Shown here: positions 1-33,660 of the stretch, piece after piece
Numbering within the stretch: position 1 is the stretch's first letter
How the letters are laid out: each line of letters opens with the position of its first letter
Origin: an uncultured Erysipelotrichaceae bacterium
GTDB lineage: Bacteria > Bacillota_I > Bacilli_A > Erysipelotrichales > Erysipelotrichaceae
DNA length: 33,660 bases
Direction of reading: 5' to 3'
NCBI GenBank assembly: GCA_944327135.1
Contig: CALVGQ010000066.1
Location: 1-33,660, forward strand
Notes under the pieces: model-generated
The model's input: only the letters and a program-made list of their open reading frames with translations
Database searches by the model: none
What the model was told of the DNA's origin: nothing
Made by a program: the position numbers and the translations under genes

Positions 1-273
1 AGTAAGCCGGCGATACGGATCACTTTGATCGATCGAAAAGGGGAATACGGCTGTCATCGTGGGCATCAGATCGGGGATACTTTTGATTTTGATACGGAAC
101 GCGGAAAACTGTGTCCCATGGCCTTGCATGTGGCTTTCCCATATATCGATATTCTTCGCTATGGTGGTAAGATCCCATTTGAAAAAGAAGGAACAGCGAC
201 TTTTTGCTGTCCGGATGTAAAAACGATCAATGTTTTTTTGATTGAAAAGATCGAAGATCCTTCAAAAAAATAA
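1..273 (+). CDS. TIGR04076-like small protein, 3' part only
   Basis: The reading frame is open from the first base of the window, so the start codon lies upstream. The visible 90 residues run into a TAA stop at 271-273. They contain spaced Cys/His patterns (GCHRGH near the start, then CPMALH, then CCPD near the end) with a PYIDILRYGG segment between. This pattern matches, from memory, the TIGR04076 family of small uncharacterised proteins of about 90-100 residues (KGHKxGD...CPMAL...CPD). The role of that family is not established; the conserved Cys residues could bind metal. A TTG at 25 is in frame, but the family-like sequence (IRITLID) begins before it, so I do not take it as the start. A strong hairpin terminator follows directly. 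Confidence 0.7.
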   Translation, partial: SKPAIRITLIDRKGEYGCHRGHQIGDTFDFDTERGKLCPMALHVAFPYIDILRYGGKIPFEKEGTATFCCPDVKTINVFLIEKIEDPSKK

Positions 274-298
274 AATCAGGCCTAGGCCTGATTTTTTT
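272..298. terminator. bidirectional terminator between convergent genes
   Basis: A perfect 24-bp palindrome centred between 283 and 284 (arms ending in CAGGCCT/AGGCCTG) is flanked by A-runs on the left and T-runs on the right. It can therefore terminate both the small plus-strand gene ending at 273 and the minus-strand nnr gene ending at 297, whose stop codon lies in the T-run. Confidence 0.9.
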
Positions 299-1712
299 AG
301 GATGACATAGTATCCAGTATTTTACGAAGTTCTTCTGGCAACTCCTCTGGAAGAAAGGACCACTCTGAACGTGGCGAACGATCGGCTGCCAGGCCATGCA
401 GATAAACAGCCAGAACACAAGCGTCAAAGGGATCCAGATGCTGAGCGGCAAAACCGCCAATCAATCCGCAAAGCACATCACCCGATCCGGCTTTGGCCAG
501 CTTTGGATTTCCTGTCTGATTGATATAGCAACGGCCATCTTCGTCTGCAACAATGGTATGTGGCCCTTTCAATACTAGCAAGCAGTGATGCTGTTTGGCG
601 AATTCCCGTGCAAAATTCAGTTTGTTTTGCTGAATTTCTGGAATTGATTTTTTTATTAAGCCAGAAAACTCTCCTAAATGTGGAGTGCAAATCAGTTTTG
701 CTGAAGCAGTGAAAAAGCTTTCTGGATGATCGCTGAGCCAGCGTAGGGCGGCTGCATCAAGGATTAATGGGACGGTACAATTTTCCAGCAGAATTTCCAT
801 GACAGAATTCAGATCGGTGCATCGGTTCATGCCTGGCCCGGCAAAAACCGCATCCGCATGTACTAACAGATTGCGAAATTCGCTCTGATTTAAAAAATGA
901 CAGACTGCGCTTGGACAAGCGCTGATAATTTGAGGATAAATTGTTTCGTCAATGAGTCCGTGCAAGTAACCAATTCCACTGGCTAAAGCTGCTTTAAAGC
1001 TGAGAATCGCTGCTCCGGCCATTGATTTGCTACCGGCAATGCCAAGACATTGACCATTTTGATTTTTATAGGAATCAATTGCTTTTTTAGGGAGCATGGC
1101 TTGACAGCGCATGGGATCCATTTCTATAAAATCTGTGTGTCCGAAATCCCATCCAAGTTCAACGATTTCAAGCTGATTGAACAGCTGATGATCGCGTTGC
1201 AGCAGATGGGCCGGTTTGCGGGCCCCTAAAACAAAGGTGATTGAACTGTGCAAAGCGTATGGATCCGCTTTGGCGCTGTCTGCTTCCAAGCCACTGTTTA
1301 AATCGATGCTGTATACGGTCAAAGCACTTTCATTAATGGCTTTAAACAAGCTTCGAAGCGACGGTTCCAGCGGCTTGACAAAGGATATCCCGCAAACACA
1401 ATCAATCAGAACGTCAAAAGAATCGATGCGGGATAAAAAGTCATCAAGGGAAAGCAAAAAGGGAGCAATCGCTTTTGTCTGATTTGAGGAAATATCATTC
1501 GGATCAGTGAAAACGATTTTCAATGCATATTCCCAGTCAATCAGGGCTTTAGCAATGACTTGTCCGAGCTGTCCATGCTGGCCAGGACCGCAAAGCAGAA
1601 GAATTTGATCCTGCGGATGAATGCGTTTAGCCAGATGGCATGCACACCGTATTCCAGCAATCTGGATCATTTCCTTTTCTAATGCGGGACTTGTTGATTT
1701 TGTGATGATCAT
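297..1712 (-). CDS. nnrD: bifunctional NAD(P)HX epimerase/dehydratase (epimerase half degenerate)
   Basis: This 471-residue protein has the fused architecture of NAD(P)HX repair enzymes: a YjeF_N epimerase domain (about 1-205) followed by an ADP/ATP-dependent NAD(P)HX dehydratase domain (about 210-471). The dehydratase half looks intact. It has the GIAGSKSMAGAA segment, a GPGMN motif and the diagnostic NPKLAKAGSGDVL box followed by a Gly-rich helix start. In the epimerase half the family motif GPGNNGGDG appears at residues 42-50 as GPGQHGQLG, losing both Asn and the Asp used for NADPHX/K+ binding, although D102 and D135 at other conserved positions remain. Dehydratase activity is likely; epimerase activity is doubtful. 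The start at 1712 follows an AAGGTG ribosome binding site. The gene is divergent from the M20 peptidase, with 57 bp between them. Confidence 0.88.
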   Translation of the reverse strand: MIITKSTSPALEKEMIQIAGIRCACHLAKRIHPQDQILLLCGPGQHGQLGQVIAKALIDWEYALKIVFTDPNDISSNQTKAIAPFLLSLDDFLSRIDSFDVLIDCVCGISFVKPLEPSLRSLFKAINESALTVYSIDLNSGLEADSAKADPYALHSSITFVLGARKPAHLLQRDHQLFNQLEIVELGWDFGHTDFIEMDPMRCQAMLPKKAIDSYKNQNGQCLGIAGSKSMAGAAILSFKAALASGIGYLHGLIDETIYPQIISACPSAVCHFLNQSEFRNLLVHADAVFAGPGMNRCTDLNSVMEILLENCTVPLILDAAALRWLSDHPESFFTASAKLICTPHLGEFSGLIKKSIPEIQQNKLNFAREFAKQHHCLLVLKGPHTIVADEDGRCYINQTGNPKLAKAGSGDVLCGLIGGFAAQHLDPFDACVLAVYLHGLAADRSPRSEWSFLPEELPEELRKILDTMSS

Positions 1713-1769
1713 ACTTTCACCTTCTTTGAATTTAGTGTATCATTTTATCAGAAGAATGGGGGAATTTTT

Positions 1770-2918
1770 ATGGAAATCCGACAGGAAGCACTGGAATATG
1801 TCAAAAACAGTCAAGAAGAATTGATTCAGCTGATTCGTCAGCTGTGCGCGATTCCTTCTTTTTCTCATCATGAGCAAAAAAAAGCAAAGTTTATTCAGCG
1901 CTGGTTTGCTAAAGAAGGCATCGAGGTCACCATTGATGCGATGAACAATGTAATTTTGCCTGTGGAAACGGAAGACAAAAAGGAACTGGTTGTTTTTGCA
2001 GCACATACAGATACGGTTTTTCCGGATGAGACTGGGTTTGAATGCCGCGAAGAAGAGGGGTGGCTGATGGCCCCTGGCGTTGGCGATGATACTGCGAATT
2101 TGGCTGAATTGATGCTGATTGCCCGCTATGTTGCACAGCACGGACTGCATTGTGAAAAAGGCTGTCTTTTTGTATTTAATAGCTGTGAAGAAGGTTTAGG
2201 CAATTTAGATGGAATCCGTTATTTGTTTGAAAGCTATGCCGGACGAATCGATGAATTTTACTCGTTTGATGGCGGATATCATGGAGTGGTAAACAAAGCG
2301 GTTGGATCATCCCGCTACGAGGTGACAGTGAAAACTGAAGGCGGGCACTCCTATGGGGCTTTTGGTAACCGCAATGCGATTGCTTATGCATCGGGATTGA
2401 TTGGAGCACTATATCAGTATAAAGTTCCGACGCGAGGCAAAAGCACCTATAATGTGGGAGTCATTGACGGAGGAACATCGGTGAATACGATTGCTCAAAA
2501 TGCTCGTTTTCTGTTTGAGTATCGCAGTGATGATCGGCAGGACCTTGAGGAAATGAAAGAGTTTTTCATGAAACAGCTGGATGCTTGGCGAGCAATGGGA
2601 ATAGAGGTCGAATTGAAAGTATTGGGAGAACGTCCTTGTATGGGCCCGGTTTCTGAAGCGCGGATGGAAAAGATTTATACGCATGTTTGTGATGTTATTC
2701 GACAGTTTACCGGAACCGATCCAGATCAGCATTCTGGAAGCACAGACTGCAATATTCCGTTTTCATTAGGGATTGCTGGCTGCTGCTTTGGCGGATATCT
2801 TGGTCAAGGGGCACATACACGCGAAGAAAAAATCGAAATTGCCAGCTTGCTGACGGGAATGCAGATTGTGACATGGTTTATCTTGGATTTTTTTCAGCCA
2901 GACAAAGCAGCCCATTAA
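1770..2918 (+). CDS. M20-family metallopeptidase
   Basis: A 382-residue member of the M20/M25/M40 zinc peptidase clan (PepT/ArgE/DapE-like). Visible active-site elements are AAHTDT with metal-ligand H79 and catalytic D81, the GVGDD bridging aspartate region (105-107), the SCEEG general-base glutamates (E140, E141), and SFDGG with D167. A small dimerisation domain follows (about 180-295, including the GGHSYGAFGN segment), and a C-terminal GAHTREEK histidine would complete the metal site. No signal peptide, so probably a cytosolic amino-, di- or tripeptidase or deacylase; exact substrate unknown. The start at 1770 is preceded by a GGGGGAA ribosome binding site. It is transcribed alone and ends at a strong terminator shared with the convergent gene. 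Confidence 0.88.
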   Translation: MEIRQEALEYVKNSQEELIQLIRQLCAIPSFSHHEQKKAKFIQRWFAKEGIEVTIDAMNNVILPVETEDKKELVVFAAHTDTVFPDETGFECREEEGWLMAPGVGDDTANLAELMLIARYVAQHGLHCEKGCLFVFNSCEEGLGNLDGIRYLFESYAGRIDEFYSFDGGYHGVVNKAVGSSRYEVTVKTEGGHSYGAFGNRNAIAYASGLIGALYQYKVPTRGKSTYNVGVIDGGTSVNTIAQNARFLFEYRSDDRQDLEEMKEFFMKQLDAWRAMGIEVELKVLGERPCMGPVSEARMEKIYTHVCDVIRQFTGTDPDQHSGSTDCNIPFSLGIAGCCFGGYLGQGAHTREEKIEIASLLTGMQIVTWFILDFFQPDKAAH

Positions 2919-2920
2919 TT

Positions 2921-2967
2921 AAAAAGCGGCTTCTATAAATTGAATTTTTATAGCAAGCCGCTTTTTA
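2921..2967. terminator. bidirectional hairpin terminator
   Basis: The arms at 2921-2932 and 2955-2966 (AAAAAGCGGCTT / AAGCCGCTTTTT) pair perfectly, with a further CTATAAA/TTTATAG pairing inside. The A-run on one side and T-run on the other serve both the M20 peptidase gene and the convergent minus-strand membrane protein gene ending at 2992. Confidence 0.88.
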
Positions 2968-2991
2968 ACCATCGATGCAGTTGTACAAGAT

Positions 2992-3555
2992 CTATTTTGT
3001 CGAATGCTGCGCTTTCCCTGGCAATGCTGAACCCATCTTAGCTACACAAGTAGCCAGACCGCAGGTATAAAGCAGCTCGAAGGATGCTGTAATGCTGAGT
3101 GCTTCAAGGTAAAGCAACGTGCAAAGCAGACAGGTAATTTGATATAGGTGAGCGATCTGGCGCGCCTGTTTGAAATCGTAAAAGTGAAGTCGAACAAGCA
3201 GAATCCAAAAATAACCGCTTACCCCAAGGAAAAACAGCAATGCAAACAGCAGATGCATGGCTGTGAAAAAACGATTTGATTGAGGGGCATAAGGACAAAG
3301 AAGAGTCAGTAGCAGACAAAGAAAAAGAAATCCCGGGAATAGCCGGCGGCCAAACGAAATGTTCCAGGATTCAGCGTAGAAAGCCATTTGAAGTAAAAGA
3401 AGTCCACCGCTGATCAAGGCCCAGGCCCAGATCATCAAGCGATAATCGGCTAGCTGACCGGTGAAATTGGTTTGTTTCAGCGGCACCAAAAGAGCGGTTA
3501 AAAGGTTGATCAGCAGAATCGTTAAATAGGCTGGCCGATATATTTTCTTAAGCAT
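2992..3555 (-). CDS. unknown membrane protein, about five transmembrane helices
   Basis: A 187-residue hydrophobic protein not assigned to a family. Transmembrane segments are likely at about 9-27, 39-62, 72-91, 96-124 and 137-165, with charged patches between them (KRRLFPG-like at 69-73, FKQARQ around 130). The N-terminus MLKKIYR suggests a cytoplasmic positive end. No catalytic or binding motif is evident. The start at 3555 has an AGGAGAG ribosome binding site at good spacing, supporting a real gene. It is monocistronic and divergent from pheA, with only 69 bp between the two starts, so the two promoters must be very close. It could be a lineage-specific integral membrane protein; no function is proposed. 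Confidence 0.75.
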   Translation of the reverse strand: MLKKIYRPAYLTILLINLLTALLVPLKQTNFTGQLADYRLMIWAWALISGGLLLLQMAFYAESWNISFGRRLFPGFLFLCLLLTLLCPYAPQSNRFFTAMHLLFALLFFLGVSGYFWILLVRLHFYDFKQARQIAHLYQITCLLCTLLYLEALSITASFELLYTCGLATCVAKMGSALPGKAQHSTK

Positions 3556-3571
3556 GTTTCTCTCCTTCTGC

Positions 3572-3599
3572 TTGTACTATACACCCAAAAAGGTATAAT
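3572..3599 (+). promoter_or_regulatory. sigma-A-type promoter for pheA
   Basis: TTGTAC at 3572-3577 and a perfect TATAAT at 3594-3599, separated by 16 bp, lie 25 bp before the pheA start. The site is in the short region shared with the divergent membrane-protein gene. Confidence 0.75.
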
Positions 3600-3624
3600 A
3601 TAAAGAAGGTTTAGGAGTGAAAAA

Positions 3625-4461
3625 ATGAATAAGGTGGGATTTCTGGGGGCTTATGGGACCTTCAGCGAAATTGCAGTCAAACAGTTTTTTCGGGGTAAAA
3701 ATTACACGGCTTGCAGTTACACGAATTTTCCGGATATTATCCGGGAGATTGAACAGGATCAGCTGGATTATGCGATGCTTCCTATTGAAAACACAACGAC
3801 CGGAATCATTTACCGGACTTACGATTTATTGAAAGACAGTGATGTTTTTGCGGTTGGAGAACAAAATGTCCGCATTGAAGAACATTTGATTGGACTTCCG
3901 GGAGCAAAAATTGAAGAACTTCGTGAAGTTTATACTCATCCGGAGCCGATTGAACAATGCCGTGGCTTTTTTAATCAGCATCCTTGGATCCGACCGATTG
4001 CGTTTCAGGATACAGCAAAAAGTGTAGAGTATGTAAAGCAGTGTCAAGATCCGACGAAAGCAGCATTGGCTTCTTGGCTGGCGGCTGAGCATTATGGTTT
4101 GCCGATCCTGATGTCAAGAGTACAGGATAATCAAGAGAATATCACACGTTTTTTCTGTATTGCGCATCATCCGCAAAAGATCAAAGGGGCCAATAAGATT
4201 AGTATGTTTTTTGTTGTGAATCATGAACCAGGGGCTTTATATCATGTCATAGAGGTTTTTGCACGTCATGGCATCAACATGCTTAAGCTGGAATCCCGTC
4301 CGCTCAAGGGCAGGGTGTTTGAGTATTGTTTCTATATTGATTTTGATGGTAGCACCGAACAGCGTTCTACACAGGAGGCATTGGCAGAAGTGCGCCGGCT
4401 TTGTATCGAAATGAAAATTTTAGGCTGTTATCCAAAAGTAGAAAGAGAGGAATGGGTATGA
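3625..4461 (+). CDS. pheA: prephenate dehydratase
   Basis: A 278-residue monofunctional prephenate dehydratase, converting prephenate to phenylpyruvate in phenylalanine synthesis. The catalytic domain (about 1-180) starts with GFLGAYGTFSE, has the MLPIENTTTG loop, and carries the hallmark TRF triplet at 174-176 (NITRFF). A C-terminal ACT regulatory domain (about 192-270) has GALY at 203-206 and ESRP at 223-226, the residues that bind phenylalanine for feedback inhibition in this family. There is no chorismate mutase domain. Length and domain order are normal. The start follows a TTTAGGAGTG ribosome binding site. Its stop overlaps the next gene's start by 4 bp (ATGA), so it is translationally coupled to a thioredoxin-like lipoprotein, an unusual partner. 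Confidence 0.95.
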   Translation: MNKVGFLGAYGTFSEIAVKQFFRGKNYTACSYTNFPDIIREIEQDQLDYAMLPIENTTTGIIYRTYDLLKDSDVFAVGEQNVRIEEHLIGLPGAKIEELREVYTHPEPIEQCRGFFNQHPWIRPIAFQDTAKSVEYVKQCQDPTKAALASWLAAEHYGLPILMSRVQDNQENITRFFCIAHHPQKIKGANKISMFFVVNHEPGALYHVIEVFARHGINMLKLESRPLKGRVFEYCFYIDFDGSTEQRSTQEALAEVRRLCIEMKILGCYPKVEREEWV

Positions 4462-5066
4462 AAAAATGGATCATAGGAATCGGACTGCTGTTTCTTTGTG
4501 CAGGCTGCCAATCTGTGCCGGTACCAACGGCAACGCCTACAGCAGAAAGTGCAAATAAGCCCTGTGATGCGCTGGATCCGTGCGAAGAGGAGACCATTGC
4601 GGCGAACATGCAGGAGTATACGGGACTTCAGGGAGAGCATGTTTTTGTGCAGATTGAATATCGGGATTTGTTATCCATGATTGAAGAAAAAGAAACTGCT
4701 GTGATCTATCTGGGACGGCCCACCTGTCCTTGGTGCCAAGAAGCGGTGCCAATTTTAAATGCTGTAGCAAAAGAATATGATTCGTCGGTTTACTATGTTA
4801 ATACCCGTTCGGATTACAGTCAAAGCACGGCGGGAACGGAAGATAGGAATGCTTTGGTAGAGTTTATGGAAGCGGTTCTTGATGAAAATGAAGAGGGAGA
4901 AAAGACGCTTTATATTCCGGATGTCCTTTTTCTGAAGGAAGGTCAGATCGTGGCAAATCACATCGGAACAGCAGGCGATTATGATGCTCACGAACGAACG
5001 ATGAATGAAGAAGAAATTGCTGAACTGACCCAAATTTACCGGGATGCGTTTGCTTTGCTGAATTGA
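4458..5066 (+). CDS. thioredoxin-fold lipoprotein
   Basis: A 202-residue exported protein. The N-terminus MKKW plus a hydrophobic stretch ends in CAGC, with C17 as a probable lipid-modified cysteine; the -3 residue Cys is atypical for a lipobox. A Thr/Pro/Ala-rich linker follows. The thioredoxin-like domain (about 60-200) has a CPWC redox motif at 90-93 within RPTCPWCQ, and a downstream IPDV segment in the position of the cis-proline loop. It is likely anchored outside the membrane as a thiol-disulfide oxidoreductase or reductase; partner unknown. The start at 4458 was chosen because it gives the signal peptide, has an AGAGAGG ribosome binding site and overlaps the pheA stop as ATGA. A frame extension up to 4401 is only antecedent reading inside pheA. 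Two further Cys pairs (36, 42) near the N-terminus could also be redox active. Confidence 0.85.
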   Translation: MKKWIIGIGLLFLCAGCQSVPVPTATPTAESANKPCDALDPCEEETIAANMQEYTGLQGEHVFVQIEYRDLLSMIEEKETAVIYLGRPTCPWCQEAVPILNAVAKEYDSSVYYVNTRSDYSQSTAGTEDRNALVEFMEAVLDENEEGEKTLYIPDVLFLKEGQIVANHIGTAGDYDAHERTMNEEEIAELTQIYRDAFALLN

Positions 5067-5091
5067 AAAGAAAACAGCTTCTGGATTGAAC

Positions 5092-5120
5092 TTGACAAGT
5101 TTTTTTAATCTCAGTAAAAT
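5092..5120 (+). promoter_or_regulatory. strong sigma-A-type promoter for gmk
   Basis: A perfect -35 TTGACA (5092-5097), 17-bp spacer and TAAAAT -10 (5115-5120), 30 bp before the gmk start. This is the closest match to the housekeeping consensus in the window. Confidence 0.85.
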
Positions 5121-5150
5121 GAAAACATTACAAGGGGAGCAAAAATACTT

Positions 5151-5723
5151 ATGAAAAAAGGCCTGTTGATTGTGGTGAGCGGTCCTAGTGGCGTTGGGAA
5201 AGGAACCGTATTAAAAGAGTTCAAGGATGATCCTGAATTGAATCTGGCTTATTCTGTTTCTATGACGACCCGCGCCAGACGGGAAGGAGAAATAGAAGGT
5301 AAAAACTATTTCTTTGTTTCTCGGGAAGCCTTTGAAACTGCTGTGGCTCAAGGAGAACTGTTGGAATATGCTGAGTTTGTGGGAAATTTTTATGGAACTC
5401 CATTGAGTTACGTTGAAAAGCTTCGCCAAGAGGGAAAAAATGTTCTTCTGGAGATTGAGGTACAAGGATGCATGCAGGTAGCCAAAAAATGCCCTGATGC
5501 ATTGACAATCTTTATCACTCCCCCAAGCATGGAGGAGTTGGAACGTAGGATTCGTGGAAGAGGCACAGAAGCAGAGGAAATTATTCAGCAGCGTTTAAGT
5601 AAGGCCTGCCGCGAGATGGAAATGATCGGACAGTATAAATATGTTGTCTGCAATGATGATCCTAAATTGGCGGCAGATATTATCTCCTTGATCATTAAGC
5701 GTCATATGCAAGAGGCACAATAG
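5151..5723 (+). CDS. gmk: guanylate kinase
   Basis: A 190-residue guanylate kinase, phosphorylating GMP to GDP with ATP in the cytosol. The P-loop GPSGVGKG is at 11-18. SMTTRARREGEIEGKNYFF carries the conserved TTR and G-x-Y/N-F GMP-binding region. ELLEYAEFVGNFYGTP supplies the E-x-Y-G-T lid elements. LLEIEVQG matches the family's LDID-QG segment, with Glu in place of Asp. R-R-G-E residues near 143-150 (RIRGRGTE) are the usual ATP-side arginines. Length is normal. An AAGGGGAG ribosome binding site precedes the ATG. In many Firmicutes gmk sits with yicC and rpoZ; here it is a single-gene unit with its own promoter and a terminator overlapping the stop. Confidence 0.96.
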   Translation: MKKGLLIVVSGPSGVGKGTVLKEFKDDPELNLAYSVSMTTRARREGEIEGKNYFFVSREAFETAVAQGELLEYAEFVGNFYGTPLSYVEKLRQEGKNVLLEIEVQGCMQVAKKCPDALTIFITPPSMEELERRIRGRGTEAEEIIQQRLSKACREMEMIGQYKYVVCNDDPKLAADIISLIIKRHMQEAQ

Positions 5724-5737
5724 AGGCCTCTTTTCTT
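5710..5737 (+). terminator. terminator overlapping the gmk stop
   Basis: AAGAGGC (5710-5716) pairs with GCCTCTT (5726-5732) and is followed by TTTTCTT. The left arm is inside the last gmk codons, so the stop codon lies in the loop. Confidence 0.65.
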
Positions 5738-5777
5738 ATGGAAAAAGCAAGAAACAGCAGGCATTAAAAAAAGGTTC

Positions 5778-5806
5778 TTGTAAAAATATTCCGGATGGAT
5801 TATGAT
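5778..5806 (+). promoter_or_regulatory. promoter upstream of trkA-trkH
   Basis: TTGTAA (5778-5783), 17-bp spacer, TATGAT (5801-5806). Downstream, between the -10 and the start codon, a perfect 7-bp inverted repeat TATGAGA-TT-TCTCATA (5837-5852) sits just before the GGAGGGG ribosome binding site at about 5858-5864. It could be an operator or a leader hairpin. Confidence 0.6.
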
Positions 5807-5868
5807 TCATTATGTCCATTATCTTAAATGCTGAAGTATGAGATTTCTCATATTTTAGGAGGGGAAAA

Positions 5869-7224
5869 ATGAAGATACTAATTGTCGGTTGCGGAAAAGT
5901 CGGAAAGACCTTGGCGCGTCAGCTGAACCAAGAGGGGCATAATATTGTCGTGGTCGATACCAATCGTGAGACCATCGAATCAATTTCCAGTTCGCTGGAC
6001 ATTATGGGAATCGTGGGAAACGGAGCCAGCTATACTATTCAGAAAGAGGCCGGAATTGAAGATGCCGATCTTCTGCTGGCGGTAACCACCAGTGATGAGT
6101 TGAATCTTCTTTGTTGTTTGATTGCCCGAAAAGCAGGAAACTGTCATACGATTGCCCGTGTCAGAAATCCAATTTATAATAAAGAAATCGGTTTTATTCG
6201 AGAAGAGCTTGGATTATCGATGATCATTAATCCAGAACAGGCGGCTGCCAATGAAATTGTCCGTCTGCTTCGTTTTCCTTCAGCAATCAAGATTGAACCT
6301 TTTGCAAAAGGAAAGGTTGAACTGCTCCGGTTTCGAATTCCGGAAAAATCGATCCTTCATCAACGCCGGATTTCTGATATCGTTTCTTTGCTGCGTTGTG
6401 ATGTGCTTGTTTGTGCAGTTGAGCGGGAAGAACAAGTGATTATCCCGAATGGAGATTTTGTATTTGCAAAGGGAGATAAGATTTCGATGATTGCTTCTCC
6501 TAAGCAGGCAAATGATTTTTTCAGAAAAATTTCTTTTGTGACAAATCAAGTCAAAAATACGATGATCGTCGGAGGCGGAACGATTGCGTATTATTTGACG
6601 AAGCAGTTATTGGAAATGGGAATAGAGGTCAAAATCATTGAAAAAAACAAACAGCGCTGTGAAGAACTCAGCGAATTGCTTCCTCGGGCTGTAGTTATTA
6701 ACGGGGATGGATCCAACCAGGAAATCCTTTTGGAAGAGGGGCTGGAGAATATCGAGTCTTTTGTAGCTTTGACGAATTTTGACGAGGAAAATATCATGCT
6801 GTCCTTGTTTGCAGGAACTCGTTCAAAGGCAAAATTGATTACAAAGGTAAATCGTATCACCTTTGATGATGTAGTAGAGCATCTGAATCTTGGAAGCTTG
6901 ATTTCCCCAAAATACATTACTGCAAATAATATTCTTCAATATGTGAGGGCAATGCAGAATGCAAGCGGCAACAATGTTGAAACGCTTTATCAGATTATTG
7001 GAGGCAAGGCGGAGGCTTTGGCTTTTAAAGTTAAAGAAAATTCCAGGGTAGTTGGTATCACACTGGAAGAATTAGCACTGAAAAATAATCTGCTGATCTG
7101 CTGCATCCTTCGAAATGGTCGGGTAATTACCCCACGTGGTCATGATATGATTCGTTTGGGTGATACGGTGATTGTTGTAACTAGCAATGCCGGACTCAAT
7201 GATATTCAGGATATCCTGGCATAG
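5869..7224 (+). CDS. trkA: Trk potassium uptake regulatory subunit TrkA
   Basis: A 451-residue cytosolic NAD(H)-binding regulator of the Trk/Ktr potassium channel. It has the classical duplicated architecture: RCK_N1 (1-125) with dinucleotide-binding GCGKVG at 7-12 and acidic D30; RCK_C1 (about 140-220); RCK_N2 (about 230-355), where the glycine motif is GGGTIA at 235-240 with E258; and RCK_C2 (about 370-451). In the second domain the third glycine of GxGxxG is Ala (A240), so nucleotide binding there may differ from the first. Length matches full TrkA rather than the half-size KtrA. It is followed after 9 bp by trkH, with which it forms the operon and presumably the membrane complex. Confidence 0.95.
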   Translation: MKILIVGCGKVGKTLARQLNQEGHNIVVVDTNRETIESISSSLDIMGIVGNGASYTIQKEAGIEDADLLLAVTTSDELNLLCCLIARKAGNCHTIARVRNPIYNKEIGFIREELGLSMIINPEQAAANEIVRLLRFPSAIKIEPFAKGKVELLRFRIPEKSILHQRRISDIVSLLRCDVLVCAVEREEQVIIPNGDFVFAKGDKISMIASPKQANDFFRKISFVTNQVKNTMIVGGGTIAYYLTKQLLEMGIEVKIIEKNKQRCEELSELLPRAVVINGDGSNQEILLEEGLENIESFVALTNFDEENIMLSLFAGTRSKAKLITKVNRITFDDVVEHLNLGSLISPKYITANNILQYVRAMQNASGNNVETLYQIIGGKAEALAFKVKENSRVVGITLEELALKNNLLICCILRNGRVITPRGHDMIRLGDTVIVVTSNAGLNDIQDILA

Positions 7225-7233
7225 GAGTATACC

Positions 7234-8673
7234 ATGAACAAGAGAATGATCAGTTACATTGTAGGTTCTGTCCTTTGTGTCGAGGCGGCTTTGTTGCTTT
7301 TGCCATGCCTGATTGCTGTTTTTTATCAGGAAAAGAGCGGGTTTGCCTATCTTTTTACCGCGCTTTTGGCTGGTGCAGTAGGTGCAATATGCCTGCTTTA
7401 TAAACCGAAAAGTGTGGTGCTTTATGCCCGTGAAGGTTTTGTTGCCGTTGCATTAAGCTGGATCCTGCTGAGTTTTGTTGGTGCACTGCCATTATATTTT
7501 AGCAGAGAAATTCCATCGATGATTGATGCCTTGTTTGAAACGGTTTCTGGCTTTACAACAACTGGTTCCAGTATTCTTCCAAATGTAGAAGCCCTGTCTT
7601 ACTGCAATCTTTTCTGGCGCAGCTTCACTCATTGGATTGGGGGAATGGGGGTCTTGGTTTTTATTTTGGCTATTTTACCGGTCACTGGAGGATACAACAT
7701 GCATCTGATGCGGGCAGAAAGTCCTGGACCTTCGGTGGGAAAGCTTGTTCCGCGGGTAAAAATGACAGCGAAGATCCTGTATAGTATTTATTTTGTGATG
7801 ACTTTGATTGAGATCCTTTTGCTTTTGGCAGGAGGAATGCCCTGGTTTGATGCAGTAACAACAGCGTTTGGAACGGCGGGAACCGGAGGGTTCGGAATTA
7901 AAGCAGATAGTATGGCTTCTTATAATTCATTTTTGCAGACTGTAGTCACGATTTTTATGATCCTGTTTGGCGTGAATTTTAATGTTTATTATCTTTTCTT
8001 GGTACGTAAGCCTTTGCAGGCACTGCGCTGTGAGGAACTGCGCTATTATCTGCTTATTATTTTGGCTAGCATTGTTTTGATTACTTTTAATATTCAAGGA
8101 AGTTTTTCTAGTTTTTATCAGGCTTTTCATCATGCTGCTTTCCAGGTTGGATCGATTATTACGACGACTGGTTTCGCTACTGTTGATTTTAATCAATGGC
8201 CGGAGTTTTCGCGGACGATCTTGGTCTTGCTGATGTTTATAGGCGCTTGTGCTGGCAGTACTGGAGGCGGGATTAAGGTTTCTCGTTTTGTCGTATTGAT
8301 GAAAACGCTGAAAAAAGAAATTGAACATTTTCTTCACCCGCGCAGCATCAAGATTATTCAATTTGAACAAAAGCCAGTAGAACATCTTGTGCTGCGGACG
8401 GTTAATGTTTTTGTGGTAGCTTATCTGCTGATTCTTGCTGGATCGGTCCTGCTGATCAGTTTGGATAATTTTGATTTTACCACGAATTTTACAGCTGTTG
8501 CGGCAACTTTGAATAACATCGGACCAGGCTTGAATGGAGTAGGTCCTGCGGGAAATTTTAGTCAATTTAGTGTTCTTTCCAAAATGGTCATGATCTTTGA
8601 TATGCTGGCTGGACGACTGGAAATTTTCCCACTGTTGCTGCTATTTACGCCAGCAACCTGGAAAAAATCATGA
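7234..8673 (+). CDS. trkH: Trk potassium uptake channel subunit TrkH
   Basis: A 479-residue polytopic membrane protein of the TrkH/KtrB superfamily. The four selectivity-filter (P-loop) regions are recognisable: SGFTTTGSS, FGTAGTGGFG, TTTGFATVDF and NNIGPGLNGVGP. Each carries the glycine that lines the K+ pore in this family. A GACAGSTGGGIK segment marks the intramembrane loop between repeats, and the conserved HW-GGMG (HWIGGMGVLV) follows the first filter. About ten membrane spans are expected. A GGAG ribosome binding site lies immediately upstream and the gap to trkA is 9 bp, so the two are co-transcribed. The C-terminus ends PATWKKS, normal for the family. No clear terminator follows. Confidence 0.95.
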   Translation: MNKRMISYIVGSVLCVEAALLLLPCLIAVFYQEKSGFAYLFTALLAGAVGAICLLYKPKSVVLYAREGFVAVALSWILLSFVGALPLYFSREIPSMIDALFETVSGFTTTGSSILPNVEALSYCNLFWRSFTHWIGGMGVLVFILAILPVTGGYNMHLMRAESPGPSVGKLVPRVKMTAKILYSIYFVMTLIEILLLLAGGMPWFDAVTTAFGTAGTGGFGIKADSMASYNSFLQTVVTIFMILFGVNFNVYYLFLVRKPLQALRCEELRYYLLIILASIVLITFNIQGSFSSFYQAFHHAAFQVGSIITTTGFATVDFNQWPEFSRTILVLLMFIGACAGSTGGGIKVSRFVVLMKTLKKEIEHFLHPRSIKIIQFEQKPVEHLVLRTVNVFVVAYLLILAGSVLLISLDNFDFTTNFTAVAATLNNIGPGLNGVGPAGNFSQFSVLSKMVMIFDMLAGRLEIFPLLLLFTPATWKKS

Positions 8674-9118
8674 CAGCAGGCTAACCAGAGAATGCTGGAT
8701 CTGTTCTATGGGAATCATCTATTAGCTATTTAAGCGGGGAAAGAGATGGATGTCTTTTGCATTTAGTAGGGGGCTTTTACCTTGAACTCTGCATAACAAA
8801 GATAGCAAAAGTCTGGATGCTCTTTTAACAGTTTCATAGGCTGCTTTTAAATTATGACGTTTTTTAAAGAGTACCGTTTTGTTGCTCTCTGGTATTTTTT
8901 ATGGTTCTATGATGTGAAAGAGAATCTTTGTTAAACTGTTTTTCATGGATGGTGGCTGACTTGGTTTTTTTATAGCATTGATTTTCAGATATGAATCGAT
9001 CATCAGGATGGTCATCATAGAAATAAATTTTTACATAGGCGTTTAAACTTTAAGGCGGAGTTCATGCAGGGCTCTTTTTCTTGTCTTAAGTTTGTGCTAT
9101 CATAAAAACGGTGATAAA
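8674..9118. other. 445-bp region without an intact gene
   Basis: No complete gene, RNA gene or convincing terminator was found between trkH and rsmE. The plus strand is T-rich with many stops. On the minus strand, two adjacent open stretches in different frames resemble a decayed coding sequence, described separately. A TATCAT element at 9098-9103 just before rsmE could be a -10, but no good -35 was seen at the right distance. Confidence 0.6.
8722..9045 (-). pseudogene. possible decayed transposase fragment
   Basis: Reading the minus strand, one open stretch (about 9040-8880) encodes a segment including FYDDHPDDRF and KNTREQ, then hits a stop. The next stretch, in another frame (about 8895-8722), includes FKKRHNLKAAYETVKRA and ends at a stop at 8722-8724. 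Joined by a frameshift near 8880, they read NGTLFKKRHNLKAAY..., which recalls the region upstream of the last acidic residue in IS256/IS1249-like transposases (TH-x-LR-x-AYRSLK). The resemblance is from memory and weak. There is no start, no ribosome binding site and no visible terminal inverted repeat. The stretch could equally be random open sequence in AT-rich DNA. Confidence 0.25.
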
Positions 9119-9841
9119 ATGCAGCAAGTCTTTGTCGAGAAGGAAGTTTTTTTAAATGATCTTGTAGAATTTACACGAGATCAGGCGCACCATTTAAGTA
9201 CAGTATTACGAATGCGGGATGGCGAAAAGATTCGCATCGTGGATCAGCAAGCCAGCATTTTCTTGGCCGAATTGAAATTTTGTGGGAAAAAGGTTTTAGC
9301 TCGTTGTGTTGAAAAGATAGAAGAAAACCCTGAATCTGCCATCACGATTACTTTATTAATGGGATTGATCAAAAAAGAAAAATGGGATTATTGTTTGCAG
9401 AAAAGCACCGAATTGGGAGTATCGAGGATCATTCCGTTTGAATCCAGTCGAACCATTGTAAAGGCAAAAGAGGAGAAAGGTACCCGAAAAAAGGAGCGTT
9501 GGGAAAAAATTCTTTGCGAAGCCGCACAACAATGCAAACGAAGCCGAATCCCGGAAATTATCGATCCGCTTCCTCTTTCTTTAGCGGCGGAAAAGGGCCG
9601 CTCTGATTTGAATTTTGTTGCCTATGAGGCAGCGCTTAAGGCGTCTCGAACACTTCGGGAAAGCTTGCGGCCAGCTTCTTCCATTACGATCGTGATTGGC
9701 CCAGAAGGCGGATTTTCGACAGAAGAGATTGCGATCCTGAAAGAGAAAGGATATGAATGCATTACACTCGGAAAACGAATTTTACGAGCTGAAACGGCAG
9801 CGCTGTATGCGCTAAGCGCCATCGATGCAATTTTGGAATGA
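9119..9841 (+). CDS. rsmE: 16S rRNA m3U1498 methyltransferase RsmE
   Basis: A 240-residue SPOUT-class methyltransferase that N3-methylates U1498 of 16S rRNA using S-adenosylmethionine. The N-terminal PUA-like RNA-binding domain (about 1-70) includes QAHHLSTVLRMRDGE. The SPOUT domain (about 73-240) has the knot signature IGPEGGFS at 193-200 and LGKRILRAETA at 217-227, where the cofactor is bound. The internal KKEKWDYCLQKSTELGV segment is typical. The ATG at 9119 is preferred to the upstream TTG at 9092: it begins with the usual MQxxFVE, follows a GGTGAT binding site and gives the family's normal length. The stop overlaps the next start by 4 bp. Confidence 0.94.
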   Translation: MQQVFVEKEVFLNDLVEFTRDQAHHLSTVLRMRDGEKIRIVDQQASIFLAELKFCGKKVLARCVEKIEENPESAITITLLMGLIKKEKWDYCLQKSTELGVSRIIPFESSRTIVKAKEEKGTRKKERWEKILCEAAQQCKRSRIPEIIDPLPLSLAAEKGRSDLNFVAYEAALKASRTLRESLRPASSITIVIGPEGGFSTEEIAILKEKGYECITLGKRILRAETAALYALSAIDAILE

Positions 9842-10614
9842 ACATGAAAGATTTTTTTAAATTTTGTTTTAAGGAAAATCGGATCGAATTGTTAAAAGAA
9901 AAATCAATCCGTGATCAGATTCAACAAATTCAAGATCAATTTAAGGAGTATGGCATAGAGCTTCCGTGTCATCATGATCTGGATTATTTTAATCTTCAGA
10001 TCTTATCGCGTGGTTTAAAAAATAAACAGGTGATCGAAAGCGAATATGAGGCCCTGGCCAATGAGATGTTTGAAATCTGGCAGGATCTGGATTATAAGAA
10101 AAGAAATGCGTTTTCTCAAGGCGCACTTGCAGAAAAGAAGGAGGCACTGCTTTGGTTTTCAGCACAAGAGTGCCGTATTTTCATTCCTTTTTTTGATGAG
10201 CTTATGAATACGTTGTATGACAAGGAAACTGCTGTGTTGCAGTTGCCGCAGTTTTTTAAGCTATATAAAAATTTCAAGGATCGAATGATCGATCCGTTTC
10301 ATTACCGTCATTTGCCTTATGAAGCGGGCTTTGTCGATGTTCAGTTTTTGGGAAGCCGGTCTGATGGCTTTGGCTTTTATTGCCGCCAGAATCATAGTCT
10401 TTATGTACTGGATGAAAAGAAATCTTGTACGATTCTTCCGCTCTCAATCAGCAATCGGGTAGAAACTTTAGACCCGCAGCGTACTTGGGGGTGGATCGAA
10501 GCCGTTCTAAATCAGGATCAGCGGGCGATGCTGCAATGGTGTGTCGGTTGTGGGCAACTGAATGAAAAAATCAAGAAAAAATGCATTGCGCTTTTGGCAA
10601 AAGCCAAAAGATAG
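9838..10614 (+). CDS. unknown protein coupled to rsmE
   Basis: A 258-residue soluble protein, not recognised. It is rich in charged and aromatic residues, with no signal peptide or membrane segment. The N-terminal half looks helical (LLKEKSIRDQIQQIQDQF and similar). A central segment has HYRHLPYEAGFVDVQFLG and a compact, more beta-like part (SDGFGFYCRQNHSLYVLD). Two Cys pairs occur: C-R in the middle, and CVGCGQLNEKIKKKC near the end, which could bind metal, though only three closely spaced Cys are present. The start overlaps the rsmE stop as ATGA, implying translational coupling, and mtaB follows after 31 bp. Its position between two RNA-modification genes suggests, but does not show, a role in RNA metabolism. 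Confidence 0.8.
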   Translation: MNMKDFFKFCFKENRIELLKEKSIRDQIQQIQDQFKEYGIELPCHHDLDYFNLQILSRGLKNKQVIESEYEALANEMFEIWQDLDYKKRNAFSQGALAEKKEALLWFSAQECRIFIPFFDELMNTLYDKETAVLQLPQFFKLYKNFKDRMIDPFHYRHLPYEAGFVDVQFLGSRSDGFGFYCRQNHSLYVLDEKKSCTILPLSISNRVETLDPQRTWGWIEAVLNQDQRAMLQWCVGCGQLNEKIKKKCIALLAKAKR

Positions 10615-10616
10615 TG

Positions 10617-10625
10617 TGGTATAAT
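10617..10625 (+). promoter_or_regulatory. extended -10 promoter for mtaB
   Basis: TGGTATAAT at 10617-10625 is a perfect extended -10 (TG-N-TATAAT), 20 bp before the mtaB start; no good -35 is present at 16-18 bp. Just upstream, at the end of the preceding gene, is a perfect inverted repeat CTTTTGGC-AAAA-GCCAAAAG (10591-10610), which lacks a T-run and so is not an obvious terminator. Confidence 0.6.
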
Positions 10626-10645
10626 AATTCATCAGAGGTGTTAAA

Positions 10646-11944
10646 ATGAAAACATTTGCGATCTGTTGCTTAGGATGCAAAGTCAATACATACGAAGCAG
10701 AAAGCCTGGCAGCCGCTTTGAAAGAACGGGGATTTCAGGAAGTGGATTTTCATGAAAAGGCAGAAGTGTATTGTATTTTCACATGTGCGGTCACCAATAC
10801 CGCTGCCAGCAAATCCAGAAAGAAAGTGCATCAGGCAATTCGGCAGAATGAGTCCGCCTTGATTTGTGCTGTGGGATGCTATGTTCAAATTAAAGCGGAA
10901 GAGATGAGTCAGGATGCTCGGATCGATATCCTGGTGGGAAGCTCAGGAAAAAATGAATTGCCTGATTTGATTGTAGAGGGGCTGAAAACACGGCAGCGTC
11001 AAATGAGGATACAGGATGTTCGGCAGCAGGCCGAATTTGAAAATTTGCCATTGGATTCTTTTGCCCATCAGACACGGGCTTATTTGAAGATTCAGGATGG
11101 ATGCAATCAATTTTGCAGCTATTGCATTATTCCTTATGCGCGTGGAAAAGAACGCAGTCTTCCGCTTCAAAATGCACTTCAGCAAGCAGCGCGGCTGGCT
11201 GAACATCACGCAGAAATTGTTTTAGCAGGAATTCATACGGGCCGATATGGAAAAGAGGAAGGAGTTACCTTGACGGAGCTTTTGGAAAAGATGCTGGAAA
11301 CAACTTCGATTCAGCGGATTCGAATTTCTTCGATCGAAATCACGGAAATCAGTGACGCTTTGATTGATCTGATGAGTAACCAGCCGCGAATTGCCCGACA
11401 TCTGCATATTCCGGTTCAGTCAGGATGTGATGCAACGCTGCGGCGGATGAATCGGCCATATTCGACTCGGCAATATTTAGAGCGGATTCAAGAGATTCGA
11501 AAAAGAATTCCTGATATTTCCATCAGTACCGATCTGATTGTAGGCTTTCCGCAAGAAAGCGAGGAAGAATTCCAATGTACCAGAGCTTTTCTTTTTCAAG
11601 CGGGCTTTTCTTTTCTCCATGTCTTTCCTTTTTCCAGTAAAAGCAAAACAGCAGCTAGTCGGATGAAACCAGAAGTTGAAACAGCAATCAAAAAACAGCG
11701 GGTTGAAGAATGTTTGGCTATTTCCAATCAGCTTAAGCTTCAATATTACAGCAGTTTTATTGGGAAAGCAGTGGATGTTCTCATTGAAAAAACGGAAGGA
11801 AAGGAAAGTTTCGGCCATACTAGTGAATATATTCCGATTCTTCTGAAAGGCGATATTCATCCCGGAACAATGGCCCATGGCATAGTGACCGCGGCAGATC
11901 AGGACGGATGTTATGGAAAGGAAGTGCCTTATGAAGCTGAATGA
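10646..11944 (+). CDS. mtaB: tRNA t6A37 methylthiotransferase MtaB
   Basis: A 432-residue radical-SAM methylthiotransferase that converts t6A37 to ms2t6A in ANN-decoding tRNAs. The N-terminal UPF0004 domain holds three iron-sulfur cysteines: C11 (CCLGCKVNTYE), C47 (FTCAVTN) and C78 (AVGCYVQ). The radical-SAM cluster motif CNQFCSYC spans 153-160, followed by IIPYARGKERS. The sequence HIPVQSGCD...MNRPYS matches the SAM-barrel core of the family, and a C-terminal TRAM-like RNA-binding region (about 370-432) follows. The GCKVN and TCAVTN forms distinguish MtaB from MiaB and RimO. An AGAGGTG ribosome binding site precedes it. The 3' end overlaps murE by 14 bp. Confidence 0.95.
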   Translation: MKTFAICCLGCKVNTYEAESLAAALKERGFQEVDFHEKAEVYCIFTCAVTNTAASKSRKKVHQAIRQNESALICAVGCYVQIKAEEMSQDARIDILVGSSGKNELPDLIVEGLKTRQRQMRIQDVRQQAEFENLPLDSFAHQTRAYLKIQDGCNQFCSYCIIPYARGKERSLPLQNALQQAARLAEHHAEIVLAGIHTGRYGKEEGVTLTELLEKMLETTSIQRIRISSIEITEISDALIDLMSNQPRIARHLHIPVQSGCDATLRRMNRPYSTRQYLERIQEIRKRIPDISISTDLIVGFPQESEEEFQCTRAFLFQAGFSFLHVFPFSSKSKTAASRMKPEVETAIKKQRVEECLAISNQLKLQYYSSFIGKAVDVLIEKTEGKESFGHTSEYIPILLKGDIHPGTMAHGIVTAADQDGCYGKEVPYEAE

Positions 11945-13391
11945 ATTATTTAAAAACACGCCAGAAATCGAAATAGAGAATATCATGGTAGATAGCCGTC
12001 AGCGCAGCAAGCATGCAATTTTTTTCTGCTGTAAAGGCTTGATGAATGACGGACATAAATTTATTGCTCAGGCGATCAAAAATGGAGCGATCGTGGTGGT
12101 TCATAGCGATGATTTGGAACATTATGAAGAGGGAATCACATACATCCGTGTAGAAGACACGACACGCTCTTTGAACAAGGTTGCCTCAATCTTTTTTGGC
12201 CATCCTAGCCATTCGTTACGAATGTTTGGTGTGACCGGGACCAACGGGAAATCCAGCGTAACAAGCTTGATTCGTGATCTTTCTGAAGGAATCTTCCGCT
12301 GTGGATATATTGGAACGATTTCGATCGAATACGGTGATGTCAAATTACCTCCGTTATTGACCACGCCAACGGTAGTGGATTTGCAGCATATCCTTTCAGA
12401 CATGAAGAAAGCAAAAATGGAAGCCTGTGCCTTGGAGGTTAGCAGCATCGGGTTAGAGCAGGGACGTGTTGACGCGGTAGATTTTGATGTTGCTGTTTTT
12501 ACGAATTTGACGCATGATCATCTGGATTATCATGGAACAATGGAGAATTATTTTTTAGCGAAGAAGACGCTTTTTGATAACCTGGATCCTGATAAGGTTG
12601 CGATCGTGAATGTCGATGATCCGCATGGGAAAGCGATTGTAGCGGATTGTCCAGCGCGAATTTATACTTACGGAATTGAAAAAGAAGCCGATTATCGAGC
12701 AAGGGACATTCAAATTCTGGCCGATAAGACCATTTTTACTTTAAGCTATTTTTCCAATGAATATCGGATTGAAACCAATTTGGTGGCAACATTTAATATT
12801 TATAATCTGTTGGCAGCCATTGCAGCCTTGAATCAAAGTGGAGTCGGAATTGATGAAATGCTTGGTAAACTAAATAATATCCGTCAGATCGAAGGAAGGA
12901 TGGAACGTGTTGAGGAAGGTCAGCCGTTCAATATCATCGTAGATTTTGCCCATACACCGGATGGACTGCAGCAGATTTTTGAGTTTGCGGCTAAAATTAC
13001 ACCGGTAGATCGCAGGATCATTGCGGTTTTTGGCTCAGCAGGAAAGCGAGACACCAAAAAGCGTCCTATTTTTGGTGCTTTAGCAGATAAATATTGTGAT
13101 ATGATCATCTTGACCGAGGATGATCCGCGAGGTGAAAATCCTATTGAAATTGCCGAAGATATTGCGAAAGGAATCAAAAAAACCAACATGATTATCATTG
13201 AAAATCGGTATGATGCGATTCGTCAGGCGATTGAAATGGCGAACATCCAAGACACGATCCTGCTGTTAGGAAAAGGGGACGAAAGCTTTATGTATGGAGA
13301 ATTTGGACGGGAACCATGGATGGGAGATCAGAATGCAGCGCGGGATGTCCTGCATAAATATTATTTTGAAAATGAGGAGGAGATACTATGA
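11931..13391 (+). CDS. murE: UDP-MurNAc-tripeptide synthetase MurE, probably lysine-adding
   Basis: A 486-residue Mur ligase adding the third residue of the peptidoglycan stem peptide to UDP-MurNAc-L-Ala (or Ser)-D-Glu. It has an N-terminal UDP-binding domain (1-95), a central ATPase domain with P-loop GTNGKSS (103-109), NLTHDHLDYHG (192-202) and a candidate carbamylated Lys in LAKKTLF (209-215), and a C-terminal domain with DFAHTPDGL. The substrate loop is DDPR at 397-400, not DNPR (typical of meso-DAP enzymes) or DNPA (typical of L-Lys enzymes of cocci); GKGDE replaces GKGHE. I recall DDPR in the lysine-adding Thermotoga enzyme. The start at 11931 was chosen for its GGAAG ribosome binding site; an ATG at 11913 lacks one. 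It overlaps both neighbours. Confidence 0.93.
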   Translation: MKLNELFKNTPEIEIENIMVDSRQRSKHAIFFCCKGLMNDGHKFIAQAIKNGAIVVVHSDDLEHYEEGITYIRVEDTTRSLNKVASIFFGHPSHSLRMFGVTGTNGKSSVTSLIRDLSEGIFRCGYIGTISIEYGDVKLPPLLTTPTVVDLQHILSDMKKAKMEACALEVSSIGLEQGRVDAVDFDVAVFTNLTHDHLDYHGTMENYFLAKKTLFDNLDPDKVAIVNVDDPHGKAIVADCPARIYTYGIEKEADYRARDIQILADKTIFTLSYFSNEYRIETNLVATFNIYNLLAAIAALNQSGVGIDEMLGKLNNIRQIEGRMERVEEGQPFNIIVDFAHTPDGLQQIFEFAAKITPVDRRIIAVFGSAGKRDTKKRPIFGALADKYCDMIILTEDDPRGENPIEIAEDIAKGIKKTNMIIIENRYDAIRQAIEMANIQDTILLLGKGDESFMYGEFGREPWMGDQNAARDVLHKYYFENEEEIL

Positions 13392-14044
13392 AACTCAGCA
13401 AGTACATAGACCATACGCTTCTGAAAGCAGATGCAACCCAAGCTCAAATCGAAAAATTATGCAGTGAAGCCAGAGAAATGGATTTTATGACCGTCTGTGT
13501 CAATCCGACTTGGATTGCTTTGTGCAAGCGCCTTTTGGAAGGCAGCGATGTCAAGGTGTGTACCGTGATCGGATTTCCGTTAGGCGCAATGACTAGCAAG
13601 GCTAAAGCTTTTGAAGCTGCAAACGCGATTCAGGAAGGAGCTGATGAGGTCGATATGGTCATCAACATTGGAAAGCTCAAAGATCGAGATCTGACGGGGG
13701 TAGTTGCAGAAATCCAGGAAGTAAAAGCCGCTTGTGGAAGTCATGTGCTGAAAGTGATTTTGGAAACTTGTCTTTTGAGTGAGGAAGAAAAACGGCTGGC
13801 TTGTGAGGCTTGTGTCCAAGCGGGAGCGGATTTTGTAAAAACCTCTACAGGCTTTTCTACAGCTGGAGCGACCATCGAAGATGTGGTTTTGATGAAAACG
13901 GTCGTCAATGGACATTGCAAGGTTAAAGCTGCAGGAGGGATCAGAAGTGTGGATGATTTCAAGAAAATGATCGAAGCCGGGGCGGATCGGATCGGAACTT
14001 CCAGCGGAGTGGCACTTTTGCAGCAGGAGAATGAACGAGTCTGA
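13388..14044 (+). CDS. deoC: deoxyribose-phosphate aldolase
   Basis: A 218-residue class I aldolase that cleaves 2-deoxy-D-ribose 5-phosphate into glyceraldehyde 3-phosphate and acetaldehyde in deoxynucleoside catabolism. The TIM barrel begins with YIDHTLLKADAT. The active-site Asp is in EVDMVIN (D89). The Schiff-base lysine is K151 in VKTSTGFS, and the second catalytic lysine is K180 in VKAAGGIR, matching the family's three catalytic positions. Length is normal for bacterial short-form DeoC. Its start overlaps the murE stop by 4 bp (ATGA), with GAGGAG upstream, so it is translated with murE. There is no nucleoside phosphorylase or deoxyribose kinase nearby, so the pairing appears positional rather than functional. 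Confidence 0.96.
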   Translation: MKLSKYIDHTLLKADATQAQIEKLCSEAREMDFMTVCVNPTWIALCKRLLEGSDVKVCTVIGFPLGAMTSKAKAFEAANAIQEGADEVDMVINIGKLKDRDLTGVVAEIQEVKAACGSHVLKVILETCLLSEEEKRLACEACVQAGADFVKTSTGFSTAGATIEDVVLMKTVVNGHCKVKAAGGIRSVDDFKKMIEAGADRIGTSSGVALLQQENERV

Positions 14045-14109
14045 TTGAAAAAATATTTTAAAAACAGAGAGATTCTGCTTTGAAGAAGCAGGAATTCAGT
14101 AATCATTTT

Positions 14110-14152
14110 AGGTGATTTTAAGGGAAAAGGAGTTTAAAATCACCTTTTTTTT
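14110..14152 (+). terminator. strong terminator ending the rsmE-deoC cluster
   Basis: A perfect 12-bp stem, AGGTGATTTTAA (14110-14121) with TTAAAATCACCT (14134-14145), and a 12-base loop is followed by a run of seven T. It separates deoC from the convergent ABC exporter operon. Confidence 0.92.
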
Positions 14153-14247
14153 ATATAAGATCGAAGAAAAAGATAGAATGAACAAAGCACTTCCAAGATT
14201 GGCTTTTGACTTTCGCTTTGGAACCATTTTTGCATTGCAGGCAATAA

Positions 14248-15030
14248 TCAGGATCCGCTTGAACGATAGTGATGAACACCAAAGCACCAAAAAGCGATAC
14301 AAGGAACAAGAAACAGCATTGCGACCAGAGGAAGCAAGGCAAACCATTTTTGATCGGTTTTGTGCGTTAGTAGCAGCAAAGGGTAATACTGAGTCAGGGC
14401 ATAAGGAATCACGACTGTGGTGAACTGAAGGATCCGGCGTCCATAGATTGCAAGCGGATAGCTTCCGAATTCACGAGCTCCGTCAGTAAAAATGTTGAAA
14501 AATTCGAGTCCTTCAATCGTAAAAAAACAAAAGCTAGCATAAAGAATAAACATTCCCATAAAGACCGCACTGCCGCCAACAAGCATGAAAAATAAGGTGA
14601 GATATTCTAAAAAACCCCAATCCCAGGGAATCGTTTGATAAACGGCGAGAAACGTTATCAAGGCCTGCAGGATTCGTCCGATACGAGAAATCTCAAATTT
14701 CGCACCCAAAACCTGAAGCATCAAGGATTTCGGCCGGACCATCATGCGATCCAATTCTCCTTTATTGATAAGGATCGGAAAAGAATCAAAACCACGCCCG
14801 AACATTTCTGCTAAAGAAAATTGTAGCAATACGATGGAAAAACAAAGTACTACTTCTTCTAATATGAAATCAGCGACTTGATGAAAACGCTGAAAAAGAA
14901 ACCACATTCCCAAAAAAAGATTGAATGCGACTAAAAACTGTCCCAGCAATAGAAGCAATGTACTTGTTTTGTATTGCCATAAACTTTTCAGATGTAGCAT
15001 GACATAATGCCAATAAAGCTTCATATTCAC
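14248..15030 (-). CDS. ABC-2 type permease, second subunit
   Basis: A 260-residue integral membrane protein with about six transmembrane helices and the segment ...FDSFPILINKGELDRMMVRPKS, characteristic of the ABC-2 permease family formerly called DUF990 (ABC2_membrane_6). Short charged termini, a large first cytoplasmic loop and IPYALTQYYPL near the C-terminus also fit that family. It is the last gene of a three-gene exporter operon; its start overlaps the stop of the other permease by 4 bp. Together the two permeases would form a heterodimeric channel driven by the upstream ATPase. Substrate unknown; related systems export drugs, peptides or lipids. No terminator with a clear T-run was found after its stop. 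Confidence 0.85.
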   Translation of the reverse strand: MNMKLYWHYVMLHLKSLWQYKTSTLLLLLGQFLVAFNLFLGMWFLFQRFHQVADFILEEVVLCFSIVLLQFSLAEMFGRGFDSFPILINKGELDRMMVRPKSLMLQVLGAKFEISRIGRILQALITFLAVYQTIPWDWGFLEYLTLFFMLVGGSAVFMGMFILYASFCFFTIEGLEFFNIFTDGAREFGSYPLAIYGRRILQFTTVVIPYALTQYYPLLLLTHKTDQKWFALLPLVAMLFLVPCIAFWCFGVHHYRSSGS

Positions 15031-15830
15031 CCTCCTTGAATAACGATTCGATCAAGGGCTTTTTTCATCATTTTTTTCCCAAGAAGGATCAGGATGACCG
15101 CCCAAAAAAGTTGCAGACCTAAGATATTCAGCCATTCTGTTTGTAGGATTTCTCCGATAACGATGCGCAGCGGAGCATTTTGCATCGATGCAAAGGGGAG
15201 CCATTCAATTAGAAAACGAATCGAATCTGGTAAAAAGGGAAGCGGGATTAATGCCCCGGACAGAAATTCGACCATTGTGACGGCAATCATTCGGATTCCC
15301 ATTGCCGAAAGAGTATAGAAGGCACTGATATAGATCAGCATGCAAAAAGCAACTACATTGATCCATGCCAGCAGTAACGAAAGCAGAAAGATCAACAACG
15401 GAAGCGGGGCTGTCGGAAGAACCAGTGAATAGGGGAAGGGCAGCACGCTGGCTATTAGAAAAAGCGGAAAACAACGCAAAACCGTTTTGGCAAGGCGAAC
15501 AGCCATGCTGCGAATAAACCAAAAATCATATAAATCCATGGGACGAACCAGTTCATAGGCAATGGATCCCTGATGAATTAGATCGAAGAGCTCATTTTCC
15601 ATGGACCAGATCATGAACAAGGCCAGAAAACCTTGTTGCAGCCAAATATAACTGGAAAGCTGTGAAAAGCTCATTGGAAAAGCCTCTGGATTGGTTTGAT
15701 AAAAGGCGTGATAAAGAAGGATCGAAAGACTGCCCCAGGCAAATTGCGTGATGATCCCGGCAAATGCAGCTGTACGGTATTGAAGACCGATCAAAAAACG
15801 AAGTTTGAATAAAGCTCCTATTTTTTTCAT
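15027..15830 (-). CDS. ABC-2 type permease, first subunit
   Basis: A 267-residue membrane protein with about six helices, beginning MKKIGALFKLRF. The central segment FDLIHQGSIAYELVRPMDLY is equivalent to the INKGELDRMMVRPKS segment of its partner, which shows the two are related and form a pair of the ABC2_membrane_6/YadH-like type. GALIPLPFLPDSIRFL and LPFASMQNAPLRI are typical of the family's last helices. The start follows an AAGGAGTC ribosome binding site, 10 bp after the ATPase stop. No gene symbol is justified, because substrate cannot be read from sequence. Confidence 0.85.
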   Translation of the reverse strand: MKKIGALFKLRFLIGLQYRTAAFAGIITQFAWGSLSILLYHAFYQTNPEAFPMSFSQLSSYIWLQQGFLALFMIWSMENELFDLIHQGSIAYELVRPMDLYDFWFIRSMAVRLAKTVLRCFPLFLIASVLPFPYSLVLPTAPLPLLIFLLSLLLAWINVVAFCMLIYISAFYTLSAMGIRMIAVTMVEFLSGALIPLPFLPDSIRFLIEWLPFASMQNAPLRIVIGEILQTEWLNILGLQLFWAVILILLGKKMMKKALDRIVIQGG

Positions 15831-15840
15831 GACAGACTCC

Positions 15841-16815
15841 TTAAATGATGTTGTATTGCTGATAAAGCTGGGCTACAATTTCTTCAATGCTGTTTTCTTC
15901 AACTGCTAAATCTTCAATGCCTCCATTCTGGCTGAGCTGAAGCAACAGTTGATTCAATGAACAGGACTTAAGATCCAAACGCAGACGGGTTCTGTATTCA
16001 GTTTGTTCAAGTATCTTTGCTCCTTTTGGTAAGATGATGGGCTCCGCAGTACGAAAGGAAACTTCTTTAATGTGACCAAAGCGGTGACGAAGTTCTTCCA
16101 ATGAGCCATCAAGCAGCAATTTTCCTTTTCCAACCAGCAAAATTCTTGTGCTTAATGATTCAATATCTTTCATATCATGGGTAGTCAGGATCACTGTTGT
16201 GCTGCGTCGCTGATTCAATTCGCGGATAAAACGTCTGACAGCCGTTTTACTGATAGCATCCAGACCGATTGTAGGCTCATCCAAGAAAAGAATTTGTGGA
16301 CGGTGCAGCAAAGCAGCGGCAATCTCACATCGCATACGCTGTCCTAAAGAAAGCTGACGCACCGGGACAGGAAGAAGTTCTTTTAATGACAGCATCTGAA
16401 TCAATTCTTGCAGTGAATCAAGATATTCATGAGGGCTCAGATCATAGAGATCTTTCAGCAGGCCATAAGTATCTTCTACAGGGACATCCCAGAACAGCTG
16501 AGAGCGCTGTCCTAAAACAACCCCTATCTTTTTTACGTACTCTTTGCGTGATTTCCAAGGGCAGTATTGCAGGACGGTACATGTTCCGCTGTCTGGAACC
16601 AGTATACCACTTAGAATTTTAATTGTCGTGCTTTTGCCAGCACCATTTGGCCCGATCATGCCGACGATTTCTCCGGTTTCAATCGTGAAGCTCAGATCAT
16701 CCAGAGCTTGAATGTTTTCACTTTTTCCTACAAAAAAAGATCTGAGACTGGACTTCAGACCGGCTTGACGTTTTCGAATTTGGAATGATTTGGAGAGATG
16801 TTCCACTTGTATCAT
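15841..16815 (-). CDS. ABC exporter ATP-binding protein
   Basis: A 324-residue nucleotide-binding protein. The ABC domain (about 1-240) has Walker A GPNGAGKST, a Q-loop in VVLGQRSQLFW, signature LSLGQRMR, Walker B ILFLDEP, a D-loop GLDA and an H-loop TTHD. The C-terminal extension (about 240-324) looks like the regulatory tail seen in many ABC-2 exporter ATPases. LGQRSQLFWD is typical of the subgroup that pairs with DUF990-type permeases. The start at 16815 has a perfect AAAGGAGG binding site; an in-frame ATG at 16836 would put that site inside the gene, so it was not used. The first gene of the operon, transcribed from a promoter with an adjacent inverted repeat. Confidence 0.9.
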   Translation of the reverse strand: MIQVEHLSKSFQIRKRQAGLKSSLRSFFVGKSENIQALDDLSFTIETGEIVGMIGPNGAGKSTTIKILSGILVPDSGTCTVLQYCPWKSRKEYVKKIGVVLGQRSQLFWDVPVEDTYGLLKDLYDLSPHEYLDSLQELIQMLSLKELLPVPVRQLSLGQRMRCEIAAALLHRPQILFLDEPTIGLDAISKTAVRRFIRELNQRRSTTVILTTHDMKDIESLSTRILLVGKGKLLLDGSLEELRHRFGHIKEVSFRTAEPIILPKGAKILEQTEYRTRLRLDLKSCSLNQLLLQLSQNGGIEDLAVEENSIEEIVAQLYQQYNII

Positions 16816-16920
16816 TGTGCTTCCTCCTTTAAACAAGTGGGCGTAAAACAGCGGACAATTTTCATGGAAATGTCATCCTTAAACGTCTCTTCTTCATGCA
16901 TGCCTTATGACATGGATGGA

Positions 16921-16946
16921 TTTGATTGAAATGCTTTTCAATCAAA
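16921..16946. promoter_or_regulatory. 11-bp perfect inverted repeat, operator candidate
   Basis: TTTGATTGAAA (16921-16931), four bases, then TTTCAATCAAA (16936-16946). There is no T-run on either strand, so it is not a terminator. It begins about 8 bp downstream of the ABC operon -10 on the minus strand, where a bound dimeric repressor would block transcription start. No MarR, TetR or GntR regulator gene lies in the window. Confidence 0.55.
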
Positions 16947-16954
16947 GGGATTAT

Positions 16955-16984
16955 ATTGTATCGTATCCAGAAGTGGTTTGACAA
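16955..16984 (-). promoter_or_regulatory. promoter of the ABC-2 exporter operon
   Basis: On the minus strand, TTGTCA (16984-16979), 18-bp spacer, TACAAT (16960-16955). An overlapping TATAAT lies slightly further downstream. The inverted repeat at 16921-16946 follows at once. Confidence 0.65.
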
Positions 16985-17072
16985 GCTTTTTCTGTTGCAG
17001 AAAAAGGGAATTTTTTTATGAGGAAAGAAAGGCATGTTCAAAGTGTTTTTGAAAAAAATGGGCGAATTATGA

Positions 17073-17101
17073 TTGCAATTTTTAGATCATTTCGATATAA
17101 T
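17073..17101 (+). promoter_or_regulatory. promoter for rpsU
   Basis: TTGCAA (17073-17078), 17-bp spacer, perfect TATAAT (17096-17101), 35 bp before the rpsU start codon. Confidence 0.8.
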
Positions 17102-17135
17102 ATACATGCTTGTAATGAAGAAGGGAGGGTTAGTC

Positions 17136-17315
17136 GTGCCAAAAGTCGTATTGAAAGAGAATGAAGTACTGGATGATGCTTTGAGACGCTTTAAACGTCA
17201 GGTATCTCGTAACGGAACCCTTGCCGAAGCTCGTAAGAGAGAATTTTACGTTAAACCAGGAATCAAGCGGAAACTGAAATCAGAAGCTGCAAGAAAAGCA
17301 CGTCGTTCTAAATAA
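17136..17315 (+). CDS. rpsU: 30S ribosomal protein S21
   Basis: A 59-residue very basic protein starting PKVVLKENE after the initiator, with [18 protein letters not shown] and the Lys/Arg-rich tail of S21, which binds the small subunit platform near the 16S 3' end. The start is a GTG at 17136 preceded by an excellent AAGGGAGGG site. Longer reading from 17073 would begin at the -35 promoter element and is rejected. It is transcribed from its own promoter and ends in a terminator immediately after the stop, so read-through to yqfC is limited. In Bacillus rpsU also lies upstream of yqfC-yqfD-phoH. Confidence 0.96.
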
Positions 17316-17340
17316 GGAAGTCTTTGGACTTCCTTTTTTA
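17314..17340 (+). terminator. terminator after rpsU
   Basis: GGAAGTC (17316-17322) and GACTTCC (17327-17333) form a stem extended by AA/TT, followed by a T-run from 17334. It overlaps the rpsU stop. Confidence 0.88.
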
Positions 17341-17440
17341 TGTATTCTCTTTTCTTGAAATGATGAGAATGCTTGTGATTTCCTTCTTTTTCTGATAAAT
17401 CTGCTTTTTAGTGCATATCCTTTATGGAAAGGAGCACCTC

Positions 17441-17638
17441 ATGATTACGATTTCAGAAAAAAGAGCTAGCATAGAAAAATTTGATTCGCTTGTCTCTGTT
17501 ACGGAAACAGCCATGGTTTTTCAGCTTCCCCGGAAAAAAATGAGTATTTTTGGCAAACACTTAAAGGTCATCCTTTTTACCAGTGAAGAAGTGTGGATTG
17601 AAGGAGAGATTGATCAGGTGATCCTGAATGAACGATAG
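17441..17638 (+). CDS. yqfC: YqfC/YabP-family sporulation-associated protein
   Basis: A 65-residue protein consisting almost only of the YabP/YqfC domain: RASIEKFDSLVSVTETAMVFQL, then LKVILFTSEEVWIEGEI, ending shortly after. The closing V-x-IEGEI strand and the position immediately upstream of yqfD are the main evidence. In Bacillus the yqfC-yqfD pair is expressed in the mother cell during sporulation, so the gene suggests a spore-forming ancestor or organism. It is shorter than the Bacillus protein (about 93 residues), lacking the N-terminal extension. The start at 17441 follows AAAGGAGCACC; a TTG-led extension to 17411 has no binding site. It overlaps yqfD by 11 bp. Confidence 0.75.
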   Translation: MITISEKRASIEKFDSLVSVTETAMVFQLPRKKMSIFGKHLKVILFTSEEVWIEGEIDQVILNER

Positions 17639-18578
17639 ATTTCAATTTTTTTTCGGATTGGATTATTATTGCCTGCAGCTTCCGCTGGGATATTTTCTCA
17701 ATGTCTGCAAGCGCCATCAGCTTACGGTCTATCATTGTAGTCAGACTAGAAAAGGGCTTTTCTTTTATGCACCAATTATTCAGCAAAAACGATTCAAAAG
17801 TGTATTTCCAGAGATAGAGCATTTAAAAACAGTGGGCTGCGTAGGATTCCTTTTCCGTCAGATGCGACAGCCATTTCGAATTTTTCTTTTGTTTTGGTGT
17901 GCTTTTCTTTATCAGATGCTCTCACATACAATTTTTTCGATTGATTATCAGTCTACCCGTCCTGCGGTTACAGAAAAAATTGAGCAATTTTTGCAAGAGG
18001 AAGGATACGCTGTTCCATTCTTGGTTTGGAATGATGATTTTGAGTACCAGCTGAAAGAAAAAATACGTTCCGCATTTCAAACGGAAATTGCTTGGATCGA
18101 GGTGACTCGAGATGCCAGCCGTCTCCACATTGCCTTCAATGATAAACGCTATGGGGAAATCAGTACTCCCAGTACAGAGCCACTGATTGCGACAAAAGAT
18201 GCCATGATCGTACGCTTCGATGTAACACAAGGAGAAAAATTGGTTAAGCTGAATCAAATTGTTTCTCGTGGGGATGTATTAGTTGATCATCTTTTGATTG
18301 ATGCCTATGGTGAAGTTCATTCTATTTTTGTAGAAGGAAAGGTATGGGGAAAGACCTGGACGACAGTAACCAGTTCATTGACTATTTCAGAAGACCTTCC
18401 TTTTTTGGAACCGTTCCATTTTCTTCGCCTTTTGATGGATTGCCGCAGGCAAATCGAACCTGAAATCAGCGAAGGAGAGCAGATTCTATCAGAAAATATT
18501 TTACAATTTACCCGTGAAGGAAGTACAATAACAATGAAAGTACATTATACTTGTCTGGAGGATATTACCAGACCTTAG
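17628..18578 (+). CDS. yqfD: YqfD-family sporulation membrane protein
   Basis: A 316-residue protein with a short cytoplasmic N-terminus, one clear membrane helix (about residues 84-106, FRIFLLFWCAFLYQM) and a long region expected outside it. The diagnostic YqfD block is present: LIATKDAMIVRFDVTQGEKL, then NQIVSRGDVLVD, resembling the family's ATKDGxIxRxxVxxGxPxVKxGDxVxKGDxLV. A second conserved piece, VWGKTWTT, follows. The Bacillus homologue is about 398 residues, so this is a compact version. It overlaps yqfC at its start and phoH follows after 14 bp, as in other Firmicutes. The function is tied to sporulation in Bacillus, but the mechanism is not established. Confidence 0.85.
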   Translation: MNDRFQFFFGLDYYCLQLPLGYFLNVCKRHQLTVYHCSQTRKGLFFYAPIIQQKRFKSVFPEIEHLKTVGCVGFLFRQMRQPFRIFLLFWCAFLYQMLSHTIFSIDYQSTRPAVTEKIEQFLQEEGYAVPFLVWNDDFEYQLKEKIRSAFQTEIAWIEVTRDASRLHIAFNDKRYGEISTPSTEPLIATKDAMIVRFDVTQGEKLVKLNQIVSRGDVLVDHLLIDAYGEVHSIFVEGKVWGKTWTTVTSSLTISEDLPFLEPFHFLRLLMDCRRQIEPEISEGEQILSENILQFTREGSTITMKVHYTCLEDITRP

Positions 18579-18592
18579 ATGGAGGAAATGAA

Positions 18593-19555
18593 TTGTCACA
18601 GCAAACAAAAATCACATTAGAGGGATTGACCGATAAGCAGGCAATGGAGCTGATTGGAAACCAAGACAGCAATTTGCGAGTTCTTAGTGAATTTACTGGG
18701 ATATCGATCATCGTTCGAGGAGAAGAATTTATTCTGATTGATTGTCCAAAAGCTAAAGCGGAGCAAATCGAGCAGGTGCTGCGGGCGCTGTTTGTGCTTG
18801 TTCAAAAAAATATACGAATTACTGAGCGGGATGTGATTTATGCCTGTCGACGGGCAGCGAAAAATTTGGAATTGAATCTTGATGCCCTTTTTTCTAAAGT
18901 GGTTGGAAAAACCCTTAGCGGCCGTATCATCAGTCCGAAAACCTTAGGACAATATCAGTTTGTAGAAGCGATGGAAGAAAAGGAAATCGTTTTTGCGATT
19001 GGTCCGGCTGGAACGGGAAAAACTTATCTGGCTGTGGTATATGCGGTAAGTCTGCTGAAAAAAGGAGAAGTGAAACGAATTGTGCTGACTCGGCCGGCAG
19101 TGGAAGCGGGAGAAAATCTGGGATTTCTTCCGGGGGATCTGAAAGAAAAAGTCGATCCGTATCTGCGTCCGCTTTATGACGCACTTTATGCTATGCTCGG
19201 ACAGGAAAATTGTGAAAAATACATGGAAAAAGGAATCATTGAAATTGCCCCATTGGCTTATATGCGAGGAAGAACATTGGAAGATGCATTTGTGATCTTG
19301 GATGAAGCGCAGAATACAACCTCTGCTCAAATGAAGATGTTTCTGACCCGGCTGGGCTTTCGTTCACGAATGGTGATTACAGGGGATATCACCCAGGTCG
19401 ATCTGGCAAAAGGGGTTCGCAGCGGATTGCTCGATGCTCGTCAGATGCTTCAGGGGATACAGGAAATTGCTATTCTGGAGTTGAGCAGCGACGATGTGGT
19501 TCGTCATCCGCTTGTTCAGAAGATTATTGAAAGATATGCGCAGAAAGGAGTTTAA
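18593..19555 (+). CDS. phoH: PhoH-family ATPase
   Basis: A 320-residue cytosolic P-loop NTPase. An N-terminal KH-like part (about 1-100) precedes the PhoH domain with Walker A GPAGTGKT at 137-144, the conserved LTRPAVEAGENLGFLPGD loop and Walker B VILDEAQNTT. The SRMVITGDITQVDL and SSDDVVRHPLV motifs match PhoH/YbeZ. In other bacteria this protein works with YbeY in RNA metabolism. The chosen start is TTG at 18593, with GGAGGA 7 bp upstream; a longer reading from TTG at 18551 lies inside yqfD and lacks a binding site. phoP begins 2 bp after its stop, so phoH and the two-component genes are probably co-transcribed. Confidence 0.93.
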   Translation: MSQQTKITLEGLTDKQAMELIGNQDSNLRVLSEFTGISIIVRGEEFILIDCPKAKAEQIEQVLRALFVLVQKNIRITERDVIYACRRAAKNLELNLDALFSKVVGKTLSGRIISPKTLGQYQFVEAMEEKEIVFAIGPAGTGKTYLAVVYAVSLLKKGEVKRIVLTRPAVEAGENLGFLPGDLKEKVDPYLRPLYDALYAMLGQENCEKYMEKGIIEIAPLAYMRGRTLEDAFVILDEAQNTTSAQMKMFLTRLGFRSRMVITGDITQVDLAKGVRSGLLDARQMLQGIQEIAILELSSDDVVRHPLVQKIIERYAQKGV

Positions 19556-19557
19556 AA

Positions 19558-20238
19558 ATGGCAAAAATTTTGCTTGTTGAAGATGAAGAAAGCATTCGCA
19601 AATTAATCAGCTATGATTTAAAAATGGCTCGTTACGAAGCAGTTTTGTGTGAAGATGGGCAGCAGGCTCTGGAAAAAGGGCTCAATGAAACGTTTGATCT
19701 TATGATCATTGACTGGATGCTTCCGTATCTGAGTGGGATTGATCTGGTTCGACAGTTCCGCCAGAAAGGCATCGATAGTGTCATTATCATGCTGACTGCC
19801 AAAGATGAAGAAGAGGATATTCTGGATGCCTTTGAGGCGGGAGTAGATGATTATGTTACTAAACCGTTTTCCCCGCGGCAGCTGCTTGCCCGAATTCAGG
19901 CTCATATGAAACGGCTTGCTAAGCCTGCGCCGACAGTATTAAAGGTTGCTGATGTAGAGCTGAATCAGACGCAGCGAGAGGTGCGTGTTGCTGGCCAGCC
20001 GATTGAGCTGACGAAGAAGGAATTTGAGCTGCTGGAATATTTAATGCGCAATCCGAAAATGGTTTTGACGCGGGATAACATTTTGAATGAGATATGGGAT
20101 TTTGATTATGATGGAGATACACGGATCGTGGACGTGCATATTTTTAAACTTCGCAGTAAACTTCAGGGCAGCCAAGTGATGATCAAATCCATGCGGGGAG
20201 TTGGTTACTCCTTGGAAATCAATCATGAAAATCACTGA
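19558..20238 (+). CDS. phoP: PhoP/PhoB-like response regulator
   Basis: A 226-residue OmpR/PhoB-family regulator. The receiver domain (1-120) has acidic residues E8/D9, the phosphorylation site D52 in LMIIDWMLP, T81 in MLTAKD and K103 in YVTKPFSP. The C-terminal winged helix (about 128-226) has ELTKKEFELLEYLM, DTRIVDVHI and MRGVGYSL, the usual recognition-helix and wing elements. The assignment to phosphate control rests on context: it pairs with a PhoR-like kinase, sits upstream of pst-phoU, and PhoP-type direct repeats lie before pstS and one Na/Pi gene. An AGAAAGGAG site precedes it inside the phoH end. The kinase gene overlaps its 3' end by 14 bp. Confidence 0.88.
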   Translation: MAKILLVEDEESIRKLISYDLKMARYEAVLCEDGQQALEKGLNETFDLMIIDWMLPYLSGIDLVRQFRQKGIDSVIIMLTAKDEEEDILDAFEAGVDDYVTKPFSPRQLLARIQAHMKRLAKPAPTVLKVADVELNQTQREVRVAGQPIELTKKEFELLEYLMRNPKMVLTRDNILNEIWDFDYDGDTRIVDVHIFKLRSKLQGSQVMIKSMRGVGYSLEINHENH

Positions 20239-21448
20239 TTTTCTGCTTGTTCCGCTGGTGGCTTTTTTGATCCTGCTGTTTTCTTCAACGATTTCCTTTT
20301 CACTGTTTTCAGTGGTGTTGATTCTAACGGCTGCTGCCAGTTATGAATTGTATGTGATTCATCGCCGGTTGACCCAAAATTTTAAGCAACAAGAGCGTTC
20401 TTTTATCAGTAAGCTTGAAGGAACTGCTAAAGATATGCATCTGGTTGAAAGCCAGTTGGAGACAGTTTTTAATAATATTCCTTCCCCTTTGGCTTTATTG
20501 GATACGTATGGGCAGCTGGTTTTAGTTAATCACAGTTTCGACCGATTTCTTAAGGCAGTCCCTTCCAAGCTGCTGGATTATCGGGATGAACTAATTGATC
20601 CGGCAATTCGGCTGTTTTTGAAAGAGTCTTATTTAACAGAGAAGGCCATTGTTCGCAATGTGGATTTTAATGGCATTGATTTTCAGTGTTTGTCAGTGCC
20701 GATTCAGGAAAATAGTCGTTACGCCGGCTGTCTTTTGATTTTTCAGGATATCACTCAGGCGGTAGAAAAAGAACGGATGCAGAAACGTTTTATTGCGGAT
20801 GCTTCCCACGAACTGAAAACACCGATCGCGGCAATCAAAGGAATGATTGAAATTTTAAATCGCCGTGATTTTGATGATGAAGAAGTGATGCGGGATTTTC
20901 ATCTGCAGATTGAAAAAGAGACCCATCGGCTGGAACGAATCGTGAGTGATCTATTACAGCTATCGCGGTTAAGCGCAGGACAAATCCTGCTTCAAAAGGA
21001 AGCGGTTAATGTGACCGAGCTGATTGAGAATGTTATTCATGAAATTCCGATTTCAGAGAAAAAAGGCATCGAGATTCAAGTTCACTCGACGATTCAGTCT
21101 TTGGTCTGGCTGGACCGTGATCGGATCCATCAGGTCATCGGTAATTTATTAAAAAACGCCTGTCTGCATAGTGGTGCAACGGAGGTCATGATTACTGTTT
21201 TTGAATTGGAAAAAGAGATCGAAATACAAATTCATGACAATGGATGCGGAATTAGTGCTACAGATCTTGAACATATATTTGAACGATTTTATCGGGTGGA
21301 TACGCACCGGGCTCGCTCCAGCGGAGGCTCAGGATTAGGTTTGGCGATTGTAAAATCAATTGTCAACGCCCACCATGGTGAGGTAAAGGTACTAAGTGAG
21401 GTGGGGAAAGGAACACAGTTTAACCTGACTTTGCCTAAGGAACAATAA
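20225..21448 (+). CDS. phoR: PhoR-like sensor histidine kinase
   Basis: A 407-residue membrane histidine kinase. Two hydrophobic segments (about 6-22 and 25-42) are separated by only a few residues, so it has practically no extracellular sensor domain. A PAS-like domain follows (about 75-180, NNIPSPLALLDTYGQLVLVN). The dimerisation/phospho-acceptor helix carries ADASHELKTP with H195. The ATPase domain has N-box QVIGNLLKNACLHSG, G1 DNGCGIS, F-box IFERFYRVD and G2 GGSGLGLAIV. The minimal-sensor architecture resembles E. coli PhoR, which reads the Pst-PhoU complex rather than free phosphate. The ATG at 20225 overlaps phoP; its ribosome binding site is weak, suggesting coupling. Confidence 0.87.
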   Translation: MKITDFLLVPLVAFLILLFSSTISFSLFSVVLILTAAASYELYVIHRRLTQNFKQQERSFISKLEGTAKDMHLVESQLETVFNNIPSPLALLDTYGQLVLVNHSFDRFLKAVPSKLLDYRDELIDPAIRLFLKESYLTEKAIVRNVDFNGIDFQCLSVPIQENSRYAGCLLIFQDITQAVEKERMQKRFIADASHELKTPIAAIKGMIEILNRRDFDDEEVMRDFHLQIEKETHRLERIVSDLLQLSRLSAGQILLQKEAVNVTELIENVIHEIPISEKKGIEIQVHSTIQSLVWLDRDRIHQVIGNLLKNACLHSGATEVMITVFELEKEIEIQIHDNGCGISATDLEHIFERFYRVDTHRARSSGGSGLGLAIVKSIVNAHHGEVKVLSEVGKGTQFNLTLPKEQ

Positions 21449-21554
21449 AAATTCATTTAATTTTAACTGAAAAAAAAGAAAATATTGATGCTTTCAAGAG
21501 AGAATGATCCGATAATTATAAAGTCCTGAAGAGGATTCAGGATCTTCCCAAAAT

Positions 21555-21582
21555 GAGGAAATCCGCAAGGATTTTCTTTTTT
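21555..21582 (+). terminator. terminator downstream of phoR
   Basis: AGGAAATCC (21556-21564) pairs with GGATTTTCTT (21569-21578, two G-U pairs) around a GCAA loop, followed by TTTT. It lies about 110 bp after the phoR stop. Another hairpin, TCCTGAA/TTCAGGA at 21524-21542, lies between them. Confidence 0.6.
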
Positions 21583-21686
21583 GGATGCTAAAGGAAAAAC
21601 ATTCTTTGATTGCTTCAAATCCTTTCTGGGTTTTAAAATCTGGAACGTTGAAAAAAATAAAGGATAGATCTCAGTTCTTTTTTCTA

Positions 21687-21717
21687 TAAAAAAACCCAAA
21701 GAACGCGGTTCTTTGGG
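21687..21717 (-). terminator. terminator of the ArsB/NhaD-type transporter gene
   Basis: A perfect 10-bp stem CCCAAAGAAC/GTTCTTTGGG (21695-21717) with a 3-base loop, followed on the minus strand by seven T (21694-21688). It lies 13 bp after the stop at 21731. Confidence 0.92.
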
Positions 21718-21730
21718 CGATGAGGCTGAT

Positions 21731-22999
21731 TTATGCCATGTATATCATCCAGGTAAGAAAATATCCGGTAATCACTGCGGCCATTGTGAAAGGAATACTA
21801 ATTTTCATGAAGTGACTTGCTGCAACTTCATAGCCTTCCTTTCGCAAGATTCCTAAAGAGGTGATGTTGGCCGAAGCGCCAATCGGAGTCAGATTACCTC
21901 CTAGGGTCGCTCCAACCAAAAGGCCAAAATAAAGGATTGTAGGATCGATATTCAGCAAGGAACCGATTCCGGAAGCTACTGGAAGCATGGTGGCGACATA
22001 GGGAATGTTATCAATAAAGGCAGAGAATAAAACAGAGGCAAAAACCAAAAGTGTATAGATTAGAAACAAATTGTCTCCGCTGATACGAATAAAAAGCTCT
22101 GCGATGGCATCAACAACTCCAGCTTCTGTAATTCCTGCCACAACAATAAACAACCCGGCTAAAAGAAGCAAGGTAAAATAATCGATCTCTTTGAAAGTTT
22201 TTTGGACAATTTCGAAAGAACCGGTTTTAAACCAGGCTCGAATGACTCCGATCAGGTAGAACGCCATGCAGATCGTACCGTTGGTAATGGAGGGCTTATC
22301 GGGGATAAAAGATGCCGTAATCAACAGCAGGACAGTTCCTAAAAGGATCCAGCTGGGAAATAAATCGGTAACGATCGTGCGCTCTCCGCAATGGATCTTT
22401 TGTTTCTCATTGCGAAACACGACCCAGAGAACCAAAGTAGAAACGATCGCTCCGATTTCTACAATGAAAAACAGTCCGATTCTGCCGTGATAAACAAAGA
22501 AATCTAAAAAATCCATCCCTGCATAGCCTCCTAGCAAAATCGAAGTCGTATCGCCTACCAAGGTTGCAGCTCCTTGCAGATTGGAAGCGATTGAAATTGC
22601 GATAATGCTGTTGACAGGACTAATATTCAGCTTTTTTGAGATCGTAATTGCTACCGGAGCAATCATCAGCACGGTTGCAACATTGTCCACAAAGGCTGAG
22701 ATGATTCCTGCAAAAAGTGACAAAGCAAGAATGGTCCAGCGGACATCTGGCATTTTTTCAATGATCAGATCAGCCATCAGGGATGGCATTTTGGAATCAA
22801 TAAACAAAGAAACAGAACCCATGGTTCCAGCAATCATCATTAAAACATTCCAGTCAATGGAAGAAAGAAATTGTTCCGCTGGAAGAATATCAAGCAAGAC
22901 AAATAAAAGGGCAGATCCTGCTGCAACATAAGCACGATGCCGTGGTAAACAAAGAAGCAGGATATACGTAATTCCAAATAAGATCAGTGCAGTAAGCAT
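21731..22999 (-). CDS. ArsB/NhaD-type ion transporter
   Basis: A 422-residue polytopic membrane protein of the ion transporter superfamily (CitMHS/ArsB/NhaD). The two internal repeats each have an Asp-Asn helix break: AFVDNVATVLMIAP in the first half and AFIDNIPYVATMLP in the second. The first half also has the LVGDTTSILLGGY segment and the second GATLGGNLTPIGASANI, which bind the transported ion in this superfamily. About eleven helices are expected. The substrate could be Na+/H+, arsenite or a dicarboxylate; GNLTPIGASANI is most like ArsB/NhaD. No arsenate reductase or ArsR is nearby. It lies on the opposite strand between phoR and pstS. It has a GAGGTG ribosome binding site and no phosphate box. 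Confidence 0.85.
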   Translation of the reverse strand: MLTALILFGITYILLLCLPRHRAYVAAGSALLFVLLDILPAEQFLSSIDWNVLMMIAGTMGSVSLFIDSKMPSLMADLIIEKMPDVRWTILALSLFAGIISAFVDNVATVLMIAPVAITISKKLNISPVNSIIAISIASNLQGAATLVGDTTSILLGGYAGMDFLDFFVYHGRIGLFFIVEIGAIVSTLVLWVVFRNEKQKIHCGERTIVTDLFPSWILLGTVLLLITASFIPDKPSITNGTICMAFYLIGVIRAWFKTGSFEIVQKTFKEIDYFTLLLLAGLFIVVAGITEAGVVDAIAELFIRISGDNLFLIYTLLVFASVLFSAFIDNIPYVATMLPVASGIGSLLNIDPTILYFGLLVGATLGGNLTPIGASANITSLGILRKEGYEVAASHFMKISIPFTMAAVITGYFLTWMIYMA

Positions 23000-23030
23000 A
23001 AATGATTCACCTCAAATTCACACAAGCTGA

Positions 23031-23036
23031 ATTATA
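23031..23036 (-). promoter_or_regulatory. -10 element of the ArsB/NhaD-type gene
   Basis: A perfect TATAAT on the minus strand (23036-23031), 32 bp before the start codon. The -35 at 17 bp is poor (TTTATC-like), so confidence is moderate. No TTAACA repeats are present here, unlike the pstS side of the same intergenic region. Confidence 0.5.
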
Positions 23037-23109
23037 CCGTATTTTTTAATGCAGATAAAGAAAAAAAGAAGGTTCTTTTTCTTTTTTTTCATGTCAAAAC
23101 ATTTCCTTT

Positions 23110-23164
23110 TTAACCGGGATTTAACAATGCTTTAACTGACGTTTAATGAAATAAGACTATGATA
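23110..23164 (+). promoter_or_regulatory. PhoP box array and promoter of the pst operon
   Basis: Four hexamers in direct orientation begin at 23110 (TTAACC), 23121 (TTAACA), 23132 (TTAACT) and 23143 (TTAATG), an exact 11-bp period with 5-bp spacers. The last ends 10 bp before a TATGAT -10 (23159-23164), leaving only a poor -35. Tandem TTAACA-like hexamers at 11 bp are the known binding pattern of Bacillus PhoP, where activation compensates for a weak -35. The array precedes pstS and the regulator gene is nearby. Confidence 0.85.
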
Positions 23165-23190
23165 AAGCCTGTAAAACGGAGGAAATGAAA

Positions 23191-24141
23191 ATGAAGAAGT
23201 TAACAGTTTTATGGTTAAGTGCTCTTTTGCTTCTAGCCGGTTGTTCCGGGACATCAGGAAATAACGAAAATCAAAATTCGGTGTCAACCCCTGAGACAAC
23301 GGCGACGATCAATGTTTATACTCGGGATTCTTCCAGCGGAACGCGTGAAGCTTTTGAAAAAGCGGGGGACTTTGAGGGTGCTTTGACTGCTAAAGCAATT
23401 GAAGTGTCTAGCAATGGCGATATGGCAACCAAAGTCGGAACGGATGAAAATGGCATCGGTTATGTTTCTTTAAGCACTGATTTTGCGGCGAACAATGTCA
23501 CTCCCTTGAATTTTGAGGGTGTTGAGCCAAGCGAGGCAACCGTTCTTGATGGATCCTACAAGATGCAGCGTCCATTCTCGTTTGTGACTCGGGCCTCTGG
23601 CGACTTTGACAGCGAAGAGAAAGAACAGCTGGTCGCAGCATTCCTGGATTTTTTACAGAATTCAACAGAGGGCATGCTGGTTGTGGAAAAAGCTGGCGGA
23701 GTTGTTGATAAAACACAAGGAACGCCATGGGAAGAATTGGCGAAGAACCATCCAATCTGCAGCCAGGATAACAGTACGATTACCCTTGCAACGGCCGGAT
23801 CAACGAGCGTAGAAAAAACATTGAAAGCAGCGTTGGAAGCCTTCCAGCCGCTAGCAGGAAACTTCCAGTTTACAATGAATCAAACAGGTTCCGGCGATGG
23901 CTATAAGCGAGTTATGGGCTCAGAAAAAGATGGCGCAAATAAAGCCGATATCGGATTTGCTTCAAGAGAATTCAAAGCCGAAGAGGAAGATGTTACCCAG
24001 GCCATGGCCAGTGGAGTTTATTGCATTGATGCAGTGGTTACGATTGTGAATGCTGCCAATACAGCCGTTACCAATTTGACCCAGGCTCAAGTCAAGTCTA
24101 TTTTTACCGGAGAGATCACAAATTGGGCAGATGTTCAGTAA
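23191..24141 (+). CDS. pstS: phosphate-binding lipoprotein PstS, circularly permuted
   Basis: A 316-residue lipoprotein with lipobox LLAGC (C18) and a Ser/Thr/Asn-rich linker. It captures extracellular phosphate for the Pst transporter. Domain order is unusual. Residues 38-175 match the normal C-terminal half of PstS: VYTRDSSSGTREAF (43-56, phosphate-binding SGTR), NGIGYVSL (88-94) and GSYKMQRPFSF (121-131). Residues 196-316 match the normal N-terminal half: ATAGSTSVEKT (200-210), GSGDGY (233-238), ADIGFASREF (252-261) and FTGEITNW (305-312). This is a circular permutation. All phosphate-contact loops appear present. The ATG at 23191 has better spacing (8 bp from GGAGG) than the in-frame ATG at 23185 (2 bp). 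Confidence 0.9.
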   Translation: MKKLTVLWLSALLLLAGCSGTSGNNENQNSVSTPETTATINVYTRDSSSGTREAFEKAGDFEGALTAKAIEVSSNGDMATKVGTDENGIGYVSLSTDFAANNVTPLNFEGVEPSEATVLDGSYKMQRPFSFVTRASGDFDSEEKEQLVAAFLDFLQNSTEGMLVVEKAGGVVDKTQGTPWEELAKNHPICSQDNSTITLATAGSTSVEKTLKAALEAFQPLAGNFQFTMNQTGSGDGYKRVMGSEKDGANKADIGFASREFKAEEEDVTQAMASGVYCIDAVVTIVNAANTAVTNLTQAQVKSIFTGEITNWADVQ

Positions 24142-24170
24142 TCCTGCCAAAAGCATAAAAAAGACAGCTT

Positions 24171-24195
24171 AGCCTAGGGGCTAGGCTCTTATTTT
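24171..24195 (+). terminator. hairpin between pstS and pstC, attenuator-like
   Basis: AGCCTAG-GGG-CTAGGCT (24171-24187) is a perfect 7-bp stem followed by CTTATTTT, a weak T-run. It lies between pstS and pstC (69-bp gap), where partial termination or 3'-end protection would raise PstS over the permease subunits. Confidence 0.6.
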
Positions 24196-24210
24196 GAAAG
24201 GAGAAAAACA

Positions 24211-25152
24211 ATGGAAACCTCGCTTCGACATCAGCGTAATGCAGAAAAGCTAAAAAGAAAAATGCGGATCGATAAAGCATTTAAATACTTGTTTTTTTTA
24301 GCGGCCCTGCTTTCTGGAAGCTGTATTTTGCTGATTGTCTTGTTTATCTTGATCAAGGGCATACAGCCGTTTTTGCCAGGCTATCGTTATGGACAAATGG
24401 ATTTGCTTCAATTTTTATTTGGAACGATGTGGCGGCAGGATCAGGCTGTGTATGGAGTTGGATATATTGTCATCAATACTCTGATCAGCGCTTTTGGGGC
24501 TTTACTGTTGTCTTTTCCAATTTCGGTATTGACAGCGTTGTTTATTGCCAAAATCGCTCCAAGAAAATTGAGCGCGATGCTTAGCACCGTCGTTGAATTG
24601 CTGGCATCCATTCCTAGCGTGGTTTATGGGGTTTTTGCTGCTGGGATGATTGTAAAACTGGTCAAATGGCTGGCTTCCTTATGGGGGATCAGTACGGCTG
24701 GAGGGAGTTCTTTACTAGCAGTCATTCTGCTTTTAGCGATCATGATCTTTCCGACTATCACCTCCATGGCGGTCACGGCTATTCAAGCTGTGGATCATGA
24801 ACTGGAGCTTGGTTCCTTGGCTCTGGGAGCAACCAAAACGCAGACAAATTTTAAGGTAGTTTTGAAGTCGGCAAAATCCGGAATTTTTGCTGGCGCAATT
24901 CTGGGATTAGGACGGGCATTTGGGGAAGCAACTGCCGTCAGCATGGTTGCCGGAAACAAATTGTTTGGCCCTACTTTTGATTTGTTCGATATCACGCGCA
25001 CATTGACCTCAACCATGTTGGCGGGACTAAAAGAGACAACGGGGTTGGATTATGATATTCGGTTTTCTGTCGGAATTGTTCTAATGGCCGTGATTTTGGT
25101 TTCGAATTTGATCTTGAATGCAGTAAAAGAGAAAGTGGGGAATCATGGATGA
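24211..25152 (+). CDS. pstC: phosphate ABC transporter permease PstC
   Basis: A 313-residue permease of the Pst phosphate importer. A basic N-terminal tail (RHQRNAEKLKRKMR) precedes six expected helices. ELLASIPSVVYGVF is the PstC/PstA signature, and the cytoplasmic EAA-like loop with LGLGRAFGEATAVSMVAG contacts the PstB ATPase. LELGSLALGATKTQTNFKVVL leads into that loop. Length is normal. An AAAGGAG site precedes the start. The stop overlaps the pstA start by 4 bp (ATGA). Confidence 0.95.
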   Translation: METSLRHQRNAEKLKRKMRIDKAFKYLFFLAALLSGSCILLIVLFILIKGIQPFLPGYRYGQMDLLQFLFGTMWRQDQAVYGVGYIVINTLISAFGALLLSFPISVLTALFIAKIAPRKLSAMLSTVVELLASIPSVVYGVFAAGMIVKLVKWLASLWGISTAGGSSLLAVILLLAIMIFPTITSMAVTAIQAVDHELELGSLALGATKTQTNFKVVLKSAKSGIFAGAILGLGRAFGEATAVSMVAGNKLFGPTFDLFDITRTLTSTMLAGLKETTGLDYDIRFSVGIVLMAVILVSNLILNAVKEKVGNHG

Positions 25153-26390
25153 ATGTCACAAAGAAACAGCAAAGGCAGCGCACTCTAAAGGATGCTTTTC
25201 TAAATGGGTTGACCGCTTTTTCGAGCATGCTTTCCGTTTTAGTGTTAACGATTTTGCTGGGCTATGTTTTTTCGAAGGGAATAGGATTGGTCAATGTGGA
25301 TCTTTTAAGAAATCAATATTGGTCAAAAAGCGCAATCGTTGCCGTTGAGGAAGGAACACAAAGCGGAACCTTTGAACGGCCAGAAGATTTGCCAAAGGAG
25401 GCGGTCTGGAGTGAAAAATGGGGAATTGCTTTGATAGATGCTGTTTCTCATGAAAAACAAGCCCTTGTCTTGGTTGAACGAGTTGATGAGAATTCTGTTT
25501 TTGCTGCCACTGTTGATACCAGTGCTGGGCCTAATCAAGGGAAAAGCTATCCAGTAGTTCCTGGATTGCAGGTTCAAAAAATCGATTTTACAGACCAGCA
25601 AGGGAATGCTAATTTTACTGGAATGCTGGCTTCAGAAACGGCCGAGGAAATGGTTCATGCTTTGGATCAGGCGGTTTCGATCCGATCCGTATTTATAAAA
25701 ACGCCAGGAGGAGGAATACGCGGTTCTTTAATTGCGACGTTATATTTAATTTTTGTTTCTTTGCTGTTTGCCTTGCCAATCGGAGTAGCTAGTGCTGTGT
25801 ATCTGAATGAGATTGCAAAGAAAAATCGTTTTAATGGCTTGATTCGATCTGGAATAGAAACCTTGACTGGTGTTCCATCGATTGTTTATGGCTTGATGGG
25901 AGTCAGTGTTCTGTTTCCTATCACTGCGGCTTTCGGTGCTACAACGACCAATATTCTGCTTGGTTCATTGACTCTGGCTATCATTTTGCTTCCAACGATC
26001 ATTCGTTCCACAGAAGAAGCTTTGCTGGTTGTTCCGCAGAGCCTTCGAGATGCTTCTTTATCCTTGGGGGCCAGTGAAACCCAGACGATTTTCAAAATTA
26101 CGCTTCCTTGTGCGATCCCAGGAATTTTGACGGGGGTTTTGCTTTCGATTGGACGGATTATTGGCGAGTCCGCTGCGTTGATCTATACGATGGGAACGTT
26201 CATTAATGACAGTCCGAGCCTGCTGAGTCAGGGCACTTCTTTAGCAGTTCATATCTGGTCTGTAATGTCTGGTGAACAGCCTAATTTTGAATTGGCTTGT
26301 GCAATTTCAATTTTGATTCTGGTTTTTGTCTTGATTTTGAATCTTACAGTTAAACTTATCAGTCGACGTTTGAATAAAGCCTGGTATTAG
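25149..26390 (+). CDS. pstA: phosphate ABC transporter permease PstA with large extracellular insertion
   Basis: A 413-residue permease, well above the usual 280-300. The transport core (about 185-410) is typical: [36 protein letters not shown] and the ATPase-contact loop with [17 protein letters not shown]. The N-terminal helix (about 22-43) is followed by roughly 120-140 extra residues (about 50-183), including a charged, glycine-rich segment ([29 protein letters not shown]), before the second helix at about 192-214. By topology this piece lies outside the membrane, on the PstS side. It has no Cys and no recognised domain. The start overlaps the pstC stop by 4 bp; pstB follows after 8 bp. 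Confidence 0.92.
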
Positions 26391-26398
26391 GAGGAAAT

Positions 26399-27154
26399 AT
26401 GGAAAATTGTTTTGAAATAGAAAATTTAAATTTATATTACGGAGAGAAACAGGCATTAAAAAATTTGAACCTTTCAATTCGGAAAAATTGCGTAACGGCT
26501 TTGATTGGCCCAAGCGGCTGCGGTAAATCAACATTTCTTCGCTGTCTGAATCGAATGAATGATCTAATTGAAGGTTGTCGGATCGAAGGGAAAATCATGA
26601 TTCAGGGAGTAGATATTTATGACCCTAAGACCAATGTCGTGGATTTAAGAACTAAAGTAGGAATGGTTTTTCAGCGTCCTAATCCGTTTCCCATGTCAAT
26701 TTTTGAAAATGTAGCGTATGGTCCGCGCTGCCAGGGAATTAAAGATCGTCGGATTTTGAAAGAAATCGTTGAGAATTCGTTAAAACAGGCGGCTCTGTAT
26801 GAGGAGGTTCATGATCGCCTGCATGAATCAGCGATGGGCCTTTCCGGTGGACAGCAGCAGCGACTTTGTATTGCACGGGCGATTGCGATGGAGCCGGAAG
26901 TGATTTTGATGGATGAGCCCACTAGCGCCTTGGACCCGATTGCAACCTCAAAAATTGAAGAGTTGATTGAAGAATTGAAAAAAAGCTATTCCATTATCAT
27001 TGTTACTCATTCTATGCAGCAAGCTTCCCGCGTTTCGGATGATACCGCTTTTTTCCTGTTGGGAGAGATCGTTGAAATGGATACGACCCGAATGATTTTC
27101 AATCAGCCAAAGGATAAAAGAACGGAAGATTACATTACAGGTCGATTTGGATAA
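26399..27154 (+). CDS. pstB: phosphate ABC transporter ATP-binding protein PstB
   Basis: A 251-residue ATPase energising phosphate import. Walker [10 protein letters not shown] is at 37-45; Q-loop in [20 protein letters not shown], diagnostic of PstB; signature LSGGQQQR; Walker [15 protein letters not shown]-loop VTHS. The tail has the VEMDTT...[18 protein letters not shown] ending shared by PstB proteins. A TAGGAGG site precedes the start. It is followed after 14 bp by phoU. Confidence 0.97.
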
Positions 27155-27168
27155 AAGGAGGAAAACGT

Positions 27169-27810
27169 ATGGTAAAATTGGATGAAACCTTGTCTCTGTT
27201 TCAGGATCTGATTCAGGAAATGGCTCGAAAAGTTCGCAGCATGCATTGTCTTGCTATGCAAATTATGGAAAGCGGAGATAAGGAAAAGGCACTACAGCTT
27301 ATTCAATTGGATGAATTTGTCAATCGTTATGAAGAGGAAATCAATGATCGGGCACAGGATGTTTTGGCTTTGCTTTCTCCAGTAGCCACGGATCTGCGCA
27401 TCGTGATTGCGGGGATCAAAACTGCCAGTGATTTGGAACGTATTGCAGATTATGCAAAAAATATCGCTCGATATGTGATTAAAAATGGCCCAGTCGCCCC
27501 TTGTATCCGCCCAATTGCTCAACAGATCGGTGAGAGCTTTTTAGCTATGTTTGATCATACAATAGAGGCATATCAAGCGCGGGATGTTAAAAAAGCATTT
27601 CAGATTCCAGAAGAGGATGAGGTCATCAACCGTTTGTTAGAGGAAGTCCATGCTATTTTAAAAGAAGCACTGAAAAATCAGAAAATTGACGACAGCATTA
27701 TCCCTACGGTCGGATTGCTGCGCAATTTGGAGCGCGCTGGAGATCATACCAAAAATATTTGTGAACATCTGATTTATCAGGAAAAAGGTCAGCATATTGA
27801 CTTTGATTAA
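27169..27810 (+). CDS. phoU: PhoU phosphate-signalling protein
   Basis: A 213-residue all-helical protein made of two PhoU repeats. The first has a metal-binding style ER-x-x-D-Y-AKNI-A segment (ASDLERIADYAKNIARY), the second a similar NLERAGDHTKNICE near the end, both hallmarks of PhoU. It links Pst status to the PhoR-type kinase, repressing the regulon when phosphate is plentiful. An AAAGGAGG site lies 6-7 bp before the start. It is the last gene of the pstSCAB-phoU operon, ended by the hairpin at 27853-27880. Homologous domains also form the C-termini of the two Na/Pi transporters in this window. Confidence 0.95.
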   Translation: MVKLDETLSLFQDLIQEMARKVRSMHCLAMQIMESGDKEKALQLIQLDEFVNRYEEEINDRAQDVLALLSPVATDLRIVIAGIKTASDLERIADYAKNIARYVIKNGPVAPCIRPIAQQIGESFLAMFDHTIEAYQARDVKKAFQIPEEDEVINRLLEEVHAILKEALKNQKIDDSIIPTVGLLRNLERAGDHTKNICEHLIYQEKGQHIDFD

Positions 27811-28175
27811 TCGGTGGACTAATTAGTTTGCTAGATTCGCGTTTTAAAAAATGAGCTTGTTTTATCAGGCTCGTTTTTTTGAAGAAGTCAGCTATCAGAA
27901 GCGTTTCAATCTGTTGAGGATAAGGGCAAGTTGGAAGCTTCATGGCGATAAATAGCATTATTCAGCAGATTCTTGTTTAACAGTGTTTGCTGATTTCAAA
28001 CAAAAAGCTCGCATTGACCGGAGATGATGATTTTCCGTTTCAACACGAGCCAACCCATAACCACATTGAAATGAGAAAATGCAGTGTAGTGTTCAGTTCT
28101 CATGGTGATGAAAAAAATTATTCCACGAAGCAGCGCTTTTGCTTGATTTTTCTCGTTCTCTTTTTGAGCTGGCTC
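27811..28175. other. 365-bp region between convergent phoU and nucleoside hydrolase genes
   Basis: After the phoU terminator, about 295 bp holds no convincing gene. A plus-strand frame from 27987 runs on into the antisense of the hydrolase gene with no ribosome binding site. On the minus strand a 36-codon frame starting near 28110 (MRTEHYTAFS...) also lacks a ribosome binding site. It may be decayed coding sequence, but nothing is recognisable. Confidence 0.6.
27853..27880 (+). terminator. terminator of the pst-phoU operon
   Basis: GAGCTTG (27853-27859) pairs with CAGGCTC (27866-27872, one G-U pair) around a 6-base loop, followed by GTTTTTTT. Confidence 0.8.
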
Positions 28176-29153
28176 TTATCGGCAAGCCTGCAGAGTAGAG
28201 AAAAGCAGCTGACGGAAGCGGTTAAAATCAAGCCGCATTCCGACATGGGTATTGGGCTGAAGACCACGGAAAGGAGAATCTTCTGGTGCATCATTCCATC
28301 GCTTCAGCGAATCCAGATCAAGATCTTTTTCGCAGTCAGCAGATTGCAGGACCCGCAGGTCGGTGACAGTCATTCCTCGAGTCAAGGTGCCATTAAGCTC
28401 AACATCAACATGCAAAAATGCATCTTTGACCAAGGAAGGATCAACGACCCAGGCTACAGCACAGGCATCATGGAGATGAGCATCTCCATCTTTAGCAAAA
28501 AAATCAAGCAATTCTGCGGCAAACTTACCGGTCTGATTGCCGAAACTGCGTATTGTTTCAATGTCTTCTTTTAATACGGGGCATTGTCGTGTCAGATTTA
28601 CTCCAGCCATGTAGAGCGGCATTTTGCTGTGGAAAACGGTATAGGCTGCTTCGGGATCAACCCAAATATTGAATTCGGCAGCAGGAGTCCAGTTGCCGCA
28701 ATATGCACCGCCTCCCATAAAGTAAAGTGCGCGGATTCGCTGTGCAATTTCAGGCTGTCGATGCAAAGCAGCTGCAATGTTCGTTAGCGGTCCGGTAGCA
28801 ATTAGAATTAGATCCTCTTCGTTCATAGCGCTGCGGACAATGAAATCGACGGCATGTTCAGACTGAGCCGAAATCGTTGGCTCTGGCAGATGGGGACCAT
28901 CCATTCCGCTGGAGCCGTGGACATTATCTGCGATGGTCAATTCCTGGATCGCTGGACCAGCATGGCCAGGATAGACAGGAATCTCCGTTTTTCCTAATAC
29001 TTCCAGAACTTGCAGAGCATTACGTGTAACGTTAGGAAGATATCCGTTCCCGCCGACTGTTGTAATTCCTAAAACATTGAAGTGACTGCAGGCAAGCATG
29101 ATTGCAAAAGCATCGTCATGACCGGGATCGCAATCTAGAATAATTTTCTGCAT
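28176..29153 (-). CDS. nucleoside hydrolase (IunH family)
   Basis: A 325-residue enzyme of the calcium-dependent nucleoside N-ribohydrolase family, splitting nucleosides into base and ribose. The N-terminal metal motif DCDPGHDDA is complete. TTVGGN, the TGPLTNIA loop, AEFNIWVDPEAA and the C-terminal HDACAVAW with the last metal-binding Asp are all present. Pyrimidine versus purine preference cannot be decided from sequence. The start at 29153 follows AAGGAGTC. It has its own promoter and lies inside the phosphate region but shows no phosphate boxes. Hydrolases yield free ribose rather than ribose phosphate, so they spare phosphate, which may be why it is here (inference). Confidence 0.92.
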   Translation of the reverse strand: MQKIILDCDPGHDDAFAIMLACSHFNVLGITTVGGNGYLPNVTRNALQVLEVLGKTEIPVYPGHAGPAIQELTIADNVHGSSGMDGPHLPEPTISAQSEHAVDFIVRSAMNEEDLILIATGPLTNIAAALHRQPEIAQRIRALYFMGGGAYCGNWTPAAEFNIWVDPEAAYTVFHSKMPLYMAGVNLTRQCPVLKEDIETIRSFGNQTGKFAAELLDFFAKDGDAHLHDACAVAWVVDPSLVKDAFLHVDVELNGTLTRGMTVTDLRVLQSADCEKDLDLDSLKRWNDAPEDSPFRGLQPNTHVGMRLDFNRFRQLLFSTLQACR

Positions 29154-29182
29154 AAAATGACTCCTTCCTTCTCTTAATTTTT

Positions 29183-29211
29183 ATTGTAACTTGTTGAATC
29201 TGTACTGTAAA
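29183..29211 (-). promoter_or_regulatory. promoter of the nucleoside hydrolase gene
   Basis: On the minus strand, TTTACA (29211-29206), 17-bp spacer, TACAAT (29188-29183), 29 bp before the start codon. TTACA-like elements here are not at 11-bp spacing, so this is not scored as a PhoP box. Confidence 0.7.
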
Positions 29212-29220
29212 GAGATCAGA

Positions 29221-29256
29221 AAAAGAAAACAGGAAGAGGGTAAGCTCTGCCTGTTT
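29221..29256 (-). terminator. terminator of the downstream Na/Pi gene
   Basis: On the minus strand AAACAGG-C-AGAG pairs with CTCT-T-CCTGTTT (29227-29256) with one mismatch, followed by TTCTTTTT. It starts 2 bp after the stop at 29259. Confidence 0.75.
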
Positions 29257-29258
29257 GC

Positions 29259-30917
29259 TTAGTGGGTGGAAACCTCATTGCCATTCCCTGCCTCAACAGC
29301 ACATTTGGCAATATTGCAGGTATGATCACCCATTCGTTCCAAATTTCCTAAGATGTCACAATAGACCGATCCTCCAATTACAGTTGTACATTCCTGTTTG
29401 GCCATCCGTTCAAAGTGTTTCTGACGCGCTTTGTATTCCAGTAAATCCATGTAATTCTCATCTTCCATCAAAGAAGAATAGAGGGAATAGTCACGGTGCT
29501 CATAAATTTGAATGGAACGGTGCAACATATGTTTAAATAATTCAAACATTTGAAGAACATCTTCCTGAGCGTCTTTGGAAAATTCTGAACGTTCTTCATG
29601 GACCATTTCAAAAAACTCAACAAGATTGATGGTCAGATCTCCGATTCGTTCCAGATTTTTGATGATTTGAAGATGAAGATTGAGTTCTGCCATTTCATGA
29701 TCAGAAAGCGGCTCTTTGGAGATGACCATCAGATAATCCGTGATTTTTTTATCTAAATTGTTGATTAAGGATTCAGTTTGCAAAATGATCTCCTTGTCTT
29801 CAGCATCTCCTTTTTCAACAAAGAAGGTTCTTGCTTCATTGACGATCTGATCTGCAGCTTCTGACATTTTTACCACAGCTCGCTGAGCAATATCCAAAGC
29901 GGAAGATGGCAGCTGGTGGGCAATCTTTTCGTCCAGGTCGTCTATCTTGACATCCACTCGTTCAGGTTCTTCACCTGGAATGATTTTTTTAACAAGCTGG
30001 CACATCTGTTTTAAAAATGGGAAAAAGAGAATGGTTGCGGCTACATTGAAAAGAATATGGGCCACGGCAATCTGCATCATAGGAGTGATATGGAGCAGTT
30101 TCGAGAGCCATTCGATCAGCATAATGTAAGGAACCAAAAGCAGCATCGCGATGATGGTTCCGACAACGTTAAATAAAGTGTGCAGTCCAGCGGTGCGCTT
30201 TGCTGCAAGACTTCCGCCGATGGCGGCAAAAACACCGGTAATGGTTGTTCCAATGTTGGAACCGAAAACAAAAGGTAACGCAGCGGATAAATTCATAGCA
30301 CCAGCTTCATACAGCTTTTGAACAACGCCAATCGTAGCAGCGGATCCTTGAATTAGTCCGGTTAAAAGCGTTCCGGCAAGCAGGGCAAGCAGCGGCTGTC
30401 TTCCCATGACTTCTGCAAATTCAATGAATTCTGGAAGATCCTTCAGCATTTTAAGTGAATCGCCCATGATTCTTAATCCATAAAACAGCAGGCCAAACCC
30501 TAAAATAATTTCTCCTAAGTAACGGGTTCGTTTTCGCTTGGCGAAGGAAATGATTAAGCCTCCGACAAAGACAAAGTATAGAGCAAATTGTTCCACTTTC
30601 AGACCAATCAAAAATGCAGTAACGGTTGTTCCAATGTTGGCGCCCATGACGATTCCGGCTGCCTGTTCCAGCTTCATTAATCCGGCGCGTACCAGTCCGA
30701 TCGTAATTGCGGTGGTTGCTGAGCTGGATTGAATCATGATGGTGACTACCGCTCCAATTAGAACCGCCATGATTGGACGGGAGGTATATTTGTCAATATA
30801 GTCGCGCAATTTATCGCCGGCGACGCTTTTCAGTCCATCTCCCATGAATTTTATTCCAAACAAAAATAGACCAAAACCGCCGAGAATCATATCCCATTGA
30901 ATGTCTTGTAAAGTCAT
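29259..30917 (-). CDS. Na/Pi cotransporter with PhoU-like tail, PhoP-box promoter
   Basis: A 552-residue type II sodium-phosphate cotransporter (NptA/YjbB-like). The membrane part (about 1-330) has two inverted repeats with QSSSATT and a second QGSAATI motif, the Q-S-S-type sodium/phosphate site, plus GANIGTT and GSNIGTTITG. The cytosolic tail (about 340-552) is a PhoU-like helical domain with IKNLERIGDLTINLVEFFE and LGNLERMGDHTCNIAKC. Uptake or efflux direction is not clear from sequence. The ATG at 30917 follows GAGGAGGG. An extended frame to 30959 was rejected because it has no binding site and covers a promoter. It is closely related to the neighbouring gene but separated from it by a terminator. 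Confidence 0.92.
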   Translation of the reverse strand: MTLQDIQWDMILGGFGLFLFGIKFMGDGLKSVAGDKLRDYIDKYTSRPIMAVLIGAVVTIMIQSSSATTAITIGLVRAGLMKLEQAAGIVMGANIGTTVTAFLIGLKVEQFALYFVFVGGLIISFAKRKRTRYLGEIILGFGLLFYGLRIMGDSLKMLKDLPEFIEFAEVMGRQPLLALLAGTLLTGLIQGSAATIGVVQKLYEAGAMNLSAALPFVFGSNIGTTITGVFAAIGGSLAAKRTAGLHTLFNVVGTIIAMLLLVPYIMLIEWLSKLLHITPMMQIAVAHILFNVAATILFFPFLKQMCQLVKKIIPGEEPERVDVKIDDLDEKIAHQLPSSALDIAQRAVVKMSEAADQIVNEARTFFVEKGDAEDKEIILQTESLINNLDKKITDYLMVISKEPLSDHEMAELNLHLQIIKNLERIGDLTINLVEFFEMVHEERSEFSKDAQEDVLQMFELFKHMLHRSIQIYEHRDYSLYSSLMEDENYMDLLEYKARQKHFERMAKQECTTVIGGSVYCDILGNLERMGDHTCNIAKCAVEAGNGNEVSTH

Positions 30918-30936
30918 ATAATCCCTCCTCTTTGTT

Positions 30937-30991
30937 AAGATATCAGAAATAAAATGCAAGAAATGTTAAATTTCTGTTAATTTCCTGATAA
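30937..30991 (-). promoter_or_regulatory. PhoP box array and promoter of the downstream Na/Pi gene
   Basis: Reading the minus strand: TTATCA (30991-30986), TTAACA (30980-30975), TTAACA (30969-30964) and a degenerate TGCATT (30958-30953), again an exact 11-bp period. The last ends 10 bp before TATCTT (30942-30937), the same geometry as at pstS. The start codon is only about 20 bp from the -10, so the leader would be very short. Confidence 0.78.
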
Positions 30992-31023
30992 AATTTCATT
31001 TTTTTGCAGATAGATCGAATATG

Positions 31024-31058
31024 AAAAAAGGGCTTTCATCAAACGACGATGAAAGCCC
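31024..31058 (-). terminator. terminator between the two Na/Pi genes
   Basis: A perfect 11-bp stem GGGCTTTCATC/GATGAAAGCCC (31030-31058), 7-base loop, with six T on the minus strand (31029-31024). It ends transcription from the gene at 31073-32755 and keeps it apart from the PhoP-boxed promoter just downstream. Confidence 0.93.
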
Positions 31059-31072
31059 TCATTTTTAAGCCT

Positions 31073-32755
31073 TTAATGATTTTCTATTTCCATCTGACTG
31101 TTTGCTTCAAGGGTACATTTGGCAATGTTGCAGCAGTGATCCGCCATTCGTTCCAGATTTCCGAGAATATCGCAATATACCGATCCTCCGACTGTCGTGG
31201 TACATTCTTGACGGGCCATTCGTTCAAAATGTTTTTGACGGGCCTTGTATTCAAGCAGATCCATGTAATTTTCATCCTCCATCAAAGCGGAATAAAGAGA
31301 ATAATCGCCGTTTTTATAGATTGCGATCGAACGATTGAGCATATGTTTGAAAAGTTCGAACATGGCTAAAATATCATCCTTGGCAGAAGGACTGAAATCA
31401 TGCTTGTCTTCGTTGACCATGTCAAAGAATTCAACAAGATTGACGGAAAGATCCCCGATTCTTTCCAAATTTTTGATGACCTGCAGATGCAGGTTAAAAT
31501 CCTGCATATCCCGATCATTCAGATTTTCTTTGGAGATGCTCATTAAATAGGTTGTGATCTTGGTGTCGATGGAATTGATAAGTTCTTCAGCTTGATTGAC
31601 CAGTTCCCGATCATCTGCGCTGCCTTTTAAAATGAGAAAATCGCGGGCTTTGTCGACCGCTGCATCGACTACTTCACCCATTTTAAGCACCGCCTGCTTG
31701 GCAACGTTTAAGGCACTGGATGGAAGCTGATGAGCAATGTTGGTATCCATTTCATCAATTTTGATTTCGATTCGTTCCGGTTCATCGCCTGGAATAATTC
31801 GTTTAACAAAAGAACACATCTGGGATAAAAACGGTAGGAAAAAGATTGTGCCAACCAATTTGAAGAAGATGTGTACGACGGCAATCTGCATCATTGGAGG
31901 AACGTGAAAAGTGGTAGAGAACCACGTTATAATCTGAACATAAAGCGGCAGACAGAGCATGCCAATGATTGCTGCAATGATATTGAACAAGGTATGCAAG
32001 CCGGCTGTCCGTTTAGCGGCAAGGCTGCCTCCAATAGCTGCGAAAACACCTGTGATGGTTGTGCCAATGCAGGCACCGTATACAAATGGCATGGCAGCAA
32101 CTAACGTCATTCCGCCAGAATCATAGATTTTCTGAACAACACCAATGGTCGCTGCCGATCCCTGGATCAGGGCCGTCAGCACGGTTCCTGCTAACAGGCC
32201 CAAAAGCGGTTGTTCTGACATCATTTGAGCGAATTCAACAAATTGCGGCAGATCTTTCAGCATTTTAAGGGAATCTCCCATAATTTTTAAGCCGTAAAAC
32301 ATCAACCCGAATCCCATGATGATGTCGCCGATATAGCGCATTTTTTTCTTTTTTCCGAATGAAATGATCATTCCGCCGATAAAGACAAAGTACAAGGCAA
32401 ACTGATCCATGCTCAGGCCAATTAAAAAAGCGGTCAGCGTCGTCCCAATATTTGCTCCGACGACAATCCCTGCAGCCTGCTCCAGCTTCATCAGTCCGGC
32501 GCGAACCAGGCCAATAGTGATGGCGATCGTTGCCGAACTGGATTGGACAACGATGGTTACCAGAATTCCGATCACGACCGCCATTAGCGGATTGGACGTA
32601 TATTTGTCAATATAATCGCGAAGCTTGGAACCGGCTACGTTTTTCAGACCGTCTCCCATGAATTTGATGCCAAATAAGAACAGTGCGAATCCGCCAAGGA
32701 TCATATCCCAGGAGATATCCTGAAGTGTGATTGGCGTCGATGTTAAAAACAGCAT
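31073..32755 (-). CDS. Na/Pi cotransporter with PhoU-like tail, paralogue without PhoP box
   Basis: A 560-residue paralogue of the adjacent transporter, with the same two-part layout: membrane repeats with QSSSATI and QGSAATIG, GANIGTTLTA, GACIGTTITG (the neighbour has GSNIGTTITG), then a PhoU-like tail with NLERIGDLSVNLVEFF and NLERMADHCCNIAKC. The two are nearly co-linear throughout, indicating tandem duplication, with most differences in the tail (KENLNDRDMQDF versus KEPLSDHEMAEL). The start is uncertain: ATG at 32755 has a GGTGAT site 7 bp away, while ATG at 32764 and GTG at 32767 are closer. Its upstream region has a TGTTAAAAT extended -10 but no 11-bp hexamer repeats. It ends at its own terminator. 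Confidence 0.92.
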   Translation of the reverse strand: MLFLTSTPITLQDISWDMILGGFALFLFGIKFMGDGLKNVAGSKLRDYIDKYTSNPLMAVVIGILVTIVVQSSSATIAITIGLVRAGLMKLEQAAGIVVGANIGTTLTAFLIGLSMDQFALYFVFIGGMIISFGKKKKMRYIGDIIMGFGLMFYGLKIMGDSLKMLKDLPQFVEFAQMMSEQPLLGLLAGTVLTALIQGSAATIGVVQKIYDSGGMTLVAAMPFVYGACIGTTITGVFAAIGGSLAAKRTAGLHTLFNIIAAIIGMLCLPLYVQIITWFSTTFHVPPMMQIAVVHIFFKLVGTIFFLPFLSQMCSFVKRIIPGDEPERIEIKIDEMDTNIAHQLPSSALNVAKQAVLKMGEVVDAAVDKARDFLILKGSADDRELVNQAEELINSIDTKITTYLMSISKENLNDRDMQDFNLHLQVIKNLERIGDLSVNLVEFFDMVNEDKHDFSPSAKDDILAMFELFKHMLNRSIAIYKNGDYSLYSALMEDENYMDLLEYKARQKHFERMARQECTTTVGGSVYCDILGNLERMADHCCNIAKCTLEANSQMEIENH

Positions 32756-32819
32756 AGAAAACATCACCCCTATTTTCCTTATTTTAACAGAAAAGGGTTC
32801 CTTGGGTATGCTTTCTTGC

Positions 32820-32847
32820 TTGGTTCAAAAGTGAAATATGGTATAAT
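32820..32847 (+). promoter_or_regulatory. promoter for ybeY-dgkA
   Basis: TTGGTT (32820-32825), 16-bp spacer and perfect TATAAT (32842-32847), with TGG before the -10 (extended -10), 23 bp before the ybeY start. The presence of this promoter shows that ybeY no longer depends on phoH transcription. Confidence 0.75.
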
Positions 32848-32870
32848 AAGACCGCAAGGAGGCAGCTTGA

Positions 32871-33320
32871 ATGAACTGTGTTTTTAAAAATAAAACAAGA
32901 GACAGCAGCTGGAAACAATATTATCCGCTCATGAATGAAATTGCTGATGCGGTGGAACAGCAGTGTCAGATTGAAAAAAAAGCCTGTGTTTCAGTGATCT
33001 TAGTAAAGAAAAAAAGAATCCATGAAATCAACCGGCAATATCGCCACTTAGATCGCCCTACTGATGTGATTACCTTTGCAGCCAGTGAAGGAGAAGTCTT
33101 TGATTTTGATGAAGAATGGGAGCTGGGAGATATATTTATCAATGTGGATGCAGTTGTCGCTCAGGCCAAAGAATATGGTCACAGTGAAAAACGCGAAATT
33201 GGTTTCTTATTTGTTCATGGACTGTTGCATTGTCTTGGTTATGATCATATGGAGGAAGCGGAGGAACAGGAAATGTTTGCTTTGCAGCGAAAGATCCTGG
33301 ATCCAATCGTCAGTCGCTAA
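32871..33320 (+). CDS. ybeY: rRNA maturation endoribonuclease YbeY
   Basis: A 149-residue metal-dependent endoribonuclease needed for 16S rRNA 3' processing and ribosome quality control. The diagnostic zinc motif HGLLHCLGYDH is at 116-126, with H116, H120 and H126 as ligands. The upstream NRQYRHLDRPTDVITFA segment is the conserved family strand and loop, and LGDIFIN is the internal strand. Length is normal. An AAGGAGG site precedes the start. Its TAA shares its final A with the dgkA ATG, so the two are coupled. Confidence 0.96.
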   Translation: MNCVFKNKTRDSSWKQYYPLMNEIADAVEQQCQIEKKACVSVILVKKKRIHEINRQYRHLDRPTDVITFAASEGEVFDFDEEWELGDIFINVDAVVAQAKEYGHSEKREIGFLFVHGLLHCLGYDHMEEAEEQEMFALQRKILDPIVSR

Positions 33321-33652
33321 TGAAAAAATTTCGAGTCGCTTTTGAAGGTCTTACCAAAGCGTTTTTTGACCGCAGCGTCCAGATCCAACTGGCTTTGGGA
33401 GGGCTGGCGGTGGCAGCCGGTGCAGTGCTGCAGTTGACGCTGATCGAGTGGATGTTGGTTGTGGTGTGTATTGGTACTGTGATCGCTGCAGAAATTTTAA
33501 ATACCTGTATCGAACGGCTGGCAGATTTTGTTCAGCCGCATCAGGATCCGGCCATCAAGGTCATCAAGGATATGGCCAGTGCAGCAGTATTGGTGCTTTC
33601 CATAATGGCCTTGGTGATCGGTGTGCTTATTGGCTTAAATCATCTTATTTGA
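33320..33652 (+). CDS. dgkA: undecaprenol/diacylglycerol kinase DgkA
   Basis: A 110-residue three-helix membrane kinase; Gram-positive members mainly phosphorylate undecaprenol for cell-wall lipid carrier recycling. The active-site region is AAEILNTCIERLADFV with the metal-binding E-x-x-N-T-x-I-E pattern, then KVIKDMASAAVLV with K-D-x-x-(A/S)-A-A. Helices at about 28-40, 43-60 and 90-106 fit the family. The first base of its ATG is the last base of the ybeY stop. An AAAGGAG site for a following gene (often cdd or era in Firmicutes) lies at 33652-33660. Confidence 0.93.
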   Translation: MKKFRVAFEGLTKAFFDRSVQIQLALGGLAVAAGAVLQLTLIEWMLVVVCIGTVIAAEILNTCIERLADFVQPHQDPAIKVIKDMASAAVLVLSIMALVIGVLIGLNHLI

Positions 33653-33660
33653 AAGGAGAA

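Follow-up and report, generated by a model that had tools for sequence, protein, structure and literature searches.

A predicted circularly permuted PstS in an Erysipelotrichaceae pst operon and the varied domain orders of its relatives

The window, a stretch of 33,660 nucleotides from an uncultured Erysipelotrichaceae bacterium, contains an intact pst operon in the order pstS-pstC-pstA-pstB-phoU, whose first gene, located below a Pho-box array, encodes a phosphate-binding protein with its two half-domains in reverse order (Table 1). Very probably this is a genuine permuted PstS working in the ordinary way. The permuted topology was already solved in 2012 in the structure 4H1X (S. pneumoniae PstS2/SP_2084), of which the original prediction was unaware, and the set of topologies found among the relatives is a more interesting result than the window protein itself.

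The pstS frame encodes 318 amino acids from its first ATG and 316 from the ATG at 23191, the latter being the preferred start because of the GGAGG at 23178-23182. Both PBP_like_2/PstS half-domains are present within this single chain, and the swapped block order, first proposed from the letters alone, is borne out by Pfam, TIGR02136 and PDB sequence matches. Positions 8-125 of the Pfam PBP_like_2 profile correspond to residues 198-316 (E 7.7e-27 overall), while its positions 121-264 correspond to the preceding DNA at 23266-23658, i.e., the profile order is swapped. Positions 35-155 of NCBIfam TIGR02136 fall on residues 195-317; the score of 144.2, reached in two stretches, is below the curated cut-off of 206.6, which is probably a consequence of the permutation. 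In the PDB sequence comparison, the classical PstS of C. perfringens (4gd5, 4q8r) aligned in two blocks of swapped order, and 4h1x aligned collinearly over residues 36-316. The canonical N-then-C order is not found in this protein: it is permuted, not classical. All four anion loops (RD..SGTR at 47-54, GSTS at 205-208, TGSG at 234-237 and ASR at 259-261) were found, as had been claimed for the contact loops, and the key residues R47, S51, G52, T53, G205, S206, S208, G235, S236, S260 and R261 are invariant in a 57-row alignment. No classical PstS half was found upstream of the gene, where a divergent transporter gene precedes the Pho-box array, nor in the 69 bases separating pstS from pstC, and the window PstS is the genome's only protein above the PBP_like_2 cut-off.

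Table 1. Features of the pst operon in the window (positions are those of the whole stretch).
Feature	Position	Strand	Evidence or remark
Pho-box array, four TTTAA(C) repeats with 11-base period	23109..23146	+	exact match, expected 0.00 in shuffles
Ribosome-binding site GGAGG	23178..23182	+	sequence; 8 bases 5' of ATG 23191
pstS, circularly permuted	23185..24141	+	ORF, profile and model evidence; likely start 23191
Lipobox LAGC, lipidated Cys20 (318-aa numbering)	23233..23244	+	sequence; sub-threshold LPAM_1 match
PstS C-block, residues 38-175, in first place	23296..23709	+	PDB-sequence, profile and structure matches
Permutation linker, residues 176-195, old C-terminus to old N-terminus, conserved Trp182	23710..23769	+	
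PstS N-block, residues 196-317, in last place	23770..24135	+	profile and PDB-sequence matches
Perfect 7-bp hairpin followed by T-rich run in the pstS-pstC gap, terminator/attenuator-like	24171..24187	+	sequence
pstC	24211..25152	+	TIGR02138 above cut-off
pstA with extra extracytoplasmic insert	25149..26390	+	TIGR00974 above cut-off; E. coli PstA 9k3s, Z 26.9
PstA insert, residues ~61-185, between membrane helices 1 and 2	25329..25703	+	confident AlphaFold2 model
pstB	26399..27154	+	ABC_tran
phoU	27169..27810	+	PhoU profile, two stretches

The AlphaFold2 model of the window PstS, calculated with the 57-row alignment, had a pLDDT of 91.8 overall and about 97 in the mature part. It is a single, confident two-lobed structure, in agreement with the expectation that one type II binding-protein fold is kept despite the permutation. 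The model superposes end to end on 4H1X (Z 30.2, 249 residues, 1.7 A), whereas its matches to the classical structures 4gd5, 4q8r and 1twy cover about 130 residues each, i.e., one half (Z about 11). A full-length match to 4H1X combined with half-only classical matches is characteristic of circular permutation, and according to the model the window PstS is such a permutant, with the 4H1X topology. From the model secondary structure and the standard topology of type II binding proteins, the two lobe-crossing strands were located at about 128-135 and 276-289, both internal. The predicted cut splits lobe 2 midway, with FTGEITNW on one side and INVYTRD on the other, so that the earlier placement of the termini at a hinge crossing is wrong. 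Since the new ends open inside lobe 2, the lipid anchor would be shifted to lobe 2 from its lobe 1 position in classical PstS; the lobe that would face the membrane is read from the topology.

In the proposed mechanism, the old C- and N-termini, which are close together on lobe 1, would be bridged by about 20-25 linker residues, and the new ends would have been opened between the ITNW loop and the strand preceding the SGTR loop. The chain would still adopt the usual two-lobed trap architecture, complete with its four anion loops, and deliver phosphate to PstC/PstA while tethered via lobe 2; phosphate binding, docking and the tether geometry are what we infer for the window protein.

The permuted order, recognized as one collinear match, was present in 51 of the 96 genomes of the window's family. 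The classical order (two swapped matches) was seen in about 18 of the 96, with a few genomes having both. Permuted PstS was also found across many other families of the class, and a phylum-level search gave further cases, all from the same class. Relatives identified by name belong to Holdemania, Longicatena, Anaerorhabdus and Erysipelothrix, and others came from MAGs of Acholeplasmatales, Izemoplasmatales and Haloplasmataceae. The lineage trait surmised for gut Firmicutes is thus real and extends beyond them. Two Clostridiaceae records (L137, L138) have a permuted PstS placed among Erysipelothrix-like sequences, which suggests either gene transfer or misnamed bins. In another record (L101), the last part of a permuted PstS runs into a histidine-kinase-like sequence, and this join is likely a misassembly or a frameshift.

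Such a distribution bears on the question of whether the permuted order might be an artefact, either of an assembly error or of two tandem pstS genes, broken or out of frame, that were taken for a single gene. Tandem classical pstS genes do occur within the class (L073, L070), but the window frame is intact, with lipobox, ribosome-binding site and Pho boxes, its flanks are free of remnant halves, and the same order is found in dozens of independent genomes and in the 4H1X crystal structure, which leaves this explanation with a negligible probability. Chance, frameshift and assembly error were ruled out as the source of the swapped order because it recurs in those 51 family genomes. A domain-swapped dimer, in which every site combines the C block from one chain with the N block from its partner, is sterically conceivable as an alternative pairing, the internal N-C joint of the (C-N)n proteins described below being 6-21 residues long and near the classical 3-6. 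It is nevertheless improbable, given that a linker of about 20 residues connects termini lying side by side in classical PstS and that the confident monomer model matches a single 4H1X chain over its whole length. Finally, the function of the window PstS is assigned from homology and operon context only, and the protein might bind another oxyanion or act in signalling instead of feeding phosphate to PstC/PstA; with every PstS anion loop retained, pstC, pstA, pstB and phoU downstream and Pho boxes upstream, this is very improbable.

Permuted modules fused in frame were found in several relatives: two modules (593-678 aa) in L065/L105, L066, L067, L068/L115, L069/L118 and L109, and three (910-990 aa) in L064/L097 and L128. 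The modules of the same protein have a DNA identity of 81-98%. Because the L066 pair is 16% diverged and located on a single contig of 1.88 Mb, not every tandem PstS is an assembly repeat. Moreover, counting only the starred branches of the tree, the tandem label must have changed at least six times, which means repeated gain or loss of the tandem form. In the complete genome of strain zrk7 (CP076021.1, L107), a tandem permuted pstS is frameshifted into 123 aa and 497 aa, a candidate sequencing error or sign of decay.

Four sequences (L150, L152, L154 and L155) have the canonical N-C order and are nested deep inside the permuted clade. Constraining all N-C rows into one group made the tree 187 log units worse (AU p = 1.9e-13); with the no-reversal tree rejected, reversal to the canonical order took place within the permuted clade. 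All four end in a Trp-bearing tail of 26-27 residues, and this tail matches the permutation linkers found in their relatives. This Trp was present in 109 of 112 near-clade permuted linkers, but in none of the 21 distant permuted linkers and none of the 21 classical tails, and the C-terminal tails of classical PstS are 3-11 residues long and lack Trp. The N-to-C joint of the revertants has 9-13 residues, compared to 6-21 between tandem modules and 3-6 in classical proteins. The most plausible reading of these revertants is that a C-N-C-N fusion was trimmed to give them. A further variant, L071 (reverse strand, 315 aa), consists of a lipobox, the C-tail helix, the N half and a C head ending in RPFMFVTRY. 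Its ORF lies directly 5' of pstC, only a few bases apart, in the same genus as the L066 dimer, and it has a third PstS block order, cut at the second crossing.

The tree in which all permuted rows, 4H1X included, were constrained into one group was not rejected (p 0.80) and surpassed the free quick tree by 27 log units; the nested revertants were counted on the permuted side, and the tree is a quick one whose free search missed a better topology. A single origin of the permuted order is likely. Several independent origins (in the near clade, the 4H1X-like group and the L072/L079 group) might be considered, as the free quick tree put distant permuted rows among classical rows and the linkers are unlike, with about 15 residues and no Trp versus about 25 with Trp. 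The better score of the constrained tree and a cut point identical in all permuted groups make repeated origin rather unlikely.

As for the route to the permuted order, circular permutation by duplication is a model that calls for working intermediates, both fused and partly trimmed (PMC3320104); the relatives fit it with their C-N repeats, their reverted forms and L071. A fused tandem N-C-N-C gene would have lost its outer halves to give a C-N pstS. None of the genomes searched had the N-C-N-C fusion required for this first step; their fusions were C-N repeats only. Duplication is the most likely origin of the permuted layout, and fission-fusion may have been the route of the first permutation. 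The relatives would still be reshuffling, as represented by (C-N)2 and (C-N)3 fusions, four N-C trimmed forms and one third-point cut. Overall, we lean towards a view in which the PstS topology of this Bacilli clade is in flux: (C-N)n hub genes would give rise to single genes with new termini, including those with reversed order (L150, L152, L154, L155) and the third order of L071, and each lipoprotein of two or three modules would serve a single importer as a multi-headed phosphate trap, the PstA of that importer having an extra docking domain.

The AlphaFold2 model of the window PstA (pLDDT 93.7) matches E. coli PstA (9k3s, Z 26.9) except for about 120 residues inserted behind the first membrane helix; the structure-search matches are those of the membrane domain and do not cover the insert. 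In near-clade operons, the reverted ones included, PstA read as a whole frame has 368-547 aa, mostly around 400, the split pstA frame of L136 being outside this range. In comparison, PstA from operons with classical PstS has 271-297 aa and no insert, and the same is true for the operons with 4H1X-like PstS L181 and L182 (288-294 aa), while that of the L079/L183 operon has 389 aa. The insert was rejected as a cause of the permutation because PstA is short next to the permuted PstS of L181 and L182 and remains long in the reverted N-C operons; it tracks lineage, not the permutation itself. Its strand/helix order is suggestive of PDZ and one homologue matches PDZ_2 (E 0.021), while profile searches of the PDB and other libraries gave no reliable family match. 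The periplasmic loop domain of MalF is a docking domain for the maltose-binding protein, and by analogy the PstA insert may be one as well. As first proposed from the sequence, docking of the permuted PstS to PstC/PstA may differ from the classical case, and the PstA of this clade does have the additional insert. A search for literature on E. coli PstSCAB docking found none.

The Pho-box pattern above pstS had no match in 100 shuffles. A PhoB/PhoR-like response regulator and histidine kinase are encoded 5' of the operon at 19558-21448, consistent with the Pho boxes at 23109-23146. The hairpin behind pstS is placed as if for a yield of PstS above that of the permease. On the reverse strand, 29259-30959 encodes a Na/Pi-cotransporter-like protein with a PhoU-like C-terminal part, putatively another phosphate system close to the pst genes; this product and the regulator pair were recognized from their ORF sequences only.

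Among known systems, 4H1X shares the permuted block order and the full-length fold with the window PstS but has only about 28-31% identity to it and a shorter linker without Trp. No papers commenting on the permutation of PstS, 4H1X or SP_2084 were found in a search that covered few subscription journals. Classical PstS (4GD5/4Q8R of C. perfringens; TIGR02136; PF12849) has the same half-domains, anion loops and operon partners, but with the halves in the opposite order. The glycine-betaine-binding OpuAC (2B4L) is reported to be circularly permuted relative to ProX and to molybdate-binding proteins (PMC2395249) and is collinear with the window PstS model over 227 residues (Z 10.1, 4.7 A), albeit with another ligand family and about 14% identity. 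TpMglB-2/Tp0684, described as "Type Ic", is a tethered ABC binding lipoprotein with a natural circular permutation that also occurs in Gram-positive gut bacteria and retains ligand binding (PMC4990184); it differs in its Type I fold, glucose ligand and cut point. Since natural permutants of ABC binding proteins are already known, permuted PstS is of a known kind, with 4H1X as its solved example. The tandem relatives resemble GlnPQ and OpuA in having multiple binding domains, which are reportedly fused with several per polypeptide or transporter (PMC8025302, PMC11065425); those domains are joined to the membrane subunit, whereas the near-identical modules of a tandem PstS make up a lipoprotein of their own.

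Within the literature searched, the PstS permutation as a large clade, its tandem forms, the reversal and the third topology are new. For annotation, the permuted PstS of the window is a warning, since it is overlooked when a cut-off like the one curated for TIGR02136 is applied. Circular permutation is usually deduced from two end states only, while here one gene of the pst operon exists in canonical, permuted, tandem, reverted and re-cut forms among related bacteria; the duplication route would therefore be traceable via living intermediates and open to experiment. The same set of forms offers a natural experiment for ABC importers, in which the influence, if any, of the tether point and of the number of binding modules could be seen.
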